Source of the DNA: SAR202 cluster bacterium bin87
GTDB lineage: Bacteria > Chloroflexota > Dehalococcoidia > Lucifugimonadales > UBA3495
Length of the DNA stretch: 64,000 bases
Direction: 5' to 3'
NCBI GenBank assembly: GCA_002238825.1
Contig: MPNC01000001.1
Coordinates: 372,001 to 436,000 of the forward strand
The position numbers were made by a program, and so were the translations under genes. The notes under the pieces were generated by a model. The model did not search any database, was not told the origin of the DNA, and saw only the letters and a list, made by a program, of their open reading frames with translations. Positions 1 through 64,000 of this stretch are shown piece by piece. The stretch's first letter is position 1. The number at the start of each line of letters is the position of its first letter.

Positions 1-8
1 TCGGGCCT

Positions 9-680
9 CTAGACTTCGTACTCGGCCACGTTGTCCGGAATGATCAGGCGTGCGTCGGTAACCTCCTGCACTTCTGCGGGCGTCCAGCCGGGGGCGGCTT
101 CTCGGAGCACCATGCCATCGGGCGTGGGCTCCATCACGGCCACGTCGGTCACCACGAGGGACACGCAGCCGCGGCCGGTAAGGGGGAAGTCGCACTCCTG
201 CACGACTTTGGAGTTGCCACTGCGGTCGTTGTGTTCCATGGCGACGATGACCTTGTCGGCTCCGGCCGCCAGGTCCATTGCGCCGCCGATGTTGCCCACG
301 CCACGCTCGGGCAGCATCCAGTTGGCCAGGTCCCCGTTGGCGGACACCTGGTGGGCGCCGAGGACCGTGACATCGACGTGCCCTCCGCGAATCATGGCGA
401 ACGCGTCCACGGATGAAAAGTAGGCCATGCCGGGGACGGATTGGAGAAACTGGCCGCCGGCGTTGATGAGGTCGATGTCCTCTTCGCCCTCCTCGGCCAG
501 GGGGCCGCAGTTCAGGACGCCGCTCTCGCTGTGGTAGAAGACCACGCTCTCGTCGTCCACGAACATGGATACCAGCGTTGGTATCCCGATGCCGAGGTTG
601 ACGCAGGACCCGGCCGGAAGTTCCCTGGCCACCCGCATCGCAATGATGGCCCGGTCGAGGCGTTCTTTGTCTGCGCTCAT
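9..680 (-). CDS. SCOT-type 3-oxoacid CoA-transferase, subunit B
   Basis: This 223-residue protein is the normal length for subunit B of a class I (SCOT-type) CoA-transferase. Such enzymes move CoA between acyl-CoA and a free carboxylate through a glutamyl-CoA intermediate. The N-terminal glycine-rich stretch (NLGIGIPT, residues 28-35) and the catalytic region SESGVLNCGP (Glu52) are intact. It is the last gene of a minus-strand operon, 14 bp after the fused B-A gene. It is the only B subunit here with the nucleophile, so it probably supplies catalysis for one or both A modules upstream. The substrate (acetoacetate, 3-oxoadipate, or other) cannot be read from the sequence. Confidence 0.9.
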   Translation of the reverse strand: MSADKERLDRAIIAMRVARELPAGSCVNLGIGIPTLVSMFVDDESVVFYHSESGVLNCGPLAEEGEEDIDLINAGGQFLQSVPGMAYFSSVDAFAMIRGGHVDVTVLGAHQVSANGDLANWMLPERGVGNIGGAMDLAAGADKVIVAMEHNDRSGNSKVVQECDFPLTGRGCVSLVVTDVAVMEPTPDGMVLREAAPGWTPAEVQEVTDARLIIPDNVAEYEV

Positions 681-694
681 GGTCGTACTCCGGG

Positions 695-2026
695 TTATTC
701 GTAGCCGGTGAAACCGTCGGGGCGTCGCACGATGCGTTGGACGAATATCCCGGGAGTCACCACCGCTTCGGGGTCCAGTTCTCCGGGCTGCACTATCTGG
801 TCGACCTCAACCACCGTCACCCGCGCGCCCGGGGCCATCACCGCGTTGAAATTGCGGGAAGTGCCGCGATAGACCAGGTTGCCCCGGGTGTCGGCCCGGT
901 GGGCGCGGATCAGAGCGAAATCGGCGCGCAGGCCGTGTTCCAGAATGTACTCGCGTCCGTCGATCACGCGGCTTTCCTTGCCTTCGGCGATGAGGGTGCC
1001 GGCGCCGGTCGGGGTGTAGAAGGCCTCGATACCGGCGCCGCCGGCGCGCAGGCGCTCGGCCAGCGTCCCCTGGGGCACCAGCTCCAGATCGACCTCGCCG
1101 CGTCGATAGGCCAGCTCGAACTCGGACGGTCTCGACACCGAGGGCGAGACGGGGAACGACGCGATGGCCTTGGCGACCTGGCCGTTTTCCACCAGCACGC
1201 TGTGGTCAATGGCCGTACGGCCCGGCGGCGTGCCGAAACTGACCACGCGGGCGATCCCGGCGGTGTTGCTGACGATGGTCAGGTTGCGGCTGCCGCGGTC
1301 CCGTAGCGACACGAGGAGGTGATGCGCCATGCCCCCCGGTCCACCGAACCCATCGATGAAGACCGTGGCCCCGTCGGGCAGGTCAGCGATGGCGGACGGT
1401 CCGTCGGCGTAAACCTTGCTGGGCGGCTTGCCGGGAGGGACGGTGAAATCCATCTCGCGCAGGCCCGGCGCGACCGTCACCTCAGTTCCGGTGATGGCGC
1501 GGATGTCCTCGGCGGACCAGCCGGGGGCCACCTCGGTCAGGGTGAGCCCGGTGTCGGCCACGCGAAACACGGCCACGTCGGTGATGATTGTGTCGACGCA
1601 ACGGAACCCATCTGGCGGCAAGGTCAGGGTGTCCAGGATGTTGGGAGCGCGGTCAGCGCCGTTATGCGGCAATACCGTGACGACACGGCGAGCGCCGGCC
1701 AGGTCGATTAGCCCGGCGTGCCCCTGCGGCCCCGGGTAGTCCGTGGCGTGGTAACCGGCGAAACTGCCTCTGGAGTCGACCTGCGCGGCCTGCACGATCG
1801 ATAGATCCACATTGCCCCCGCGCAGAATTGCGCCGGCGTCGGCCGCGTTGATGGGCAGGTCCGAAAGGGTCCCGCCGGCACGCAAAAACCACACGCCCTT
1901 GTCTTCGCGGACGAGATCCGCCACCGCAATCGACCAGTCGCCGCTAACCGCAACCACCGACCCCGGAATAATCTCGGCGGCGGCCCGTCGTGCCACGCTC
2001 AGGGCATCCAGTCTTTCAAGCGTCAT
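695..2026 (-). CDS. Fused CoA-transferase: degenerate B-like domain plus A subunit
   Basis: This 443-residue protein joins two SCOT-type modules in B-A order. Residues 1-195 resemble subunit B: the RGGNVDLSIVQAAQVD segment and EVAPGWSAEDI match the neighbouring B gene. Residues 206-443 resemble subunit A, with GGPGG near the start and TPTGAGTLIAEGKE further on. The B-like part is shortened and has FLRAGGTLSD where the intact B gene has FYHSESGVLN, so the catalytic Glu is missing around residue 51. It starts 6 bp after the upstream A gene, so the two are probably co-translated. The fusion may be a structural or CoA-binding partner for the intact B protein; this is inference. A sequencing artefact is unlikely because the frame is open throughout. 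Confidence 0.85.
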   Translation of the reverse strand: MTLERLDALSVARRAAAEIIPGSVVAVSGDWSIAVADLVREDKGVWFLRAGGTLSDLPINAADAGAILRGGNVDLSIVQAAQVDSRGSFAGYHATDYPGPQGHAGLIDLAGARRVVTVLPHNGADRAPNILDTLTLPPDGFRCVDTIITDVAVFRVADTGLTLTEVAPGWSAEDIRAITGTEVTVAPGLREMDFTVPPGKPPSKVYADGPSAIADLPDGATVFIDGFGGPGGMAHHLLVSLRDRGSRNLTIVSNTAGIARVVSFGTPPGRTAIDHSVLVENGQVAKAIASFPVSPSVSRPSEFELAYRRGEVDLELVPQGTLAERLRAGGAGIEAFYTPTGAGTLIAEGKESRVIDGREYILEHGLRADFALIRAHRADTRGNLVYRGTSRNFNAVMAPGARVTVVEVDQIVQPGELDPEAVVTPGIFVQRIVRRPDGFTGYE

Positions 2027-2032
2027 GGTGGC

Positions 2033-2716
2033 CTATCCGATGGGCGCCGAGCTTGCCCGGGCGATACGGTTTACAAAGATGCCCGGCGTGATCACCTGTT
2101 CCGGGTCTATGTCACCCGGTTCGACGACATGGTCGACCTCGGCGATGGCGATGCGGGCGGCTGATACGACGGCGGAGTTCCATCCTCTCTGGGCGCCCTC
2201 GTACACCAGGTTGCCCACGCTGTCGGCGCGGTTGGCCCGTATCAGCGCGAAATCGCCACGCAGCGGGGGCTCAAACACACACTCGACTCCGTTGACCTCC
2301 CGGATCTCTTTGCCCTCGGCGAAGCGGGTGCCGATGCCCACCGGGAGGAAAACGCCACCGATGCCGGCGCCGGCTGAGCGCATGCGTTCCGCCAGCGTTC
2401 CCCAGGGAACCACTTCGATCGCCAAGTCTCCGGAGCGCCACAGTTCATGCACCATGTCACCCTGGCCCGAACCGAATGGCGCCGGTGAAATTATCCTGGA
2501 AACGCAGCCGGCGGCGACCAGCCGGTGGAGAACCTCGGCCCCGTAGTAGGTCGAGTCGCAAACGCAGGTCAGACCCCGGACCTGCCGGTCTGCCAGCGCG
2601 GACACCAGCGCGGTCGGAGCGTTGGTGCCGGAAACGCCGCCGAGCAACACGGTAGCGCTATCGTGGATATCGGCCACCGCGGCTGCGGCGCTGTCGTATA
2701 ATTTGCTGGATGCCAT
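2033..2716 (-). CDS. SCOT-type 3-oxoacid CoA-transferase, subunit A
   Basis: This 227-residue protein has the usual length of subunit A. It opens with SSKLYDSAAAAVADI and a glycine-rich CoA-binding segment (LLGGVSGTNAP), followed by the family-typical LPVGIGTRFAEGKE and VEPGDIDPEQVITPGIFV. It shares its layout with the C-terminal half of the fused gene just downstream, so the operon carries two A modules and two B modules. As the first gene of the operon it lies behind a plausible -10 element. Subunit A forms the CoA-binding half and needs a B partner with the catalytic Glu, which here can only be the last gene of the operon. Confidence 0.88.
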   Translation of the reverse strand: MASSKLYDSAAAAVADIHDSATVLLGGVSGTNAPTALVSALADRQVRGLTCVCDSTYYGAEVLHRLVAAGCVSRIISPAPFGSGQGDMVHELWRSGDLAIEVVPWGTLAERMRSAGAGIGGVFLPVGIGTRFAEGKEIREVNGVECVFEPPLRGDFALIRANRADSVGNLVYEGAQRGWNSAVVSAARIAIAEVDHVVEPGDIDPEQVITPGIFVNRIARASSAPIG

Positions 2717-2740
2717 AACAAGGTTCCGAAAGCGGTCGCC

Positions 2741-2746
2741 ATTTTA
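2741..2746 (-). promoter_or_regulatory. Putative -10 element of the CoA-transferase operon
   Basis: On the minus strand the sequence reads GGCTAAAATGG, with TAAAAT about 25 bp upstream of the first start codon. It resembles the GGCTATAATGG element found in front of the SufT-like gene. No convincing -35 box is visible, so the call rests on the -10 match and position only. Confidence 0.4.
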
Positions 2747-2811
2747 GCCCAATATGCCGGGCCGATAAAGCGATAAGCGAGGCCTGAATTGCCGGCATCT
2801 CCACTTAAAGC

Positions 2812-3594
2812 ATGCGCTACCAGACCATCAAGTGCGACAGGACCCGGTTCCAGGCGGCGCTGACTTTGCCGCCCGTGGCCTCCGGCGTTACCATCGGCGA
2901 AACGATGGCCGAAGAAATTGCCGACTGCTGCCGGGAGTTGAGCCTGGACGATGAACTGCGGTTGGTGACGATTACCGGGGTTGGTGACACGTTTGCAACG
3001 GGTCGCGAGAGGCTGCCCGACGATGTGCTGGACGCGGACCCGGCGGAACGCATGGCGTGGTTCAAGCGAATGGGGGCGGCCAACGCCGTGGCCCGGTTGC
3101 CCATGCCGGTGTTGGCGATCCTGAACGGCGACGCCATCGCCCACGGGTTGGAGATCGCCCTGGCTGCCGACTTGCGGATTGCGGCGGATGGCGCACGCCT
3201 GGGAGCGGGGGCGCCGACGCAGGACGGGTTGCCGTTTGACGGTATGACGCAACGTTTGCCTCGGCTGGTTGGCCCGGCGCTGGCGCACGACATGCTGCTG
3301 ACGGGTAGAACCCTGTTGGCTTCCGAAGCGCTGGATTTTGGGCTGGTGAACCGGGTGGCGTCGCTTGATGATCTGGAGGCACACTCGGCTGAGATCGCGG
3401 GGCAGATCATCGCCGCGGCGCCCATTGCGGCGCGATACGCGAAAGAGGCGGTGACTGCCGCCGGCGACCTGTCGCTGGCCCAGGGGCTGCGGCTGGAGGC
3501 CGACCTCAGCATCATCCTGCAAAGCACCGACGACCGAGCGGAGGGTCTGCGATCCTTTGCCGAAAAACGAACACCAAACTTTACCGGGCGTTAG
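2812..3594 (+). CDS. Enoyl-CoA hydratase/isomerase family protein (crotonase fold)
   Basis: This 260-residue crotonase-family protein has the oxyanion-hole segment ILNGDAIAHGLEIALAADLRIA and the later TGRTLLASEALDFGLVNRV signature. In the classical hydratase two Glu residues are catalytic (rat numbering 144 and 164). The first is present (HGLE), but the second position reads LGAGAP instead of a PE motif, so a hydratase mechanism is doubtful. The family also includes isomerases, dehalogenases and hydrolases. It is divergent from the CoA-transferase operon and opens a plus-strand cluster with a PHP protein, a second crotonase and an acyl-CoA ligase. No clear ribosome-binding site precedes the ATG. 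Confidence 0.85.
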   Translation: MRYQTIKCDRTRFQAALTLPPVASGVTIGETMAEEIADCCRELSLDDELRLVTITGVGDTFATGRERLPDDVLDADPAERMAWFKRMGAANAVARLPMPVLAILNGDAIAHGLEIALAADLRIAADGARLGAGAPTQDGLPFDGMTQRLPRLVGPALAHDMLLTGRTLLASEALDFGLVNRVASLDDLEAHSAEIAGQIIAAAPIAARYAKEAVTAAGDLSLAQGLRLEADLSIILQSTDDRAEGLRSFAEKRTPNFTGR

Positions 3595-3623
3595 GATAAC
3601 TGGACGCTGAGGAACGCAAGTCA

Positions 3624-4166
3624 ATGACCGTACGATTGGACATACATACCCACGTAGGCGAAATGTTCGGCTTCCAGGAACCGACGCCGGAGATCGCGGA
3701 GACCGTGATCGCACGCATCAAGGCGGCCGGGTTGGACGGCATCGCGGTCACGGATCACTGGCGCCGGGATTGGGGCATGGCGCTGCACCGGGTGGTGGAG
3801 CAGCATTTTCCCAACGAGGTGATAATCATCCCCGGCCACGAGATCGACGTGCGCCCGGCGATCAGCCCTTTCGACGAATACCACTGCACTGAGCTGTATC
3901 TGCCCGGCGGCCGGCTGTTTCGCACCTACTGCCACCCGGGTTACTACACTCCCAACATCGTGATCGAGGATGGGGTTCACGGTATTGAGGTCGCGAACCA
4001 TCACCACGACTGGCACATTCGCCGTCCGGCGGCGGAACGAGTGGCTGAAGAGCATGACCTGCTGACCTTCTCGGTGAGCGACGCCAACGTCCTCTCCGAG
4101 ATTGGGGCGGGCAGCACCGATGTGGACCTTGACGAAATGATGCGGCGGGCGATTCCGTTGGACTGA
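3624..4166 (+). CDS. PHP-domain metal-dependent phosphoesterase-like protein
   Basis: This 180-residue protein has the metal-ligand motifs of the PHP superfamily in order: DIHTH at the N-terminus, VTDHW near residue 44, PGHEID near 75, YCHPGY near 107, and SDAN near the C-terminus. PHP proteins are hydrolases of phosphoesters (histidinol phosphatase, polymerase PHP, nucleases). It is shorter than histidinol phosphatase and stands alone. It lies between two crotonases with only 4 bp to the next start codon, so it is probably co-transcribed with acyl-CoA genes. That is an unusual setting, and the substrate is unknown. Confidence 0.8.
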   Translation: MTVRLDIHTHVGEMFGFQEPTPEIAETVIARIKAAGLDGIAVTDHWRRDWGMALHRVVEQHFPNEVIIIPGHEIDVRPAISPFDEYHCTELYLPGGRLFRTYCHPGYYTPNIVIEDGVHGIEVANHHHDWHIRRPAAERVAEEHDLLTFSVSDANVLSEIGAGSTDVDLDEMMRRAIPLD

Positions 4167-4170
4167 CCGG

Positions 4171-4902
4171 ATGAGCGACGCTTTCGGCACCATCATTTTC
4201 GAAAAGGAGGGCAGGGTAGCCCACCTCGCGTTGAACCGGCCGGATCGGCTGAACGCCTACTCAGTGGCGATGCGGGACGACTTCGCCGAGGCGCTGCACT
4301 TGGTGGCGGAGGATGAGGAAATCGGCGCGCTGCTGATTACCGGCAAGGGCAGAGCCTTCTGCGCTGGCGCCGACCTGAGCGAGTTCGGGACCGCTCCATC
4401 GCAGGTCATTGCCCGGAACTCGCGATGGCAGCGCGACGTGTGGGGTCAATTGGTCGGCCTGGACAAACCGATAGTCGTGGCAGTCCACGGGTTTTGCATC
4501 GGTTCGGGTGTGGAGATCATGCTGTTGGGGGATTTGCGTATCGCGGCGGCGGATACGGTTTTCGCCATGCCCGAGGTGCGGTTGGGCATGATCCCCGCCG
4601 CCGGCGGGAGCCAGACGCTGCCCGCAAACGCGGGGCCCTCGGTGACGTTGGACCTGTTGTATACCGGGCGCCGGTTCGGCGCGAAGGAAGCGCTCGGCTA
4701 CCGCTTGATCAGCCGGATGGCAGAGCCGGATCAGTTGGAACCGATGGCCTGGAATATCGTGCAAGAACTGTCGGGGCTGCCGGCGGGTTTCGCTGGGGCG
4801 TTAAAATCGGCGTGGCGTTCGGGTACTGAAATGCCGCTGGACGCCGGGCTGGCTTTGGAACAGCGATTGGCAGCTACGGCCGCCGGGTTATCCAGAGAGT
4901 AG
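4171..4902 (+). CDS. Enoyl-CoA hydratase/isomerase family protein
   Basis: This 243-residue crotonase has NRPDRLNAYS near residue 19, an FCAGADLSEF oxyanion loop, and both Glu positions of the classical active site (GSGVE and AMPEVRLGMIP). Unlike the gene at 2812 it could therefore act as a true 2-enoyl-CoA hydratase. The C-terminal ~50 residues vary as usual in the family. It starts 4 bp after the PHP gene and is followed 20 bp later by an acyl-CoA synthetase, which argues for one transcript for activation and beta-oxidation-like degradation of a carboxylic acid. Confidence 0.88.
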   Translation: MSDAFGTIIFEKEGRVAHLALNRPDRLNAYSVAMRDDFAEALHLVAEDEEIGALLITGKGRAFCAGADLSEFGTAPSQVIARNSRWQRDVWGQLVGLDKPIVVAVHGFCIGSGVEIMLLGDLRIAAADTVFAMPEVRLGMIPAAGGSQTLPANAGPSVTLDLLYTGRRFGAKEALGYRLISRMAEPDQLEPMAWNIVQELSGLPAGFAGALKSAWRSGTEMPLDAGLALEQRLAATAAGLSRE

Positions 4903-4922
4903 AATTTGAGCATGGAGCAAGG

Positions 4923-6485
4923 ATGAACACCACCGAGTTTCTCATGATCGCGTCGGCGATTGTTCCCGAACGGACGGCCATCGTATTCGACGGCGATCAC
5001 ATCAGTTTCGAAATGTTGCAGGAGCGGGTGAACCGCCTGGCCAACGCGATGTCCGAGCTGGGAATAGGCCGGGGCGACCGGGTCGCCGCCATGCAAACCA
5101 ACAGCCACCACCTGATGGAGATTTACTTCGCCGCGGCGCAGCTGGACGCGATTTACGTGCCCATCAATTTCCGCGCGAAGGAAGATGAACTGGCAATCAT
5201 GCTGGGGATCGCGCAGCCCCATCTGCTGTTCCTGGGTGAGCGCTACTTGTCCCTGGTCCCGACTGACGGTTCGCTACCCGCCGACCGCATCGTGATGCTG
5301 GACGCGCCAGCGACCAACGGCGGCTATGCCTACGACGACCTGCTCGCCAACGCGGACCCGGAACAACTCCACTTCCCGGAGGACGACGAAGATGCCACGA
5401 CGGTGATCATGTTCACGTCGGGCACCACCAGCGTCCCCAAGGGAGCGCAGTTGACCCACGACAGCTTCGGCACCTTCCTGCTGACCAACGTGGAGCCGGC
5501 CGACCCGGACGTGGAGGAAACCAACCTGCTCACCGTGCCCATGTATCACGTGGCCGGGCTGCAGGCGGCGCTGGCGGCGGTATTCGGAGGCCGGACGCTG
5601 GTGGTCATGCCCCAGTTTGATGCGGAAGGGTGGATGCGCCTGGTGGCCGAACATCGGGCGAACCGGGCGATGCTGGTGCCGACCATGCTCAAGATGGTCA
5701 TGGACCATCCCAGTTTTGCGGACTACGACCTGTCCTCGCTGAGCGTCATCACCTACGGAGCGGCGCCGATGCCGTTGCCGGTGGTTCGCCAAGCCATCGA
5801 CTGCTTCCCTGGCGCCCGTTTCATCAATGCCTTCGGCCAGACCGAGACGGCGTCGACCATCACGATGCTCCCGCCGGACGACCACGACCTGACCGGAACG
5901 GCTCAGGAGGTGGAGACCAAGTTGCGCCGGCTGACCTCGATCGGAAAGCCTCTGGACGACGTGGAGGTGATGATCGTCACGGAAGACGGCGATCCAGTCG
6001 ACGAAGGCGAAGTGGGCGAGATCGTAGCCCGGGGTCCGCGCATGATGACCGGCTACTGGCGGCAGGACGATGCCACGCAGGATACGCTGAAGGGCGGGTG
6101 GCTCTACACCGGAGACCTGGCCTGGCAGGATGAGGACGGCTACATTTACCTGGCCGGAAGGGCGCGGGACTTCATCAAGCGGGGCGGCGAGATGATCTCG
6201 CCCGAAGAAGTGGAGCTGGCCCTGTCCGAGCATCCCGGGGTCGCCGAGTCGGCGGTGATCGGCGTGCCCGACCTGCAGTGGGGCGAGGAGGTCAGGGCGG
6301 TTGTGGTGGCCGCCGACCAGGCGGTGACGGAGCAGGATCTCATGGATTTCTGCCGGGACCGGCTGGCCGGATTCAAACGCCCGCGGTCAGTGGTGTTCGT
6401 GGACGAGCTGCCCAGAAACGTGATGGGAAAGGTGCTGAAGCGAGACCTGAGGGCTGAATTTGGCCATCCGGTCGCGACCTCTTGA
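4923..6485 (+). CDS. AMP-forming acyl-CoA synthetase (ligase)
   Basis: This 520-residue ANL-superfamily enzyme activates a carboxylic acid as acyl-AMP and then transfers it to CoA. The signature motifs are present: the P-loop MFTSGTTSVPKGAQLTH near residue 162, YGAAPMP, NAFGQTE near 308, YTGDLAW near 395, RARDFIKRGGEMISP near 420, and PRNVMGKVLKRDLR with the catalytic Lys near 507. Length matches medium/long-chain or aromatic acyl-CoA ligases. It probably feeds the two crotonases immediately upstream. The substrate cannot be resolved from the sequence. The start codon follows GGAGCAAGG. Confidence 0.9.
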   Translation: MNTTEFLMIASAIVPERTAIVFDGDHISFEMLQERVNRLANAMSELGIGRGDRVAAMQTNSHHLMEIYFAAAQLDAIYVPINFRAKEDELAIMLGIAQPHLLFLGERYLSLVPTDGSLPADRIVMLDAPATNGGYAYDDLLANADPEQLHFPEDDEDATTVIMFTSGTTSVPKGAQLTHDSFGTFLLTNVEPADPDVEETNLLTVPMYHVAGLQAALAAVFGGRTLVVMPQFDAEGWMRLVAEHRANRAMLVPTMLKMVMDHPSFADYDLSSLSVITYGAAPMPLPVVRQAIDCFPGARFINAFGQTETASTITMLPPDDHDLTGTAQEVETKLRRLTSIGKPLDDVEVMIVTEDGDPVDEGEVGEIVARGPRMMTGYWRQDDATQDTLKGGWLYTGDLAWQDEDGYIYLAGRARDFIKRGGEMISPEEVELALSEHPGVAESAVIGVPDLQWGEEVRAVVVAADQAVTEQDLMDFCRDRLAGFKRPRSVVFVDELPRNVMGKVLKRDLRAEFGHPVATS

Positions 6486-6516
6486 ACCAAAACTGCGAAG
6501 CCAGGGAGGAGACGTC

Positions 6517-7452
6517 ATGGATATAGCGGTAATGGGAGCCGGCGGCGTGGGAGGATATTTCGGCGGGCTGCTGGCCCGGGCGGGTCACAACGTGACCTTC
6601 ATCGCCCGTGGGCCGCACCTGGAGGCGATCCGGAGCAACGGCCTGCGGGTCGAGAGCGGCAACGATGGTGTCTTTACTGTTCCCGGTAATGCCACCGACG
6701 ACCCGGCGTCGGCGGGCCCGCAGGACCTGGTTCTGTTCGCGGTGAAGATGTATGACAACGACGACGCGATTCACGCCATCTCGCCCATGGTCGGCCCGGA
6801 CACCATCGTGCTGACACTGCAGAACGGCATCGACAATGGGGAGCGGTTGGTCGAAGTCTACGGCGCGGAACGGGTGATGATCGGTTCGGCGTATTTGGAA
6901 GGGCGGATCAGCGAACCCGGAGTGGTAACGCAGGGAGGTCCGGGTGCGGCGTCCTTCGGCGAGCGTACCATCGGGATCAGCGAACGTGGCGAGCGGTTGT
7001 ACCAGGTGTTTAGCGACGCCAACTGGCGCGTCGATCTCCTGGAAAACATGACCGGCATGCTGTGGAAGAAGTTTGCCTACCTGTCGGGATCGGCGGGAGT
7101 GTGCGCCGCCAGTGGCTGCGCGTATGGCGAACTCAGGTCCGTTCCGGAGACCCGGGCCGCCATCGAAGCGGCCATAGCGGAAGCCCTGGCGGTTGGCGAC
7201 GCGGCGGGCGCGCCCCTGGAGCCGGATTCCCTGGAATGGTCCATGAACGCGTTGGACAACTTTCCGGCAACGGGCATGGCGTCGTTGGCCAAGGACTTCG
7301 CCGAGGGCCGGCCGGTGGAACTGGAAGGGCTGACCGGCGTCGTGATCCGAATGGGCCGGGAACACGGCGTACCCACGCCGGTGAACGACGCGCTGTACGC
7401 GGTGCTGAAACCCCGCGCCAATCGAATTGAGGCGGATCTGAACCGAGGTTGA
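6517..7452 (+). CDS. Ketopantoate reductase family (2-dehydropantoate 2-reductase-like)
   Basis: This 311-residue NADPH-dependent reductase has the Rossmann motif GAGGVGGYFGG at residues 7-17. The central LQNGIDNGE and the WKKFAYLSG segment carry the conserved Lys of the PanE/ApbA family. The ATG at 6517 was preferred over an in-frame upstream start because AGGGAGGA sits just before it and the protein then begins directly with the Rossmann strand. In pantothenate synthesis the enzyme reduces ketopantoate, but many paralogues act on other 2-oxo acids. The acyl-CoA ligase context suggests a catabolic role, so no gene symbol is given. A hairpin terminator follows. Confidence 0.85.
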   Translation: MDIAVMGAGGVGGYFGGLLARAGHNVTFIARGPHLEAIRSNGLRVESGNDGVFTVPGNATDDPASAGPQDLVLFAVKMYDNDDAIHAISPMVGPDTIVLTLQNGIDNGERLVEVYGAERVMIGSAYLEGRISEPGVVTQGGPGAASFGERTIGISERGERLYQVFSDANWRVDLLENMTGMLWKKFAYLSGSAGVCAASGCAYGELRSVPETRAAIEAAIAEALAVGDAAGAPLEPDSLEWSMNALDNFPATGMASLAKDFAEGRPVELEGLTGVVIRMGREHGVPTPVNDALYAVLKPRANRIEADLNRG

Positions 7453-7512
7453 CGTCTTAACGTCCAGCCGCGGCTCGCAAGCGTTGCTGCGATTGTCCCA
7501 TTGGTGACGAAG

Positions 7513-7534
7513 CGCCGGTGAAAACCGGCGTTTT
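7513..7534 (+). terminator. Rho-independent terminator with GAAA loop
   Basis: CGCCGGT and ACCGGCG form a perfect 7-bp stem around a GAAA tetraloop, followed directly by TTTT. It lies 60 bp after the reductase stop and closes the plus-strand acyl-CoA cluster. Confidence 0.8.
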
Positions 7535-7581
7535 CGGTCTAATAAACGCGGATTGCTTCGCTGGGCAAATAGTAGCCATGA

Positions 7582-7616
7582 ATTACGTATTAAGTAATAT
7601 TGTGAATTTTATCACG
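7582..7616. promoter_or_regulatory. AT-rich regulatory palindromes upstream of the ABC importer
   Basis: An AT-rich patch in otherwise GC-rich DNA carries two inverted repeats. ATTAC/GTAAT is separated by 7 bp (7582-7598). TGTGA-N6-TCACG (7601-7616) matches the layout of CRP/FNR-family sites. A TTGACA hexamer lies at 7640-7645, but no good -10 stands at 16-18 bp from it. The position, about 115-145 bp before the substrate-binding protein gene, fits an operator or activator site. The regulator is unknown. Confidence 0.45.
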
Positions 7617-7728
7617 TTGTTCCGTCGTTTTTATGCGTCTTGACACCGTTATTAGGCATTGCTGGGCTTGCGCCCACTGAAGACCGACAGCCGAGCGGAA
7701 TACGACTTTCGTTGTTGCAGGGGGTAGT

Positions 7729-9504
7729 ATGCTGAACCGTGCATGGAATCGTCTCACGGGCCGGATACTTGTTGCGGTGGGGATGATCATCGCTCTAACT
7801 GTGCTGGCGGCATGCGGGGCCACGGCTCCCACCGACAGCGCCGAACCGGCAACCGATAGCCCAGTGCCGGCGCAGCCGGCCGCGAGCTCGTCGGGAGATC
7901 CGGCGCCGACGGCGGTACCCGCCCAGGCCGGCGCGCCGCAGACCGCAGATCAGGGGATCTACGGGGGTATCGTGCCGATGCACGATTACGCTTTCCCTAA
8001 CTTGATCTTCCATCCGCATGAGTTCTCAAACCAAACGAAGAACATTTCCGGCATTTACAACGGACTGCTGGAATACGACGCTGAGACGGACGATCCCTAC
8101 GACATCACCGGCGACCTCGCGGAAAGCTGGGAACTGCAAGCCGACGGCGTCACCTACGTGTTCCACCTGCACCAGAATGCAACGTGGCATGACGGGACAC
8201 CGGTAACGGCTGAGGACGTCGTCTACAGCATGGACAGCCTCGTTAACACCGAAGCGAACCGGCCGCAGACTCTGATCATCGCCCCATATTTTTCGCCCGG
8301 CAACGCGAGGGTGATTGACACGAACACGGTGGAAATCAAGACCAACAATCCCGCGCCGGACTTCATACCGATGATCGCGGCCGACGCTTTCAAAATGATG
8401 TCCAAGGCTTGGGGAGAATCGGAAGTGGACACCTCTAAGTGGGAGAACGGGATGGGTTCCGGCCCGTTCCTGCCGACCTCCCTGGAGAAGGACGTCTCCA
8501 TGTCCCTGGAGCGGAATCCGAACTACTGGAAAGAAGGATTGCCTTACATTGACGGCAGCATCCACTACTACATCGCGGACAAGGGAACTGCTATTGGCTC
8601 GTATCGGACCGGTCAAGTGCTGATGACAACCTGGCCAGTGACCAACCTGAGCAATACCGAGATCCTGGAGTTGCAGGAATCCGAGGCGGAAACACTGGAT
8701 GTGTACCTGATTCCAAACACCAGCCTTCTGGGAACCCTGATCAACACGACCATTGAGCCCTTCAACGACGTGAGAGTGCGACGCGCGCTGCACCTGGCGG
8801 TGGACCGGAGCGAGTTCCGTGAGATTTTCGGCGGCGGAATCGCGCCGGTAGGGACGCCACTGCCGCCTGATACCTGGTTTGGCCGCACAGAGGCGGAGGC
8901 GTTGGAACTGCCCGGTTTCCGCAGTAGCCCGGACGGCGGGAAGCATCAGGGAGACCTCGAGGAAGCCAAGCGTCTGTTGGCAGAGGCCGGGGTGGAGGAA
9001 GGGTTTGAGGTCAACATCATGGCGCGCACGGCCGTGGAGTACGTTGACCTGGCCCAGCTGCTTGCAGACCAGTTGCGTCGCAATCTCGGCTGGGACACGA
9101 CGGTGCAGCCGATTGACAGCGCGACCGGCATAACGCGGTACAAAGAGCAGGACTACCAGATTGCGGCACAGGGAACGGCGTTGCTGGTCGGTGAGCCCGA
9201 TCCCATCATCGGCAAGATATTCATGCCCGGTGGCCTGTGGATCCAGTGGTCCGGGTGGGAAGCGCCCCAGAAGTTCCTGGATCTGTTCGCCGCTCAAAGC
9301 CAGGAGCTGGACCGCACCAAGCGGGCCGCCATCTTGCGCGAGATGGAAGATTTCATGCTCAACGAGGATCCGGGGCCGCTGCTGGTGTACTACTGGAGTT
9401 TCCGCGACCAGATCGTCAACAAGAAGATCCAGAACTACCACATGCCGGCCAGCATCTGGGTGCAGTTGAAGCACGAACGGATCTGGTGCGATCCCGAGTG
9501 CTGA
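7729..9504 (+). CDS. Peptide-type ABC transporter substrate-binding lipoprotein (SBP family 5)
   Basis: This 591-residue extracellular solute-binding protein has a lipoprotein signal: a positively charged start, a hydrophobic core, and a LAAC lipobox with Cys29. A Pro/Ala/Ser-rich linker follows to about residue 75, then the SBP_bac_5 fold, with the family segment LAESWELQADGVTYVFHLHQ and WHDGTPVTAEDVVYSMDS near residues 145-175. Family members bind oligopeptides, nickel chelates, opines or glycosides, and the ligand cannot be predicted here. It is followed by two permease genes of the matching family. The large low-complexity linker is typical of lipoproteins tethered to a Gram-positive-type or monoderm membrane. 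Confidence 0.92.
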   Translation: MLNRAWNRLTGRILVAVGMIIALTVLAACGATAPTDSAEPATDSPVPAQPAASSSGDPAPTAVPAQAGAPQTADQGIYGGIVPMHDYAFPNLIFHPHEFSNQTKNISGIYNGLLEYDAETDDPYDITGDLAESWELQADGVTYVFHLHQNATWHDGTPVTAEDVVYSMDSLVNTEANRPQTLIIAPYFSPGNARVIDTNTVEIKTNNPAPDFIPMIAADAFKMMSKAWGESEVDTSKWENGMGSGPFLPTSLEKDVSMSLERNPNYWKEGLPYIDGSIHYYIADKGTAIGSYRTGQVLMTTWPVTNLSNTEILELQESEAETLDVYLIPNTSLLGTLINTTIEPFNDVRVRRALHLAVDRSEFREIFGGGIAPVGTPLPPDTWFGRTEAEALELPGFRSSPDGGKHQGDLEEAKRLLAEAGVEEGFEVNIMARTAVEYVDLAQLLADQLRRNLGWDTTVQPIDSATGITRYKEQDYQIAAQGTALLVGEPDPIIGKIFMPGGLWIQWSGWEAPQKFLDLFAAQSQELDRTKRAAILREMEDFMLNEDPGPLLVYYWSFRDQIVNKKIQNYHMPASIWVQLKHERIWCDPEC

Positions 9505-9594
9505 GGCAGGTGGGAAAAGGAGACGGTCAGACGGATATAAGCGGAAACGGCTGAACCGCACGATCAGTGACAGGCGGCGGGACGAGGAGAGGCA

Positions 9595-10554
9595 ATGAAC
9601 ACCTACGTAATCAAGCGATTCATGCTCTTCGTCCCGACCTTGCTGTTGGTCACCCTGATGGTGTTCGCGCTGATGCGGCTGGTGCCGGGCGATCCGGCCG
9701 AACTGCTGCTGATGGGCTTCGAGGGTGACGGCCAGTATTCGGCGCAGCAGTTGGCCGATCTCCGCGCCAAGCTGGGAACCGACCGTCCGCTGGCGATCCA
9801 GTACCTGGACTGGATCTGGGGGATGCTCCGCGGAGATTTCGGCGTGTCGATGTACTTTGACACGCCGATTGCGGAGGACCTTGGCGCCAAGCTGCCGATA
9901 ACGCTGGAACTGGCGGCGTTGGCGCTGCTGTTGGCTTTCGTGGTGGCCATGCCGCTGGGCGTGGTGTCGGCGGTCCGGCAGGACACCATAGCCGACTATG
10001 CTTCCCGCATCATCGCCATTGCTGGCGTGGCCATGCCGACGTTCTGGATCGGCATCCTGGTGGTGTATTTCCTTGTGACCTGGTTTGACTGGTTGCCGCC
10101 GTTGGGTTACGCAGACTTATGGGAGGACCCGTGGCGAAACCTGCAGCAGATGGTGTTTCCCGCGATCGCGTTGGGGTTCTATAACATGGCGCTGATCGCC
10201 CGGGTTACCAGATCCTCCATGCTGGAGGTGTTCCGCGAGGACTACATCCGGACGGCGCGCTCGAAAGGTCTGCGGGAGAGGGCGATCATCATCCGGCACG
10301 CCCTGAAGAATGCGTTTCTGCCGATCCTGACCATATCCGGCTGGCAGATAGGCCGCCTGATCGCCGGTACAGTAGTTATCGAGACGATCTTCCTGGTGCC
10401 CGGCATGGGCCGCTTGCTGGTGGACAGCATATTGCACCGGGACTACACCATGATCCAGAGCATCGTGATGGTGATCGCGTTCATGGTCCTGGCGCTGAAC
10501 CTGGTGGTGGACCTGCTCTATGCCTGGCTGGACCCTCGCATACGCTATGAATAA
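9595..10554 (+). CDS. ABC transporter permease, DppB/OppB type
   Basis: This 319-residue inner-membrane permease has six predicted hydrophobic segments, the first at residues 9-30. The N-terminal RLVPGDPAE motif is typical of DppB-type permeases. The EAA-loop region (DYIRTARSKGLRERAIIIRH, about residues 216-235) contacts the ATPase. It belongs to the peptide/nickel importer family and pairs with the permease just downstream and the lipoprotein upstream. A purine-rich GAGGAGAGGCA precedes the ATG. Confidence 0.92.
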   Translation: MNTYVIKRFMLFVPTLLLVTLMVFALMRLVPGDPAELLLMGFEGDGQYSAQQLADLRAKLGTDRPLAIQYLDWIWGMLRGDFGVSMYFDTPIAEDLGAKLPITLELAALALLLAFVVAMPLGVVSAVRQDTIADYASRIIAIAGVAMPTFWIGILVVYFLVTWFDWLPPLGYADLWEDPWRNLQQMVFPAIALGFYNMALIARVTRSSMLEVFREDYIRTARSKGLRERAIIIRHALKNAFLPILTISGWQIGRLIAGTVVIETIFLVPGMGRLLVDSILHRDYTMIQSIVMVIAFMVLALNLVVDLLYAWLDPRIRYE

Positions 10555-10605
10555 CCCGGCGCGAACCATGCAACACCGCCACTCACCGGCGTAAGGAAGA
10601 GGGAC

Positions 10606-11520
10606 ATGGCCCAGCAGACAACCGGAGTCCTCGCCCCCACTGAACCCACCGGCGCAGGGATGCGACCCAAACGCTCGTTCTGGGAGAACATCGTCAACTT
10701 CACGCAGCGCAAACCGCTGGGCGCGTTTGGCGCGGTGGTGGTGATAGTGCTGGTCGTGGTAGCCGCCTTGGCTCCGGTCGTGGCGACAGACGATCCCCGG
10801 GAAACCAACGCCGCTTTCCGCTTCAGTCCGCCCAACAGCGAGACCTGGCTGGGTGGGGATCAAATCGGCCGGGATGTGTACAGCCGGCTGGTGTATGGCA
10901 CGCGTATCTCGCTGGTCGTGGGACTGTTGAGCGTGTTCTTCGGGGTGACTATCGGCGCGTTCATTGGGATTGTCAGCGGATATTTCGGAGGGATCACCGA
11001 TCTGGTGGCCCAGCGGATCATGGACGCGATGATGTCGTTTCCGGCGCTGATCCTGGCGTTGGCGATCATGGCGATCCTGGGGGCGTCCGTGACCAACGTG
11101 GTCATCGCGCTCAGCGCGGTGTTCATCCCGGGCGCGGCGCGCACCATCCGCTCGCAAGCGCTGAGCATCAAGGAAGTCGATTACGTGCTGGCGGCGCGGG
11201 CCGTGGGCGCCGGCGACTGGCGGATCATCCTGAGGCACATGGCGCCCAACTGCGCGGCCACGTTCATCGTTTTGGCCAGCATATCCCTGGGGTGGGCCAT
11301 CGTCGTGGAGGCATCGCTGAGTTTCCTGGGCGTGGGCATTCCGCCGGACGTGCCGTCGTGGGGTGGCATGCTCAACGGCGTGGCCCAGAACTCGCTGGAT
11401 GTGGCTCCGTGGCTGGGAGTGTTCCCGGGCCTGGCCATCGCGATCACGGTGTTCGCGGTGAACCTGTTGGGCGACGCGCTGCGGGACGTGCTGGATCCGA
11501 GGATGCGCGGCGCGAACTAG
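10606..11520 (+). CDS. ABC transporter permease, DppC/OppC type
   Basis: This 304-residue permease has a cytoplasmic N-terminus of about 40 residues, a first membrane span around residues 40-62, and the DppC-type WLGGDQIGRDVYSRLVYGTR segment. The EAA-loop equivalent is EVDYVLAARAVGAGDWRIILRH. It forms the heterodimeric channel with the DppB-type protein. No ATP-binding subunit follows; a strong terminator comes 31 bp later, so the importer must borrow ATPases encoded elsewhere. Confidence 0.92.
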   Translation: MAQQTTGVLAPTEPTGAGMRPKRSFWENIVNFTQRKPLGAFGAVVVIVLVVVAALAPVVATDDPRETNAAFRFSPPNSETWLGGDQIGRDVYSRLVYGTRISLVVGLLSVFFGVTIGAFIGIVSGYFGGITDLVAQRIMDAMMSFPALILALAIMAILGASVTNVVIALSAVFIPGAARTIRSQALSIKEVDYVLAARAVGAGDWRIILRHMAPNCAATFIVLASISLGWAIVVEASLSFLGVGIPPDVPSWGGMLNGVAQNSLDVAPWLGVFPGLAIAITVFAVNLLGDALRDVLDPRMRGAN

Positions 11521-11551
11521 CAGGGTTGCCCTCTTACCTGTCCAACAATCA

Positions 11552-11578
11552 GGGGAGGGACACGATCCCTCCCCTTTT
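11552..11578 (+). terminator. Strong rho-independent terminator of the ABC importer operon
   Basis: GGGGAGGGA and TCCCTCCCC form a perfect 9-bp stem with a CACGA loop, followed by TTTT. It lies 31 bp downstream of the last permease stop codon. Confidence 0.88.
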
Positions 11579-11603
11579 GCGTCGCGGCGTGATGCCGAGC
11601 CTC

Positions 11604-11773
11604 ATGCGTTGTGTGGGTCCCGGTTTGTGCCGGAACGACCTCATGCTCACCCGATCTGTCATCGCGAGGAGCGATGCGACGTGACGATCTCATTCCCGCC
11701 GCAGTCTTCCGGACCGCAACGAGATTGCCGCGCTTCGCTCGCAATGACGGTTCCAGTGAAACCAGGTACGCGT
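11604..11773. repeat. MITE-like intergenic repeat, copy 1
   Basis: This non-coding stretch ends in GGTACGCGT (11765-11773), an end shared with two other elements in the window; its left end has only ATGCGT. Inside are two inverted arms: GTCATCGCGAGGAGCGATG... (from 11659) and ACGAGATTGCCGCGC...GCAATGAC (11719-11748). The right arm, reverse complemented, matches the left arm of the copy at 15473-15602 in about 28 of 30 bases. No ORF is credible here. With the terminator upstream it fills the roughly 290-bp gap between genes. Confidence 0.6.
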
Positions 11774-11814
11774 AAGTCGGAACGACGCGGTGGATGTGGG
11801 GACCGGCGGCGTGG

Positions 11815-12180
11815 CTAGGATTCCGGGTAGGTTAGCTTCATCAGGACGTGGCGGCGGTTCTGGGTGTAGGGGCGCACCTGCTCGGGCCAGCGGCCGGAGT
11901 CGACGGCCTCGGCCCACTCCGGGCTGGTGAGGACATCGGGGCTCTCGATTTGGTAGACCGCGTGGTGCTTGGGTGTGCCGGGAATTTCGATTTCTTGGAC
12001 CTGCCCGCCCATTGCCATCAGGAGGCGGTGGGTCTCGTAGCGGGTGACGCCCACGACGCCGGGGGTTTGGTTGAGCAGCGGGCAGTGCTCGGTGTTGTAG
12101 ACCTCGTTGAACAGGGCTTCACGGTCAGGGTCGATGTCCATGCTGGCGATGAACAAGTACTTGGAATGCAGTTCGGCCAT
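11815..12180 (-). CDS. Small dimeric alpha/beta-barrel-like protein, unknown function
   Basis: This 121-residue protein starts with HSKYLFIASMDIDPDREALF followed by NEVYNTEHCPLL and TPGVVGVTRYE. The pattern is seen in EthD/DUF4286-type dimeric ferredoxin-like barrels, in which a TEH motif near residue 30 and the GV..V.R strand are typical. The start at 12180 was chosen because GGAGGT lies 7 bp upstream; longer in-frame extensions run into the TPR gene and look unlike protein. It sits last in a minus-strand group after a TPR protein and a TPP enzyme. A role in modifying or degrading a small carbonyl compound is possible but not shown. Confidence 0.7.
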   Translation of the reverse strand: MAELHSKYLFIASMDIDPDREALFNEVYNTEHCPLLNQTPGVVGVTRYETHRLLMAMGGQVQEIEIPGTPKHHAVYQIESPDVLTSPEWAEAVDSGRWPEQVRPYTQNRRHVLMKLTYPES

Positions 12181-12199
12181 GGTGGTACCTCCGGAGGGT

Positions 12200-12850
12200 T
12201 CAGTGGGATTGGTGGAGCATCTGCGCGGCGATGGCCCAGTCGGAGCGCGCGGCGGCCGTGTCGCCCAGGTTGGAATGAGCCTTGCCGCGGGCGACGTAGG
12301 CCTCGGTGTAGCGGTCGTTGAGCCGGATGGCGGCGTCGAAGTCGATAATCGCGGCGCGGTCATGGCCGGCGTCGCGCCGGGCCATACCATGCCAGTAGTG
12401 GGACACCGGATCGTTGGGTTCCTGATCCAGCGCTCGGTTCAAGTCTGCTGCGGCATCGATCAGGGAACCCAGTTTGTAGCGGGCGATGCCCCGGGTGCGC
12501 CACGCGCGAGTCAGCGCGTCATCGAGCGCCAGCGCTTGAGAGGCATCGGTCTCGGCGGTGGGCCAGTCCGAACGGTCAAGGTGGATGACACTGCGGTCGA
12601 GCCACGCTTCGGCTATGTTCGGAGTCAGGGCGATGGCGGCATCGAGTTCAGCCAGGGCTGCCTCAGCGCGCCCCAGCATGGACAGGGATCTGCCACGGAG
12701 CCAACGAACAACGGGATCATCGGGCGTTGCGAGGAAAGCGAGGTCGAGGTCAGCCAGTGCGGCACGGGGGTCGTCGTTGGCGAGGTGCGTTTCGGCGTTC
12801 CGCACGTGCTCGCTCGCGGACGGGAAGCGGTTCCGGTCGGCGCGCTGCAT
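12200..12850 (-). CDS. TPR-repeat protein
   Basis: This roughly 216-residue protein consists of about five tetratricopeptide repeats from residue 15 onward. Examples are ALADLDLAFLATPDDPVVRW, AALAELDAAIALTPNIAEAW and AAIIDFDAAIRLNDRYTEAY, each with the small-residue and Pro/Asn pattern of TPR helices. TPRs mediate protein-protein contact. No signal peptide is seen, so it is probably cytoplasmic. The ATG at 12850 was preferred because the sequence upstream forms a terminator hairpin; a longer TTG-initiated form would translate through that hairpin. It lies 19 bp before the small barrel protein and may scaffold it or the TPP enzyme. Confidence 0.75.
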   Translation of the reverse strand: MQRADRNRFPSASEHVRNAETHLANDDPRAALADLDLAFLATPDDPVVRWLRGRSLSMLGRAEAALAELDAAIALTPNIAEAWLDRSVIHLDRSDWPTAETDASQALALDDALTRAWRTRGIARYKLGSLIDAAADLNRALDQEPNDPVSHYWHGMARRDAGHDRAAIIDFDAAIRLNDRYTEAYVARGKAHSNLGDTAAARSDWAIAAQMLHQSH

Positions 12851-12861
12851 GGGGTTGGGCC

Positions 12862-12898
12862 TGAAACAAAGCAAGGGACGGCCCGCGAAGGCCGCCCC
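12862..12898 (-). terminator. Terminator after the TPP enzyme (minus strand)
   Basis: On the minus strand GGGGCGGCC and GGCCGTCCC pair over 9 positions with one mismatch, around a TTCGCG loop. They are followed by TTGCTTTGTTT. It lies 19 bp after the TPP enzyme stop codon and just upstream of the TPR start codon. Confidence 0.7.
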
Positions 12899-12916
12899 CA
12901 TTGGTGTCAAGGTTGT

Positions 12917-14563
12917 TTAGAAAGCGCGGCGGTGAGAGTAGTTGATCTCCTCGTTGGTGATGAACTCGAGGAGCACGGCGTTTCCGTCTTCGTTCTGCTG
13001 GCGGGCCCGCTGGAACGCGGGGATAATCTCGTTGGGGTCGGTGACGCGCTCGGCGTAGCCGCCCATGGCGCGACCCAGATCGGCGTAGTTGCCGCCCAGA
13101 TCGCGGGTGCTATAGAGCTCGTGGGAACGCTGCATGGCGTTGGTTTCCACGGCCATGGTGGAGTTGTTGAGCACGACGGTGGTTATGGGTACATTGCTGC
13201 GCACGGCGGTCTCAAAGTCGAGGCCGACCATGCCGAAGGCGGCATCACCCATGAAGTTGACGCACATCTTGTCCGGGTCGGCCAGCTTGGCGCCGATCAC
13301 GAGGCCAAGGCCGGTGCCCAGGCCGTGGGACTTCCCCCACCCCAGGTAGGTGCGCGGGCCGCCGGAGCGGTAGAACGGCGTGATCTGGTCGCGAGGACTG
13401 CCCGAGTCGTGGGTGATGATGGCCTCGCTGGCGGGGACGGCCTTCTGGAAATCGGTGATGACGCGGTATGGGTTGACCAGCGGGCCGGCGTCGGTGGTCT
13501 TGTGCTCCCACTCGGCGAGCCAGGCGTCCCGAACCGAGGCGATCTCGCCGGTGACCTCAGCGTTGTTGCGGCGGCTGTCACCGACGATCTCGCGGCAGGC
13601 TTCGATCATCTGGCGCAGGGCCAGTTTGGCATCGCCGATGACCGGGAACTGCACGTCGTAGTCCTTGTTCAGGTCGCGCGGATCGTTGGTGTTCTGGATC
13701 AGCGTGCGGCCGGCGGGCAGGTTCATGGACATGCCGTGCTTGGTGAAGCTGGAACCGACGCCGAAGATGACGTCGGAGCGGCGCATGAAGTGGTACACCG
13801 TGCCGGACATCACGCCGGAGCCACTGCCCAGAGCCAGGGGATGCTGCTCGGGGAATCCGCTCTTGCCCAGCAGGGTGGTCATGACCGGAACCGACAGGAG
13901 TTCGGCCAACTCGACCAGCTCGTCGGTGGCCTCGGCGTACATCACGCCCTGGCCGGCGTGGATCACCGGATAGGTGGCGGAGCACAGGGCGCGGGCGGCG
14001 GCCTCGATGTCGTCAGGGTCAGCCTGGGAGGCGGACCGACGGACGTTGCCGCCCCAGTAGAAGGCCTCCTCGGACACTTCCTCGAGGGCAACGTCGGCGG
14101 GTATCTCGACCATGGACGGGCCGGGTCGTCCGGTGTACAGGGCGTTGACGGCTCGGCGCATGACTTGGCTGGTGCTGCCGGACAGGTTCAGCCGTTCGAG
14201 GTGCTTGGTCACGCTGGCGAAGCTCTCGATGGAGTCGAACATGGGGAAGACGCCCTGGCGTTCGCGCGGGTGGCCCAGAGGCAGCAGGAGGATGGGCACG
14301 GAATCGGAGAAGGACGTGGCAACGCCCGAGTATGCATTCTCGGCGCCAGGGCCGTATTGCATGGCGAAAACGCCGGGCGGGCGGCCGTTGGTGATGCGGC
14401 TGTAGCCGTCGGCGATACCGACGCCCACGCGCTCCTGGCGGCAGATGATGGGCCGGATTCCGGCGGCGGCGCAGGCTTCGATAACCGGTGTGGTGGGGAA
14501 GCAGGAGAGGTATTTCACTCCCTCTCGCTTGAGAATTTCGGCGATGGCATCGATGGTTTGCAC
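12917..14563 (-). CDS. Thiamine-diphosphate-dependent enzyme, acetolactate-synthase-like
   Basis: This 548-residue protein has the three-domain layout of the POX/acetolactate synthase family. The N-terminal pyrimidine-binding domain has the cofactor-activating Glu in RQERVGVGIADGYSR (about residue 44) and the YGPGAENAYSG segment. A central domain spans about residues 190-330. The C-terminal PP-binding domain has GDAAFGMVGLDFETA followed by LNN near residue 445, which provides the Mg-diphosphate ligands. The usual GDG is GDA here. It could be an acetolactate synthase, oxalyl-CoA decarboxylase or another 2-oxo acid lyase. The lack of ilvN or ilvC nearby argues against a dedicated branched-chain role. 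Confidence 0.85.
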   Translation of the reverse strand: MQTIDAIAEILKREGVKYLSCFPTTPVIEACAAAGIRPIICRQERVGVGIADGYSRITNGRPPGVFAMQYGPGAENAYSGVATSFSDSVPILLLPLGHPRERQGVFPMFDSIESFASVTKHLERLNLSGSTSQVMRRAVNALYTGRPGPSMVEIPADVALEEVSEEAFYWGGNVRRSASQADPDDIEAAARALCSATYPVIHAGQGVMYAEATDELVELAELLSVPVMTTLLGKSGFPEQHPLALGSGSGVMSGTVYHFMRRSDVIFGVGSSFTKHGMSMNLPAGRTLIQNTNDPRDLNKDYDVQFPVIGDAKLALRQMIEACREIVGDSRRNNAEVTGEIASVRDAWLAEWEHKTTDAGPLVNPYRVITDFQKAVPASEAIITHDSGSPRDQITPFYRSGGPRTYLGWGKSHGLGTGLGLVIGAKLADPDKMCVNFMGDAAFGMVGLDFETAVRSNVPITTVVLNNSTMAVETNAMQRSHELYSTRDLGGNYADLGRAMGGYAERVTDPNEIIPAFQRARQQNEDGNAVLLEFITNEEINYSHRRAF

Positions 14564-14632
14564 GGTGGCACCTCTGGGGTTGTTTGTGGGCGGAGTGGAA
14601 AGGATGGGATGGGGATAATGTTGTGCCGGGCG

Positions 14633-15319
14633 CTACTCGGCATCCGATCCAGGGCCGACCACGCCGGACCAAAAACCGGATACCGGGAAAGAGACATCGG
14701 GGAAGGCCAGCGGGCTGACGGTGTCGCCGGCGCGGAATTGGCGAACCGTCTGGTACTGCTCGCCCACCGGGTCGGTATGGATCAGCACCGCATATTCCCG
14801 CAGGTTGACGACCCACACTTCGGGGATGCCTGCGGCCGCGTACGCGGCCAATTTCTCGCCTCGGTCGTAATTCAGAGAGCTGTAGGATACCTCGACGATG
14901 AACAGGATGTCAGAGGGAGTGGCCGGAGACAAATGGTAGTCCGGTCGCAGGCGGAGGATGGCGAAATCAGGTTGAGGTTCGCTGAGTTGGTTGATCCGGA
15001 CGGAACCCTGAACTCGAACTCGGGCGCGGTCACTCAAAGCGAAGATCAGCAATGGTGTAATGCAATCGGTCGAGTCATTGTGGGTGTTTCCGATGGGGGC
15101 CATCTCTATGATCTCTCCGTTCAGTAGCTCGATGGGCTCGTATTCGGACAGGATGCCGGCCATACCCATGGCCTGGTACTGGTCCGCGGTGAACCGATAG
15201 CTGCCGCTGAGAACTGCTTCGCGGTCCTGCCGGCTCAGGATGCCCGCAGAGACCATGGCGCGGAACTCGGCTGAACAGAAGGTGCGGAGATCGTACGTAC
15301 GGTCGGTTAGGGTGGTCAT
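14633..15319 (-). CDS. Uma2-family (DUF820) putative endonuclease-fold protein
   Basis: This roughly 228-residue protein contains the Uma2/DUF820 PD-(D/E)xK-like fold: EPIELLNGEIIEMAPIG, then QPDFAILR with the acidic residue, then FIVEVSYSSLNYDRGEKLAAYA with Glu and Lys, and GIPEVWVVNL. The family is abundant in Cyanobacteria and Chloroflexota, and its function is unproven. The ATG at 15319 is favoured because residues encoded further upstream have no family similarity and overlap a promoter-like element. Residues 12-38 look like a degenerate copy of the domain's first helix region (AMVSAGILS against AMGMAGILS). It is probably monocistronic. Confidence 0.78.
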   Translation of the reverse strand: MTTLTDRTYDLRTFCSAEFRAMVSAGILSRQDREAVLSGSYRFTADQYQAMGMAGILSEYEPIELLNGEIIEMAPIGNTHNDSTDCITPLLIFALSDRARVRVQGSVRINQLSEPQPDFAILRLRPDYHLSPATPSDILFIVEVSYSSLNYDRGEKLAAYAAAGIPEVWVVNLREYAVLIHTDPVGEQYQTVRQFRAGDTVSPLAFPDVSFPVSGFWSGVVGPGSDAE

Positions 15320-15356
15320 GGTCGTAGGTCTGGAGAAATGGTTGAACCCAACCCGA

Positions 15357-15365
15357 ATTGTAGCA
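15357..15365 (-). promoter_or_regulatory. Extended -10 promoter of the Uma2 gene
   Basis: The minus strand reads GATGCTACAATTC, a TGC-TACAAT extended -10 about 38 bp upstream of the chosen start. It matches the GATGCTATAAT pattern found before leuC and before the SDR gene. Confidence 0.5.
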
Positions 15366-15472
15366 TCCCAATGAAGCCCGCCCGGGATTGCCGCGAGTAT
15401 AACATCCGGCGGAATCGCACCCGGCAGAAGGCCACTTGGCAACCCCGGGCGAACCCTATGCCGCCGTGCCTT

Positions 15473-15602
15473 ATGCGTACCCATTTACCCCCGACCGGTC
15501 ATTGCGAGCGTAGCGTGGCAATCTCGTCGGGGCGACGGACACCGTGAGAGAACGAGATCGCCGCGTCGCTACACTCCTCGCGATGACAATCTCGGTACGC
15601 GT
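15473..15602. repeat. MITE-like intergenic repeat, copy 2 (130 bp)
   Basis: The element is bounded by ATGCGTACCCA (15473-15483) and GGTACGCGT (15594-15602), which are near inverted repeats of each other. Inside, GTCATTGCGAGCGTAGCGTG... (from 15499) is inverted relative to the arm ending in CTCGCGATGAC (15576-15586). The interior matches copy 1 at 11.7 kb in inverted orientation. No open frame is convincing; it occupies most of the 358-bp gap between the Uma2 and CaiB genes. Confidence 0.65.
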
Positions 15603-15676
15603 GAGGCTGCCTTGCTGTTTGTGCGGCAGTGGCAATGGGGCTAGAATGACTGCCGAACTCGTTGGGGGGTCTGATT

Positions 15677-16873
15677 TTGAATAACGGAGCCCTGGCCGGC
15701 GTCAAGGTGGTGGACCTGACCCATCACATCGCCGGCCCTTACGGTACCAAGCTGTTGGCCGATTTCGGGGCCGATGTATTGAAGATCGAGCGGCCGGGGG
15801 GTGACCCCGGACGGCGGTTGCCGCCGTTCTACCACGACCAACCGGACGCCGAGAAAAGCCTGCCGTTTCTCTACCTGAACACCAACAAGCGCAGCATCAC
15901 CCTGAACCTCAAGTCGGAGACCGGCCGCTCGATCCTGATGGACCTGCTCTCCGACGCGGACGCGGTGGTAGAGAACTTCGCGCCGCGGGTGATGCCGTCG
16001 CTGGGCCTGGATGCGGACACGCTGCGAAAGCACAACCCGAAGCTGGTGGTTGCGTCCGTGTCCAATTTTGGGCAGACCGGACCCTGGCGGGACTTCCGTG
16101 CGACTGAGATCGTCGAATACGCGTTGGGTGGGCTGATGTACATCTTCGGCGCGTACGACCGGGAGCCGTTGAAACACGCGCTGCACCAGGCCCAGTTCAA
16201 GGCCGGCACCAACCTGGCGTCGGCCACGCTGATGGCGTTGTACCACCAGCGGCTCACCGGGCAGGGTCAGCGGGTGGACGTGTCGATCCAGGAAAGCATT
16301 GCCTCGGCGCTGCGGGACGTTACCAACAACTACACCTACACCGGAGCCGTGCGGCGCAGGCAGCCCAACCACACGGGAGACCTGACGCGGCTGCGGGCGG
16401 TTTCCGACGGTTACGTGTTGCCCAACCCCGGCATGGGGGCGACGCTGGACTGGAAGGTGATGGTGGATTTCCTGGAAGCGCCGGAACTGGATGACGAGCG
16501 GTTCGACAACGCGTCGGCGCGGCTGGAAAACGCGGAGGCGCTGGGCGATATCCTGGACCAGATTTTCGCGACGAAGCAGAAGCAGGAAATCTTTTACGCG
16601 GCCCACCAGAAGAGGTTCATCTACGGCGTGATCGATTCCCCTGAAGAGACGGTGGACAACCCGCAGATACAGGCCCGGGGTTACTACGTGCCGGTGGAAC
16701 ATCCTGACCTGGGCGAAATCACATTCCCCGGAGCGCCCTTCCTGATGTCGGGATCGCCGTGGGCCGTGACGGACGCCGCGCCGAGACTGGGCGAGCACAC
16801 GGGAGCGGTGCTTGGAGATATGGGTTACAGCGCGCAGGAACTGACCTGGCTACGGGCTTCGGAGGTGATCTGA
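15677..16873 (+). CDS. CaiB/BaiF family CoA-transferase paralogue lacking the catalytic Asp
   Basis: This roughly 398-residue class III CoA-transferase has the N-terminal VKVVDLTHHIAGPYGTKLLADFGADV and KIERPGGDP motifs and a VDVSIQES segment. In this family a catalytic Asp carries the acyl and CoA intermediates. Aligned without gaps to the next gene, which has TDYTAG, this protein reads AQFKAG, with Gln (codon 16193-16195) at the Asp position. It may therefore be a non-catalytic partner subunit. A TTG at 15677 behind GGGGGG was chosen; another TTG at 15662 is also possible. Only 1 bp separates its stop from the next start codon, so the two are surely co-expressed. Confidence 0.85.
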   Translation: MNNGALAGVKVVDLTHHIAGPYGTKLLADFGADVLKIERPGGDPGRRLPPFYHDQPDAEKSLPFLYLNTNKRSITLNLKSETGRSILMDLLSDADAVVENFAPRVMPSLGLDADTLRKHNPKLVVASVSNFGQTGPWRDFRATEIVEYALGGLMYIFGAYDREPLKHALHQAQFKAGTNLASATLMALYHQRLTGQGQRVDVSIQESIASALRDVTNNYTYTGAVRRRQPNHTGDLTRLRAVSDGYVLPNPGMGATLDWKVMVDFLEAPELDDERFDNASARLENAEALGDILDQIFATKQKQEIFYAAHQKRFIYGVIDSPEETVDNPQIQARGYYVPVEHPDLGEITFPGAPFLMSGSPWAVTDAAPRLGEHTGAVLGDMGYSAQELTWLRASEVI

Positions 16874-16874
16874 C

Positions 16875-18227
16875 ATGGCCGGTCCGTTGGAAGGGGTTCG
16901 CATCGTGGAGATGGGTCAGCTCATCGCCATACCGTCGGCAATGAAGTGGATGGCCGACATGGGCGCGCAGGTGATCAGGCTGGAGTCGGTTCAGCGGCTG
17001 GAGAGCTACCGCACGGATTCGCTGTACCACAATGACGTGGACGGCGAGTTCTGGAACCGGGGCGCCAACTTCTACGAACAGAACCGGAACAAGCTGGGGC
17101 TGACCCTGGATCTGAGCCGGGATGAGGGCCGGGAAGTGCTGCGCGACCTGATCGCGGTTGCCGACGTGTTCGCCGAGAATTTCACGCCTCGGGTTGTCCG
17201 CAATTTCGGGCTGGAATACGAGGACCTGCGCAAGATACGGCCGGACATCATCATGGTGTCCTCCACCGGCTACGGGTTCGAAGGGCCGTGGGCGAACTTC
17301 GGCGCCACCGGGCCGGCCACTGAAGGGGCGGCGGGCCTTGCGTATATCACGGGGTACCGCGACGGCGGGCCGGTGATGTCCGAAATACCATTCACGGACT
17401 ACACGGCCGGCGAGCACACCGTGGCGGCGGTGATGCTGGCGCTGATGCACCGGCTGAACACCGGTCAAGGGCAGTTCATCGACGTGTCGCAGACGCAGAC
17501 ATGCTCCGCCACGATCCCGGAGGCGCTGCTGGACTGGACGGTCAACGGACGGATGCCGGAACGGGTCGGCAACGAGGACCCGGCGATGTCACCCCACGGT
17601 TGCTATCCGTGCGCCGGCGACGATCGGTGGATCGCCATCGCGGTGGACAGCGACGACGCCTGGCTGGGTTTGTGCCGCGTCATGGGCCGTGCCGATTGGG
17701 CGGCGGACGAGCGGTATGCGGACGTGCTCAGCCGGATTCGGTATCGAACGGAACTGGACAAGATGTTGGGATTCGAGACGCGGAATCACGACAACCACGA
17801 ACTGATGGCCCAGCTGCAGGCCGGGGGCGTGGCGGCCGGAGCGGTTGCCGACAGCGAAGACCTGCTGTTCAACGAACACCTGAAAGAGCGCCGCTTTTAC
17901 GAAATTGTGGAGCACGACGACGCCACCGGAATGCCGCCGCTTCCCTATGCCGGCCGGCCGTGGAAACTGTCGGACACCCCGTCGGTTCCGCCCAAGCCGG
18001 CCCCGATCATGGGCCAGCACAACCGGGACATCCTGGCCGGCCTGTTGGGCAGAGCGGATGGGGACATCGCCGCGCTGGAAGAGGCACAGGTCATCGGGTT
18101 CGCTCCGCTGTCGCCGCGCGGGGTGCGTCGGCCGTCGCTGGACGAACAGGTCCGGCAGGGCCGGATGCAGCGGTACGAAACGGATTACGCCGAGCGCGTC
18201 GCGAAGTGGTTTGGGATCAACCGTTAA
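16875..18227 (+). CDS. CaiB/BaiF family (class III) CoA-transferase
   Basis: This 450-residue protein has the class III signature: VRIVEMGQLIAIPSAMKWMADM at the N-terminus, NRNKLGLTLDL near residue 70, ADVFAENFTPRV near 97, and the catalytic Asp175 in PFTDYTAGEH. It is about 45 residues longer than its upstream partner because of a charged C-terminal tail. GGAGGTGATC precedes the start codon. Family members form interlocked dimers, and in Chloroflexus a pair of neighbouring CaiB-type genes encodes a heteromeric succinyl-CoA:malate transferase, so a heteromer is plausible here. The acyl donor and acceptor are unknown. Confidence 0.9.
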   Translation: MAGPLEGVRIVEMGQLIAIPSAMKWMADMGAQVIRLESVQRLESYRTDSLYHNDVDGEFWNRGANFYEQNRNKLGLTLDLSRDEGREVLRDLIAVADVFAENFTPRVVRNFGLEYEDLRKIRPDIIMVSSTGYGFEGPWANFGATGPATEGAAGLAYITGYRDGGPVMSEIPFTDYTAGEHTVAAVMLALMHRLNTGQGQFIDVSQTQTCSATIPEALLDWTVNGRMPERVGNEDPAMSPHGCYPCAGDDRWIAIAVDSDDAWLGLCRVMGRADWAADERYADVLSRIRYRTELDKMLGFETRNHDNHELMAQLQAGGVAAGAVADSEDLLFNEHLKERRFYEIVEHDDATGMPPLPYAGRPWKLSDTPSVPPKPAPIMGQHNRDILAGLLGRADGDIAALEEAQVIGFAPLSPRGVRRPSLDEQVRQGRMQRYETDYAERVAKWFGINR

Positions 18228-18230
18228 ATA

Positions 18231-18260
18231 ATCAGGGGCGAGCTGTTGCCCGCCCCTGAT
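18231..18260. terminator. Bidirectional hairpin between convergent CaiB and leuD genes
   Basis: ATCAGGGGCG and CGCCCCTGAT form a perfect 10-bp stem around a 10-base loop. It lies 4 bp after the CaiB stop. On the minus strand it is followed by TATTTAAC, so it may serve better as the leuCD terminator; there is no T-run on the plus side. Confidence 0.65.
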
Positions 18261-18284
18261 CGCTGATCTCAGGTGCTCGAACGG

Positions 18285-18875
18285 TCAGGCTTGCCTGGCT
18301 TCGAAGGCGGAAATTGCATCCTCGTGCTGGAGGGTCAGGCCGATGTCGTCCAAACCATTCAGCAGGCAGTAGCGGCGGAATTCGTCGACCTCGAAATCGA
18401 CGACAATCTCCTCCTCGCCATCGCGGACTTGCTTCGCCTCCAGGTCCACGGTGATCTGGAAGCCGGGGTTGTCCTTGGCCTTGTCCATGATGCGTCGGAC
18501 GTCCGGTTCGGGCAGCGTCAGGGGCAGCAGGCCGTTCTTGAAGCAGTTGTTGAAGAAGATGTCGGCGAAGCTGGGGGCGATGACGCACCGGATGCCGTAG
18601 TCTTCCAGGGCCCACGGCGCGTGCTCGCGAGATGAGCCGCAACCGAAATTAGGGCCGGAAACCAGGATTCTAGAGCTGCGATAGGCCTCCTGGTTGAGGA
18701 TGAAGTCGGGGTTCTCCGAACCGTCCTCGTTGTAGCGATAGCGATCGAACAGGTGGGGGCCGAAACCAGTGCGTTCGATGCTCTTCAGGTAGATGGCGGG
18801 AATGATCATGTCCGTGTCGACGTTTACGGCGTCAAGCGGAGCGACCACGCCTTCCAGTTGCACAAAGGGTTCCAT
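18285..18875 (-). CDS. leuD: 3-isopropylmalate dehydratase small subunit
   Basis: This 196-residue protein is the normal length for LeuD. It forms the swivelling domain that, with LeuC, isomerises 2-isopropylmalate to 3-isopropylmalate in leucine synthesis. Recognisable motifs are [34 protein letters not shown] near residue 80, and the [17 protein letters not shown] segment. AAGAGGT lies 8-9 bp before the chosen ATG. An upstream in-frame extension overlaps leuC's end and has no similarity. It follows leuC by 55 bp. leuA and leuB are not in the window. Confidence 0.93.
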
Positions 18876-18930
18876 TGGTGAGTACCTCTTGGTAGTAAGG
18901 GCGAGATAGTCCAGCGGTTGACGGGCGGGC

Positions 18931-20334
18931 CTAGAACTCGCGGACGTCGACGAAGTGGCCGGCAATGGCGGCAGCGGCTGCCATCTCGGGGCTGACCAGG
19001 TGGGTGCGGCCTCCCTTGCCCTGGCGTCCTTCGAAGTTGCGGTTGGACGTGGACGCGCAGCGCTGGCCGGGATCCAGGATGTCGGGATTCATGCCGAGGC
19101 ACATGGAGCAACCGGCGACGCGCCAGTCGAACCCGGCGTCCTTGAACACCTGGTCCAGACCCTCGGCTTCAGCCTCGGCCTTGACCCGGGCGGAACCGGG
19201 GACGACCATGGCGTATACGTCCGAGTTAACCTGGCGGCCGCGGATGACGTTGGCGGCGGCGCGTAGGTCGTCAATGCGCGCGTTGGTGCAGGCGCCGAGG
19301 AAAACGCGGTCGATCCTGATGTCCTCGATGCGTTGGTTGGGTTCCAGGCCCATGTACTCCAGGGCGCGTTCGGCGGCTTCGCGTTCCGCAGTAGTCCCGA
19401 AGGACGCCGGATCGGGGACGCGGTCGGTGATCTGTGCCACCATGTCCGGCTTGGTGCCCCAGGTCACGAAGGGGGCCAGATCGTTGGCGTTGATCACGAC
19501 GGTGCGGTCGTAGGCCGCTCCGGAATCGGTGGTCAAGCCACGCCACTCCTCGATACTGGCTTCAAGCTCCGCTCCCTTGGGAGCGTAGGGGCGGGTCCGG
19601 ACGTAGTCGAACGTGGTGTCGTCGGGAGCGATCATGCCGGCGCGGGCGCCGCCCTCGATGCTCATGTTGCACACGGTCATGCGGCCGTCCATGGACAGGG
19701 CGCGGATGGCCTCGCCCGTGTACTCGATGACATGGCCGGTGCCGCCGTTCACCCCAATGTGCCCGATGATGCCCAGGATCACGTCCTTGGCGGAGACGCC
19801 GTTCGGCAGATCGCCGTCGACGCGAATCTCCATGGTGCGGGGCTTGAACTGGCGCAGCGTCTGGGTCGCCAGGACGTGCTCGACCTCGGAAGTGCCGATG
19901 CCCACGGCGAAGCAACCCAGCGCGCCGTGGGTCGAGGTGTGGCTGTCGCCGCAGACGACGGTCTTGCCGGGAAGGGTGTAGCCAAGGTCCGGGCCGATGA
20001 CGTGGACGATGCCCTGGTTCTCGCTGAAGCGGTCGTAATAGAAGGGCAGCTCGAACTCGGCCGCATTACGATCCAACGCGTCCAACTGCGCCTTGGAAAT
20101 CTGGTCCTCGATGGGCCGGGTGAGTTCCCAGGTGGGCGTGTTGTGGTCGGCGGTGGCGACGGTGAGATCAGGTCGGCGGACCTTTCGGCCGGCCATACGG
20201 AGGCCATCGAAGGCCTGCGGCGAGGTGACTTCATGCACCAGGTGCAGGTCGATGTAGATGAGAGAGGGCTGGCCCGGTTCCTCGTGAACCACGTGGGCAT
20301 CCCAGATTTTTTCGAACATTGTGCGGGCGGCCAA
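18931..20334 (-). CDS. leuC: 3-isopropylmalate dehydratase large subunit
   Basis: This 467-residue protein carries the [4Fe-4S] aconitase-type domain of isopropylmalate isomerase. Visible motifs are [11 protein letters not shown] near the start, [27 protein letters not shown] near 135, [13 protein letters not shown], and [10 protein letters not shown] with two of the cluster cysteines near 405. A TTG start at 20334 is preferred because GAGGAGGAAC lies just upstream and it gives the common MAART-type N-terminus; an ATG lies 15 bp further in. An extended -10 promoter lies about 65 bp upstream. It is the first gene of the leuCD operon. Confidence 0.93.
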
Positions 20335-20399
20335 TTCAGTTCCTCCTCGATCCGGCGCAGCCTGCAAGCCCGCCGGCAGCGGTCACGATACAACCGGAG

Positions 20400-20408
20400 A
20401 TTATAGCA
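20400..20408 (-). promoter_or_regulatory. Extended -10 promoter of leuCD
   Basis: The minus strand reads GATGCTATAATC, a perfect TATAAT with an extended TGC. It lies 66 bp upstream of the leuC start, in the short gap after the antiporter gene. An identical GATGCTATAATC precedes the SDR gene at 31 kb. Confidence 0.65.
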
Positions 20409-20425
20409 TCGCAGAACGCAACGCT

Positions 20426-22132
20426 TCAGTGCTCACCCCGGAACTCGCCCATCATTAACTCCACGATGTCCTCTCGCGTCACCGCTCCGATGAACTTTTC
20501 CGACTCGCGCTCCACTACTGGGAGAATGGAGAGGGAGGTCTCGGTCATGCGCTGAAGGACGTCTTCCACGTGTTCGTCGGGCCAGGCCTTGGGTGTTTCT
20601 CGACGCACCATGTCCTTGAGCGCCGTTCGGGACCAGGAGGCCTTGGGCAGATACCGGAAGGTGGATAACGAGACGATGCCCACCAGGGATCCCTTTTCAA
20701 CCACGACGTAATCGTGCTGGTTGGGCATGGTCCAGCGGTCGGTGAAGTCGCGGACCGTGACGGAAGGATCGGGATGGCTGCGGCTGCGGTCCAGGATGTC
20801 GTTAACCGTGATGTTGTCCAGGGCAAAATTGGCGATGCCCTGTGGGATATCGGTAAGCTCGTCGGGCAGGTCATTCCGTCGGCTGGCGCGACTGACGGCG
20901 AAGCTGATGACGGGAGGCATGAACAGGATATAGCAGAACATCACCAGGACCAGGAAGGAGAACACCACCTCGTCGATGACGCCCGAATCCCACAGCACCA
21001 GCAGGAGAGCGATCTCGGCGACGCCTTTGCCCATCAGACCCGATGCCACGGCGTAGGGAACTGTCAGGCGGGACAGGTAGGCGCCGATAAAAGCGCCAAC
21101 GAAATTGCCGAACAGGGGGATCAGGGCGAGGGCGACCATCGTCCAGACCGGGAGGGTGGCGAAGGAGAAACTGAACTGCAGGCCGGCGGACGCGAAGAAT
21201 AGGGGCACAAACAAGCCCTCGGCCACGCTGCGCAGGCCGGGGGTGATTTCCCGCCGTACCTGGTAGGGCAGACCGGAAAGCGAGGCGCCGAACAGCAGGG
21301 CGCCCAGCGAGCCGTGGAGTCCCATGAGCTCGGCTCCCCAGACGATGAGGAACAGGAAACCCAGGAGGAGGCCCAGGGATAGCTGCGGCACCTGTATTAC
21401 ACGTTGCAGCAGCGCGACAACCGGCGGCAGGACTCGGGATGAAAGGATCCACGACGCCACCGCGAAACCGGCGACCTTGCCCACCAGTATCAGGATGCCG
21501 ACCGGTGACACCTCGTGTACGTGTTCGCCGATGCTGAAACCGATTATCAGGAGGACAATCAACTCCGAGATGACCACGACGGTGAAAATCTGCATTCCCA
21601 CCGGTTCTTTGAGCCGACCGTCGTCGACCAGCACCTTGACCACAATACCGAGGCTGGTCATGGAAAGGATCCCGGCCAGGGCGAGAGCCTCGGTGAAAGC
21701 GAGCCGCAGGCCGAAATCGAACACCAGGTCGGTGGTCACCAGCATGGAGATGCCGAGGGACAGAACCACGGAAAGTACGGCGGCGAGGAAGTAATGTCCC
21801 CGCAGGCTTGCCATGAAGCTGGAAATGTCGATTTCGTCCAGGCCGATGAGGAAGAAAAATATGAAAATCCCCAGCGTCAGGAGAAGCTCGATATGCAGCG
21901 TCGAGTCCACCGACCAAACCCCCGTCAGATCCATGACGGGACCCAATAGAATGCCGGCCGCGGCATATGCGACGATGGCGTTGAGGCGCAGGCGGCGGAA
22001 GATACCCTCGAACAATTTGGCGGTAATGATTAACGTACCCAGAGCCAACAGTGATTCGCGGAGTTGGATGGAATGCCCGCCAATGCTGAACAACCCCGTG
22101 AAATCAAGGAACGACAGATGTTCCACAAGCAT
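20426..22132 (-). CDS. CPA2-type cation:proton antiporter with C-terminal CBS pair
   Basis: This 568-residue membrane protein has about 12 hydrophobic segments between residues 15 and 400, as in KefB/NapA-type monovalent cation/proton antiporters. Conserved features are YAAAGILLGP near the start, LFFASAGLQFSF, and the GLMGKGVAEIALLLVLWDSG segment near 360. Two CBS motifs follow (residues about 440-565: DYVVVEKGSLVGIVSLSTF and SILPVVERESEKFIGAVTRE). CBS pairs usually bind adenine nucleotides, so transport may be gated by them. The ATG at 22132 is preferred over a TTG 48 bp upstream. It is divergent from the M1 aminopeptidase gene. Confidence 0.88.
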   Translation of the reverse strand: MLVEHLSFLDFTGLFSIGGHSIQLRESLLALGTLIITAKLFEGIFRRLRLNAIVAYAAAGILLGPVMDLTGVWSVDSTLHIELLLTLGIFIFFFLIGLDEIDISSFMASLRGHYFLAAVLSVVLSLGISMLVTTDLVFDFGLRLAFTEALALAGILSMTSLGIVVKVLVDDGRLKEPVGMQIFTVVVISELIVLLIIGFSIGEHVHEVSPVGILILVGKVAGFAVASWILSSRVLPPVVALLQRVIQVPQLSLGLLLGFLFLIVWGAELMGLHGSLGALLFGASLSGLPYQVRREITPGLRSVAEGLFVPLFFASAGLQFSFSFATLPVWTMVALALIPLFGNFVGAFIGAYLSRLTVPYAVASGLMGKGVAEIALLLVLWDSGVIDEVVFSFLVLVMFCYILFMPPVISFAVSRASRRNDLPDELTDIPQGIANFALDNITVNDILDRSRSHPDPSVTVRDFTDRWTMPNQHDYVVVEKGSLVGIVSLSTFRYLPKASWSRTALKDMVRRETPKAWPDEHVEDVLQRMTETSLSILPVVERESEKFIGAVTREDIVELMMGEFRGEH

Positions 22133-22331
22133 GTTTGGTGACTCCGAGAGAGAAGAATGAGGCTCGAAGCGTACTGACAAAACGGTGTTTGTATCGTGAG
22201 AAAAGTTACTTTAGCCAATAATTTTGAGCGGTGCCCATTATTTCGCAATTTGGGCAGTCGTACAAGCGGTTTGATGCCCTGTGATAAACTTGCCGCGTCC
22301 CTTTTTGAACGCAAAACACGGAGGAATCGCG

Positions 22332-24941
22332 ATGCCGTCCGCCGAAAAAGTTGTACTTCCCGACAACGTACGTCCCATCCACTATGACCTGACGCTAACG
22401 CCGGATTTCGGCGATTTCACATTCGCCGGCGAGGTGGACGTGACGGTGAGCATGGAACCCGGCACGACTGAGATCATGCTCAACTGCTCGGAAATCGAGA
22501 TACATTCTGCTGCCGTTGGCTGGACGGACACGAATGGCGACCAGGAACAAACGGCGAGCAACATCGCCTACGATGCCGGCGCCGAAACCGCGACGATCAG
22601 CATCTCCGGCATTCCGGAAGACGGCCTGGTGGGCAACCCGCACCTGCGGATGTCGTTCACCGGAGAACTGAACGACAAGTTGCGGGGGTTCTACCGCAGC
22701 CAGTACACGAACCCCGAAGGCGAAACCGCTTACCTCGCGACCACGCAGTTCGAGGCCACGGACGCCCGGCGGTCTCTGCCCTGCTGGGACGAGCCGGCGG
22801 CCAAGGCCACTTTCCAGGTCACGCTCAACGTACCCGAAGAGATGGAGGCCGTTTCCAACACGCCGATCATCGAGGAAACCCACCGCGGGGACGGCCTGAA
22901 GACCCTGCTGTTCGACAAGACGCCGGTGATGTCAACCTATCTCCTGGCGTTCGTGATCGGCGACCTGACGCACATCGAAAAGGCGGCGGCGGACGGCACG
23001 GTCATGGGTGTGTGGATGACGCGGGGGAAGGAGGATCAGGGGCAGTTCGCGCTGGACACCGCGGTCAAGCTGCTGTCGTTTTTCAACGACTACTTTGGAA
23101 TTCCCTACCCCTTGCCCAAGCTGGACCACTTGGCGATCCCCGACTTTGCGGCCGGCGCCATGGAAAACTGGGGTTGCATCACCTACCGGGAAACGGCGCT
23201 GCTGGTGGACCCGGAGAACTCCTCGGCGGGCACGCGGCAGCGGGTGGCCGAAGTCGTCGCCCACGAAATGGCGCACATGTGGTTCGGCGACCTGGTGACC
23301 ATGGAGTGGTGGGACGACCTCTGGCTCAACGAGAGTTTCGCGACCTGGGTTGGAACCAAGGCGGTGGACTGGCTGTTCCCCGAGTGGTCGATGTGGACGC
23401 AGTTCGTCAACATGGACACCAACCGGGCGTTCAACCTGGACGGGTTGAAGAACTCGCACCCAATCGAGCAGGAGGTTGCGAATCCGGCCGAAGTCAGCCA
23501 GCTCTTCGACGCCATCAGTTATAGCAAGGGCGGGTCCGTGCTGCGGATGCTGGAGCATTTCCTGACGCCCAACGTGTTCCGCATCGGGCTGAACACTTAC
23601 CTGACGCGGCACTCCTACCAGAACGCGCGCACCACCGATCTGTGGACCGCGCTGGAAGAATCCTCGGGACAGCCGGTGAACTCCATCATGAGCAGTTGGA
23701 CCGGCCAGACCGGGTACCCGGTGCTGGACGTGCAGGCAACGAACACGGCCAGTGGCTTGTCACTGGAAGTGCGGCAGGAGCGGTTCGTCTTTGATTCGGT
23801 CCTGGGCGAAAACAGCGGCGACGATGAGGAGCAGGTTTGGCCCGTGCCGTTGACCGTCGCGACCAACGGCGCCGCGGTCACAGCACACCTGGTCAGCGGG
23901 GCCACGGGCACCGTGGAGGTTGCCACACCTACGCAACCAGACTGGTTTAAGGTCAATCCGGACCAGACCGGGTTCTACCGGGTGAACTACACGGATGCGG
24001 ACCGGGAGAGGCTGGCATCCCTGGTGGCCGACCGGGCCCTGCCGGCGACCGACCGACTGGGCATCCAGAACGACGCCTTCGCCCTGTCCCGGGCGGGGCT
24101 GCTGCCGGTTACGCGCTTCCTGGCGCTGGCGGAGTCCTACCAGGACGAGACCGACGCGTCGGTGTGGAGCGACTTGGCGACCAACCTGCGTGAGATCGAA
24201 AGCCTGATCTCCGACGAACCGTACCTGGACGCCTACCACGCCTTTGGCCGGCGATTGTTCGGTCCGGCGGCGCAGCGTTTGGGCTGGGAGGCGCGGCCGG
24301 GCGAGGGACACCTGGACTCGCTGGCGCGGTCGACCGTGCTCAGCCAGGCTGGTGTGTACGGCGACCCGGAGATCGTCGCACAAGCCTCGGAATTGTTTGA
24401 TGCCTACCAGCTCAATCCCGCCAATGTCCGACCCGACCTGCGCGGGGTGGTGTTCAGCCTGGTCGCACAATCTGGTGATCGTGAGGTCTACGACCGCATG
24501 TGGGAACTGGAGCGGGCAGCCGAGCTGCACGAGGAGAAGATCCGGTTCCTGGTCTCGATGGCCCGGTTCCAGCAAGAGGAACTGCTGCGCGAAACCCTGG
24601 ACCGGTCGCTGACTGACGACGTGCGGTTGCAGGACACCATATTCGTCGTATCCGCCGTGGCGGCCAACAACCGGGGTCGCAATCTGGCTTGGGAATTCCT
24701 GAAGGAGCAATGGGACGAGTTCGACCGGCGTTATGGCGGCGGTGGCTTCGGGCTGATGCGGTTGGTGGCCATCACCAACGCGTTCACCACCAACGAACAG
24801 CGGAACGACGTGGAGGCGTTCTTCGAGGCGCACCCGACGCCGGCTGCGGAGCGTACGATTCGCCAGGCGCTGGAGCGCATGGCGCTGAACGTGGCCTGGC
24901 TGGACCGCAACCGGGACGAGCTGGCGCTGTATTTCGGCTAG
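22332..24941 (+). CDS. M1-family zinc metallo-aminopeptidase (aminopeptidase N type)
   Basis: This 869-residue protein removes N-terminal amino acids from peptides. The substrate-binding GAMENWG exopeptidase motif lies near residue 276. The zinc site HEMAH (311-315) is followed by NESF with Glu334 at the expected 18-residue spacing. The N-terminal beta domain and C-terminal ERAP1-like helical domain are both complete, giving the usual size. There is no signal peptide, so it is cytoplasmic. CGGAGGAA precedes the ATG at 22332; longer in-frame starts lack support. It may digest peptides brought in by importers such as the one at 7.7 kb. Confidence 0.95.
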   Translation: MPSAEKVVLPDNVRPIHYDLTLTPDFGDFTFAGEVDVTVSMEPGTTEIMLNCSEIEIHSAAVGWTDTNGDQEQTASNIAYDAGAETATISISGIPEDGLVGNPHLRMSFTGELNDKLRGFYRSQYTNPEGETAYLATTQFEATDARRSLPCWDEPAAKATFQVTLNVPEEMEAVSNTPIIEETHRGDGLKTLLFDKTPVMSTYLLAFVIGDLTHIEKAAADGTVMGVWMTRGKEDQGQFALDTAVKLLSFFNDYFGIPYPLPKLDHLAIPDFAAGAMENWGCITYRETALLVDPENSSAGTRQRVAEVVAHEMAHMWFGDLVTMEWWDDLWLNESFATWVGTKAVDWLFPEWSMWTQFVNMDTNRAFNLDGLKNSHPIEQEVANPAEVSQLFDAISYSKGGSVLRMLEHFLTPNVFRIGLNTYLTRHSYQNARTTDLWTALEESSGQPVNSIMSSWTGQTGYPVLDVQATNTASGLSLEVRQERFVFDSVLGENSGDDEEQVWPVPLTVATNGAAVTAHLVSGATGTVEVATPTQPDWFKVNPDQTGFYRVNYTDADRERLASLVADRALPATDRLGIQNDAFALSRAGLLPVTRFLALAESYQDETDASVWSDLATNLREIESLISDEPYLDAYHAFGRRLFGPAAQRLGWEARPGEGHLDSLARSTVLSQAGVYGDPEIVAQASELFDAYQLNPANVRPDLRGVVFSLVAQSGDREVYDRMWELERAAELHEEKIRFLVSMARFQQEELLRETLDRSLTDDVRLQDTIFVVSAVAANNRGRNLAWEFLKEQWDEFDRRYGGGGFGLMRLVAITNAFTTNEQRNDVEAFFEAHPTPAAERTIRQALERMALNVAWLDRNRDELALYFG

Positions 24942-24961
24942 GGAGTGCCTCACGACCATCG

Positions 24962-24990
24962 GGCGCGCCTGTTTTTACGACAGGCGTGCC
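24962..24990 (+). terminator. Hairpin downstream of the M1 aminopeptidase
   Basis: GGCGCGCCTG and CAGGCGTGCC pair at 9 of 10 positions around TTTTTACGA. No T-run follows, so it may act as an mRNA-stabilising hairpin or a weak terminator. Confidence 0.45.
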
Positions 24991-25014
24991 GCTTCAAATC
25001 CTCAGGCGCCTGGA

Positions 25015-25253
25015 ATGCCTCGTTTTGAAATCATTGGCCCAATAACGGACATTGAAACCATCGCGGTTGGCAACTCGATCCGTGTGATTCGGGATTTGCG
25101 CGGCCGCTGCGGCGACGGCAACTGGCGCAAGAGCAAAGGGACGGCAACAGTAGTGCGCCTGAGCGATGGTACAAGAGCGATGCCGAGGTGCACTGGTATG
25201 AAGCGCATGGCATTGGCAGGCGCCGTATCAAAATCAAGCGATTACTCGGGTGA
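25015..25253 (+). pseudogene. Small conserved-hypothetical gene disrupted by a frameshift
   Basis: The first frame encodes MPRFEIIGPITDIETIAVG... up to a KSKGTATVVRLSDG segment. The continuation then lies in another frame: AEVHWYEAHGIG followed by RRRIKIKRLLG and a TGA at 25251-25253. Together they would give about 79 residues resembling a family of small hypothetical proteins I recall with the order IGPITDIE..., K.KG.A.V.L.DG, AEVHWYEAHGIG. The switch needs a -1 shift around 25165-25180. The TGA overlaps the next gene's ATG (TGATG), typical of translational coupling, which supports the restored frame as ancestral. It could be a recent mutation, an assembly error or programmed frameshifting. 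Confidence 0.6.
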
Positions 25254-25486
25254 TGGATATGGGCTCAAAATTCGTTGTCTGTATAGACAGCGGCGACTGG
25301 CCGGAGGACCTGCTGGTCCGGAAAATCTACTGCGTGCTCCCCGATGAGCGCGCCGCAGAGGTTGGCTGGCTTCGCGTTATTGACGAGTCGGAAGAAGATT
25401 ATCTCTACCCGTCTGACTGTTTCATTTCCATCGAGTTGACGGAAGAAATTGAGCAGGCCCTTTACGCAACTGCACCCGTTGGCTAA
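25253..25486 (+). CDS. Small acidic protein of unknown function, coupled to the frameshifted gene
   Basis: This 77-residue protein is rich in acidic residues and contains FVVCIDSGDWPEDLLVRKIY, VLPDERAAE and a DESEEDYLYPSDCFISIEL stretch, reading like a compact beta-rich domain. I do not recognise a named family. Its ATG shares a base with the stop codon of the preceding restored frame (TGATG), so the two look like a two-gene unit with translational coupling. Loss of the partner's frame would be expected to reduce its translation. A GTG one codon upstream of the ATG is an alternative start. It ends head-to-head with the next gene, overlapping its stop by 4 bp. Confidence 0.7.
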   Translation: MDMGSKFVVCIDSGDWPEDLLVRKIYCVLPDERAAEVGWLRVIDESEEDYLYPSDCFISIELTEEIEQALYATAPVG

Positions 25487-26517
25487 CTGCCCGGCGTAGC
25501 AATCAGGTCGTCGGCCAAGCGCTCAATCAGCTCCCGCTGGGGAATGCAGTCCAACCACCGTTGCGGTATGGCGGACGCGCCATACCGGGCTCCCAGCACC
25601 GCCCCGGCGACGGCCGCGTTGGTGTCGGTGTCGCCGCCGGCGGCAACGGACGCGACCAGCGCATCCTCAAAGTCCAGGCGCGTGGCCGCCGCCCAGAAAC
25701 CGAACTGCGTGGCCAGCAGCGTGTGCCCGATGAGCCGGTGGTCGCACATGAGCCAGTCCGCGTCGGGAGGTGGCTGGCTTCCGTGACCCATCGCGTCCAA
25801 GGCATCCGCGGGGATGCCATCGGATATGGCCTGCGCGGCCAGGTCGGGGCAGCCGTCCGCGCGTGCCGCTTCCAGGAGGCCGGGCAGGTCCGGAGCAGCG
25901 CCGTTGAGCAAGGCGGCGATGACAGCGTTGACGAGGATGCAGGACCACTGGCAGGTGGCCGCGTAGTGGGTAACTACGCAAGTAGTGGCGGAATCGGCGA
26001 CGAGCCGGGCCGGATCGTTGCGGCGGGCGATTGCCACCGGGGCGCAGCGCATGACGCCGCCATTGGGGGCGATGCGATTTCTGCGCTCGTATATGATGCG
26101 AGCGGGTTCGGGCAGCGGTTTGCCGGTGTATAACTCTTCGATCACCTCGCGGGTTGTGATGCCGATGCCGCGCCCGTTCTCGCGCTCCCAGACCACCAGC
26201 CGGTCCGCGAGGTCGCGGGCGCAGTCGCCTCCCGCCAGCAGCGCTTCACCCAGATCGACGGCCTGGGCGAGGTCATCGTCCATGGGGCGGTTGGCCTCGC
26301 GGGGGTCGATCTCGGTGAGCCCGTCGGGGTATGTATCCGCGATCCAGTCGTGACGGTCCCCCTCAACCGGCAGGCCCAGCAGGTTGCCGACGGCAAGGCC
26401 CAGGAGAACACCCCGGGCGCGGTCAGCGAGGCCGCTCGAAAGCGTGTTTCCGGCGGCGGTTCGTGCGATCAAACGGGCCACTTCCGGGGCCTGCGCAACG
26501 ATCCCTGGATCGGTCAT
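25483..26517 (-). CDS. ADP-ribosylglycohydrolase family protein
   Basis: This 344-residue protein belongs to the ADP-ribosylglycohydrolase (DraG/ARH) family, which removes ADP-ribose from proteins or small molecules using two Mg ions. Recognisable parts are DRARGVLLGLAVGNLLGLPVEG near the start, PMDDDLAQAVDLGEALL near 80, NGGVMRCAPVAI near 155, and the Mg-binding GGDTDTNAAVAGAVLGARYG near 300. The usual TDDT of the first metal site appears as MDDD, so one metal ligand differs. The ATG at 26517 fits the family N-terminus. No DraT-like transferase is nearby, so its target is unknown. Confidence 0.88.
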   Translation of the reverse strand: MTDPGIVAQAPEVARLIARTAAGNTLSSGLADRARGVLLGLAVGNLLGLPVEGDRHDWIADTYPDGLTEIDPREANRPMDDDLAQAVDLGEALLAGGDCARDLADRLVVWERENGRGIGITTREVIEELYTGKPLPEPARIIYERRNRIAPNGGVMRCAPVAIARRNDPARLVADSATTCVVTHYAATCQWSCILVNAVIAALLNGAAPDLPGLLEAARADGCPDLAAQAISDGIPADALDAMGHGSQPPPDADWLMCDHRLIGHTLLATQFGFWAAATRLDFEDALVASVAAGGDTDTNAAVAGAVLGARYGASAIPQRWLDCIPQRELIERLADDLIATPGS

Positions 26518-26642
26518 TGGGTTACTCCTTCCGGTAGATTCACGAGTGCAGACAGGGGTGATTCCGGGTCGTTCCCGTTTGACACCCCTGCCGAATGCGG
26601 GTAGCCTTGATTGTGATTTACAGAACAAACGGCACTGAGATT

Positions 26643-29258
26643 ATGGATGATTTGAAACGCAACAACGAGTTGAAATCGTTGCTTCGCGAGCGCATTTTAA
26701 TCACCGACGGCGCGATGGGGACCCAGATCCAGGCGAGAAACCTGGGGCCCGACGATTTCGGGGGCGAGGAGTATGAGGGGTGCAACGAGTACCTTAACAT
26801 AACCCGGCCCGACGTGATCGACGACATCCACCGCGGTTACCTGGAAGCCGGCGCGGATATCATACAAACCAACACCTTCGGCGCAACCGCGCTGGTGCTG
26901 GGCGAGTATGACCTGGCTCACGAGGCGCGCCGGATCAACCGAGAAGCCGCAGCCATCGCCAGGCGGGCGGCGGATGAGGTAACGGCGACCGAGCCGGAGA
27001 AGCCGCGTTTCGTGTACGGCGCGATGGGTCCGACCACGCGGACGATATCGGTCACCGGCGGCCTGACGTTCGACGAGCTGGCGGCAGACTACCATCAGCA
27101 GGCTGCCGGGCTCATCGAGGGCGGCGCCGACGTGCTGGTGCTGGAAACGGGCCAGGACACGATCAACATCAAGGCAGGGCTGGAAGGGATCGATCGAGCC
27201 CGCGCGGAACTGGGGACTGACGTTCCGGTAGCGGTGCAGGGAACAATCGAGCCTATGGGCACGCTGCTGGCCGGCCAGGATGCCGAAGCGTTCTACACCT
27301 CGCTGGCGCACCGGGACCTGCTGTGGGTCGGTTTCAACTGCGCCACCGGGCCGGAGTTCATGACGGACCACATACGCACGCTGAACGAGTTGTCGCAGTT
27401 CGGTATCGCCTGCGTGCCCAACGCGGGTCTGCCCGACGAGGACGGCAACTACAACGAGACGCCGGAGATGCTGACGGCCACGCTGGAGCGGTTCGCGTCC
27501 AATGGCTGGCTGAACGTGACCGGTGGGTGTTGTGGCACCGGTCCGGACCACATCCGCCACCTGGTCGAGGCAATGGCTGACAAAAAACCGCGGGTGACCC
27601 AGCCCCCGCTGGAGACCCGGGTTTCAGGTATCGAAGCCGTGGTCGTGAACGAGGACACGCGACCGACCATTGTGGGCGAACGGACCAACGTGCTGGGCAG
27701 CCGCAGGTTCAAGCGGATGATCGCTGGCGAACGTTTCGAGGAGGCGGCTGAGATCGGCCGTCGCCAGGTCCGAAACGGGGCCCACGTGCTGGACGTATGT
27801 CTGCAGGACCCTGACCGTGACGAGACGGCAGACGTGATCAAGTTCCTGGACCAGCTGAACCGGCGGGTCAAGGCGCCGATCATGGTCGACTCGACGGACG
27901 CGGCGGTGATCGAGGAGTCGCTGAAGCGGCTGCAGGGCAAGTCCATCATCAACTCCATCAACCTGGAGGATGGAGAGGAGCGATTCCAACGTGTGGTTCC
28001 GCTGGCGCGTCGGTACGGGGCCGCCTTGGTTGTGGGTTGCATCGACGACGATCCCCAGCAGGCGCAGGCGATCACTCGAGAGCGGAAATTGGAGATCGCC
28101 CAACGGTCCCACCGGCTGCTGACCGAAAAATATGGTGTCGCAGAAGAGGACATCATCTTTGATCCGCTGGTGTTCCCCGCCGGGACCGGAGACGAAAACT
28201 ACGTCGGCTCGGCGGCCGAAACCATCGAAGGCGTCAAGATGATCAAGGAGGCGTTGCCCCGGACCAAGACGGTACTCGGCATTTCCAACGTTTCCTTCGG
28301 TCTGCCGGCGGCGGGCCGCGAGGTGTTCAACTCGGTTTTCCTGTACCACTGCACCCAGGCCGGGCTGGACATGGCCATCGTCAACTCGGAGATGATGCAG
28401 CGTTACGCCACCATTCCCGAGGACGAGCGCAAACTGTCCGAAGACCTGATCTGGAACCGGGGTGCGGATCCCGTGGCCGCGTTCGCGGCGCACTTCCGCG
28501 ACCGGGCGCCGCGGGCCACCGCGGAGGAAAGGTTGGCATTGCCGCTGGACGAACGGCTGGCGCAGTGCATCATCGAAGGCAGCAAGGAAGGGCTGGCCGA
28601 GGACCTGGACCTGGCCCTCCAGGAACGGCAACCGTTGGCAATCATCAACGGGCCGCTGATGGCCGGTATGGATGAAGTGGGGCGGCAGTTCAACGCGAAC
28701 CAGTTGATCGTCGCCGAAGTGTTGCAGAGCGCTGAGGCCATGAAGTTCGCGGTGGCGCACCTTGAACCTCACATGGAGCGCACCGACGCCGCGTCGCGTG
28801 GACGGGTGCTGCTGGCCACGGTCAAGGGCGACGTACACGACATCGGCAAAAACCTGGTGGAGATCATCCTGTCCAACAACGGCTACAGAGTGATCAACCT
28901 TGGGATCAAGGTGGCCGCCCAGGAGCTGATTGCGGGTTACCGCGAGCATCAGCCGGACATAATCGGGTTGTCGGGGCTGCTGGTGAAATCGGCTCAGATG
29001 ATGGTCGAAACGGTGCAGGACTTCCGCACGGCTGGCATCGCAGCGCCGGTGCTGGTGGGCGGCGCGGCCCTGTCCAACCGGTTCACCCGGCTGCGCATCG
29101 CGCCGGAGTACGACGGACTGGTGGCGTATTCGCCGGACGCCATGACCGGATTGGCGTTGGCCAACGTGATACGGGACGACGACGAGCGGGAGCGATTGAT
29201 CGCGCGTCTGGAAACCGAAAGCGTTGAGCTGGCCGAGCAAGTGGCCGCCCGTGGGTAG
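26643..29258 (+). CDS. metH: Cobalamin-dependent methionine synthase, catalytic part (no activation domain)
   Basis: This 871-residue protein has three of the four MetH modules. The homocysteine-binding barrel (residues 1-310) carries zinc ligands in NCATGPE and GGCCGTGPDH (Cys296-297). The methyltetrahydrofolate-binding barrel (about 325-590) contains RPTIVGERTNVLGSRRF. The cobalamin module (about 625-865) has DVHDIGKN, in which His732 is the lower B12 ligand. Full-length MetH has about 1200 residues and ends in an AdoMet-binding reactivation domain, absent here but encoded by the overlapping next gene. No cobalamin riboswitch is recognisable upstream. Together with nrdJ it shows dependence on B12. 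Confidence 0.93.
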   Translation: MDDLKRNNELKSLLRERILITDGAMGTQIQARNLGPDDFGGEEYEGCNEYLNITRPDVIDDIHRGYLEAGADIIQTNTFGATALVLGEYDLAHEARRINREAAAIARRAADEVTATEPEKPRFVYGAMGPTTRTISVTGGLTFDELAADYHQQAAGLIEGGADVLVLETGQDTINIKAGLEGIDRARAELGTDVPVAVQGTIEPMGTLLAGQDAEAFYTSLAHRDLLWVGFNCATGPEFMTDHIRTLNELSQFGIACVPNAGLPDEDGNYNETPEMLTATLERFASNGWLNVTGGCCGTGPDHIRHLVEAMADKKPRVTQPPLETRVSGIEAVVVNEDTRPTIVGERTNVLGSRRFKRMIAGERFEEAAEIGRRQVRNGAHVLDVCLQDPDRDETADVIKFLDQLNRRVKAPIMVDSTDAAVIEESLKRLQGKSIINSINLEDGEERFQRVVPLARRYGAALVVGCIDDDPQQAQAITRERKLEIAQRSHRLLTEKYGVAEEDIIFDPLVFPAGTGDENYVGSAAETIEGVKMIKEALPRTKTVLGISNVSFGLPAAGREVFNSVFLYHCTQAGLDMAIVNSEMMQRYATIPEDERKLSEDLIWNRGADPVAAFAAHFRDRAPRATAEERLALPLDERLAQCIIEGSKEGLAEDLDLALQERQPLAIINGPLMAGMDEVGRQFNANQLIVAEVLQSAEAMKFAVAHLEPHMERTDAASRGRVLLATVKGDVHDIGKNLVEIILSNNGYRVINLGIKVAAQELIAGYREHQPDIIGLSGLLVKSAQMMVETVQDFRTAGIAAPVLVGGAALSNRFTRLRIAPEYDGLVAYSPDAMTGLALANVIRDDDERERLIARLETESVELAEQVAARG

Positions 29259-30165
29259 CGCCGCCACAGCAGCCGGCGTCGCCGCTCTGGAATCGTCGCC
29301 CCGGCCGCCTGATTTGCGGCTCCACGTGCTGGACGACTACGATCTGGACGAGATCTTCGGGTACATCAACCCGCAGATGCTCTACGTGCGCCACCTGGGA
29401 TATCGAGGACGTTTCTGGGAGGCATTGCGGGAGGATGAGCCCAAGGCCGTGGAACTGCACCGGCAGGTCCAGCGGATCGAAGAAGTGATGCTGTCGCGCT
29501 CCGATATCAGTGCCAGCGCGGTGTTCAAATTCTTCCCATGCCGCTCAGAGGGGCAATGGCTGATCGTTTACGAGCCGGACGGCGTGAAAGAACTGGAGCG
29601 GTTCTACTTCGGCAGACAGCAGGAACGTGAGGGCCTGTGCCTGGCCGACTACGCGCGCCCGGTCGGAGAGGGTCCGAACGATTACCTCGCGATGTTTACG
29701 ACCAGCGTGGGCCCGGGCATACGCGACCTGTCCGAAAAGTGGAAGAACGAAGGCCGATACCTGGACTCGCACACCCTGCAGGCCCTGGCCATCGAGTCGG
29801 CCGAGGGCTTCGCGGAGTTGCTGCACCGGCGGATCCGCACCATGTGGAACATCGGCGAATCCTCGGGCCTGAAGGTGAACGGCGAGGACGAGCTTCGCGA
29901 CCTGTTCCGGGCCAACTACCGGGGCAAGCGGTTCTCATTCGGATACCCCGCGTGCCCCCGGCTCGAAGACCAGGAAAAGCTGTTCGCCCTGCTGGACGTG
30001 ACCGCGAATACCGGGGTTGAGCTGACGGACGGATACATGATGGATCCGGAGGGTTCGGTTTCAGCCGTGGTTTTCCACCATCCACAGGCCAAATATTTTA
30101 ACCTGGATGAGGCGGATATCGAGAGGCTGGAAACCGAAATCGCGCAGATGCCGGCGGGTCGATAG
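29251..30165 (+). CDS. Stand-alone AdoMet-dependent activation domain of methionine synthase
   Basis: This roughly 304-residue protein corresponds to the C-terminal reactivation domain of MetH, which remethylates oxidised cob(II)alamin using AdoMet and an electron donor. The signature is the RGKRFSFGYPACPRLEDQ region near residue 240; further evidence is FGYINPQMLYVRHLGYRG near the start and VYEPDG after a phenylalanine-rich stretch. A GTG at 29251 lies inside the end of metH, giving an 8-bp overlap, so both halves are probably made together. Split MetH proteins are known, for example in Thermotoga. A rho-independent terminator follows. Confidence 0.9.
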   Translation: MGSAATAAGVAALESSPRPPDLRLHVLDDYDLDEIFGYINPQMLYVRHLGYRGRFWEALREDEPKAVELHRQVQRIEEVMLSRSDISASAVFKFFPCRSEGQWLIVYEPDGVKELERFYFGRQQEREGLCLADYARPVGEGPNDYLAMFTTSVGPGIRDLSEKWKNEGRYLDSHTLQALAIESAEGFAELLHRRIRTMWNIGESSGLKVNGEDELRDLFRANYRGKRFSFGYPACPRLEDQEKLFALLDVTANTGVELTDGYMMDPEGSVSAVVFHHPQAKYFNLDEADIERLETEIAQMPAGR

Positions 30166-30190
30166 GCAATGACTTTGCCGCCCTTTCACC

Positions 30191-30225
30191 AGCCCGTAGC
30201 CCTTTGGCATACGGGCTTTATTTTT
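30191..30225 (+). terminator. Rho-independent terminator of the split metH operon
   Basis: AGCCCGTA and TACGGGCT form a perfect 8-bp stem with an 11-base loop, followed by TTATTTTT. It lies 26 bp after the activation-domain gene. Confidence 0.85.
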
Positions 30226-30291
30226 GCGCCGGCTGAAGCGCCAGAGTTTGCGTCCCGAATTGCCGGGGTTGACGTTTCGGCAGCAAATTCT

Positions 30292-31041
30292 CTACTGAGC
30301 GGTGAAACCACCGTCAACGACCAGTTCCGCGCCGGTGATGTAGGACGCCTCATCGCTGGCCAGGAAAAGTACTGCATAAGCGACTTCTTCTCGATTTCCG
30401 ACGCGCTTCATCGGAATGTTCGCCATCATCGCGGAGCGGGTTTCCGTGGCGGCCGACCCGCCGGCCATCGGCGGCATGAGGCCGGGATGGACCGAGTTGA
30501 CGCGGATGCCGGCTTCGGCCCAACGCACGGCCGCAGACTTGGTCATCAGGCGGACGGCGCCTTTGGACGCGTTGTATCCCATGTGGATGAAATCTTGGCC
30601 GACGATGCCGGAAATGGACGAAATGTTGACGATGCTACCGCCGTCGCCCCGTTCCATGGCGGCGATTGCGTGCTTCATGCCGAGGAAAACGCCTTTGGCA
30701 TTGATGTTCATCAGGCGGTCCCAGGTGGTGGTTCCCAGGTTGTCCTCCTCGTCGTAGCCGGAGATGCCCGCGTTGTTCACCAGGATGTCCAACCTGCCAA
30801 ACCGGCCGATTGTGTCGGCGATGACCTGCCGCCAGTTGTCCTCGTCGGTCACGTTGAGGTGGGCGAACTTGGCGCTGCCACCATTGGCAACGATGTCGTC
30901 GGCGACCCGCTGGCCGGCGTCGTCGGTGACGTCGCACACGACCACGGTCGCCCCTTCTTCGGCAAAGAGGCGGGCTTCGACCTCGCCCATGCCGCGTGCG
31001 GCTCCGGTAACGATGGCGATTTTGCCTTCAAGCCTGGGCAT
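30292..31041 (-). CDS. Short-chain dehydrogenase/reductase (SDR)
   Basis: This 249-residue classical SDR has the cofactor motif TGAARGMG (residues 12-19), NNAG near 89, Ser near 141, and the active-site YNASK (Tyr156, Lys160). The Asp37 after the second strand suggests NAD rather than NADP. VHPGLMPPM and ITGAELVVDGGFTAQ are typical of 3-oxoacyl reductase/alcohol dehydrogenase SDRs. It is monocistronic, divergent from the Ppx operon, and has an extended -10 element 45 bp upstream. Its substrate cannot be assigned. Confidence 0.9.
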   Translation of the reverse strand: MPRLEGKIAIVTGAARGMGEVEARLFAEEGATVVVCDVTDDAGQRVADDIVANGGSAKFAHLNVTDEDNWRQVIADTIGRFGRLDILVNNAGISGYDEEDNLGTTTWDRLMNINAKGVFLGMKHAIAAMERGDGGSIVNISSISGIVGQDFIHMGYNASKGAVRLMTKSAAVRWAEAGIRVNSVHPGLMPPMAGGSAATETRSAMMANIPMKRVGNREEVAYAVLFLASDEASYITGAELVVDGGFTAQ

Positions 31042-31085
31042 AGTAACTCTCCTGCGGGATCCGTAGAACGGACCGTGCGGGCCGG

Positions 31086-31094
31086 ATTATAGCA
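31086..31094 (-). promoter_or_regulatory. Extended -10 promoter of the SDR gene
   Basis: The minus strand reads GATGCTATAATCC, a TGC-TATAAT extended -10, 45 bp before the SDR start. It is the same 12-mer as in front of leuC. Confidence 0.65.
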
Positions 31095-31133
31095 TCGGCT
31101 TGGCGAGATTTGACTGGGGCGCTTGAGGTATCG

Positions 31134-32759
31134 ATGACGACCATCCAGACCACCGATGCGGCGCTGGCCGCCGAACGGACTGGCGCATCGCCAAACACGA
31201 TTGTCGGGCATGCGGGAGGCCACGAGGGAGCCAGTCCGTTCCCGCGATATACCGCGGTCATAGACGTCGGGTCCGGGTCGGCGCGGGCAGTGGTGATGCA
31301 GGTCAATCACGGGGGCGGCATCGAGATCGTTGCCCAGCAACGGGTAACGCTCAACCTGATGAGCCACGTAGGAAGCGACGGGTACCTCGACGAACAAGGA
31401 CTGGCGAGTGCGCTGGACGCGCTGGAGGACTTTGCGCTGGTGGCGCGGGCGTACGGGATTGAAACAATCCACGCCGTGGGTACTGCCGCGCTGCGCGAGT
31501 CGGGCAACGCCCAACAGATTACCGTCGCGGCAGAGCACAGATTTGGTGTACCGTTGCGGATTATCGACGGTTCCGATGAGGCGGCCTACTGCTTCGTGGG
31601 CGCGATTCACGGGTTGGGAACCCAGGACGGGCTCCTGGCGGATATCGGCGGCGGCAGCACCGAGGTGGTCCAGTTTCGAGACCGGAAGCTAAGGTCGAGC
31701 CTGTCACTGCCGTTGGGCAGTCTACGGATCGCCAATCAGTTCGATCTCGGCGATCGTCCGGAAGCAGAATCGGTGCAGGCGGCGTACGATTACGTGCGAG
31801 CGGTTCTCACAAATGCCGGGGTTGAGCCGCTTCCGGACGGCGCCACTCTGGTTGGATCCGGAGGATCAGTGCGTTTGCTTTCCCGGTTGGACCGGCTGCG
31901 TGAACCCTATCCCATCATCAAGCTGCACGGATATGAGATTCGGGCTTCCGCCCTGGTCGAGCAGATTGAACAATTGGCTGCGATGTCCCGGATCGACAGG
32001 GCCAGCATTCCCGGAATGAATCCCGAGCGGAGCCATTCCATAATCGGCGGCGCGGTGGTGGCGCACGCGTTGATGCAGCACCTGGAGACGGACCGGTTGC
32101 TGGTGTCCGGACAGGGACTGCGCGAGGGTCTGGCGCGTCACCCGGAACCGCCGTCCACGTGCGAGGGCGTGCAATTGCCGCCGCTGGAATCGGTGAGGTC
32201 GGAATCGCTGGCGGACCTGGTGGGAAGGTTTGCGGATCGATTTGGTCAGCGTGGCGAGAGGCGAGCCGATCTGGCCGGACGAATCGCCGACGCGGTGTGG
32301 AGCGGCGGGAACCGTCAGTTGGCGAATTCGCTGCGCTGCGCTGCCAGGCTCCTGGATATCGGAAACGCGGTGGACTATTACAATCGCCTCAATCGGACTG
32401 CGAGTATAATAGTCCGAACCGACCTGCCTGGTTTTACCCACGCGGAATCGGCGCAGATCGCGACCACGCTGCTGGCCGCCGAATCTGGGCCCCTGCCGCG
32501 CCGGTTCCGGCAAAACCGGTTGGTGTCGCCGGCAGAATTGCGATTGGTCGATCAGGCGGCAGTAATGCTGTTAACGGCCGACGAATTGGACGGCAGAATG
32601 CCAAAGGGAATGGCGGCAAACGCGGTTACAATAGGTCGAGAGGAAGGGACCTGGCGCATCGCGACCCCGAGTTGGTCAGCGGTGGCTGCCCCCAGCCTGC
32701 CGGCAAAGTGGAAAAAGGCGTTCGCAGAAGACGTACGAATAGAGAGGAGTGCACCATGA
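31134..32759 (+). CDS. Ppx/GppA-family phosphatase (exopolyphosphatase-like)
   Basis: This 541-residue protein has the actin-like phosphatase fold of exopolyphosphatase/guanosine pentaphosphatase. The first phosphate loop is IDVGSGSARAVV, the second is ADIGGGSTEVVQF near residue 170, and GSGGSVRLLSRLD follows near 240. The C-terminal half (about 350-540) resembles the HD-type helical domain of long Ppx proteins. The ATG at 31134 follows TTGAGGT. Its stop overlaps the start of a thymidylate-kinase-like gene (ATGA), and a second such kinase follows, so its activity is probably linked to theirs. Whether it cleaves polyphosphate or (p)ppGpp is undecided. Confidence 0.88.
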   Translation: MTTIQTTDAALAAERTGASPNTIVGHAGGHEGASPFPRYTAVIDVGSGSARAVVMQVNHGGGIEIVAQQRVTLNLMSHVGSDGYLDEQGLASALDALEDFALVARAYGIETIHAVGTAALRESGNAQQITVAAEHRFGVPLRIIDGSDEAAYCFVGAIHGLGTQDGLLADIGGGSTEVVQFRDRKLRSSLSLPLGSLRIANQFDLGDRPEAESVQAAYDYVRAVLTNAGVEPLPDGATLVGSGGSVRLLSRLDRLREPYPIIKLHGYEIRASALVEQIEQLAAMSRIDRASIPGMNPERSHSIIGGAVVAHALMQHLETDRLLVSGQGLREGLARHPEPPSTCEGVQLPPLESVRSESLADLVGRFADRFGQRGERRADLAGRIADAVWSGGNRQLANSLRCAARLLDIGNAVDYYNRLNRTASIIVRTDLPGFTHAESAQIATTLLAAESGPLPRRFRQNRLVSPAELRLVDQAAVMLLTADELDGRMPKGMAANAVTIGREEGTWRIATPSWSAVAAPSLPAKWKKAFAEDVRIERSAP

Positions 32760-33595
32760 CCGTATTGCAAGAAGAGCACGCGTACAAAATGGGCGAACGC
32801 TATGGGCTCCATCCCGATGATGGGCAGTACCCCGGCAAGCTGATCATAGTCGAGGGCATTGACGGCTCCGGCAAGAGCACGCAGATCGACCTTCTGGGCA
32901 AATGGCTCAACAGCCAGAACCTGGTCACCGTGTTCACCGAGTGGAACTCGTCGCCCATCGTGCGACGGACCACCAAGCGGGGCAAGGTTGAAGAGCTTCT
33001 GACGCCCATGTCGTTCAGCCTGATCCATGCCGCTGACTTCGCCAACCGGGTCCACGCGCAGATACTGCCCGCGCTGCGGGCCGGCGCGGTTGTGCTCGCG
33101 GACCGCTACGTGTTCACCGCGTTCGCGCGGGACGCCGCTCGGGGGGTCAACCGGGAATGGCTGCGACGGGTCTACTCGTTCGCGGTCCAGCCGTCCCTGG
33201 CGCTGTATTTCAAGGTGCCGCTGGATGTGTCCATCCACCGCATCACGGTCGGGCGCGAGGAACTGGGCTACTACGAGTCGGGCCAGGACATGGGCTTTTC
33301 CAGCGACCGGGAGGAGTCCTTCCGGATGTTCCAGGGCAAGCTGCTGGACGAGTACGACGCTCTGACGGAAGAGTTCGGCCTGATGACCATCGACGCCACC
33401 CAACCGATTGCCGTGCAGCAACAGCAGGTGAGGAAGTACGTGGAGCCGTTGCTGGAAGACGTGATGGCGATCCGTGGCCAGAGTGTCCCAGAGGCCTTGG
33501 GTCGCGCCGGGCTCACCGGGCGTTACATCACCTCGCCCGTGCGCCGCCGTTTGACGGAACAGGAAGCGTTGGCAGCCGCGAAATCCGACGGCTAG
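32756..33595 (+). CDS. Thymidylate-kinase-like P-loop kinase, paralogue 1
   Basis: This 279-residue protein has a Walker A GIDGSGKST (Lys40), an ADRYVFTAFARDAARG segment that replaces the Tmk DRY..S..AYQ signature, and a C-terminal tail of about 60 residues beyond normal Tmk length. The Gln that contacts thymine in TMP kinases is not obvious, so dTMP may not be the substrate. It overlaps the ppx stop codon by 4 bp (ATGA). From memory, similar proteins occur in pairs with the paralogue downstream. A phosphotransferase in nucleotide or polyphosphate metabolism is the best general description. Confidence 0.8.
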   Translation: MTVLQEEHAYKMGERYGLHPDDGQYPGKLIIVEGIDGSGKSTQIDLLGKWLNSQNLVTVFTEWNSSPIVRRTTKRGKVEELLTPMSFSLIHAADFANRVHAQILPALRAGAVVLADRYVFTAFARDAARGVNREWLRRVYSFAVQPSLALYFKVPLDVSIHRITVGREELGYYESGQDMGFSSDREESFRMFQGKLLDEYDALTEEFGLMTIDATQPIAVQQQQVRKYVEPLLEDVMAIRGQSVPEALGRAGLTGRYITSPVRRRLTEQEALAAAKSDG

Positions 33596-33661
33596 GCCGG
33601 CGCTGGCGATTTGGCCGCTCGAAGATTTTAACGAAGCGAGTGATAACCGGGAGCGACAACG

Positions 33662-34357
33662 ATGAACGAAGTCAGGTTCTACGGTCACACCCCACCGGGA
33701 GCCGGAGACGAAGAAACGCCGGGTCGCCTGATAGTGGTGGAGGGCACCGACGGCGTGGGTCGATCAACGCAGATCGCCATGCTGCGGGAATGGTTGGAAG
33801 CCGAAGGGTACGCGGTGTTGGTGACGGGTTTCCGAAGGTCGGAACTGGCTGCCAATGGGATCGACCGGGCGATGCGCGGCAATACGCTGGACCCGATGAC
33901 CCTCAACCTTTTCTACGCCACCGACTTCTGGGATCGGCTGGAAAAGAACATCGTCCCGGCCCTGCGCTCCGGGATGGTGGCGCTGGTAGACCGCTACATA
34001 TTTTCGATCATCGCCAGGGCCAGGGTGCGCGGCGTGTCCCCACGATGGCTCAATGACGTTTTTGAATTTGCCGTGGTGCCCGACATCGTGCTCTATTTGG
34101 ATGTGGACGTTGAACACCTCGTGCCGCGTGTGCTGTCCGTGCGACAACTGGACCACTGGGAATCGGGTGAGGACTTCCTGCGCGGGCCTGACCTGTATGA
34201 AAACTTCATCACGTACCAGTCCGCTCTGATCGACGAATTCCGGGAATTGGCCAAAGAGCACCGGTTCGTCACCGTGGACGGCCGCGGGAGCGTAGGCGAC
34301 GTTTTTGAGGCCTTGCAGACCGAAGTCCGCAAGGCCCTGGAAGGCATGGGCGGGTAA
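33662..34357 (+). CDS. Thymidylate-kinase-like protein with Lys-to-Arg P-loop, paralogue 2
   Basis: This 231-residue protein has Tmk-like architecture: LIVVEGTDGVGRSTQ (residues 23-37), then VALVDRYIFSIIARARVRG near 113 and an IVLYLDVDVE strand near 140. The P-loop Lys that contacts ATP phosphates is Arg34, which would weaken or alter catalysis in a standard kinase. I recall the GVGRST form from a recurring Tmk-like subfamily, so it is probably not an error. It follows paralogue 1 by 66 bp and probably forms a heteromer or regulatory pair with it. The start codon follows GGGAGCGACAACG. Confidence 0.8.
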   Translation: MNEVRFYGHTPPGAGDEETPGRLIVVEGTDGVGRSTQIAMLREWLEAEGYAVLVTGFRRSELAANGIDRAMRGNTLDPMTLNLFYATDFWDRLEKNIVPALRSGMVALVDRYIFSIIARARVRGVSPRWLNDVFEFAVVPDIVLYLDVDVEHLVPRVLSVRQLDHWESGEDFLRGPDLYENFITYQSALIDEFRELAKEHRFVTVDGRGSVGDVFEALQTEVRKALEGMGG

Positions 34358-34363
34358 TCGGGC

Positions 34364-35485
34364 CTACAGGCCGAGGGCATCCGCCAGGCGGCGCCGGTGG
34401 AATTTGGGGTCGCCCAGGAACTGGTAGAGCGTGCGCGAAGCGGTGGTGTGCAGAGTCAGCCCGTACTCGGTTGTGCTGCCCACGCCGGCATGAACCTCGT
34501 GGGCGTGGTTGCACGCGTTGTAGTAGGCGGCGCTGCTGACCGCTTTGGCGAGATGAACGCTGTCAGCGGCATCTCGTTCCGAGTCGAGCTTCCATAGCGC
34601 TTCATAGGTGGTCCAGCGGGCGGCATCCAACTCGTTGACGAGGTTGATGATGTGGTCCTGGACCCGCTGAAACCGTCCGATGGGCGTGCCGAACTGGATT
34701 CGGGTTCGGCTGTAGTCCACCGACATCTCGTAAACCTGTTGCGAACCTCCCACCTGGAAGGCGCAGAGCAGGGGGATGGAGGCGGCCACGGCGCGCTCCA
34801 GCGCCTCCCAACCGCCGGCGAAGGTGGCGCCAAGGATCGCGGAAGGCGCGATCTGCACCCCATCCAGGCGAACTTCAGCCAGGTTCCAGGCGAAGCCTTC
34901 CAGACGGCGGATGGACACGCCCGGCGCATCGGCGGGGATGATCGCCAGTCCCACGTGCTGCCGGTTCTCGGTGCGCACGGCGCAGATCAGATTGGTGGCG
35001 GAGGTGGCGTCATACACGTACACCTTGGTTCCGGAGATGCGGTACCCGTCGCCGCTGGCCGTGGCCAGGGTCTGAACGTCCGATTCGTCCCACTGGTAAT
35101 CGGCCTCGGTGATCGCCAGGGCCACCGTGCGGCGTCCGGATGCGAGGTCGGGCAGCAGGGAGCGTTTCTGGTCGGTGGTGCCGGCCTCCAGGATCGCGAG
35201 GGCGCCCAGCGCGGCGCTGCTCAGGTGCGGCCCGGGCACGGGGCCGCGCCCCAGCTCCTCGAACAAAACGCCGGCGTCAGTGAACGAGCCGCCTTCGCCG
35301 CCGAATTCGGTGGGTATGATGATGCCCAGCCAGCCGGTGCCGGCCAGTTTCTGCCAGGGTTCGGACGGCGCGCTCTGTCCCGTCGCGGACAACTCGAGCA
35401 GGGTTTCCTTGGGGTATTCGGTGTCGACAAAACGGCGAACTGCTGCCTTGAGCATTTCCTGTTCTTCGTTGAGGGCCAGATCCAT
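34364..35485 (-). CDS. Acyl-CoA dehydrogenase family protein (partner subunit type)
   Basis: This 373-residue FAD-dependent acyl-CoA dehydrogenase-like protein starts with the helical MDLALNEEQEMLKAAVRRFV and has the WLGIIIPTEFGGEGGSFTDA loop near residue 60. The usual FAD-contacting middle beta domain is compressed, and the C-terminal region ends FLGDPKFHRRRLADALGL without the GGT-EIQ motif. This resembles the smaller, poorly catalytic subunit of heteromeric enzymes of the mycobacterial FadE type. It lies 73 bp after a second dehydrogenase and is probably co-transcribed with it. The substrate acyl-CoA is unknown. Confidence 0.85.
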   Translation of the reverse strand: MDLALNEEQEMLKAAVRRFVDTEYPKETLLELSATGQSAPSEPWQKLAGTGWLGIIIPTEFGGEGGSFTDAGVLFEELGRGPVPGPHLSSAALGALAILEAGTTDQKRSLLPDLASGRRTVALAITEADYQWDESDVQTLATASGDGYRISGTKVYVYDATSATNLICAVRTENRQHVGLAIIPADAPGVSIRRLEGFAWNLAEVRLDGVQIAPSAILGATFAGGWEALERAVAASIPLLCAFQVGGSQQVYEMSVDYSRTRIQFGTPIGRFQRVQDHIINLVNELDAARWTTYEALWKLDSERDAADSVHLAKAVSSAAYYNACNHAHEVHAGVGSTTEYGLTLHTTASRTLYQFLGDPKFHRRRLADALGL

Positions 35486-35558
35486 TGGGTCGATTACTCC
35501 TGAATTGCGGCAACGCTCGGGACGTTGCCGCGTCAAAAAACTCTCTGGACAGATGAGA

Positions 35559-36791
35559 TCAGGCGAGGGCGCCGGCGCGTTCGCGCTGCTGCCGTCCGAT
35601 GCCGATGCGGCGGGCCATGATGACCTTCTGGATGTCGGTGGTGCCGCCCGGATGAAGAGCTATGATGGCGGCCCGCTGGTGAGACTCGAAGTTACCTTCA
35701 CCCGCGCCCCACTGATCGTCCTTGGTCAGCGCCGCCGGCCCGAGGATGTCGAGGATGCCGGTGGCGACGCGGAGGCCCGATTGCTTGCGGAAATAGGATG
35801 CCTGCGGTCCCTCATAGGTGACGTTGGCTCCACTGTGGCGCATCCAGTAGTTGCGCAGCTGGAACAATCTCCCGATTTCCGCGTCGATGTAGATGTCCAC
35901 CAGGCGCTCGCGCACGTCCGGGTCCTTGCTCAGGGCTTCTCCGCGACGGTTGTTGGTCTTGCAATAGTCGAAGATGCGGTCGACGATCCAGTTGCGGCCG
36001 ATGCGGCCGCCAGTGCCGTGCTCCAGTTCAAGGTGAGTGGTGGCGACCTTCCAGCCCTCGTTTTCCCCGCCAATGAGGTTGCGCGCGGGGACGCGGACAT
36101 TGTCGAAGTAGACGATGTTCTTCACGCCCGAGCCGGCGCCGGACTCGCCGGCCGAGGACAGGAGGTCCATCGGGAAGACGCTGATGCCGGGAAGATTGGA
36201 CGGCACCATGAACCAGCTGAGGTTGTGGTGGCGGTCACCCTCCGGGTCGGTGCAGGTGATGGTCCACATGTAGTCGGAACCGTGGGCGCTGCCGACGTAG
36301 ACCTTCTGCCCGTTGATGACATAATCGTCGCCGTCGCGCCGGGCCGCGGTCTTGGCGTTGGCCAGGTCGGAACCGGCCTCGGGCTCGGTCAGCAGTTGCC
36401 AGGTGCGGATTTCGCCCTTGAAAATCTTGGGCAGGAAATCCTGCTTCTGCTCCTCGGAACCCCACACGAGAATGGAGTTGCCACCTAGGCGTCCGCCGGA
36501 GTCGTAGTAGGGAGGAAGCGACAGGTTGTAGTTGTCGATCTCCTCTTCCAGGACCACCGAGTGGTCGACGGTCAGTCCGCCGCCGCCGTATTCCTGCGGA
36601 GCGGTGGGCCAGAGCCATCCCTTGTCGCCCAATCTGCGGCCCAACTCGCGGCGGAGCTGGTACTGCTCGTAGGTGAGGTCGATGGAGTCGGCAGGATGCT
36701 GGATGCCGCCCGGGATATTGTCGCGAAGCCAGTCCTGTACCTCTGTACGGAAGGCTTCCTGCTCGGCGGTATAACGCGGTTCGAAGTCCAT
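35559..36791 (-). CDS. Acyl-CoA dehydrogenase family protein
   Basis: This 410-residue FAD-dependent protein has FLPKIFKGEIRTWQLLTEPEAG near residue 130, DDYVINGQKVYVGSAH near 160, and a C-terminal HPGGTTDIQKVIMARRIG. Compared with medium-chain dehydrogenase, the YEGT-type Glu is not at its usual place, so the catalytic base must lie elsewhere or in the partner. GGTT-IQ and the long N-terminus resemble FadE26/FadE29-type subunits. It is the first gene of a two-gene minus-strand unit. The ATG at 36791 begins a typical N-terminal helix (MDFEPRYTAEQEAFRTEV). Confidence 0.87.
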   Translation of the reverse strand: MDFEPRYTAEQEAFRTEVQDWLRDNIPGGIQHPADSIDLTYEQYQLRRELGRRLGDKGWLWPTAPQEYGGGGLTVDHSVVLEEEIDNYNLSLPPYYDSGGRLGGNSILVWGSEEQKQDFLPKIFKGEIRTWQLLTEPEAGSDLANAKTAARRDGDDYVINGQKVYVGSAHGSDYMWTITCTDPEGDRHHNLSWFMVPSNLPGISVFPMDLLSSAGESGAGSGVKNIVYFDNVRVPARNLIGGENEGWKVATTHLELEHGTGGRIGRNWIVDRIFDYCKTNNRRGEALSKDPDVRERLVDIYIDAEIGRLFQLRNYWMRHSGANVTYEGPQASYFRKQSGLRVATGILDILGPAALTKDDQWGAGEGNFESHQRAAIIALHPGGTTDIQKVIMARRIGIGRQQRERAGALA

Positions 36792-36897
36792 GGTATGCCT
36801 CGCACGCGACCGGGCCACGGCCCGGCCGGGGTGATTCCGGGAATTAGTGGGCAATTATGCCCTAAGGGGCAGGGTGGGGCAACCGGGGATGCTGTTC

Positions 36898-37058
36898 ATG
36901 CGTACCCACCTTCACGAAGCGTCATAACCAGGATTGGTCTGAGACTAGGATTTGGCAGGATGGGGAGTCTCCATCATTAAGCGGCTCGAATCCTGATAAT
37001 CCCTGAATCTTGAAAATCCTGCTTCTAACAATTCGGGTCGACAACACCGGGTACGCGT
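36898..37058. repeat. MITE-like intergenic repeat, copy 3 (161 bp)
   Basis: This element is bounded by ATGCGTACCCA (36898-36908) and GGTACGCGT (37050-37058), the same ends as the 130-bp element at 15.5 kb. The interior differs: it carries AGGATT-type units (CAGGATTG, TAGGATTTGG, CAGGATG) on the left and ATCCTG/AATCC units on the right, forming an imperfect inverted repeat. It fills about half of the 306-bp gap between the acyl-CoA dehydrogenase and the amidohydrolase; no ORF is visible in the rest. Confidence 0.6.
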
Positions 37059-37097
37059 CAGTCCTCGTTAAAGGTCTGGCAGGTGTTGTTTGCTCCG

Positions 37098-38657
37098 TCA
37101 CCGGCTGCGCAGCGCCCGGCCGGGGTGCGCGCCGGTGTGCTGACCATTGTCGATGACGAGGCTGCCGTTGACGGCTACATAATCGATACCGACCGGATAT
37201 TGCGTCGGGTCGTCGAAGGTGGCCGGAGTGTCAACGCCGGACGGGTCGAACAGGACGAGGTCGGCCTTGGCGCCGTCGCGAATGACGCCACGGTCGGACA
37301 GTGCGAGACGCTGAGCGGGCGCGCCGGTCATCTTGCGGATGGCCTCTTCCAGCGAGAACAGCCCCTCACCTCGCACGAATTGGGCCAGCACGTAGGGGTA
37401 GGTGCCAAACGTGCGCGGATTGGGCCGGCCGCCGGTGAGGATGGCGTCGGTGCCAATCATCTGGGCCGGGTGGGAGGCGATTTCGCGGATGTTTTCGAGG
37501 TTGCCGGTCCGGGCGACGAAGGCCACCTGGAGGTTTTCCTCCAGCAGCAGGTCGCTGACGGCATCGACCATCCGTCCGCCGCGGTGGGCCGCCAGTTCCT
37601 CCAGCGACCGACCCTCCCACTCCTTGTTCTTGTCCGAGGCGATGTGGGCAAAGATGTAATTGTCGAGAGTCTGGCCGCCCCACTGGGGCTCGACGGCGCG
37701 AACCATCATGTCGCGCACGTTGGGGTCGGCCAGCCGGGTCATCAGCGCCTGGGGGCCGCCGGCGTGTACCCAGTAGGGCAATAGGGAGTGGAGGATGGTG
37801 CTGGCCGCCGGGTAGGGATACTGGTCGAAGGTGACGTCCTGACCGCGGTTGTGGCCTTCGTCAACGAGGGCGGTCATCTGGGAGCCGAGACCGGCCACCG
37901 GGCTGTGGTAGTGGGAGATGTGGACGGGCGCGCCGGAACGCTGGCCGATCTCGAGCGCTTCACGGAAGGGATCGAGGAGGCGGTCCCCCAGGGTGTAGCG
38001 GGCGTGGGTGCAGTAGAAACCTCCCTCTTCGGCGGCCACGGCGGCGATCGCCGCCAGTTCGGCAGTGTTGCTGTACGCGCCGGGTGCATACGTCAGCCCG
38101 GTAGTGAACCCGAACGCGCCGTCCTGCATGCCCTGTCGGGTGAGGTCTCGCATTGTGTTCAGTTCGGCATCGGTGGGCAGGCGGGAAGACCATCCCATCG
38201 CGGCCACGCGAATGGCGGCGTGCGGAACGAAATGGAACACGTTGCAGGTGGAGTTGCCATCGAACAGGGCGAGGAAGTCCGCGACGCTGCTCCAGCGGAC
38301 GTCCGGCGGTTCGCCATTGACCGCCGCCAGGTACACCAGAAGCTGCTCCAATGCCTGAGGGGTGGTGGGCGCGTACGACAGGCCGTCCATGCCCAGCGCT
38401 TCGGTGGTTACTCCCTGTCGGATCTTGGCCTGATGGTCGGGATCGGTGAGCAGCTTCAGGTCGGAATGGGAGTGCATGTCAATGAAGCCGGGGCAGATCA
38501 CGTAGCCGCTGGCGTCAATGGTGCGGCCGGCGTCGACGGACGAAGTGTCGCCCGTGACGATCTGGATCGTGTCGCCGGTGACAGCGACGCTGCCGCGATA
38601 GCCGGCGGATCCGGTGCCGTCGATCACCGTGCCGTTGGCGAATAGCAAGTCAACCAT
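37098..38657 (-). CDS. D-aminoacylase / N-acyl-D-amino-acid deacylase family amidohydrolase
   Basis: This 519-residue metal-dependent amidohydrolase has an N-terminal beta-sandwich (DLLFANGTVIDGTG), the metal motif GFIDMHSHSDLK near residue 62, a FTTGLTYAPGAYS segment near 165, a YCTHARYT strand near 200 and HISHYHS near 235. The C-terminal GAKADLVLFDPSGV and GIDYVAVNGSLVIDNG close the sandwich. These are typical of N-acyl-D-amino acid deacylases, which release D-amino acids from N-acyl forms. Related enzymes act on dihydropyrimidines or other cyclic amides. It is monocistronic and divergent from the SufT-like gene. Confidence 0.88.
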   Translation of the reverse strand: MVDLLFANGTVIDGTGSAGYRGSVAVTGDTIQIVTGDTSSVDAGRTIDASGYVICPGFIDMHSHSDLKLLTDPDHQAKIRQGVTTEALGMDGLSYAPTTPQALEQLLVYLAAVNGEPPDVRWSSVADFLALFDGNSTCNVFHFVPHAAIRVAAMGWSSRLPTDAELNTMRDLTRQGMQDGAFGFTTGLTYAPGAYSNTAELAAIAAVAAEEGGFYCTHARYTLGDRLLDPFREALEIGQRSGAPVHISHYHSPVAGLGSQMTALVDEGHNRGQDVTFDQYPYPAASTILHSLLPYWVHAGGPQALMTRLADPNVRDMMVRAVEPQWGGQTLDNYIFAHIASDKNKEWEGRSLEELAAHRGGRMVDAVSDLLLEENLQVAFVARTGNLENIREIASHPAQMIGTDAILTGGRPNPRTFGTYPYVLAQFVRGEGLFSLEEAIRKMTGAPAQRLALSDRGVIRDGAKADLVLFDPSGVDTPATFDDPTQYPVGIDYVAVNGSLVIDNGQHTGAHPGRALRSR

Positions 38658-38793
38658 ATTTGTTCCCGCTCCCGATGGTCCTGTCGTGACATCGAAACCT
38701 TGAGTTGGGTTCCAATGCCCGGATTGCGGTGCATCATACACTCCCGGGCGCAACGGCCAACGTCGCCCAAACGCACTTGTACCGCATTTGGGC

Positions 38794-38799
38794 TATAAT
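38794..38799 (+). promoter_or_regulatory. Consensus -10 element of the SufT-like/Mrp operon
   Basis: A perfect TATAAT in GGGCTATAATGG lies 35 bp upstream of the SufT-like start codon. No -35 hexamer at the normal spacing is convincing. AAGGAGAAAGG precedes the ATG. Confidence 0.6.
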
Positions 38800-38833
38800 G
38801 GCCGGCACACACTCAATTTGAAGGAGAAAGGCC

Positions 38834-39142
38834 ATGCCGGAAACCGTAAATCGCGACGAAGTTTACGAAGCTCTGCGCACGGTGTACGACCCGGAAATAC
38901 CGGTGAACGTGGTGGACCTGGGACTGATTTACGATGTGCAGGTCAGCGACGCCAACGACGTTTTCGTGCAGATGACCCTGACGTTCCCGGGCTGCGGCAT
39001 GGGCCCGCACATCGCGCAGCAGGCCGAGTGGGCGATCCAGGACGTGGAAGGGGTTGAAGAGGTCAACATCGAGCTGACCTTCGATCCGCCGTGGTCCCCT
39101 GACTTGATCAGCGAGGAAGCCCGCAACATGCTGGGCATCTAA
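38834..39142 (+). CDS. SufT/MIP18-like (DUF59) iron-sulfur assembly factor
   Basis: This 102-residue protein matches DUF59 proteins: YEALRTVYDPEIPVNVVDLGLIY and the MTLTFPGCGMGPHIA stretch with a conserved Cys, then VELTFDPPW-type ending. SufT-like proteins help load Fe-S clusters onto apoproteins. It lies 47 bp upstream of an Mrp-type ATPase, and the pair is a common Fe-S maturation unit. AAGGAGAAAGG gives a strong ribosome-binding site. It could serve the LeuC cluster and other Fe-S proteins in this genome. Confidence 0.88.
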   Translation: MPETVNRDEVYEALRTVYDPEIPVNVVDLGLIYDVQVSDANDVFVQMTLTFPGCGMGPHIAQQAEWAIQDVEGVEEVNIELTFDPPWSPDLISEEARNMLGI

Positions 39143-39189
39143 CCATTCGGTACTCCCAGGATCGCCCGGATACGGAGAACAGCCCTACG

Positions 39190-40011
39190 ATGGCAACCCC
39201 ACAGCAGCCCAACGCCCAGCAAAACGCCCGTCTGGAGCAGATCCGGAGACAATGGGAGCAGAAGCGGCAGATCACGGATCGTCTCGCGGCGGTTCGAACG
39301 ACAATAGGCGTTTACAGCGGCAAGGGCGGCGTGGGCAAAACCACGGTGGCCTGTAACCTGGCGACGATCCTGGCAAAGCAGGGCGAACGGGTGGGGCTGC
39401 TGGACGTGGACATCGATTGCCCTAACGTCACCCGGGTGATGGGCATCACCGACAAGCCGGACTACCGCGACGGGCAAATCAGCCCGGCTGAAGGCCACGG
39501 GGTCAAGGTCGTGTCCATGGCCTTCTTCCAGGAGAACGAGGACGAGGCGATCATCTGGCGCGGCCCGATGATCCACAACGCCATCAACCAGTTTCTCCAG
39601 TCGACCGATTGGGGCGAACTGGATTACCTGATTGTCGACCTGCCGCCGGGCACGTCGGATTCTCCGCTGACCGTCATGCAAACTATCCCCGTGGACGGGT
39701 TTGTGGTGGTGAGCACGCCGCAGGATTTGGCAATCATCGACGCCAAGCGGTGCATCAACATGATCCGCAAGCTGAACCTGAACGTGGTTGGTATCGTGGA
39801 GAACTACTCCGGCGACATTTTCGGGGAGGGAGCGGGACGGCAACTGGCGACAGACATCGACGCTCCGTTCCTGGGCAGCATGTCGCTCAATTCGTCATAC
39901 CGCGACACCAGCCGTCCGACGGTCCTGGTGGATGACTCGGTGAGCGACGAGTACGCCTCCGTGGCCGACGAGTTGCGCCGGAGCCTCAAGGCCCACGGAC
40001 GCGAGGCCTAG
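39190..40011 (+). CDS. Mrp/NBP35-type ATPase, Fe-S cluster carrier lacking the CxxC loop
   Basis: This 273-residue P-loop ATPase has the deviant Walker A SGKGGVGKTT (Lys45 and Lys50), LLDVDIDCPNV, and the LIVDLPPGTSD segment. In ApbC/Mrp proteins a CxxC loop follows ENMS and holds the bridging cluster. Here the sequence goes from ENYS straight to GDIFGEGAG, so the cysteine loop is deleted. An N-terminal helical extension (residues 1-35) takes the place of the usual DUF59 domain, which is encoded just upstream. It may be a scaffold or chaperone that does not hold its own cluster. Its stop is 14 bp from the convergent accDA stop. Confidence 0.88.
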   Translation: MATPQQPNAQQNARLEQIRRQWEQKRQITDRLAAVRTTIGVYSGKGGVGKTTVACNLATILAKQGERVGLLDVDIDCPNVTRVMGITDKPDYRDGQISPAEGHGVKVVSMAFFQENEDEAIIWRGPMIHNAINQFLQSTDWGELDYLIVDLPPGTSDSPLTVMQTIPVDGFVVVSTPQDLAIIDAKRCINMIRKLNLNVVGIVENYSGDIFGEGAGRQLATDIDAPFLGSMSLNSSYRDTSRPTVLVDDSVSDEYASVADELRRSLKAHGREA

Positions 40012-40024
40012 GTGCGGGTAGCGG

Positions 40025-41869
<1,845 letters not shown>

Positions 41870-42112
41870 CTAAATCCTCCTTCAGTTGCCGATAGAAGTC
41901 GACGAGTTGCCGATAAGTCGACCGCCAACGGCGGTCGGATCCGGGCGGCTTTGGCAAGTCCTCAGGCCATTCCAGTTAACTTTCATTTTACACAATAATA
42001 ATTTCGTCGAATCCCTGGCTGCGGGATCAAATTTGATTGGATTGTGACGGCCATAGCCGCGTGTGGCAAGGTTGTTGATACAGGCGTCCGGCTTTACTCC
42101 GACCTCGTGAAC

Positions 42113-42151
42113 CGGCATACAATTGGAGCGCCGCCAACCAATTGTATGCCG
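42113..42151. repeat. Perfect 14-bp inverted repeat between accDA and tilS
   Basis: CGGCATACAATTGG and CCAATTGTATGCCG are exact reverse complements separated by 11 bases. No T-run follows on either strand, so a rho-independent terminator is unlikely. Position between tilS (stop 42177) and the accDA promoter region suggests an operator for accDA or an mRNA structure. The remainder of the 307-bp gap is AT-rich and holds no credible ORF. Confidence 0.6.
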
Positions 42152-42176
42152 CATCGATTGCATGCTCCACCGTTGT

Positions 42177-43715
42177 TCAGGCCGGCTCGGCGTCGGCAGA
42201 TCCGGGTTCGAAACGAATCAGGGTCGCGGCAGCCTCTCCGCGCTCAAGCCGGACGGCGGCCCAATCGGCGATGCGGCTCCCGGCTATCCAGGCGACCCCC
42301 CGGGGAGTGACTACCAGCGGGATCCGCTCCCTCCAATGGCGGGGGACCCCGGCGTCGGTGAAAATGTCCTGCAGCTTGCGGGTGCCGGACATGCCCAGCG
42401 GCTGCATCCGGTCGCCCGGTTGCCAGGTGCGCACGATGGCGCCTTCCCGCAGGGACTGGGAAGACAGGTAGGCGGACAGCGGGTTTCCGGTATCCAGGTG
42501 AGTGGCAGTATGGACCCGCACGGACTCGGCAGTGACCTCCCATCCGTCGCGCCTGGTGACGGCCACGGCGATGGGTCCCCAGGGCAAGGTGAGCCGGAAC
42601 TCCCGCACGGCGTCCGGATACGGGCAGTCGTCGGCACGGGCGGTACCGGACAGGGTGGCCCACCGGGCGCCCACGGCGAATCGAAACCCGCGCGGCAGCT
42701 CGATGACCTTCCCGGAGCCCGGCACGTACACGGTATCGGACATGGCCGCCAGGTGCCTCTCCGTCAGGCGATGTTCGTGCCCGGTGACCGCCACCCAGGC
42801 GCGCCGCAGGATGATGTGAAGGAGAGCCTGGTGCGTCTTGGAGAGGGCGTTCCGATCGAGTGTGAGCGTTCCGTCGTGGGCCACGGGCCCGGTGGCTACC
42901 TGCGTCCAAAGTTGATCGGCCTGTTGTTCCATGTAGTCGACCTGCGCGGCCGCAGTGCGGGAAATCCTTCCCAAAGCGTCCACTATCCGTGGATTCAGCT
43001 GCTCTTTCAAAGCTGGCATGAGATCCAGCCGAACGCGGTTTCGGGCGAAGTCGCGCATGTAGTTGGTGCTGTCGTCCCGGTAATCAATGCCGTTATTCCT
43101 GCAGTACGAGGTGGTGTGATGCCTGGTCAGGTCAATGAGCGGACGCCAGACTCGCAGGTCCGGTTCAGGCGCGTCATGGCCGTGCGGTGAGGTGGAATAT
43201 GGCCAGGGATCAAGTTCGCTCATGCCGCGAAGGCCGTGGAGGCCGCTGCCCCGGGCCATGTGGAGCAACACAGTCTCCGCCAGGTCGTCGGCAGTGTGAC
43301 CTACCGCCACCAACCGGGCGCCGACTCGACGGGCCACACGAGCCAGGAAGCCGTAACGAACGTCTCGGGCGGCCTGCTCGAACGAGCTGATGCCATGCTC
43401 GCGCTGGTATGCCGCAACGTCCACTTCCTCGAAGATGCACTCGGGCCACATCCGGCGCACGAAATCAGCGTCGTCGTAGGTCTCCTGGCCGCGGAAGTCA
43501 TGCAGCAGGTGGGCGGGTTGGACCGTGAAGTCAAACCGGCGACTGGCCCTGCTGAGCACATTCATCAAGGTGCAGGAATCCGGCCCGCCGGACACACCGG
43601 CAACTACGACATCCCGCGGCTCCAGCCCGGCACGTCGCGCTGTGGTGATCGCCGTGGTGTGCAGCCGGTATGCGGGCCAGAATCCGCGATCGTGCCGCCG
43701 TTTGTTGCGCCCCAA
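42177..43715 (-). CDS. tilS: tRNA(Ile)-lysidine synthase
   Basis: This roughly 512-residue enzyme converts the wobble cytidine of the CAU-anticodon tRNA-Ile to lysidine, which changes codon reading from AUG to AUA. The PP-loop VSGGPDSCTLMNVLS is near residue 41, GHTADDLAETVLLHMARG follows, and LRRAWVAVTGHEHRLTERHL and the C-terminal LQDIFTDAGVPRHWRERIPL (TilS C-terminal domain) complete it. A TTG at 43715 was chosen; the long in-frame extension overlaps the phosphatase gene and is not TilS-like. It follows that phosphatase by 13 bp and is probably translated from the same mRNA. Confidence 0.9.
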   Translation of the reverse strand: MGRNKRRHDRGFWPAYRLHTTAITTARRAGLEPRDVVVAGVSGGPDSCTLMNVLSRASRRFDFTVQPAHLLHDFRGQETYDDADFVRRMWPECIFEEVDVAAYQREHGISSFEQAARDVRYGFLARVARRVGARLVAVGHTADDLAETVLLHMARGSGLHGLRGMSELDPWPYSTSPHGHDAPEPDLRVWRPLIDLTRHHTTSYCRNNGIDYRDDSTNYMRDFARNRVRLDLMPALKEQLNPRIVDALGRISRTAAAQVDYMEQQADQLWTQVATGPVAHDGTLTLDRNALSKTHQALLHIILRRAWVAVTGHEHRLTERHLAAMSDTVYVPGSGKVIELPRGFRFAVGARWATLSGTARADDCPYPDAVREFRLTLPWGPIAVAVTRRDGWEVTAESVRVHTATHLDTGNPLSAYLSSQSLREGAIVRTWQPGDRMQPLGMSGTRKLQDIFTDAGVPRHWRERIPLVVTPRGVAWIAGSRIADWAAVRLERGEAAATLIRFEPGSADAEPA

Positions 43716-43728
43716 CCGGTGACCGACC

Positions 43729-44355
43729 CTAATAGGACGTGCGGTTGTGCGGAGCGAGATGGTCCACTGCGTTGTAGGCGGCCAGGCGACGCCCGCGTCG
43801 TCCTGAGGTGATGGTAGTGCGGCTTCCCAGGGACAGGTCCATGTGGTTGATGTTGGCGAGCGGCAGGTCGATAACGGCGGCAACGATGCACCGTATGGTG
43901 AAGTTGTGGGTGACGGCGATGATCGTATCGTCGGCGTCGTAACGCTCGTCGATTTCGTCGATTGCTGCCATGGCACGGAGTTGAACATCTCCCAGGGATT
44001 CTCCGCCGGGCATGGTGACGCTGCTGGCGTCACGGCGCCATCCCTGGTAAAGATCGGGCCAGCCGTCGCGCATTTCCTGAACGGTCACCCCCTCCAGATC
44101 GCCCATGTCCATTTCGATGATGCGTGGTTCGTTGGTGACGTCCAGACCGGACAGGTCGCCGATCGCGCAGGCGACTCCGCGCGCCCGTTGCAAGGGGCTG
44201 GAATACACTGCCACGGCATCCCAAGTCAGACCGGCAACGGCGAGTTCCCGGGCCTGGGCGCGTCCCCGAGGGGTGAGGGTCGAGTTGGTGGTGCCCTGCA
44301 GGCGGCCCGACGCGTTGATGTCGGTTTCGCCGTGGCGTACCAGGTGAAGCTTCAT
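43729..44355 (-). CDS. Histidine phosphatase family protein (phosphoglycerate-mutase-like)
   Basis: This 208-residue protein has LVRHGETD near the N-terminus (His8 is the phospho-acceptor), TPRGRAQARELA near residue 30, the conserved Glu in MDMGDLEGVT near 88 and VTHNFTIRC near 150. Family members dephosphorylate sugar phosphates, cobalamin intermediates (CobC) or other small metabolites; this one cannot be assigned further. Its ATG overlaps the stop codon of the CorC-like gene upstream (ATGA), so translation is probably coupled, and tilS follows closely. Confidence 0.88.
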   Translation of the reverse strand: MKLHLVRHGETDINASGRLQGTTNSTLTPRGRAQARELAVAGLTWDAVAVYSSPLQRARGVACAIGDLSGLDVTNEPRIIEMDMGDLEGVTVQEMRDGWPDLYQGWRRDASSVTMPGGESLGDVQLRAMAAIDEIDERYDADDTIIAVTHNFTIRCIVAAVIDLPLANINHMDLSLGSRTTITSGRRGRRLAAYNAVDHLAPHNRTSY

Positions 44356-45731
44356 CCTGACGGTTCCTCCGGAGGGGCGTCGACCATACGCAGGCGCACC
44401 TGGTTGATGCGGGCCCCGGCCATGTCGGTGACTGTAACCTCAAGGTTGCCGGTTTCAACCGAATCGTTTTCGACGGGAATCTCGCCCAATTCGTGCAGCA
44501 CCAGGCCGGCAATGGTCTGGTAGTCGCCTTCGGGCACCTCGATCCCGCTGGGGTTGAGGCGATCGTTGATCTCAATGATGGTCATCCCGCCGTCCAGCAG
44601 GTACGCTCCGTCGGGTTGTTGGGCGATGCTGCTGTCGGCGGTCACGGCCGGCGGATCGTCGTCAACGAAAGTGCCGACGATGACACCTATGAGTTGCTTC
44701 ATCGTGACCAGACCCGCGATCCCGCCATATTCGTTGGTCACCAACATCATGGACAGGCGCTGTTCCTGCATGGTGTCGAAGGCGTCCGACACGGTGACGG
44801 TCTCCGGTATGAAGTCCACCGTGCGCATGGTCTCGGTCACCGGATCTTGAAGTCCGATTTCACCGCGGCCCTGAGCGATGAGGACTTCCTTGTTGGAGAG
44901 CACGCCCATTACGGTCTCCTGGCTGCCCTCGAAAACCGGGAACCGGGTGTGGCTATGCTCCGCATACAGGGCCAGGAATTCTTCGAGAGTGGTGTCTTTT
45001 GCTATCCAGACAATTTCGGTTCGCGGCGTCATTATCTCGCTGAGCCGGCGATCTCGAAAGTTGAAGACGCGATGCAGGCGGTCGGCCTCGTCCGACTCCA
45101 CCGCTCCCTGCTGGCTCGACAGATCGATCATCATCCGTAACTCGCCCTCGGTGTACGTGGTTTGCCAACCGTCCGACGAGGTGCCCAGGGCTTTGTAGAT
45201 GAGGCGCGGCACCACGGTGAAGAAATAGATGAAGGGCGTGCTCAGCAGCATCATCCAGCGAACGGGGTATGCCGCCGCCAGGGACCACCGTTCCGAGTAG
45301 GTCGCGGCAAGCGTTTTCGGAGTGATCTCACCGAAGATGGAGATCGTCACCGTCATGATCAGAGTGGTCAGCAACGCCGCCGAGCCCGCATCGTCGAGCA
45401 GGTCGGCAGCGAGGGCGGTACCCAGTGCCGTGGCAAATATGGTGAATGCGTTCTGGCTGAGGAGAATGGTGGCGAAGAACTTTTCATGTTGCGACAGGAC
45501 GTTGTTGACCGTTCGAGCGGCGGCGTTGCCCTGGCCGGCGAGGTACTGGATGCGGAACTTGTTCACCGCTACCAGTGCCGCTTCGGCGCTGGTGAAAAAC
45601 ATCACTCCCAAAAAACTGATCGCCAGCAGCGTAAGCTGCAAACTCCAGGGCATGGATAAACCGCCGGAGGGTTCCCCCACCTGCAACAAGACGGCTCCAA
45701 TCGATAAACCGTCGGGCGCGATGTCCATCAT
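44352..45731 (-). CDS. CorC/HlyC-type membrane protein (DUF21, CBS pair, CorC domain)
   Basis: This 459-residue protein has an N-terminal DUF21 membrane domain with four hydrophobic segments (about residues 28-50, 85-110, 120-150 and 165-190) and the motif FGEITPKTLA. Two CBS repeats follow (about 220-350: IMTPRTEIVWI, RFPVFEGSQETVMGVLSNKE, LSMMLVTNEYGGIAGLVTMK). A C-terminal CorC/HlyC FAD-like domain (about 375-450) contains YLLDGGMTIIEINDRL. The family is implicated in Mg/Co transport or resistance in CNNM proteins. It is the first gene of a minus-strand operon with a phosphatase and tilS. Confidence 0.9.
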   Translation of the reverse strand: MMDIAPDGLSIGAVLLQVGEPSGGLSMPWSLQLTLLAISFLGVMFFTSAEAALVAVNKFRIQYLAGQGNAAARTVNNVLSQHEKFFATILLSQNAFTIFATALGTALAADLLDDAGSAALLTTLIMTVTISIFGEITPKTLAATYSERWSLAAAYPVRWMMLLSTPFIYFFTVVPRLIYKALGTSSDGWQTTYTEGELRMMIDLSSQQGAVESDEADRLHRVFNFRDRRLSEIMTPRTEIVWIAKDTTLEEFLALYAEHSHTRFPVFEGSQETVMGVLSNKEVLIAQGRGEIGLQDPVTETMRTVDFIPETVTVSDAFDTMQEQRLSMMLVTNEYGGIAGLVTMKQLIGVIVGTFVDDDPPAVTADSSIAQQPDGAYLLDGGMTIIEINDRLNPSGIEVPEGDYQTIAGLVLHELGEIPVENDSVETGNLEVTVTDMAGARINQVRLRMVDAPPEEPSG

Positions 45732-45867
45732 CTGGTTGCTATTCCTCCTGGCGACCCCATCGCAATATTGGCCCAGCGCGCGAGGTCCACCTGATTTAGA
45801 TTATCAACAAGAAGGATAGCATCGCCCGAAATCACGCGCAAAGCCGAACGGCGACGGGTTTGCCGGT

Positions 45868-45876
45868 TGATATAAT
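45868..45876 (+). promoter_or_regulatory. Extended -10 promoter of tsaD
   Basis: TGATATAAT carries a perfect TATAAT preceded by TGA (extended -10), 34 bp before the tsaD start codon. On the minus strand a related GATGCTATCCT (45813-45821) may drive the divergent CorC-type gene. Confidence 0.6.
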
Positions 45877-45909
45877 GCCCCGGCGCATTCACTTGGTGGC
45901 GGTCGAAGC

Positions 45910-46983
45910 ATGTTGATTCTGGGCATAGAAACGTCTTGCGACGAGACTGCGGTGGGAATCGTGGAGGATGGCAGGAGTCTTCGCGCCAACGCGATCGCCT
46001 CCCAGGCCGCGATGCACGCCGCTCATGGCGGGGTAGTTCCCGAACTGGCGTCACGGCAACACATTCGCGATATGGAGCCGACCCTGCGGCGGGCGCTGGC
46101 GGATGCCGGGGCAACCCTGGAAGACATCGACGTGGTGGCGGTGACCCATGGGCCCGGTTTGGCCGGGGCGCTCATCAGCGGGGTCAACACCGCGAAATCT
46201 CTGGCGCTGACGCTGGATGTTCCGCTCGTGGGAGTCAACCACCTGGAGGGCCACGTCTACGCGGCCTGGCTGGTTCCCGGCGACGCCTCTCCGGCTGAAG
46301 AGCCGGGTTTCCCACTGGCTTGCCTGGTGGCATCGGGTGGGCATACGGACCTGATCCTGATGGAAGGGCACGGCGAATATCGCCTGGTGGGACGCACGCG
46401 CGACGACGCGGCCGGCGAGGCCTTTGACAAGGCTGCGAGAGTTCTCGGGTTGGGCTTTCCCGGTGGACCGGAAATCCAAAAAGCCGCGGCGTCGCTGGCG
46501 GATTTCTCGGAGGATGGCGAGCCTTTCACCGAGGCTGCAACGCCGCTGCCACGGGCGTGGATGCGCGACACCTTTGATTTCAGTTTCAGCGGCGTGAAAA
46601 CGGCTTTGTTGCACCGGGCGCAGGACGTGGGCCTGTACCCGCAGCCGGAGGCGGCGAACTCCGACGCTGACTTGCTGGTGGCGCATCTGGCGTACCAATT
46701 CCAGGAATCGCTGGTGGATGTGATGACGGCCAAGTTGCTGGATATGGCCGACCGTTACAAGGCGCGTGGCCTGGTGCTGGGGGGAGGCGTGACGGCCAAC
46801 GCCCGCCTGCGGCAAAGGGTGCTGGCAGACTCACCGGTGCCGGCCATCATACCCGCGCCGGTGCTGTGCACCGACAACGGGGCAATGATCGCCGCCGGGG
46901 CTTTCTACCAGATGCAGCGCGACGAGGTGGCGGACATGGCATTGGACGTGGATCCTTCGCTCCCCTTCGGCGTGCCGTTGTAA
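45910..46983 (+). CDS. tsaD: tRNA threonylcarbamoyladenosine synthase component TsaD
   Basis: This 357-residue ASKHA-fold protein transfers threonylcarbamoyl to A37 of ANN-decoding tRNAs together with TsaB, TsaC and TsaE. Motifs are GIETSCDETAVGIV at the start, THGPGLAGALISGVNTAK near residue 80, the metal-binding HLEGHVYAAW near 110, and GGGVTANARLRQ near 296. tsaB and tsaE are not in the window. It faces the CorC-type gene and ends 13 bp before the stop of a convergent membrane protein gene. Confidence 0.95.
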   Translation: MLILGIETSCDETAVGIVEDGRSLRANAIASQAAMHAAHGGVVPELASRQHIRDMEPTLRRALADAGATLEDIDVVAVTHGPGLAGALISGVNTAKSLALTLDVPLVGVNHLEGHVYAAWLVPGDASPAEEPGFPLACLVASGGHTDLILMEGHGEYRLVGRTRDDAAGEAFDKAARVLGLGFPGGPEIQKAAASLADFSEDGEPFTEAATPLPRAWMRDTFDFSFSGVKTALLHRAQDVGLYPQPEAANSDADLLVAHLAYQFQESLVDVMTAKLLDMADRYKARGLVLGGGVTANARLRQRVLADSPVPAIIPAPVLCTDNGAMIAAGAFYQMQRDEVADMALDVDPSLPFGVPL

Positions 46984-46995
46984 CGACGATCCCCG

Positions 46996-47601
46996 CTAGG
47001 GTCCGGCAGGGCTAACCTCGCGCGCCGCCGGTTGGTCCGGACCGGCGTTGGGCACGGATCGTAACCGGAGAAGGATGCCGGCGAAGGCGATGAGGTCGGC
47101 GTTGTCGGCGGTGCAAGGCATCTCGAAGTTCCAGTTCCAACCGTCGATACGGACCAGGTTGCCGCCGGCATCGGTAAGGCTGCGCCAGATGATCCAACCC
47201 AGCAACACGATGAGGACCATCAGCACGGCCGCCATGGCGTGCAGGTTGATGACCGGGATCAAAACATTGGGAAGGCGGTCAACCAACCAATAGGCCAGCA
47301 GGAAATAAGCGACCACACCGCCGGCCAACAGGGTTGCCCATTGCTTCCAGGATAGGCCGCGCCGGGAGTCGTTGCGCACGCTGACCGCGGTGACCGTGTC
47401 CGCCGCGAACATCTGGACGACCCGGGAAGGTCCTTCCTCCATCACCGAGATGACCCGACGGTTCGTCGCCACCAACAGCCGGCCAGCGGGGGTGGGCTCG
47501 GTCGTCAGGCCGTGCTCGGCGTCGAGAAACGCAGCCACGTGTTCGCCAGGGAGCAACTCAACTCCCCTGACGTGAGAAAGGAATGAGACGGGGTTATCCA
47601 T
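46996..47601 (-). CDS. Membrane protein with N-terminal PH-like domain
   Basis: This 201-residue protein begins with a PH-like segment (VELLPGEHVAAFLDAEHGL, then RLLVATNRRVISVMEE) of the kind found in bacterial PH-domain proteins. Two hydrophobic helices follow, at about residues 90-112 and 120-145 (LLAGGVVAYFLLAYWLV, AAVLMVLIVLLGWIIW). The C-terminal tail of about 50 residues is polar and Pro-rich. The ATG at 47601 was chosen because the in-frame sequence upstream does not look like protein. Function unknown; it is convergent with tsaD. Confidence 0.75.
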   Translation of the reverse strand: MDNPVSFLSHVRGVELLPGEHVAAFLDAEHGLTTEPTPAGRLLVATNRRVISVMEEGPSRVVQMFAADTVTAVSVRNDSRRGLSWKQWATLLAGGVVAYFLLAYWLVDRLPNVLIPVINLHAMAAVLMVLIVLLGWIIWRSLTDAGGNLVRIDGWNWNFEMPCTADNADLIAFAGILLRLRSVPNAGPDQPAAREVSPAGP

Positions 47602-47936
47602 GGTGGGTCTCGGGAACGCGCGCGCATGGAATCGTAACACAAGGCGATGGGATTGTTCGGGGTGGTGAACGGTGAACACACCGTGAGCGATTGCCCGGAG
47701 CAGCAGTTGCCGGACAGACAGTCCGGCGACCCATAAATGAAGTGGATACACGGGTAATGAATTGTCTGCAATCTGTCCGAAATTTTTACTTTTTGAAAAA
47801 ATTCGTCTAATTTCGCATTTCCGACAACAGGCGCGGGTACAAGCCCATTTGTTAAATTCCCATCCACGTTGGGGAGCGTATGCCAAGCGCGGGATATGCA
47901 CGTCTCAACGGATAGCAGGCTCAGAGTAATTAAGTG
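47602..47936. other. Intergenic leader upstream of rsmH
   Basis: This 335-bp gap separates the PH-domain gene from rsmH and should hold the divergent promoters of both. It contains an AT-rich core (47785-47815, with runs of T and A) and a TTGTCT at about 47763 with TTTACT 17 bp downstream as the best promoter guess for rsmH. I see no ORF, RNA gene or strong hairpin in it. Confidence 0.35.
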
Positions 47937-48959
47937 ATGACACTGGCGCTAATGCACAGGCCGGCTCCTTTTGCCTTGTCGGTTGGATCAGTGTTGCGCG
48001 GATGGCAGACGTTGACGTTCTCGACAGGTGAGAACGCCGATGCGGCCGTCCATCACAGTCCGGTGCTCGTGGCAGAGACCCTGGAATGGCTGTCGGTGGG
48101 CCCCGCAAGGGTTTATCTCGATGGCACGGTGGGAGAGGGTGGACATTCGGAGGCGATTCTCCAGGCTTCCGGGCCGGACGGGAAGGTCCTGGGGATTGAT
48201 CGTGACCCGCGATCGGTGGACACCGCTCGCCGCCGCCTGACCGCCTTCGGCGAGCGGGCGCAGGTCATGCACGGCAATTACTCCGACATGAGAGACCTGG
48301 CGCGGCAGGCCGAAATAGATCGCGTCGACGGCGTTTTGCTGGATTTGGGATTTTCCTCGCGTCAAGTCGAAGCGGCAGGGTACGGATTTTCGTTCCAGCG
48401 GGATGAGCCCCTGGATATGCGCTACGACACTGCAGGGTCAACCGCAGCGGATTTGCTGAACCACACCGACGAGCGCGACCTGGCGGACGTTATCTACCGC
48501 TACGGCGAAGAACGCCGCAGCCGTGCGGTCGCCCGGGCGATCGTTCAGGCTCGACCCATAACCACGACGGGCCGCCTGGCCTCCGTGGTGGCCAGAGCCC
48601 TGGGCGGGCGCCGGGGAAGCCGGCACCCGGCGACGAGAACATTCCAGGCGCTGCGGATCGCGGTGAACCAGGAATTGATGCACCTCCAGACCGGCCTGGA
48701 AGCCGTTCCGGGAATGCTGAAATCGGGCGGACGCTTGGTGGTGATCAGTTACCACAGCCTGGAAGACCGTTTGGTCAAGGGGTGGATGGACCGCGAGACC
48801 GCGCAGTGCATCTGCCCTCCGGAGTTACCAGTTTGCGCGTGTGACCACGAACCGTCGATGCGGTTCGCCCGCCGGCGCGTGGTCCGGCCTTCCGACACGG
48901 AAACAGCAAACAATCCGCGCAGCAGAAGCGCGCGCCTCAGGGCGGTGGAACGCATTTGA
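47937..48959 (+). CDS. rsmH: 16S rRNA (cytosine1402-N4)-methyltransferase
   Basis: This roughly 340-residue AdoMet methyltransferase (formerly MraW) modifies C1402 of 16S rRNA. HHSPVLVAETLEWL near residue 40, YLDGTVGEGGHSEAI with the AdoMet loop, VLLDLGFSSRQVE near 133, and VVISYHSLEDRLVKGW near 265 are diagnostic. The N-terminal ~35 residues before HHSPVLV are longer than usual, so the true start may lie further downstream. In most bacteria rsmH opens the division/cell-wall cluster, and here it is followed directly by ftsA-like and ftsZ genes without mur genes. Confidence 0.93.
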   Translation: MTLALMHRPAPFALSVGSVLRGWQTLTFSTGENADAAVHHSPVLVAETLEWLSVGPARVYLDGTVGEGGHSEAILQASGPDGKVLGIDRDPRSVDTARRRLTAFGERAQVMHGNYSDMRDLARQAEIDRVDGVLLDLGFSSRQVEAAGYGFSFQRDEPLDMRYDTAGSTAADLLNHTDERDLADVIYRYGEERRSRAVARAIVQARPITTTGRLASVVARALGGRRGSRHPATRTFQALRIAVNQELMHLQTGLEAVPGMLKSGGRLVVISYHSLEDRLVKGWMDRETAQCICPPELPVCACDHEPSMRFARRRVVRPSDTETANNPRSRSARLRAVERI

Positions 48960-49023
48960 TCCGTCGCCGGTAATCAATCATTGTTCTTTTGCCATAACCA
49001 CATTCGACCGAGGTAACGACACA

Positions 49024-50316
49024 ATGCCACAGGAATCGATGTACGCCGCCGTTGACATAGGCACCAACAAAATTATTTCGATCGTCGCTCGGCTCGGGCC
49101 CGAAGGGGAGTTGAAGCCGTTGGGCACCGGCGTCGCGCCGTCAAACGGTGTGCAGCAGGGCATCATCGACGATTTCAGCGAAGTCAAAAACAGCCTGCAG
49201 GAGAGCATGACAGAGTGCATGCGCTACTTGGGCCGCAATCCCGTCGACCGCTACCATGTGGTGGTGAACGGCGATCACCTGGTCAGCGTCAACTCGACGG
49301 AGATGTTGGGAAGCGGTGAAGAGGTGGTGATGATTACGGAGCAGCGCCTGCGCTCGCTGATGAGCAGCAGTTCCGGAAGCCTGGAACAGCAACTGGATAG
49401 CCGCAGCGAACAAACCCTCCACATGATCCCGATGCGGTACCGGCTGGACGGGATGGCCGGAGTGCGCAATCCGACCGGTCTCGACACCAGCGAGTTGCAG
49501 TTGGAGGCCCACATCGTGCGCGGCATGTCGGTTCCGCTGGGCAACACCGTGCGCGCGTTGCAGTCGTGCAAGGCCAAGGTCGACGGGATGATAGCCCACC
49601 CGTTGGCTTCGGCCGAGGGGGTTCTCACCGCCGACGAGCGTGAGATGGGAGTGGTGGTGGTTGACATCGGAGCCGGAACCATCAAGACGGCGATCTACCG
49701 CGAAGGGAGCCCGTTCTTCTCTTCGGTGGTTCCGATGGGCGGGAACCAGCTTACCCGCGACCTGGCCGTGGCGATGCGGGTCCCGTACCAGATGGCCGAG
49801 GACCTGAAGGTGCAGTTCGGACACGCGCTGCCGGATGCGATTTCGGGGACCGAAGAGGTGCTGATCCCGGCAACCCAGGTGCAGCCGAAACGCATGGTGT
49901 TGCGGCGCGAGCTTTGCGAGCCGTTGTATCTGCGTTCGCTGCAGGTCCTCAAACTGATCAGCGAGGAACTCTACCGGGCTCAGATCAGCGCGATGCCGCT
50001 GGGAGGGATCGTGTTGACGGGCGGCGCGTCCCGCATGCCCGGGCTGGCGGAGATGGCCTCGCGAGGCTTGAGGAGCGACGTGCGCGTAGGCATTCCCCTT
50101 TGGTATGCGGGATTGCCGGAATCGCTGCGGCAGCCCGAATTCTCCGCCGTATTGGGCGCTCTGCAATGGGCCGTCAAACACCGCAACCGGACGGACCAGG
50201 AGAGACCGCGCGGTTCCGGCGAGCGGAACTGGTCCCCGGCTTCGCTTTTCCGTCGGCCGTTTGCCCGTTCCGGCTCCAGGCGTGCTGCCGCCGAACCCGA
50301 ATTCGAGGACGAATAG
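49024..50316 (+). CDS. ftsA: FtsA-like actin-family cell division protein
   Basis: This 430-residue protein has the actin-like ATPase fold: AAVDIGTNKIISIVARLG at the N-terminus, VVVDIGAGTIKTAIYREG near residue 215 and GIVLTGGASRMPGLAEMA near 330. A short basic and aromatic segment near the C-terminus (WSPASLFRRPFARSG) could be the membrane-targeting helix by which FtsA anchors FtsZ. The gene lies between rsmH and ftsZ, the classical position. Some Chloroflexota carry rather divergent FtsA homologues, so the symbol is a good but not certain assignment. GAGGTAACGAC precedes the ATG. Confidence 0.85.
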   Translation: MPQESMYAAVDIGTNKIISIVARLGPEGELKPLGTGVAPSNGVQQGIIDDFSEVKNSLQESMTECMRYLGRNPVDRYHVVVNGDHLVSVNSTEMLGSGEEVVMITEQRLRSLMSSSSGSLEQQLDSRSEQTLHMIPMRYRLDGMAGVRNPTGLDTSELQLEAHIVRGMSVPLGNTVRALQSCKAKVDGMIAHPLASAEGVLTADEREMGVVVVDIGAGTIKTAIYREGSPFFSSVVPMGGNQLTRDLAVAMRVPYQMAEDLKVQFGHALPDAISGTEEVLIPATQVQPKRMVLRRELCEPLYLRSLQVLKLISEELYRAQISAMPLGGIVLTGGASRMPGLAEMASRGLRSDVRVGIPLWYAGLPESLRQPEFSAVLGALQWAVKHRNRTDQERPRGSGERNWSPASLFRRPFARSGSRRAAAEPEFEDE

Positions 50317-50416
50317 ATCAATTCTCACCGGACGCGCCACACCTCGGGCGTACCGGAGCAGATTGAACCTGGACCAAACACCAAAATCACCAACCATAAC
50401 AGGAGGCGAAAAGACG

Positions 50417-51559
50417 ATGATTTTTCCCGATAACTCTGCGTCGTGGGAGCCCGCCGAGCGCTTTGATGAAACCGACGGGCTGATACCCGAGATCGGACGG
50501 GGGGTTCCGCTTATAAAAGTGCTTGGCGTGGGCGGCGGCGGCTCCAACGCGGTGAGCCGCATGTATAAGGAAAAGCTGCCGGTGGTCGAATATTACGCGT
50601 TGAACACCGATGCGCAGCACCTCGCCAGGTGTGATGTTCACTACAGGATCCCGCTGGGACGCAACCTGACGCGCGGCCTGGGCGCCGGCGCACAACCCGA
50701 GCTGGGCCGCCAGGCTGCCGAGGAGTCGCGAGCCGAAATCGAGCAGGCCGTGAACGGCGCCGACATGGTGTTCCTGGCGGTGGGCATGGGCGGCGGCACC
50801 GGCACCGGAGCCGCTCCGGTGGTGGCGCAGCTTGCCAAGGAGTCCGGCGCGCTGACCATTGCGGTGGTGAGCCGGCCGTTCGGTTTCGAGGCCCAGATGC
50901 GGCGCAAAAACGCCGAGGACGGTCTGGAAAGGCTGCAGGACCATGTCGACACCATGATCGTAATTCCCAACGACCGTCTCCTTGCGCTCAACGAAGAGCA
51001 GTCCGATTCCTACTCCTGGGAAGACGCGCTCAAGTTGGCGGACTCGGTGCTGCACCAGGGCATCAGCGCGATCGCCGAGGTCGTGACCGTGCCCGGTGAG
51101 ATCAACGTGGACTTCGCCGACGTGAAGACGATCCTTACGGGAGCCGGCCAGGCCTGGCTGTCCATTGGCCGGGGCCGGGGAGAAAGCCGGGCCCGGGAGG
51201 CTGCCCGGCAATGCACCACGAGCCCATTGCTGGACATCTCGCTGGAAGGGTCCCGGCGCGTCCTGTTCGTCCTGACCGGCGGCAACAACCTGTCGTTGCA
51301 GGAGGTCCAGGAAGCGGCCGCCGTGGTTGAGGAACTGGCGGATCCCAACGCCAACATCATTTTCGGTACCAACCGGGATGCCCGGCTGGACGACGAGGTG
51401 AAGATGACAATGGTGGCGGCGGACTTCCCGGTCGCGATCCAGACCCCGGAAGACGACATCGCCAAGTTGCTGAACGAGATGGATGTCCCGGAAAGAAGGG
51501 ACTACGAACTCCCCACGTTCCTGCAGAACCGTCAGAATCGCAGGGGATTTTACCGATAA
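50417..51559 (+). CDS. ftsZ: Cell division GTPase FtsZ
   Basis: This 380-residue tubulin-like GTPase has the GVGGGGSNAVSRMY loop near residue 38, the tubulin signature GGGTGTGAAPVVAQLAKE near 122, and the SWEDALKLADSVLHQGISAI region of the C-terminal domain. It polymerises into the division ring. The C-terminal tail (FLQNRQNRRGFYR) is basic and short and lacks the usual conserved peptide that binds FtsA. AGGAGGCGAAA precedes the ATG. It lies 100 bp after the FtsA-like gene and ends at a strong terminator. Confidence 0.95.
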   Translation: MIFPDNSASWEPAERFDETDGLIPEIGRGVPLIKVLGVGGGGSNAVSRMYKEKLPVVEYYALNTDAQHLARCDVHYRIPLGRNLTRGLGAGAQPELGRQAAEESRAEIEQAVNGADMVFLAVGMGGGTGTGAAPVVAQLAKESGALTIAVVSRPFGFEAQMRRKNAEDGLERLQDHVDTMIVIPNDRLLALNEEQSDSYSWEDALKLADSVLHQGISAIAEVVTVPGEINVDFADVKTILTGAGQAWLSIGRGRGESRAREAARQCTTSPLLDISLEGSRRVLFVLTGGNNLSLQEVQEAAAVVEELADPNANIIFGTNRDARLDDEVKMTMVAADFPVAIQTPEDDIAKLLNEMDVPERRDYELPTFLQNRQNRRGFYR

Positions 51560-51581
51560 CCCATCCATTTCCGACCCCAGT

Positions 51582-51617
51582 GGCCCCCTCTTCTTTCGGG
51601 AGAGGGGGCCCTTTTTT
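51582..51617 (+). terminator. Strong rho-independent terminator after ftsZ
   Basis: GGCCCCCTCT and AGAGGGGGCC form a perfect 10-bp stem with a 9-base loop, followed by CTTTTTTG. It separates the division genes from nrdR. Confidence 0.9.
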
Positions 51618-51704
51618 GTGCCCTCACGTTTGGGAAGATCGAAACTCGCGAAAAATACACCAAAAATCCGATACCCGCGCGGTGCACACTCAAAACAGGC
51701 TCGG

Positions 51705-51710
51705 TATAAT
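51705..51710 (+). promoter_or_regulatory. -10 element of nrdR
   Basis: A perfect TATAAT lies 97 bp upstream of nrdR and 88 bp after the ftsZ terminator. The sequence between it and the gene holds two palindromic stretches, including an NrdR-box-like site. Confidence 0.55.
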
Positions 51711-51746
51711 TCTGACTACCACCAATTGTGGTTTGCGGGTTCAAAA

Positions 51747-51762
51747 ACACAACATATACCGT
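51747..51762 (+). promoter_or_regulatory. NrdR-box-like operator in the nrdR leader
   Basis: ACACAACATATACCGT agrees with the published NrdR box (ACACWATATATWGTGT) at 13 of 16 positions. It lies downstream of the TATAAT, where binding would block transcription and give autoregulation. A second imperfect palindrome, CCACCAATTGTGG, is centred 29 bp upstream; NrdR boxes usually occur as pairs about 31 bp apart. Confidence 0.5.
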
Positions 51763-51806
51763 TTTCAAAAACTGTCTGAAAAAGTGACCAAAGGATACGT
51801 GATCCG

Positions 51807-52334
51807 ATGAAATGTCCCTACTGTGAAACAGTGCAGAGCAAGGTGACCGACTCGCGGGATGCCGACAACGGCATACGGCGGCGGCGGGAATGCCTGTCCT
51901 GCGGGCGTCGCTTCACCACCCATGAACAGGTCAGGCTGCCGGCGCTGCAAGTGGACAAACGCGATGGACGCCGCCAGGAATTCAGCAGGTCCAAGCTGGT
52001 GTCGGGCATCGACATGGCTTGCACGCGGCGGCCCATACCCCGGCGGGACATAGACCGGCTGGCGGACGATATCGAAACCGAACTCCAGCGTCTGGGCAGT
52101 GGCGTGGTCAAGTCACGCGACCTGGGACTGATGGTCCTCGAGCGGCTGCGCGCGCTGGATGAGGTCGCGTACGTGCGGTACGCGTCAGTGTATTACGACT
52201 TTCAGGGAGCGGACGACTTCGAAGAGCAAGCCCGCTCGCTGCGACAGGGGCAACCGGAACCACTGCTGAGCCTGGCGGCGGTCACTTCCCGGAACCCCCG
52301 GACTCGCCGCGCCCCCCGGCGCAGCGGGCAATAG
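51807..52334 (+). CDS. nrdR: Transcriptional repressor NrdR
   Basis: This 175-residue protein has a zinc ribbon with Cys3, Cys6, Cys29 and Cys32 (MKCPYC, CLSCGRRFTTHE) and an ATP-cone domain (about residues 47-140) that senses ATP/dATP, ending in VAYVRYASVYYDFQ. NrdR represses ribonucleotide reductase genes. A basic C-terminal tail of about 25 residues is unusual. It lies about 1.2 kb upstream of nrdJ with two small unidentified genes between. An NrdR-box-like site lies in its own leader. Confidence 0.95.
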   Translation: MKCPYCETVQSKVTDSRDADNGIRRRRECLSCGRRFTTHEQVRLPALQVDKRDGRRQEFSRSKLVSGIDMACTRRPIPRRDIDRLADDIETELQRLGSGVVKSRDLGLMVLERLRALDEVAYVRYASVYYDFQGADDFEEQARSLRQGQPEPLLSLAAVTSRNPRTRRAPRRSGQ

Positions 52335-52521
52335 CGCGGTCCATGGTCCACTCATTTCGCTGTTTGGGACGTGATCTTTGGCCCGCATCCAGGCGTATCT
52401 ACTAATGGACTCAAGGACGCTCCGGCATTGCCACCATCGCCGGGCGCCCCGGTCAAACCAAACTGGCAAACATGCCACCTGCTCGCCATACCAAACCCAA
52501 AGGGAGGTGTTCAACACCATC

Positions 52522-52779
52522 ATGAGCAGCACCATTCAATACTCCGCCTTCACAAGGCTGTTGACCCACAACAACCGGGTCCACGACATGGAGGGGATGC
52601 TGCGGAAGATGTGGGTCCCGTCGGACTGGGAAACCGCCGACGCGGACAATGGCGACTCGTGGATTCCGAACCCCTTTGCCGAGCTTCAGGATGACCTGGA
52701 CCGAGAGGCCCGGGCGTGCCTGGTGAGTTGCTGGGCGGCATTACCGGCGCAGCGGGAGGACGATGACCTCATCGCGTGA
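52522..52779 (+). CDS. Small hypothetical protein between nrdR and nrdJ
   Basis: This 85-residue protein starts MSSTIQYSAFTRLL and is rich in Trp, Asp and Glu (VPSDWETADADNGDSW, FAELQDDLDREARACLVS). It could be a short helical protein. I recognise no family. The ATG at 52522 is chosen because the upstream in-frame stretch is basic and protein-unlike; a GGGAGGT lies 13-14 bp upstream, a loose ribosome-binding site. Location within the nrdR-nrdJ segment hints at a link to deoxynucleotide synthesis, but nothing in the sequence proves it. Confidence 0.5.
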   Translation: MSSTIQYSAFTRLLTHNNRVHDMEGMLRKMWVPSDWETADADNGDSWIPNPFAELQDDLDREARACLVSCWAALPAQREDDDLIA

Positions 52780-52885
52780 ACGCGTCCACCGTCATGGACG
52801 GCCGACGGCGGCGGAGGTTGCTCCGCCCCGCCGGATGCTGACGAATCAACTCCACCATGAGCCTGTCGCTCGGGAGCCTGAAGAA

Positions 52886-53332
52886 ATGCAACATTCGGTG
52901 CATTACAACGTAGATATCCACTGTGGTCCCTGCCCGGAAGGCGCAGAGGCCGAGATTGCCCAACGGTTGCGCACCGCGTTTCCGGTGACCAACTGTCGGA
53001 ACACCCCCACGGGACTGGCGCTCCGCCTGACCGCGGGCCACCAGTACGCGTACGGGGCGCTGAAGGACTTTGCAGACCTGATCGCCGATACGCTGACGCA
53101 GCGGGGAATCAGCATGACTTCCGGGGTAGTGCGCCTGGTCACCAGGGGAACCCCGGGCGAGGAAGGAGTCTGGGATCGCGTGCAGGACGCAACGGCTGCA
53201 TTGGTCGGATTGGACCTGCGCCCCCAGCGCGAGACTCCGGTGTTGTACTTCTACAAGGGATTGCGGTTCGATCTGGACCTTGCCGCACGGCTCAAGGAGA
53301 CGAACCAGAGGAGCGAGGTCGTAGGAATATGA
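52886..53332 (+). CDS. Hypothetical protein between nrdR and nrdJ
   Basis: This 148-residue protein has an early HCGPCPEGAEAEIAQRLRTA stretch with two Cys residues, then a well-formed alpha/beta pattern (ALRLTAGHQYAYGALKDFAD, VLYFYKGLRFDLDLAARL). I do not recognise the family. The ATG at 52886 follows GGGAGCCTGAAGAA, and a hairpin (GCGGAG/CTCCGC at 52811-52826) lies just upstream, which argues against longer starts. It is followed by a GC-rich hairpin and nrdJ. Its constant neighbourhood with a class II reductase might indicate an auxiliary role, but this is inference. Confidence 0.55.
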   Translation: MQHSVHYNVDIHCGPCPEGAEAEIAQRLRTAFPVTNCRNTPTGLALRLTAGHQYAYGALKDFADLIADTLTQRGISMTSGVVRLVTRGTPGEEGVWDRVQDATAALVGLDLRPQRETPVLYFYKGLRFDLDLAARLKETNQRSEVVGI

Positions 53333-53336
53333 TCAT

Positions 53337-53370
53337 GCGGCGGGGCGTTGGCGCGCCGGCGCCCCGCCGC
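53337..53370 (+). terminator. GC-rich hairpin upstream of nrdJ
   Basis: GCGGCGGGGCG and CGCCCCGCCGC form a perfect 11-bp stem whose loop contains GGCGCGCC. No T-run follows. It may terminate or stabilise the upstream transcript. Confidence 0.55.
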
Positions 53371-53459
53371 ACCAAATCGATAAACCCCGGCGCGCGAAAG
53401 GGTTGATGGTTTAGACTACGGCTGGGCACGGGAGCCCGATGCTAATCGTCGTCCTTGGT

Positions 53460-53488
53460 CTGTCAATCATAAACTTGAACAATATAAA
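53460..53488 (+). promoter_or_regulatory. Putative nrdJ promoter
   Basis: CTGTCA (53460-53465) and TATAAA (53483-53488) are spaced by 17 bp. The -10 overlaps GAACAATATAAATG, a weak NrdR-box-like core. Transcription would begin just before the AGGGAGGT ribosome-binding site at 53497-53504. I saw no B12-box or cobalamin riboswitch. Confidence 0.45.
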
Positions 53489-53511
53489 TGAGTTCCAGGG
53501 AGGTAAATGCT

Positions 53512-55953
53512 GTGGCAACGGCTATGGGAATTGATTCGGTGGGAAGCGCGGATTCAACCGATCCGGTGAGGCGGCGTATACGTGACGCAATGGTCGCGGC
53601 CGGCATCGCCGGCGAATGCAACGACAGAAACGGGACCCTGACCGATAATGCCAGGGTCGTGCTGCAGCGCAGGTATCTTTCCAAAGACCGAGAAGGCAAC
53701 GTGTTGGAAGACCCGGAAGGGATGTTCCACCGCGTGGCGCGCAACCTGTCACAATCGGAAACGCTGTACGGCGCCACGGACGCGCAGCGCACCGCCGTAG
53801 AGGAGCGGTTCTACGGTGTGATGCGGCGGCTGGAGTTCCTGCCGAACTCCCCGACGTTGATGAACGCCGGACGCGAATTGCAACAGCTGTCCGCGTGTTT
53901 CGTTTTGCCGGTCGAGGATTCGCTGGATTCCATCTTCACCAAGGTCAAAGAGACGGCGCTGATCCACAAGAGTGGGGGCGGCACGGGGTTTGCTTTTTCG
54001 CGGCTGCGGCCGGAGGGCGACGTCGTCGGTTCCACTGGAGGCGTGGCGTCGGGCCCGGTGAGCTTCATCAATGCGTTCGATGCGGCCACCGACGTGGTCA
54101 AGCAGGGCGGCACCCGTCGGGGCGCGAACATGGGCATCCTGCACGTGACGCACCCGGACGTGCTCCGGTTCATCAAGTCCAAAGAAGACGGAACCCACCT
54201 GAGCAACTTCAACATTTCGGTGGCGGTCACCGAAGACTTCATGGTCAAGGCGGAAAAGGGCGAGGACTACGACCTCGTGAATCCGCGCACCGGGCAGGTT
54301 TCGGGGCAACTGAATGCCGGGCAGGTTTTCCAGCAGATGACCGAACTGGCGTGGCGTACCGGCGACCCGGGCATCGTGTTCCTGGACCGGATCAACCGCG
54401 ACAACCCCAACCCGCAGCTGGGGGACATCGAGTCGACCAATCCCTGCGGAGAGCAGCCGCTGCTGCCGTACGAGTCGTGTAACCTGGGTTCACTGAACCT
54501 GGCCCGTATGGTCCGCTACACGGCGGACGACGTCGAGGTCGACTGGGACCGGATGAGCGAAGTGATCACAACGGCCGTGCACATGCTGGACTGCGTGATC
54601 GACATGAACGACTATCCGATACAGGAAATCGCGGACATGAGCCGTCGCACCCGGCGCATCGGCCTGGGTGTCATGGGATGGTCGGATCTACTGATCCAGA
54701 TGGGCGTGCGCTACGACAGCGTGGAGGCCCTGGAACTGGCCCGCGAGGTGATGAAGTTCATCCAGGAAGAAACCTACCGGGCATCGTGCGAGCTGGCAGA
54801 ATCCCGGGGCCCGTTCCCGGAATGGGAAAACAGCGCGTACAACGAAGGGTCCGCTTCGTTGCCGATGCGTAACTCGGCGCCGGTCACCATCGCGCCCACC
54901 GGAACTATCAGCATCATCGCCGGCGCCTCCAGCGGTATTGAGCCGCTGTTCGCCCTGTCCTACGTGCGGAACGTGATGGACAACACGCGCTTGGTGGAAG
55001 GCAACGCCTTCCTGGAAGCCGTGGCGCGGCACGAAGGGTTTTACACGCCCGAGTTGATGGAGCGACTGGCCAGCGTCGGGTCACTGGAAGACCTGGACGT
55101 ACCGGAATGGGTCAAGAATGTGTTCCGGGTCTCACACGACATCGATCCCCGGTGGCACGTGCGGATGCAGGCCGCATTCCAGGAGTACACGGACAACGCG
55201 GTGTCCAAGACGATCAACTTCTCCCACGAGGCGACGGTGGATGATGTGGCGGAAGCCTACCGGTCCGCCTACACCCTGGGATGCAAGGGAATCACCGTGT
55301 ACCGGGATGGCAGCAAGGCGGAGCAGGTGTTGAGCACCGGCAGCGGATCTCAGGAATCGGCAGACGACAACCTCGCCGATCCGGATGATCCGGATGCGGT
55401 AAAGATCATCGGGCTCGGTAGCCGGGTGCCCCGGCGCCGGCCGCGGCAGATCCACGGCATCACGGAGCGGGTGCGTACCGGACACGGCAACATGTACGTC
55501 ACCGTGAACATGGACGCTGACGGGATGCCCTTTGAGGTGTTCGGGGCCATGGGCAAGGCCGGCGGATGCGACGCGGCGCTGCTGGAGGCGGTTTCACGCC
55601 TGGTATCGCTGGCGCTGCGTGCTGGCATTGATCCCAGCGAGGTCACCCGGCAACTGCGCGGGATCACCTGCTGCCCCGCGTGGGATAACGGCGTGCTGGT
55701 GGGATCCGGGCCCGACGCGGTCGCGCTGGTGCTGGACAACATCACCAACGGCGGGAACGCCCTGGAAAGCGCGCCTACCAGCGTGCAATTGACCCTGGCC
55801 GGGGAGGCCACCGTAAACGGGACCAACGGCCATTCGCCGGCGCCGGTGTATCCCACGGGCTTCTCCCAGCGGTGCCCGGAATGCAACGGGGGCGTGGTCA
55901 ACCAGGAGGGCTGCCTCACTTGCTATTCCTGTGGTTGGAACAAGTGTGAGTAA
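53512..55953 (+). CDS. nrdJ: Class II (adenosylcobalamin-dependent) ribonucleotide reductase
   Basis: This 813-residue enzyme reduces ribonucleotides to deoxyribonucleotides using a 5'-deoxyadenosyl radical. Conserved parts are ACFVLPVEDSLDSIF near residue 130, SGGGTGFAFSRLRPEGD near 155, NPCGEQPLLPYESCNLGSLN with active-site Cys and Glu near 310, and APTGTISIIAGASSGIEPLF near 460. The C-terminal zinc-ribbon CPECNGG...CLTCYSCGW carries the redox Cys pair. A GTG start at 53512 with AGGGAGGT seven bases upstream is preferred over an ATG 24 bp earlier. It depends on B12, as does MetH in this window. It lies near nrdR, its likely repressor. Confidence 0.95.
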   Translation: MATAMGIDSVGSADSTDPVRRRIRDAMVAAGIAGECNDRNGTLTDNARVVLQRRYLSKDREGNVLEDPEGMFHRVARNLSQSETLYGATDAQRTAVEERFYGVMRRLEFLPNSPTLMNAGRELQQLSACFVLPVEDSLDSIFTKVKETALIHKSGGGTGFAFSRLRPEGDVVGSTGGVASGPVSFINAFDAATDVVKQGGTRRGANMGILHVTHPDVLRFIKSKEDGTHLSNFNISVAVTEDFMVKAEKGEDYDLVNPRTGQVSGQLNAGQVFQQMTELAWRTGDPGIVFLDRINRDNPNPQLGDIESTNPCGEQPLLPYESCNLGSLNLARMVRYTADDVEVDWDRMSEVITTAVHMLDCVIDMNDYPIQEIADMSRRTRRIGLGVMGWSDLLIQMGVRYDSVEALELAREVMKFIQEETYRASCELAESRGPFPEWENSAYNEGSASLPMRNSAPVTIAPTGTISIIAGASSGIEPLFALSYVRNVMDNTRLVEGNAFLEAVARHEGFYTPELMERLASVGSLEDLDVPEWVKNVFRVSHDIDPRWHVRMQAAFQEYTDNAVSKTINFSHEATVDDVAEAYRSAYTLGCKGITVYRDGSKAEQVLSTGSGSQESADDNLADPDDPDAVKIIGLGSRVPRRRPRQIHGITERVRTGHGNMYVTVNMDADGMPFEVFGAMGKAGGCDAALLEAVSRLVSLALRAGIDPSEVTRQLRGITCCPAWDNGVLVGSGPDAVALVLDNITNGGNALESAPTSVQLTLAGEATVNGTNGHSPAPVYPTGFSQRCPECNGGVVNQEGCLTCYSCGWNKCE

Positions 55954-56020
55954 GCACGTGTGCTACCTGCTGATTGGAGTGCCGTTCAGCAATGCTCGCG
56001 CCGGCTGTGCGGAGGGTGCG

Positions 56021-56029
56021 TGCTATAAT
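56021..56029 (+). promoter_or_regulatory. Extended -10 promoter of the pdxA operon
   Basis: TGCTATAAT is a perfect extended -10 (TGC plus TATAAT), 50 bp before the pdxA start codon. It matches the element in front of leuC and the SDR gene. Confidence 0.65.
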
Positions 56030-56078
56030 TTGCCGCCAATCGACCCCCCTTGGCCCGCGATGGCGGAAGAGGCGTGAC

Positions 56079-57122
56079 ATGGTATCTGCGCAGGAAAACG
56101 AAACTATACGACCGGCCATCGCGATCACCATGGGCGACCCGTGTGGCATCGGGCCGGAAGTGGTGGTCAAGGCGCTGGCCGACCCGCGGGTCTACGCCGC
56201 GTGCCGGCCGGTAGTAGTGGGCAACGTCCACGCCATGGAAGAGGCGGCGCGCCTTACCGGGCTGGGCCTGGGCATCAACCCTACAGATGATCCCACGGCC
56301 GCCGGCGACGATCCGTCGGTGGTGGACGTGGTGGACATCGGGAACCTGAACCCGGAGGACATCACCGTCGGCCAGATCAGCATCCCCTGCGGCAAGGCGG
56401 CCATGGAATGGGTCAGCAAGGCCGGACAACTGGCGATGGCGGGCGTGGTCGACGGGCTGGCGACGGCTCCGTTGAACAAGGAAGCCGCCGCGCTGGCCGG
56501 ATACGAAGCCATCGGGCACATGGAATTGCTGCAGGAGCTATCCGGCGCCAAAACAGTCGCCACCATGCTGATGGCCAAGAACCTGCGGGTTGTCCACCTG
56601 ACGACGCACCGGTCGCTGCGGGTAGCGTGCGACTACGTCAAGAAGGACCGAATCCTCGACTACCTGCGACTGACCGACGACAACTTCCGGAAGTGGGGAT
56701 TCGCCAATCCGCGTATCGGGGTCGCGGCGTTGAATCCGCATGGCAGCGACGGCGGCTTGCTGGGTAACGAGGAGGCGGAAGAGATCGCGCCGGCGGTGCA
56801 GCAGGCGCAGGGCGAAGGGATAAATGCCATCGGCCCGGTGCCCGCCGACATCATCTTCCACCAGGCGATCCAGGACCGGTATGACGTGACGCTGTGCATG
56901 TACCACGACCAGGGGCACATCCCGGTCAAGGTGTACGGTTTCGAGGAGAGCATCACCGCCAACCTGGGTCTCCCGTTCATCCGCACGTCGGTTGACCACG
57001 GGACGGCGTTCGACATCGCCGGTAAGAACCTGGCGGACCACACCTCCATGGTGGAATCAATCCGGATGGCGGTGGCCTTCGCCCGGGGCGACGGGCTGAC
57101 GGACGGCTGGGGTGAGGGTTAA
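56079..57122 (+). CDS. pdxA: 4-hydroxythreonine-4-phosphate dehydrogenase family protein
   Basis: This 347-residue metal- and NAD-dependent enzyme oxidises 4-hydroxythreonine-4-phosphate in pyridoxal-phosphate synthesis. Motifs are ITMGDPCGIGPEVVVKAL near the start, GHMELLQELSGAKT near residue 150, the ALNPHGSDGGLLGNEE segment near 225, and TSVDHGTAFDIAGKNLAD near 305. PdxA2-type paralogues act in sugar-acid catabolism (4-phospho-erythronate derivatives), so the specific role is less certain than the family. The ATG at 56079 follows GGAAGAGG. A HEPN-like gene and proC follow closely. Confidence 0.9.
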   Translation: MVSAQENETIRPAIAITMGDPCGIGPEVVVKALADPRVYAACRPVVVGNVHAMEEAARLTGLGLGINPTDDPTAAGDDPSVVDVVDIGNLNPEDITVGQISIPCGKAAMEWVSKAGQLAMAGVVDGLATAPLNKEAAALAGYEAIGHMELLQELSGAKTVATMLMAKNLRVVHLTTHRSLRVACDYVKKDRILDYLRLTDDNFRKWGFANPRIGVAALNPHGSDGGLLGNEEAEEIAPAVQQAQGEGINAIGPVPADIIFHQAIQDRYDVTLCMYHDQGHIPVKVYGFEESITANLGLPFIRTSVDHGTAFDIAGKNLADHTSMVESIRMAVAFARGDGLTDGWGEG

Positions 57123-57126
57123 CGCT

Positions 57127-57672
57127 ATGAGCACCTCCGCACCGGATTTGCCGGCGCACGGTGTTCAAAGTACCGAAGACCGTCTCCGGATCAGTTTGCG
57201 TATGATAATCCAGGCCCGCGAAGAACTGAAGATGGGTAGCCGCTTGCAGGCGGGCGAAAAAGCTTGGGGCGCCGTGGTGCACCCAGTGAAAGCCATCGCC
57301 GAACAACGCGGCTGGCGGCATAAGTCCCACCAGGACGTGCACGCGGTCATGAGTCAAGTCGTGCTGGAATACGGTTTTGATAGTGACCAGGTGCAGGCCC
57401 TTTCGGAAGCGTACCGCGTGGGTCACGAGAATTTTTACGAAAATTTCCGCAGCCCGGAAGAGTTGTCCGAGATGATTGACGGAGTTGAGCGGGTAGTGGA
57501 GGCATTGATCGACCTGACGACGAGTCCGCCCCGCCAGTTCACCATTACCAGCAATGTCCAGTTGAGACGGTTGCGGCGGCTCACTGGCATTGACGACCTG
57601 GCAATCGGCGATACGTCTGATGTAGGATTTTCCATGAAGCACGGCATGATGGACGGCGCGGGCGAGGGCTAG
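57127..57672 (+). CDS. HEPN/PaREP1-like protein
   Basis: This 181-residue protein has an N-terminal helical segment RISLRMIIQAREELKMGSRL and QAGEKAWGAVVHPVKAIAEQ followed by RGWRHKSHQDVHA. That arrangement is seen in PaREP1-type HEPN-like helical domains, which in other proteins are often RNases or partners of nucleotidyltransferases. The rest (residues 70-180) is helical without a clear motif; it lacks the Rx4-6H RNase motif in a certain form. It starts 4 bp after pdxA and ends 4 bp before proC, so it is co-transcribed with both. Its role there is unclear. Confidence 0.65.
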   Translation: MSTSAPDLPAHGVQSTEDRLRISLRMIIQAREELKMGSRLQAGEKAWGAVVHPVKAIAEQRGWRHKSHQDVHAVMSQVVLEYGFDSDQVQALSEAYRVGHENFYENFRSPEELSEMIDGVERVVEALIDLTTSPPRQFTITSNVQLRRLRRLTGIDDLAIGDTSDVGFSMKHGMMDGAGEG

Positions 57673-57676
57673 AGCA

Positions 57677-58480
57677 ATGAACATCGGGTTCATCGGCGGC
57701 GGAACCATGGCCGAGGCTATCCTGGCCGGAATGCTGGATGCCGGCGTTGCCGACGCCAGCGACGTGATGGTCGGAGAACCGGTTCCCGCGCGACGGGATT
57801 ACCTGGCCGAAAGGTACGGCGTCGGGGTCTCGGGGGAAAACGACGCGGTTGTTGACGTATCCGAACTGATCGCGCTGGCGGTGAAACCGCAGGACCTTTC
57901 GAAAGTGTACGCCGACATCGGCGGATCTTTCGGAAGCGCGAAATCGCTGATGTCCATCGTGGCCGGCGCCACGATGACGTCACTGGCAAACGGCATGCAG
58001 CACGAGGGCATCATCCGCGTCATGCCCAACACGCCGGCCCAGATCGGTGAAGGAATGACGATGTGGACCTGCGCTCCCTCGGTGAGCCAGGCGCATCGCG
58101 AAGCCACCGATGCCATGCTTTCCACCATCGGCGATTCGATCTACGTCGACGACGAGAAATACATGGACATGGCGACCGCGCTCAGCGCCAGCGGACCGGC
58201 CTATGTGTTCCTGATAGTCGAGGCCCTGATCGACGCCGGAGTTTACGTGGGATTGCCTCGCGACGTTTCCCGGCGGCTGGCATTGCAAACGGTCAAGGGA
58301 AGCGTGCAGCTGATCTTTGAGACAGGCAAGCATCCGGGCGAGCTCAAGGACATGGTGACGTCGCCGGGGGGTACCACGGCGGAGGGACTGCAAGCCCTGG
58401 AACGCGCGGGCGTGCCGGCGGCTCTGGTAGATGCGGTGAACGCCGCGTATTTGAAATCCGTCCGACTGGGCCAGAACTAG
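57677..58480 (+). CDS. proC: Pyrroline-5-carboxylate reductase
   Basis: This 267-residue NAD(P)H-dependent enzyme makes proline from pyrroline-5-carboxylate. The Rossmann motif IGFIGGGTMAEAILAGML opens the protein. VMPNTPAQIGEGMT lies near residue 115, the dimerisation helices carry ALSASGPAYVFLIVEALIDAG near 170, and VTSPGGTTAEGLQALE near 228 forms the active site. It is complete and the usual length. It follows the HEPN-like gene by 4 bp and is probably translated from the pdxA transcript. Confidence 0.95.
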   Translation: MNIGFIGGGTMAEAILAGMLDAGVADASDVMVGEPVPARRDYLAERYGVGVSGENDAVVDVSELIALAVKPQDLSKVYADIGGSFGSAKSLMSIVAGATMTSLANGMQHEGIIRVMPNTPAQIGEGMTMWTCAPSVSQAHREATDAMLSTIGDSIYVDDEKYMDMATALSASGPAYVFLIVEALIDAGVYVGLPRDVSRRLALQTVKGSVQLIFETGKHPGELKDMVTSPGGTTAEGLQALERAGVPAALVDAVNAAYLKSVRLGQN

Positions 58481-58508
58481 GCTCGTTGGGCTATTCGGGG
58501 ATCCCGGC

Positions 58509-58784
58509 ATGCTCCAACTCCTGAGCTTATTCATCACGCTGTGCTACCTGCTGCTGCTGGCCCGCATCATCCTGGGCTTTGTGGTGCAGTACATGTCGAC
58601 CCAGGGAAGCGGGACGCCCGACGTACTCGCTCGCCTCTACGAGGTAGTGTTTTCGTTGACCGAACCGGTGCTTGGGCCAATCCGGCGCGTGTTGCCGCAG
58701 ACCGGTATGATAGATTTCAGCCCGCTGGTCGTGATGATCGTGCTGGTGGTGGTCCAATATGCCCTGAGGGCGTTGTTAGCCTAG
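58509..58784 (+). CDS. YggT-family membrane protein
   Basis: This 91-residue protein has two hydrophobic segments (residues 4-25 and 72-90) separated by a loop with the family motif LTEPVLGPIRRVLPQTGMIDFSP. YggT proteins are linked to osmotic tolerance and cell shape and are often encoded next to proC or division genes, as here (28 bp after proC). The exact biochemical function is unknown. Confidence 0.85.
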   Translation: MLQLLSLFITLCYLLLLARIILGFVVQYMSTQGSGTPDVLARLYEVVFSLTEPVLGPIRRVLPQTGMIDFSPLVVMIVLVVVQYALRALLA

Positions 58785-58826
58785 GGTTCAGACCGGTCCC
58801 GCAATTGGGGGCGAAGGAGAGCGCTG

Positions 58827-59474
58827 GTGTCCGGATCAACATCTCGGTCGCAGCGCAAACTCTGGACAGCGGGAGGGCTCCGCCCAACGGATCTCCAGCT
58901 GCTTCGGTCGGCGTACGCTGACGAAATGCCCCAAACCACAGGTGGGTCACCAAGCCTGGTGATCCTGTGCGGATTGCCCGGCACCGGCAAGTCCCATTTC
59001 GCGAGAGAGCTGGCCGGTCGCGCCCCCTTCGTCTGGCTGAACAGCGACCGGACCCGCAAGTTTCTGGTCGACCGGCCGAGCTACAGCCGCCGGGAGCACC
59101 GCCGGGTGTTTTCCGCCATGCACGTGCTGACCCGTGGGTACCTGAGGGACGGCTATTCAGTGGTGTTTGACGCTACCAATCTCAACGAGAACGTGCGCCG
59201 GCCGCTCTATGAATCCGCAGACGGGGCTGGCGTTGAACCGTTGATAATCCGTTTCACCGCGCCTTCGGGACTGGTGCGCCGTCGCCTGGCGGATCGGGCA
59301 GCAGGGGTCAATGAAGCCTCGCAGAGCGATGCCACGTGGGACGTGTACTCGCGCATGGCGGTGGCCGACCAACCGGTTCCGCGCCCGCACCTGCTGGTCG
59401 CCGGCCCCGAGGACACGGAGGCCGTATTGCTTGAGACCCTGCAACGCACCGGTTGGTCGCCGATTGTGCCGTAA
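58827..59474 (+). CDS. P-loop kinase of the zeta-toxin/AAA_33 type
   Basis: This 215-residue protein has a Walker A ILCGLPGTGKSHFARELA near residue 50, then NSDRTRKFL, and a second phosphate-binding segment VVFDATNLNENVRRPLYE near 115, the layout of predicted P-loop kinases related to zeta toxin and polynucleotide kinases. The C-terminal helices have RLADRAAG with Arg residues that may contact phosphates. No epsilon-like antitoxin is adjacent, so a housekeeping kinase is more likely than a toxin. GTG was chosen as start behind GAAGGAGAGC. Confidence 0.78.
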   Translation: MSGSTSRSQRKLWTAGGLRPTDLQLLRSAYADEMPQTTGGSPSLVILCGLPGTGKSHFARELAGRAPFVWLNSDRTRKFLVDRPSYSRREHRRVFSAMHVLTRGYLRDGYSVVFDATNLNENVRRPLYESADGAGVEPLIIRFTAPSGLVRRRLADRAAGVNEASQSDATWDVYSRMAVADQPVPRPHLLVAGPEDTEAVLLETLQRTGWSPIVP

Positions 59475-59534
59475 CCGGGCGGTTGGCATAATCGGGCCAG
59501 CAACCGCGAATCAACCGGTTCCAGGAGAGGCAGT

Positions 59535-61069
59535 ATGGCAACAACGATCAAGGTTACCGCCGGCGACGCGACCGAGTTCGCAACGCCGGCGCTGGTGGTG
59601 AATCTGTTCCAGGGAGTAACGCAGCCGGGAGGCGGCACTGGCGCCGTGGACCGCGCGCTGGGCGGAGCGATTTCGCAGCTGATTGCGGACGGTGAGATCA
59701 AGGGCAAAATCGGTGAGCTCACTTTGATCCACACCATGGATCGGATTACCGCCAAACGGGTGGTGGTGGCCGGCCTGGGAAAATCCGAGGACTTCGACAC
59801 GGCTGCGGTACGGCGCGTCAGCGGCGATGTGGCCCGGTTCCTGCGCCGGAAGGGCATCGGCGAGTACGCGACCATCGCCCACGGCGCTGGCATCGGGGGA
59901 TTGAACGCCGCCGAGTCGGCCCAGGCGATTGCCGAGGGCACGCTGCTCGGCCTGTACAAGTTCGATACCTACCGCAGCAACGGCAACGGGTCCTCCGCAG
60001 GTGATGACGCCGATGATTTCGACGCCGGGATCCAAAGCGTGACCATCGTGGAGCGCGACGCGGACACGATCACGGCATTGGCCGGCGGCGCCTCTGCGGG
60101 GACCGTGCTGGCGGAGTCGACGATGCTTGCCCGTGACCTGGTGAACCATCCTGCCAACGTGATGACGCCCACCAGGATGGCTGAGACGGCGCGAGAGGTC
60201 GCGGAGTCGGTTGGGCTGGAACTGGACGTGATGGACCGGGACCGGATGCGCGAGCACGGCATGGGCGCCTTTCTGGGTGTAGCGCAGGGGAGCGAGGAGC
60301 CGCCCAAGCTGATCGTGATGACCTATCGGGGCGACCCGGAGAACCCGGAGAACAACCTGGGCAAGGGCATCACTTTCGATACGGGAGGCATCTCTCTGAA
60401 GCCCGCCGCAAACATGGAGGCGATGAAGGGCGACATGGCCGGTGGCGCCTCGGTGATCGCGGCGATGCGCGCCATCGGATCGCTCAAGCCAAAAATCAAC
60501 GTGACCGGTTTGATCGCGGCCACGGAGAACATGCCCGGTGGGCGGGCACAGCGTCCCGGCGACGTGGTGACCGCGATGAACGGCAGACCATCGAGGTGAT
60601 CAACACGGACGCCGAGGGGCGATTGGTGCTGGCAGACACCCTTTGTTATGCGCGCAGCCTTGGCCTCACGCGCCTGGTGGACGTGGCAACGCTGACCGGG
60701 GCCATCGTCGTGACGCTGGGCAAGGCCTGCACGGGCATGATGGGAAACTCCAGCAAGCTGGCCAGGGAAGTGGGCGCTGCCGGCGAGCGCAGCGGGGAAC
60801 GCTTCTGGGAACTGCCCATGCTCGAAGACTACCGCGATTTGATCCGCTCCGATGTGGCGGATATGAAGAACTCGGGCGGGCGACAGGCCGGCTCCATCAC
60901 CGCAGCCATGCTGCTGCGGGAATTCGCGGAAGACGTGGACTGGGTCCACCTGGACATCGCCGGAACCTCGACCGCATCCAGCAGCAAGGGGCACCTGGTG
61001 AAGGGCGCCACTGGCGTTCCGACCCGGACGCTGGCACAGCTGGCGATAAACCTGGCGAACGGCAACTGA
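59535..61069 (+). pseudogene. pepA: Leucyl aminopeptidase (M17) interrupted by a frameshift
   Basis: The first frame (354 residues, to 60599) covers the N-terminal domain and the catalytic Lys in GKGITFDTGGISLKP. The rest of the catalytic domain, beginning at the INTDAEGRLVLADTL motif, is in a second frame from 60596 to 61069. In M17 peptidases the text between is MNGKTIEVINTDAEG-like; here the DNA AACGGCAGACCATCGAG lacks one base near 60585-60587. Without a shift the metal ligands and catalytic Arg are lost, so the gene would be inactive. Everything else looks well conserved, suggesting a recent mutation or an assembly error. Confidence 0.85.
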
Positions 61070-61126
61070 ATCCATCGCTCCGGATCATCGCGTAAGCGAG
61101 ACGGACACGCGCAAAGGAGGCCCAGG

Positions 61127-61996
61127 ATGGCAACGGTAGGCAGCGGAGAGTTCATCTACGAGGTCGTGGACAATTGGGCGAAGACGCCGGATGGCTGGAC
61201 CATAGGGCAGGCGGAGCCGGCTTGTGATTCTCATGATCGGGTTTACGTTTTCAATCGCGGTGACCACCCGCTGATGGTGTTTGACCGCGAGGGCAACTTC
61301 CAGGGCGAGTGGGGCCGCGAGTACCTTACCGACGCGCACGGGATCTACATCAGCGGCGAGGACCACATCTATCTACCGGTGCGCGAATCGCACGCCATCG
61401 TCAAGTGTACGCTGGACGGCAAGCCGCTCATGACCATGGGAGTCTGGGATGCTCCGTCGGATACCGGTGGCGCCCGCCCCGACGGCACCATGTGGAAGGC
61501 GGCCGGGCCCTTCAACCGGTGCACGGACATCGCGCTGGCCCCCAACGGCGACCTGTTCGTATCGGATGGGTACGCCAACAGTCGGGTGCACAAGTTCTCG
61601 CCGGACGGCCGGCTGCTGCACTCGTGGGGTCGGCCGGGGAAGCGCGGGCCCGGCGAGTTTCACATCCCCCATGGCATCTGGGTGCACTGGGACGGCCGGG
61701 TGATGGTGTGCGACCGCGAGAACAACCGGATCCAGCTATTCACCGGGGACGGGCAATATCTCGGCATGTGGACCGATCTGGCCCGGCCCTGCGATATCTA
61801 CGTCGACCACGACGGCATCGCCTACGTGGTGGAACTGGACGCGTTCATGACCATCCTGAACATGGACGGCGAGGTGCTGGCCAAGGTGGACATCGGCGGA
61901 GCCGGAGGTCACGCGGTGTGGGCCGACTCCCGCGGTGATCTGTACATCGGCCACAACCAGGAGGGCCGGCGGCTGGTGAAGTTGGTGCGGCAGTAG
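61127..61996 (+). CDS. NHL-type beta-propeller protein (peptidyl-amidating-lyase-like)
   Basis: This 289-residue protein consists of six NHL-like blades: CDSHDRVYVFNRGDHPLMVF, AHGIYISGEDHIYLPV, TDIALAPNGDLFVSDGYANS, FHIPHGIWVHWDGRVMVCDR and so on, each of about 45 residues with an (F/V)-x-R-E-N-N-R-type ending. The family resembles peptidylglycine alpha-amidating lyase and 6-bladed propeller hydrolases. No signal peptide is seen. The ATG at 61127 follows AAAGGAGGCCC. The ligand or substrate is not known. Confidence 0.85.
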   Translation: MATVGSGEFIYEVVDNWAKTPDGWTIGQAEPACDSHDRVYVFNRGDHPLMVFDREGNFQGEWGREYLTDAHGIYISGEDHIYLPVRESHAIVKCTLDGKPLMTMGVWDAPSDTGGARPDGTMWKAAGPFNRCTDIALAPNGDLFVSDGYANSRVHKFSPDGRLLHSWGRPGKRGPGEFHIPHGIWVHWDGRVMVCDRENNRIQLFTGDGQYLGMWTDLARPCDIYVDHDGIAYVVELDAFMTILNMDGEVLAKVDIGGAGGHAVWADSRGDLYIGHNQEGRRLVKLVRQ

Positions 61997-62003
61997 GCTG
62001 AGG

Positions 62004-62621
62004 TTACTGTGGTGGGTCGTATTCCGGTGGACGGGTGGCGACCACCCGTCCGTTGTCGATTACCTCGCGGGGCAATAGACAACGAGCGATCCTTCCCCGC
62101 CTGATCTGATGCGAAAACTGGAGGTCACGAGCACGACTGAAACGCCCCGGCGGGGAAACCATCAACAGTCTCTTGCCACTTGTGGATCGAACTTTTGCTA
62201 CCGCCGGGAGCACGTCGCTGTCGGCGGTCACGATCACGGCGACGTCAAATGTTCCCTCAAGACAATCGGCAACGATGTCGACCGCCATTCGTACGTCTGT
62301 CTGCTTTTCTTCGTGGGCGGTCCATCGGTTGCCGCATTGAAAGCATTCTTGTGGACGATCGCGAAATCCGCTGAGATGAACACTCACGCCAAAGGCCCGC
62401 AAGGCGTTGACGTATTGTCGGTGCCGCGCATGCGCCTCGGGCATCCAGGTAGCGTAAGCGGAGTAGTAGTTGACCGCCGTCAGGACCTGGCCCACATTCA
62501 GAAATGAAGCGACCAGTGCCCATGGATCAACCCACTTCAAGTGGCGTTGGTTCAGCGCATCGATAGCGTGGTACAGGTTAAACCCATCGATGTAGGCGAT
62601 CACACGCTCTTGGTTCATCAT
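62004..62621 (-). CDS. NYN-domain protein (PIN-like ribonuclease fold)
   Basis: This 205-residue protein starts with VIAYIDGFNLYHAIDAL, the acidic motif of NYN/LabA-like domains, then has DVRMAVDIVADCLEGTFDVA with further acidic residues near 112 and VTADSDVLPAV near 132. The PIN-like active site is therefore complete. A CFQC pair near residue 92 might bind zinc with a distant ligand. NYN proteins act as RNases or in RNA processing. A terminator hairpin for the upstream gene lies just before it, so it probably has its own promoter. Confidence 0.78.
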   Translation of the reverse strand: MMNQERVIAYIDGFNLYHAIDALNQRHLKWVDPWALVASFLNVGQVLTAVNYYSAYATWMPEAHARHRQYVNALRAFGVSVHLSGFRDRPQECFQCGNRWTAHEEKQTDVRMAVDIVADCLEGTFDVAVIVTADSDVLPAVAKVRSTSGKRLLMVSPPGRFSRARDLQFSHQIRRGRIARCLLPREVIDNGRVVATRPPEYDPPQ

Positions 62622-62625
62622 CAAT

Positions 62626-62655
62626 TAAATAAGACGCAGCCCCCGAAGGGGCTGC
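62626..62655 (-). terminator. UUCG-loop terminator (minus strand)
   Basis: On the minus strand GCAGCCCC and GGGGCTGC pair around a TTCG tetraloop, followed by GTCTTATTTA. It terminates the gene at 62708 and lies just before the NYN start. A second perfect 8-bp hairpin (CCACCGGG/CCCGGTGG) lies at 62659-62679. Confidence 0.82.
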
Positions 62656-62707
62656 TATCCACCGGGGTTTACCCGGTGGGTGGACCACGCCCAGCATAGC
62701 ATCCGCG

Positions 62708-63271
62708 TCAATCGGCGGTCAAACTTGGCGGCGCGGCGGCCGCCACCTCCAGCGCAGCGCCGGCCAATGCGCTCAGATCCACGCCGTCCAGCTTCTGGCC
62801 CTGGACGCCCATCAACCGGAGGGGGCGGCCGGGCCGGGTGATGCTGATACGGTCGAGAACGTCCTGCCAGGCGGCGAGGTAGTCACAGGTGCCGCCTCCG
62901 TTGGGATCGTCAGCGCCCTCGATGCTTTCGCCGGAAGGCAGGCGCACCACAGTGACAGCGCACGGGTCGGTGGAGGGCGCTAGAAGCATCACCGGAAGAT
63001 CGGATTCGGACAAGTCCGCCTGATCCAGCAGGCCGCGCACGGTAGCAGAGACCCCGTGCATGCCGAAGACTACCAGGTGAGCAAAACTGGCGTCCCGTTT
63101 TTCGAACTCGGTGCGATACCGCCGGAATATCTCATGCGAACCGGTGGCCTGCGGCTTGACCAGGAACAGGGCCATGGCGGGGAAGCCTTCCGGACCGATG
63201 GGCGCTGCCGTGAGGTCATCTCGCCAGCGGAGCAATTTTTCGTGGTCGTGCTGGTCGTAGTGGTGGGACAT
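62708..63271 (-). CDS. Hypothetical protein with a His-rich N-terminus
   Basis: This 187-residue protein begins MSHHYDQHDHEKLLRWRDDL, a His/Asp-rich start that might bind metal. The rest looks like a globular alpha/beta protein (FRRYRTEFEKRDASFAHLVV, LLDQADLSESDLPVMLLAP, VTVVRLPSGESIEGADDPN) with an Ala-rich C-terminus. I recognise no named family and see no signal peptide or membrane span. It follows the VOC gene by 9 bp, so both are probably on one transcript, and a UUCG terminator closes the unit. Confidence 0.6.
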   Translation of the reverse strand: MSHHYDQHDHEKLLRWRDDLTAAPIGPEGFPAMALFLVKPQATGSHEIFRRYRTEFEKRDASFAHLVVFGMHGVSATVRGLLDQADLSESDLPVMLLAPSTDPCAVTVVRLPSGESIEGADDPNGGGTCDYLAAWQDVLDRISITRPGRPLRLMGVQGQKLDGVDLSALAGAALEVAAAAPPSLTAD

Positions 63272-63280
63272 GATGATCCT

Positions 63281-63751
63281 CTAGGCGTTCGCGTACGCCG
63301 TGCGCAGCCGTTCCAAATCGATTTTCACCATCGTGAGCAACTCGGTGATTACCGCGTCAGCCCGCGGGCCTTCCTTCATGAGCTCGGACAGGTCGGCGGG
63401 CACTATCTGCCAGTGGACGCCGAACTTGTCCTGGATCCAGCCGCACTGAATTGGCGAACCGTCTTCCGCCAGCCGGTCCCAATAGGCGTCGATCTCTTCC
63501 TGCGATTCGCAGTCGACGACGAACGAAATGGCCGGCGTGAACTCATAGGCCGGTATGCCGTCGAAGGCGGTGAAGCGCTGGCCCTTCACGACGAAGGAGA
63601 CGATGTGGCTGCCGGCGCCCGGGCCGTCCGGCAACGCCGTGTCGTCAATAATGCGCGAGTCCCGGAAGACCGAAACGTAGAAGTCAGCCGCCTCGCGGGC
63701 GCAACCGTCCAGCCACAGGAACGGGGTGATCTGAGGCGCGCCGTCGTTCAT
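63281..63751 (-). CDS. VOC-family protein, PhnB/3-demethylubiquinone-methyltransferase-like
   Basis: This 156-residue protein has the N-terminal ITPFLWLDGCAREAADFYVS and VFRDSRIIDD, the SFVVKGQRFTAFDGIPAYEF core, the SIQCGWIQDKFGVHWQIVP-type motif and a C-terminal KIDLERLRTAY helix. This is the PhnB/YjdN subgroup of vicinal-oxygen-chelate proteins, whose members lack the usual Fe/Mg ligands. The ATG at 63751 fits the family N-terminus; the longer frame adds a Thr/Arg-rich stretch. It is the first gene of a two-gene minus-strand unit. Confidence 0.82.
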   Translation of the reverse strand: MNDGAPQITPFLWLDGCAREAADFYVSVFRDSRIIDDTALPDGPGAGSHIVSFVVKGQRFTAFDGIPAYEFTPAISFVVDCESQEEIDAYWDRLAEDGSPIQCGWIQDKFGVHWQIVPADLSELMKEGPRADAVITELLTMVKIDLERLRTAYANA

Positions 63752-63823
63752 TGTGGGCTGTGTCCTCCGCGTAGTGTCGCTGGCCCGCACCGCTGCGGCA
63801 CGACGCTGATCATTATGCCATGG

Positions 63824-64000
63824 TCAGCCGGCGTCGAACTGTACCAGAATGCCGTCCGGGTCGTATACGTAGAAGCTGCTGACCCTGCCTTCAGCATTGG
63901 TCCAGACGTCCATGGGCGCAGCCAGCGGGACGCCTTGCGCAGCGAGGTTTTCGGCGAGAGCCCGGGGGTCAGACACCGAGAACGAGATGTGACTGATACC
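63824..64000 (-). CDS. VOC-family (glyoxalase-like) protein, C-terminal fragment
   Basis: The last 58 codons of a minus-strand gene run off the window edge. The readable part (GISHISFSVSDPRALAENLA, then VPLAAPMDVWTN, SSFYVYDPDGILVQFDAG) is the typical end of a glyoxalase/VOC domain, with the metal-ligand Glu position replaced by Gln in LVQF. The remaining domain and start codon lie beyond 64000. Confidence 0.75.
   Translation of the reverse strand, partial: GISHISFSVSDPRALAENLAAQGVPLAAPMDVWTNAEGRVSSFYVYDPDGILVQFDAG

What the first reader, a model, noticed from the sequence alone, without database searches (positions are those of the whole stretch)
15677..18227. Tandem CaiB-type CoA-transferases where the first has lost its catalytic Asp
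Gap-free alignment over about 25 residues puts Gln (AQFKAG, codon 16193-16195) of the first protein opposite Asp175 (TDYTAG) of the second. The catalytic Asp is essential in class III CoA-transferases. The genes are 1 bp apart. Neighbouring CaiB genes form a heteromer in Chloroflexus (SmtA/SmtB). A heterodimer with one active and one inactive centre is suggested.
Basis: partly seen in the sequence, partly recalled or inferred. Interest (0 to 1): 0.6.

Follow-up and report, generated by a model that had tools for sequence, protein, structure and literature searches.

The report
Two-gene CoA-transferase, one half dead
Two adjacent genes encode the two halves of a CoA-swapping enzyme of which only the second keeps the catalytic residue; this matches an enzyme type already solved by crystallography (BbsEF), but this genome carries sixteen such half-dead pairs, which makes a little-studied design look systematic.

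Summary
Protein A (15677-16873) has Gln173 (CAG, 16193-16195) where protein B (16875-18227) has Asp175; one base separates the genes. No Asp or Glu lies within nine residues of Gln173. A's best solved relative is BbsE and B's is BbsF, the subunits of benzylsuccinate CoA-transferase BbsEF. In BbsF the matching residue, Asp178, carries the CoA adduct in PDB 9fol; BbsE has Tyr171. A and B fall into two well-supported clades with BbsE and BbsF. All 28 orthologous pairs keep Gln in A and Asp in B. The genome has 49 matches to this family: all 16 adjacent or fused pairs have exactly one Asp; the unpaired copies keep it. Two things go beyond it: between paralogues the dead partner's small domain is hypervariable while the live partner's is conserved, suggesting that the dead subunit sets specificity; and A-B is linked to a ThDP enzyme (PRK06154) in 17 of 21 neighbourhoods. 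The substrate is unknown. No glycyl-radical enzyme was found, so it is not the toluene pathway.

The parts
15677..16873 (+). Gene A: catalytically dead (E-type, BbsE-like) class III CoA-transferase subunit, 398 aa
   Evidence: Pfam PF02515 328.8 bits; best PDB hit 9fn0 chain A = BbsE, 4.5e-57; E clade in trees; Foldseek best hit 9fn0_A
16193..16195 (+). Codon CAG, Gln173 of A, in the place of the catalytic Asp
   Evidence: read in sequence; alignments
16874..16874 (+). 1-bp spacer between the stop of A and the ATG of B
   Evidence: read in sequence; the same 1-bp gap in most same-genus orthologues
16875..18227 (+). Gene B: catalytically live (F-type, BbsF-like) subunit, 450 aa
   Evidence: Pfam PF02515 341.8 bits; best PDB hit 9fn0 chain B = BbsF, 5.5e-59; F clade
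17397..17399 (+). Codon GAC, Asp175 of B, equivalent to BbsF Asp178
   Evidence: read in sequence; numbering computed; 9fol title 'D178-CoA adduct'
12917..14563 (-). Conserved neighbour: ThDP-dependent enzyme of family PRK06154 (NF004807), function unknown
   Evidence: 720.2 bits against a cut-off of 607; near A-B in 17 of 21 ortholog neighbourhoods
11815..12180 (-). Conserved neighbour: about 120-aa protein of no Pfam or NCBIfam family; sits between the ThDP gene and A in several relatives
   Evidence: start of this gene inferred from its orthologues

Best explanation
A and B are the two subunits of a heteromeric class III CoA-transferase of the BbsE/BbsF kind. They very probably form the interlocked dimer typical of the class. 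B (F-type) is the catalytic half: Asp175 attacks the donor acyl-CoA, forms the mixed anhydride, then the aspartyl-CoA thioester, and passes CoA to the acceptor acid. A (E-type) has Gln173 in that position, cannot form the anhydride, and is a pseudo-subunit. In this fold the small domain of one chain covers the active site in the large domain of the other, so A's small domain should complete B's live site and help to choose the substrate. Shown here: sequence, clade membership, conservation of Gln and Asp, lopsided domain conservation, natural fusions in relatives. Inferred: physical assembly, the chemistry (from BbsEF and Frc), and A's role in specificity. The substrate is unknown; linkage to an enzyme of the ThDP lyase/decarboxylase superfamily suggests activation of an acid for CoA-dependent C-C bond chemistry.
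For: A best matches BbsE and B best matches BbsF by sequence; by fold A's best Foldseek hit is 9fn0_A, and B scores 9fn0_D second within a tied group. B Asp175 = BbsF Asp178, the residue named in the CoA-adduct structure 9fol; BbsE has Tyr171. Trees: E clade of 50 rows with A and BbsE (SH-aLRT 100), F clade of 49 rows with B and BbsF (99); E separation 100/99 again in a careful tree. Mirror-tree correlation of the two halves r = 0.75, 0 of 2000 permutations as high. Gln and Asp kept in all 28 orthologous pairs. Own genome: 16 of 16 adjacent or fused pairs have one Asp and one non-Asp, 0 of 15 other full-length copies lack it (Fisher p = 0.0006). Natural E-F and F-E fusions. Domain asymmetry: between paralogues E small domain 22.6% identity against F small 38.6%, E large 42.2% against F large 36.0%. 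The small domain of the other chain lines the pocket in the homologue MCT (PMC9196870).
Against: No experiment or complex model shows A binding B; a fused A-B model was not accepted by the folding tool. Some E/F pairs elsewhere keep both Asp (L103, L160, L173, and the split pair C49:190141/194485 in this genome), so the dead state is common in the kind but not definitional. The E clade keeps the N-terminal CoA-loop motif (P35, G38, R42) of which the F clade has largely lost P35 and G38, the opposite of what a simple 'A does nothing with CoA' view predicts. Both AlphaFold models have low confidence in the loop just before the site.
Confidence: 0.88

Rival explanations
1. A is an active enzyme that uses another residue (a shifted Asp or Glu, or an internal-anhydride route) rather than a dead subunit.
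For: An internal-anhydride route without a positioned catalytic acid was proposed for the intramolecular enzyme ThnP (PMC11659651). Five E-type relatives have Glu at the column.
Against: No acidic residue within nine positions of Gln173; the same helix position is kept in the model. The residue in E-type proteins is chemically arbitrary (Q, Y, W, F, G, L, H, S, E, A), as expected for relaxed constraint, while the partner keeps Asp in every F-clade row sampled (49 of 49).
Confidence: 0.05
2. A and B are two separate homodimeric enzymes made from one operon, B being active and A having another job such as CoA-thioester binding or regulation.
For: Most class III enzymes are homodimers; A keeps CoA-loop motifs.
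Against: Parallel histories of the two clades (r = 0.75), natural E-F and F-E fusions and the BbsEF crystal structures with both chains in one entry.
Confidence: 0.06
3. The pair is a true BbsEF for anaerobic toluene degradation.
For: Nearest solved relatives are BbsE and BbsF.
Against: Identity is only about 31-32%; no PFL-like glycyl-radical enzyme (the family of benzylsuccinate synthase) was found in the genome; no bbs-type genes beside the pair, which is flanked by ABC permeases, a ThDP enzyme and leuCD-like genes.
Confidence: 0.02
4. The pair replaces formyl-CoA transferase in an oxalate-type pathway with the linked ThDP enzyme acting like oxalyl-CoA decarboxylase.
For: A class III CoA-transferase beside a 548-aa ThDP enzyme recalls Frc with Oxc; the ThDP protein hits oxalyl-CoA decarboxylase/2-hydroxyacyl-CoA lyase structures at about 1e-42.
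Against: Both proteins score far under the formyl-CoA transferase cut-off (225.7 and 185.2 against 442 bits); the ThDP enzyme belongs to PRK06154, not to an Oxc model. Its best structure hit is BbmA, and acetolactate synthases score as well as Oxc.
Confidence: 0.1

Closest known systems
[quoted passage not shown]
   Same: Two class III subunits; E subunit without the Asp (Tyr171), F subunit with it (Asp178, CoA adduct); A and B fall in the E and F clades.
   Different: About 31-32% identity; no toluene-pathway genes; different residue (Gln) at the dead site; substrate unknown.
[quoted passage not shown]
   Same: Named as a family III enzyme with two gene products in PMC11659651.
   Different: Sequence not compared here; its catalytic-residue state was not checked.
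Succinyl-CoA:malate CoA-transferase SmtA/SmtB of Chloroflexus
   Same: Neighbouring class III genes forming a heteromer, from memory.
   Different: Not retrieved or compared here; whether one subunit lacks Asp is untested.
DddD, DMSP CoA-transferase/lyase
   Same: From memory, two CaiB-type domains in one chain with one catalytic Asp; four fused genes of this genome (760-889 aa) have one Asp-less and one Asp domain.
   Different: Fused; those four genes fall outside the E/F clades; identity to DddD not tested.
Homodimeric Frc, CaiB, SUGCT
   Same: Same fold (SUGCT Z 37.4 to the model of A) and the chemistry expected of B.
   Different: Both subunits identical, two live sites.

Membership tests
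Class III (family III/Frc) CoA-transferase | CoA_transf_3 domain and interlocked-ring fold | tested here: met
   Pfam 328.8 and 341.8 bits over nearly the whole profile; best fold matches are all of this class
Class III (family III/Frc) CoA-transferase | Catalytic Asp equivalent to Frc Asp169, protein A | tested here: not met
   Gln173: A belongs to the fold family but not to its catalytic members
Class III (family III/Frc) CoA-transferase | Catalytic Asp equivalent to Frc Asp169, protein B | tested here: met
   Asp175
BbsE/BbsF-type heteromeric CoA-transferase | One gene in the E clade, one in the F clade | tested here: met
   Trees
BbsE/BbsF-type heteromeric CoA-transferase | Asp only in the F subunit, at the position of BbsF Asp178 | tested here: met
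   9fol title
BbsE/BbsF-type heteromeric CoA-transferase | Tandem genes | tested here: met
   1-bp gap, kept in relatives
BbsE/BbsF-type heteromeric CoA-transferase | Physical E-F complex | not testable with these tools
   Only indirect: fusions and co-evolution
BbsEF proper (toluene pathway) | Occurs with bss/bbs genes | tested here: not met
   No PFL-like gene in the genome; other neighbours
BbsEF proper (toluene pathway) | Transfers CoA from succinyl-CoA to (R)-benzylsuccinate | not testable with these tools
   needs an assay
Formyl-CoA transferase (Frc) | NCBIfam cut-off of PRK05398/TIGR03253 | tested here: not met
   225.7 and 185.2 bits against 442 (PRK05398), 223.3 and 176.6 against 504.2 (TIGR03253)
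SmtA/SmtB | Orthology to the Chloroflexus subunits | not tested
   sequences not obtained
DddD | Fused two-domain CoA-transferase/lyase | tested here: not met
   A and B are separate genes

The most novel reading that the evidence does not exclude
Heteromeric class III CoA-transferases form a large radiation in which the partner with the dead site has become a dedicated specificity subunit: its small domain, which should cap the live site of its partner, diverges strongly between paralogues, while the live subunit's own small domain over the dead site is frozen. Loss of the Asp in the E clade happened several times, and a similar half-dead state arose in fused genes and in a clostridial pair outside that clade.
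Probability: 0.45. Interest if true: 0.6.

Novelty: new member of a known kind. Interest (0 to 1): 0.42.

Why it matters
CoA-transferase expansions are among the most prominent features reported for the SAR202 group of Chloroflexota (PMC5395668), which this genome resembles, and are read there as many separate broad-range enzymes. If one half of every paired copy is a non-catalytic partner, simple gene counts overstate the number of activities by up to a third in this genome, and annotating A-type genes as active CoA-transferases is wrong. The radiation also gives dozens of natural E/F pairs in which to test how a dead enzyme half steers the specificity of a live one.

Tried and rejected
Aligning single E proteins with fused ones put them on the F half and that alignment was dropped. 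The idea of a universal rule that pairs always have exactly one Asp was rejected: 4 of 19 named pairs and one split pair of this genome keep both. Toluene pathway rejected. A single origin of all Asp-less halves could not be firmly rejected for the fused group (AU p = 0.052); the same test for the clostridial pair did not finish. Within the orthologues alone, A's small domain is not more variable than B's (66% against 60.5% identity): the asymmetry is a between-paralogue effect. Papers on the BbsEF structure, SmtAB and SptAB themselves were not held in the library, so whether their authors already describe a pseudo-subunit could not be read. SmtAB could not be compared.

Full report
WHAT IS THERE. 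The window lies in a 4.96-Mb genome (67 contigs) at G000:C32:372001-436000. Gene A runs 15677-16873 and gene B 16875-18227 on the plus strand with a single base between them. Both are full-length class III CoA-transferases (PF02515, 328.8 and 341.8 bits) and are 28% identical to each other. In a gap-free stretch A Gln173 (CAG, 16193-16195) faces B Asp175 (GAC, 17397-17399).

IS THE ASP REALLY GONE. Aligning A and B with five solved relatives puts Gln173 in the catalytic column. The nearest acids in A are Glu163 and Asp161, ten and twelve residues away. AlphaFold models of A (pLDDT 80.9, pTM 0.79) and B (79.3, 0.77) place Gln173 and Asp175 near the start of the same long helix.

WHAT IT IS. By sequence the best solved relative of A is chain A of 9fn0 and that of B is chain B of 9fn0, the two subunits of benzylsuccinate CoA-transferase BbsEF (4.5e-57 and 5.5e-59). 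The second entry, 9fol, is titled 'D178-CoA adduct'; Asp178 is the BbsF residue aligned with B Asp175, and BbsE has Tyr171 there. By fold A's best Foldseek match is again 9fn0_A; by VIA-align Z the human SUGCT and BbsF chains head the list, so fold alone does not single out BbsE. B scores SUGCT and 9fn0_D about equally.

CENSUS IN THE GENOME. PF02515 has 49 matches in the genome. I fetched all of them and read the catalytic column. Sixteen pairs are adjacent on one strand or fused in one ORF (fifteen tight, one with about 0.7 kb between). Each has exactly one Asp; the other half has Q, Q, Y, Y, G, G, W, W, S, S, S, C, L, H, F or E. None of the 15 other full-length copies lacks the Asp (Fisher p = 0.0006). 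Two of these fifteen, C49:190141 and C49:194485, turned out to be an E-type and an F-type gene, both with Asp, separated by a short-chain-dehydrogenase-like gene. One further copy on contig 65 has an odd half-domain order and was left out.

ORTHOLOGUES. Relatives of A at 49-95% identity (loci L057-L084) all have Gln in A and, directly downstream, a B with Asp: 28 of 28. They occur in all 13 other same-genus genomes searched, in 13 of 22 same-family ones and in two of the same order. More distant A-like proteins of the phylum have Q, L, E, F or Y, always beside a partner with Asp.

NAMED SAMPLE. A scan of species genomes with an A-type alignment gave 80 named loci. After regrouping two gene triplets (L127, L147) there are 19 pairs: 14 dead-live, one live-dead, four with both Asp (L103, L159, L160, L173), none with neither; 79 of 80 unpaired domains have Asp, the exception lying near the edge of its fetched stretch. 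Pairs of E/F type occur in Chloroflexota, delta- and betaproteobacterial groups, Lachnospiraceae and Paenibacillus. One-Asp pairs are therefore common but not universal.

HISTORY. In a 134-row tree built without the catalytic columns, A groups with BbsE in an E clade (50 rows, SH-aLRT 100) and B with BbsF in an F clade (49 rows, 99). Where gene order is reversed, the Asp-less half is still the E-clade member. A careful 65-row tree repeats the E clade (100/99); inside it a nine-row branch (100/99) mixes Asp-keeping and Asp-less members, so loss needs several events or regains (5 changes on the tree, at least 3 forced by well-supported branches). The two halves share their history: distance correlation r = 0.75 over 48 pairs, none of 2000 permutations as high. 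Four fused genes of this genome and a clostridial pair (L168) fall outside both clades; an independent origin is favoured, but for the fused group the test is borderline (AU p = 0.052).

LOPSIDED CONSERVATION. Over the same 48 E/F pairs, mean pairwise identity is 42.2% for the E large domain, 22.6% for the E small domain, 36.0% for the F large domain and 38.6% for the F small domain; F small exceeds E small in 98.7% of comparisons (bootstrap interval of the difference 14-18 points). Lone enzymes show 40% and 27%. In the homologue MCT the pocket lies between the large domain of one chain and the small domain of the other (PMC9196870). If the same holds here, the variable E small domain covers the live F site and the constant F small domain covers the dead E site. 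Within A-B orthologues A's small domain is not especially variable (66%), as expected if it is fixed for one substrate. This is inference; the link to specificity is untested.

AN UNEXPLAINED DETAIL. The E rows examined (36 of the 50) keep the N-terminal loop motif (P35 33/36, G38 36/36, R42 36/36) that ordinary enzymes have, while the F clade has largely lost P35 and G38. Dead subunits keeping this motif and live ones losing it may mean that the E site still binds CoA, or that the loop serves the interface.

CONTEXT. A and B stand alone on their strand, between a Uma2-type gene and a leuC/leuD-like pair. A ThDP enzyme of family PRK06154 (window 12917-14563 minus; 720 bits, cut-off 607) lies near the pair in 17 of 21 neighbourhoods, and in several relatives the ThDP gene, a 120-aa protein without a known family, A and B run in one direction. 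Some relatives add an acyl-CoA-ligase-like and a ketopantoate-reductase-like gene (read from sequence). The ThDP protein resembles BbmA, oxalyl-CoA decarboxylase, 2-hydroxyacyl-CoA lyase and acetolactate synthase structures. Since PRK06154 has five copies here, linkage rather than mere presence is the signal. No glycyl-radical enzyme was found in the genome.

VERDICT. What is worth following is the scale of the phenomenon and the lopsided conservation. Papers consulted: PMC5395668, PMC6306507, PMC9196870, PMC9813914, PMC10818641, PMC11659651, PMC13416013. Statements about SmtAB and DddD, and the essential role of the catalytic Asp in Frc, rest partly on my own knowledge.

Noticed in passing
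G000:C65:151165-152649 (L055, minus strand): A 494-aa CoA_transf_3 protein whose profile matches come in the order 163-330, 1-207, 316-371: an odd half-domain plus N-terminal half.
   Followed up: partly
G000:C49:190141-195588 (L041): An E-type and an F-type CoA-transferase that both keep the Asp, split by a short-chain-dehydrogenase-like gene.
   Followed up: partly
window 12917-14563 (-), 11815-12180 (-): ThDP enzyme PRK06154 and a 120-aa protein of no Pfam family conserved beside the A-B pair; PRK06154 itself has five copies in this genome.
   Followed up: partly
G000:C28:60603-62894, C28:109428-111710, C49:307570-310038, C27:95604-98273: Four fused two-domain CoA-transferases (760-889 aa) with Ser or Cys in the first domain and Asp in the second, outside the E/F clades; possibly DddD-like, not tested.
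   Followed up: partly
L168:4784-7194: A clostridial tandem pair whose Gly and Asp halves are sisters in the tree, i.e. apparently a separate and younger case of the same half-dead design.
   Followed up: no
E and F clades (window 15677-16873 and 16875-18227): Asp-less E subunits keep the N-terminal CoA-loop motif (P35, G38) which the Asp-bearing F subunits have largely lost.
   Followed up: no

Follow-up and report, generated by a model that had tools for sequence, protein, structure and literature searches.

A ppx-linked pair of thymidylate kinase-like proteins in a SAR202 bacterium as a probable polyphosphate kinase

Three adjacent genes of SAR202 cluster bacterium bin87 probably form an operon for polyphosphate (polyP) cycling. 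They lie in the 64,000-nucleotide stretch of DNA analysed here (the window) and encode an exopolyphosphatase (Ppx) and two proteins with the thymidylate kinase (Tmk) fold, kinase 1 (k1) and kinase 2 (k2). Judging from sequence and gene context, k1 and k2 would together make up a two-subunit polyphosphate kinase derived from Tmk. The best reading of the window pair is as a bacterial counterpart of a polyphosphate kinase reported from a crenarchaeon.

Results

Layout of the ppx-k1-k2 operon

The genes and the sites discussed below are as follows.

31134..32759, + strand: ppx, Ppx/GppA-family exopolyphosphatase, 541 aa (PF02541, E 5.1e-56)
32756..33595, + strand: k1, Tmk fold, intact P-loop EGIDGSGKST, 279 aa (PF02223, E 3.5e-19)
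32873..32875, + strand: codon for P-loop Lys40 of k1 (Lys in 133/134 distinct sequences)
33101..33133, + strand: k1 motif DRYVFTAFARD at the place of Tmk DRY..S..AYQ (alignment with Tmk)
33662..34357, + strand: k2, Tmk fold, altered P-loop EGTDGVGRST, 231 aa (PF02223, E 2.3e-22)
33761..33763, + strand: codon for Arg34 of k2, at the P-loop Lys position (Arg in 124/130 distinct sequences)
33989..34021, + strand: k2 motif DRYIFSIIARA at the place of Tmk DRY..S..AYQ (alignment with Tmk)

The spacing is tight, as a preliminary description of this DNA had noted. The k1 start (ATG at 32756) overlaps the ppx stop (TGA at 32757-32759) in an ATGA, and 66 bp separate k1 from k2 (33596-33661). A scan of the operon for promoters returned no promoter-like site. 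One terminator-like site was found, inside k2, compared with a mean of 2.6 in shuffled sequences.

The ppx product belongs to the Ppx/GppA family by its PF02541 domain and its DxGGGST motif, which reads DIGGGST. Its match to Ppx-GppA domain III is below the Pfam threshold. Among solved structures it is matched best by a GppA-type hydrolase and exopolyphosphatases, and its loop reads GSGS, at a place where other loci usually have GSNS or GTNS. It is the only PF02541 gene found in its own genome, in which profile searches gave no match to PPK1 and no match to PPK2 (PF03976).

Both kinases have lost the Tmk signature

Canonical thymidylate kinases (TIGR00041) share with k1 and k2 the fold, the position of the P-loop and the DR motif. 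They differ in the AxR and AYQ motifs. The preliminary description held that neither kinase keeps a clear thymine-recognition signature in the DRY-S-AYQ region, and the two motifs it quoted are exact. The Arg of the Tmk AxR motif, which we take to be a thymine contact, and the Tyr of AYQ are present in 42/42 Tmk sequences and absent from all 39 picked k1 and all 39 picked k2. The replaced contact aligns with position 95 of k1. At the AYQ place, Tyr-Gln stands in all 42 Tmk and Arg-Asp in all 39 picked k1; among pooled k1 sequences (n=136), Arg and Asp are each found in 134. A single picked k2 (L062) keeps the Gln and has lost the Tyr. Both window kinases also score below the curated TIGR00041 cut-off of 83.25 (k1, 80.6, less than 3 bits short; k2, 75.7), and they occur as an ordered pair.

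These losses bear on whether one or both proteins simply supply dTDP as ordinary dTMP kinases. Such an assignment would agree with their PF02223 matches, which are over the cut-off, with the narrow margin by which k1 misses TIGR00041, and with the titles of PDB entries 2plr, 4nzy, 4rzx and 5h70. Against it stand the missing AxR Arg and AYQ Tyr and a separate, canonical tmk elsewhere in the genome, which reaches 155.9 bits with TIGR00041. Of 62 genomes that carry the pair or part of it, 61 likewise have three or more PF02223 matches. We consider dTMP kinase activity very improbable, in line with the earlier proposal that the trio does not serve dTMP kinase supply.

The two kinases further divide a lysine and an arginine between them, a feature that the preliminary description had missed. 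The P-loop Lys of k1 is replaced by Arg in k2, which reads GTDGVGRST in the window, and each state is kept across nearly all distinct sequences. That k2 is a broken gene was rejected, given its open frame, the conserved Arg and 35-62% identity to 16 relatives.

Structure prediction placed both proteins near the same solved enzyme. The AF2 models (pLDDT 80.7 for k1 and 87.2 for k2) each have 4nzy as best Foldseek match. In a tree aimed at placing the k1/k2 duplication, Tmk was separated from k1 plus k2 with a support of 0.99; under slower settings Tmk support was 0.69 with all sequences and 0.90 without the Sulfolobales-like k2. Over three tree runs, k1 formed a clade in the first run only (0.36) and k2 in none.

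PPK2 polyphosphate kinases (PF03976) are also P-loop kinases, and PMC3163519 likens their structure to that of Tmk. They differ from k1 and k2 at the level of profiles. Neither PF03976 nor PPK1 (PF02503) appears among the Pfam matches of the trio at E up to 1, and the matches of the two kinases to TIGR03708 (polyP:AMP phosphotransferase) are insignificant (E 0.14 and 0.23). Membership of the PPK2 family was therefore rejected for lack of a significant profile match.

The pair recurs across phyla beside polyphosphate genes

We found the ordered k1-k2 pair in Chloroflexota, in other bacterial phyla and in archaea, and a chance neighbourhood was rejected on this recurrence. In a sample of 301 Chloroflexota genomes, gene coordinates inspected by eye show the two genes as direct neighbours in 57. 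A scan of bacterial and archaeal genomes from which 80 loci were retained shows them adjoining in 79. The pair was absent from the four listed genomes of the bacterium's own taxonomic order.

A scan with Pfam (20 sample genes) and with ten chosen profiles, in which nucleotide genes had no systematic coverage, shows ppx, CHAD, phoU and two-component genes as recurrent neighbours. Within 4 kb of the pair, and with a few of the PPX and CHAD calls confirmed by Pfam, ppx lies in 10/36 Chloroflexota regions, 36/79 genome_contigs loci, 10/10 Sulfolobales-like loci and 6/7 Nitrososphaeria-like loci. The corresponding counts for CHAD are 16/36, 33/79, 0/10 and 6/7. These neighbours, together with the lack of a PPK1 or PPK2 match in the genome, support the link to polyphosphate suggested earlier.

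Instead, the pair might act as a nucleotide kinase on some other small molecule, such as a different NMP or a modified nucleotide. Its association with ppx would then reflect general phosphate or nucleotide homeostasis. Its NMP-kinase fold and P-loop fit such a role, as do the loci where PPX, CHAD and PhoU are all absent within 4 kb (19/36 Chloroflexota regions and 28/79 genome_contigs loci, some on short contigs). Within the scope of the neighbour scan, the genes that recur point the other way, and so does the complementarity of the pair with PPK1 described below. We regard a small acceptor as unlikely.

The pair is complementary to PPK1

PPK1 is rarer among the Chloroflexota genomes with the pair (17/59, two of which carry only a piece of it) than among those without (128/242). 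Because the genomes are related, the contingency p-values of the comparisons in this section overstate the case. PPX alone is not significantly commoner with the pair (31/59 versus 103/242, p 0.19). Among the 156 Chloroflexota genomes that lack PPK1, a polyP-consuming enzyme (PPK2 or PPX) is over the cut-off in 32/42 with the pair or a piece and in 12/114 without, and 17 of these 42 genomes belong to one family (f31). Ten of the 42, including a relative of the same class (G218), also lack PPK2 and PPX. In other groups, PPK1 and the pair occur together in 15/50 genomes.

A third possibility is that the kinases regulate Ppx, as a nucleotide- and polyP-binding sensor or inhibitor complex, and transfer no phosphate to polyP. 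The altered P-loop of k2 and the frequent closeness of ppx are compatible with this, and so is a fusion of k2 to a Ppx-GppA domain III/HD domain in two Chloroflexota genomes of family f47 (L061 and L062). Nearly all k1 sequences, however, retain the P-loop Lys and the DR motif. A ppx over the cut-off is lacking in 28/59 genomes with the pair, and the pair tracks the absence of PPK1. Regulation of Ppx without phosphate transfer is therefore improbable.

A Sulfolobales relative has a solved structure

The best PDB match of both window kinases is ST1543 of Sulfurisphaera tokodaii (2plr; E 3e-51 for k1 and 4.5e-36 for k2). This protein (2plr, 4nzy, 4rzx, 5h70) carries the k1-type signature, TEWNSS and DRYIYTAYARD, in the same gene order beside ppx. 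The titles of its PDB entries differ from our reading in that they say dTMP kinase ('probable thymidylate kinase') and name no partner. The k1 of one Sulfolobales-like genome (L188) is identical to ST1543 over 207 residues, and that of another (L187) is clearly homologous to the window k1, scoring 254 bits against the k1 profile. The order ppx-k1-k2, with ppx directly upstream, is shared by the window and 10/10 Sulfolobales-like loci. Their k2 is more degenerate than that of the window, with DG replacing DR in 10/10. In a literature search for ST1543 the listed matches concern bacterial sequence types, and a search for Saci_2019/2020 gave a single unrelated match.

A distinct polyphosphate kinase of Sulfolobus acidocaldarius has been reported by Hofmann et al. 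2024/2026 (J Biol Chem 2026, 302:111283), as cited in PMC11677633 and PMC13318637. The ppx-k1-k2 order of the Sulfolobales-like genomes may connect this enzyme to the window, and we infer that it is k1 and/or k2 of the Sulfolobales locus. The window proteins differ in being bacterial and more distant. A further archaeal gene cluster is drawn with SixA, PPX, 'dTMP kinase' and CHAD (PMC10892726, Figure 2 legend), and the excerpted text of that paper proposes no function for its 'dTMP kinase'. It has ppx and a 'dTMP kinase' in common with the window, where the trio lacks CHAD and SixA.

Discussion

The preliminary description had read the trio as a candidate undescribed system, for phosphotransfer or as a regulated heteromeric kinase. 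A role other than dTMP kinase, the polyP link, the probable two-subunit kinase and the occurrence of the gene order in other phyla are supported. The claim of novelty is not borne out in its original form, given the same order in Sulfolobales-like genomes, the cluster in PMC10892726 and the S. acidocaldarius enzyme as cited in PMC11677633 and PMC13318637.

A mechanism can be proposed. As the catalytic subunit, k1 would bind a nucleotide at its P-loop and swap a phosphate with the terminus of a polyP chain. The chain would lie in the former dTMP pocket, from which the Tmk-type residues are gone. k2 would be a lasting partner of k1 with its P-loop Lys replaced, either non-catalytic or altered, and would probably help to hold polyP. 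Tmk is a dimer, and pairing of k1 with k2 is probable. Ppx would take phosphate off polyP. The association of k1 with k2, their substrate, the reaction direction and the contribution of k2 are inferred.

A broader proposal, which we hold with even confidence for and against, is that the pair is a main unrecognised polyP-making enzyme in Sulfolobales, in Nitrososphaeria and in numerous bacteria, spread over many phyla, that lack PPK1. It would be annotated there as dTMP kinase, 2plr included, with k2 as an obligate partner.

PolyP is a widespread store of energy and phosphate, and a genome that lacks PPK1 may be read as that of a non-producer. If the pair is a polyphosphate kinase, many PPK1-less bacteria and archaea would be able to make polyP. 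The 'dTMP kinase' annotations would then be wrong, and a structure of the catalytic subunit would already be available, mislabelled. Between the two paralogues, the conserved Lys/Arg split offers a clear-cut, testable example of a kinase retained alongside a degenerate partner.

Organization of the trio

The preliminary description had placed three genes here, with an ATGA overlap and a 66-bp gap between the kinases, and the coordinates bear this out.

31134-32759, Ppx/GppA phosphatase (Pfam PF02541)
32756-33595, kinase 1 (k1; Pfam PF02223), overlapping the Ppx/GppA gene at ATGA
33662-34357, kinase 2 (k2; Pfam PF02223), 66 bp after k1

The operon is flanked by opposite-strand genes, a short-chain dehydrogenase before and an acyl-CoA dehydrogenase after. 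The phosphate loop of the window's Ppx reads GSGS, and a pattern search of other Ppx frames of loci (38 recognised, 27 not) found GSNS, GTNS, GSNT or GTHS. The GSGS loop may alter activity. Separately, the methionine synthase of the window (26595-30165) consists of two overlapping frames.

26595-29258, methionine synthase main part, without the activation domain
29224-30165, activation domain in a separate frame (PF02965)

Both kinases differ from thymidylate kinases

We aligned 39 k1 (from 136) and 39 k2 (from 133), picked for spread, with 42 thymidylate kinases (Tmk): that of the window's own genome and 41 from the loci, all matching it. The arginine of the Tmk AxR motif, which we take to be the thymine contact, is present in all 42 Tmk and in no k1 or k2, where Phe or Leu mostly replaces it. 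The Tyr-Gln of the AYQ motif is invariant in the 42 Tmk and is Arg-Asp in every k1; k2 has Arg (32), Trp (6) or a gap (1) in place of the tyrosine, and the glutamine is kept solely in the gapped sequence (L062). Neither kinase had been described as keeping a clear thymine-recognition motif; the AxR arginine and the AYQ tyrosine are absent from 39/39 k1 and 39/39 k2.

The window's genome (rated 100% complete, 4.83% contamination) has three PF02223 matches: k1, k2 and a canonical Tmk, whose presence elsewhere in the same genome had been proposed as a check.

C32:50756, canonical Tmk, DRFAGSTVAYQG

On the NCBIfam dTMP-kinase model this Tmk scores 155.9; k1 (80.6) and k2 (75.7) fall just under the cut-off of 83.25. 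PF02223 was also searched across 62 genomes (58 Chloroflexota carrying the whole pair or part of it, plus the window's own and three archaeal ones), and 61 have at least three matches, the fragmented genome G233 having two. In the two Sulfolobales-like genomes among them a separate gene matches as Tmk (7.3e-41 and 3.6e-42), with k1 weaker (4.3e-28 and 1.2e-27).

Breadth of the pair and its archaeal counterpart

Queried with k1, 59 of 301 Chloroflexota genomes, among them the window's own, contain the whole pair or part of it. Both members lie side by side in 57, with coordinates read by eye, and G244 and G266 hold pieces. A scan of genome_contigs gave at least 538 relatives, close and distant together, and the best 80 were retained; k2 lies close to k1 in 79 of these loci, and the 80th ends at a contig edge. 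Their labels, which may be wrong for metagenome-assembled genomes, include Chloroflexi, Acidobacteria, Nitrospirae, Armatimonadetes, Eisenbacteria, Phycisphaerae and Verrucomicrobia, and further Ignavibacteria, Deltaproteobacteria, Omnitrophica, Actinobacteria, Thaumarchaeota, Methanoliparum and others. Conservation of the gene order ppx-tmk-tmk had been the proposed test; the ordered kinase pair recurs in other bacterial phyla and in archaea. With the same query the pair is absent from four listed genomes of the window's own taxonomic order, which makes its distribution in this part of the tree patchy. G265 (C70 and C805) carries an additional, more distant copy of the pair, and G116 (C18 and C6) an additional, more distant k1 with no k2 found adjoining (L067).

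Across 250 genomes from the phylum to which a Nitrososphaerales genome belongs, the matches listed show a close pair in nine genomes and a more distant pair in ten; we analysed seven and all ten, respectively. The ten distant-pair loci look like Sulfolobales because their k1 is 66-100% identical to ST1543, a 'probable thymidylate kinase' of S. tokodaii, one being identical over the 207 residues compared. All ten have ppx directly upstream of the pair. AlphaFold models of k1 and k2, built with 17 sequences each, reached pLDDT 80.7 (k1) and 87.2 (k2), and the best structural match of both is to ST1543 structures. PDB entries 2plr, 4nzy, 4rzx and 5h70 are deposited as S. tokodaii dTMP kinase; in the genome whose k1 is identical to ST1543, another gene scores far better as Tmk, and ST1543 stands beside ppx.

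A division of lysine and arginine between the kinases

We pooled 136 loci (38 chosen Chloroflexota regions, the window, 80 genome_contigs and 17 archaeal). k2 is present in 133, being absent from L067, L154 and L069, the last a single, more distant homologue. The P-loop lysine is found in 133 of 134 distinct k1 sequences, and arginine takes its place in 124 of 130 distinct k2 sequences. In one exception, L063, the k1 and k2 labels are swapped and the order of Lys-gene before Arg-gene is intact; four Sulfolobales-like k2 keep lysine, yet DG replaces DR; the remaining k2 exception is a masked sequence. In the two genomes of family f47 seen (L061, L062), k2 and a Ppx-GppA domain III/HD domain form one fused protein, and the P-loop of k2 is eroded further.

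Polyphosphate genes near the pair and across genomes

Purpose-built profiles were used to scan up to 4 kb from the pair; the Chloroflexota and genome_contigs groups share two loci (L034/L078 and L035/L079).

Loci with polyphosphate (polyP) genes within 4 kb of the pair
Group (loci scanned): PPX; CHAD; PhoU; none of these
Chloroflexota regions (36): 10; 16; 6; 19
genome_contigs (79): 36; 33; 10; 28
Sulfolobales-like (10): 10; 0 (owing to the threshold, as weak matches exist); 0; 0
Nitrososphaeria-like (7): 6; 6; 3; 0

A weak CHAD match lies downstream in five of the ten Sulfolobales-like loci (in L187, 22.1 against a Pfam cut-off of 25.6). Pfam on samples found PhoU, an ABC ATPase and CHAD around L054, CHAD in L038, L119 and L137, and Ppx in L137, L121 and L083. 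Genes resembling MgtE occur near the pair in L045, L049, L064, L066 and L084 (Pfam on L049), and MgtC-like genes in L061 and L062 (Pfam on L061); Mg2+ is the usual polyP counter-ion.

Among the 301 Chloroflexota genomes, 145 have PPK1, 141 PPK2 and 134 PPX, the latter two over cut-off. PPK1 is rarer with the pair or a piece (17/59) than in other Chloroflexota genomes (128/242). Among the 156 without PPK1, PPK2 or PPX is present in 32/42 with the pair versus 12/114 without, and the Fisher p of 6e-15 should not be read literally because the genomes are related, 17 of the 42 belonging to one family. PPX alone has no significant link to the pair across all 301 (31/59 versus 103/242, p 0.19). PPK1 was found in 15 of 50 genomes, of unstated completeness, with genome_contigs loci labelled other than Chloroflexota; these represent 50 of the best 80 loci, with the pair seen in 49 and L154 cut off. 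L063 (G115:C100) holds a divergent pair, ppx, CHAD and PPK1 in one stretch, showing that a single neighbourhood can hold both the pair and PPK1. In the window's genome, searches found neither PPK1 (PF02503) nor PPK2 (PF03976), and one PF02541 gene, the trio's own ppx.

A polyphosphate kinase reading of the trio

The polyP kinase that Hofmann et al. are reported to have studied in Sulfolobus acidocaldarius may be encoded by the k1/k2 locus. According to one published account, Hofmann et al. recently characterised, in S. acidocaldarius, the enzyme with which Crenarchaeota synthesise polyP (PMC11677633); another cites the 2026 journal version and calls the enzyme 'a distinct PPK-type enzyme' (PMC13318637). 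An excerpt from 2021 gives the ppx there as Saci_2018, with PPK not found at that time (PMC7831078), and for biomining archaea a figure legend groups ppx with 'dTMP kinase' and CHAD (PMC10892726). PPK2 resembles thymidylate kinases, according to another source; the 'PPK3' named there is homologous to PPK2, comes from another bacterium and is distinct from the k1/k2 pair (PMC3163519).

A partial literature search found no description of the bacterial pair, and no statement elsewhere on its bacterial breadth, the Lys/Arg division, the fusion of k2 to Ppx domain III or the complementarity with PPK1, some of which Hofmann et al. may cover. The counter-evidence to a polyP kinase is real: a polyP gene is not close by in about a third to half of loci, and ten pair genomes without PPK1 are also without PPK2 and PPX. 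The trio is most likely a Tmk-derived, two-subunit polyP kinase with its exopolyphosphatase, and would represent the bacterial members of a family already known in Crenarchaeota.
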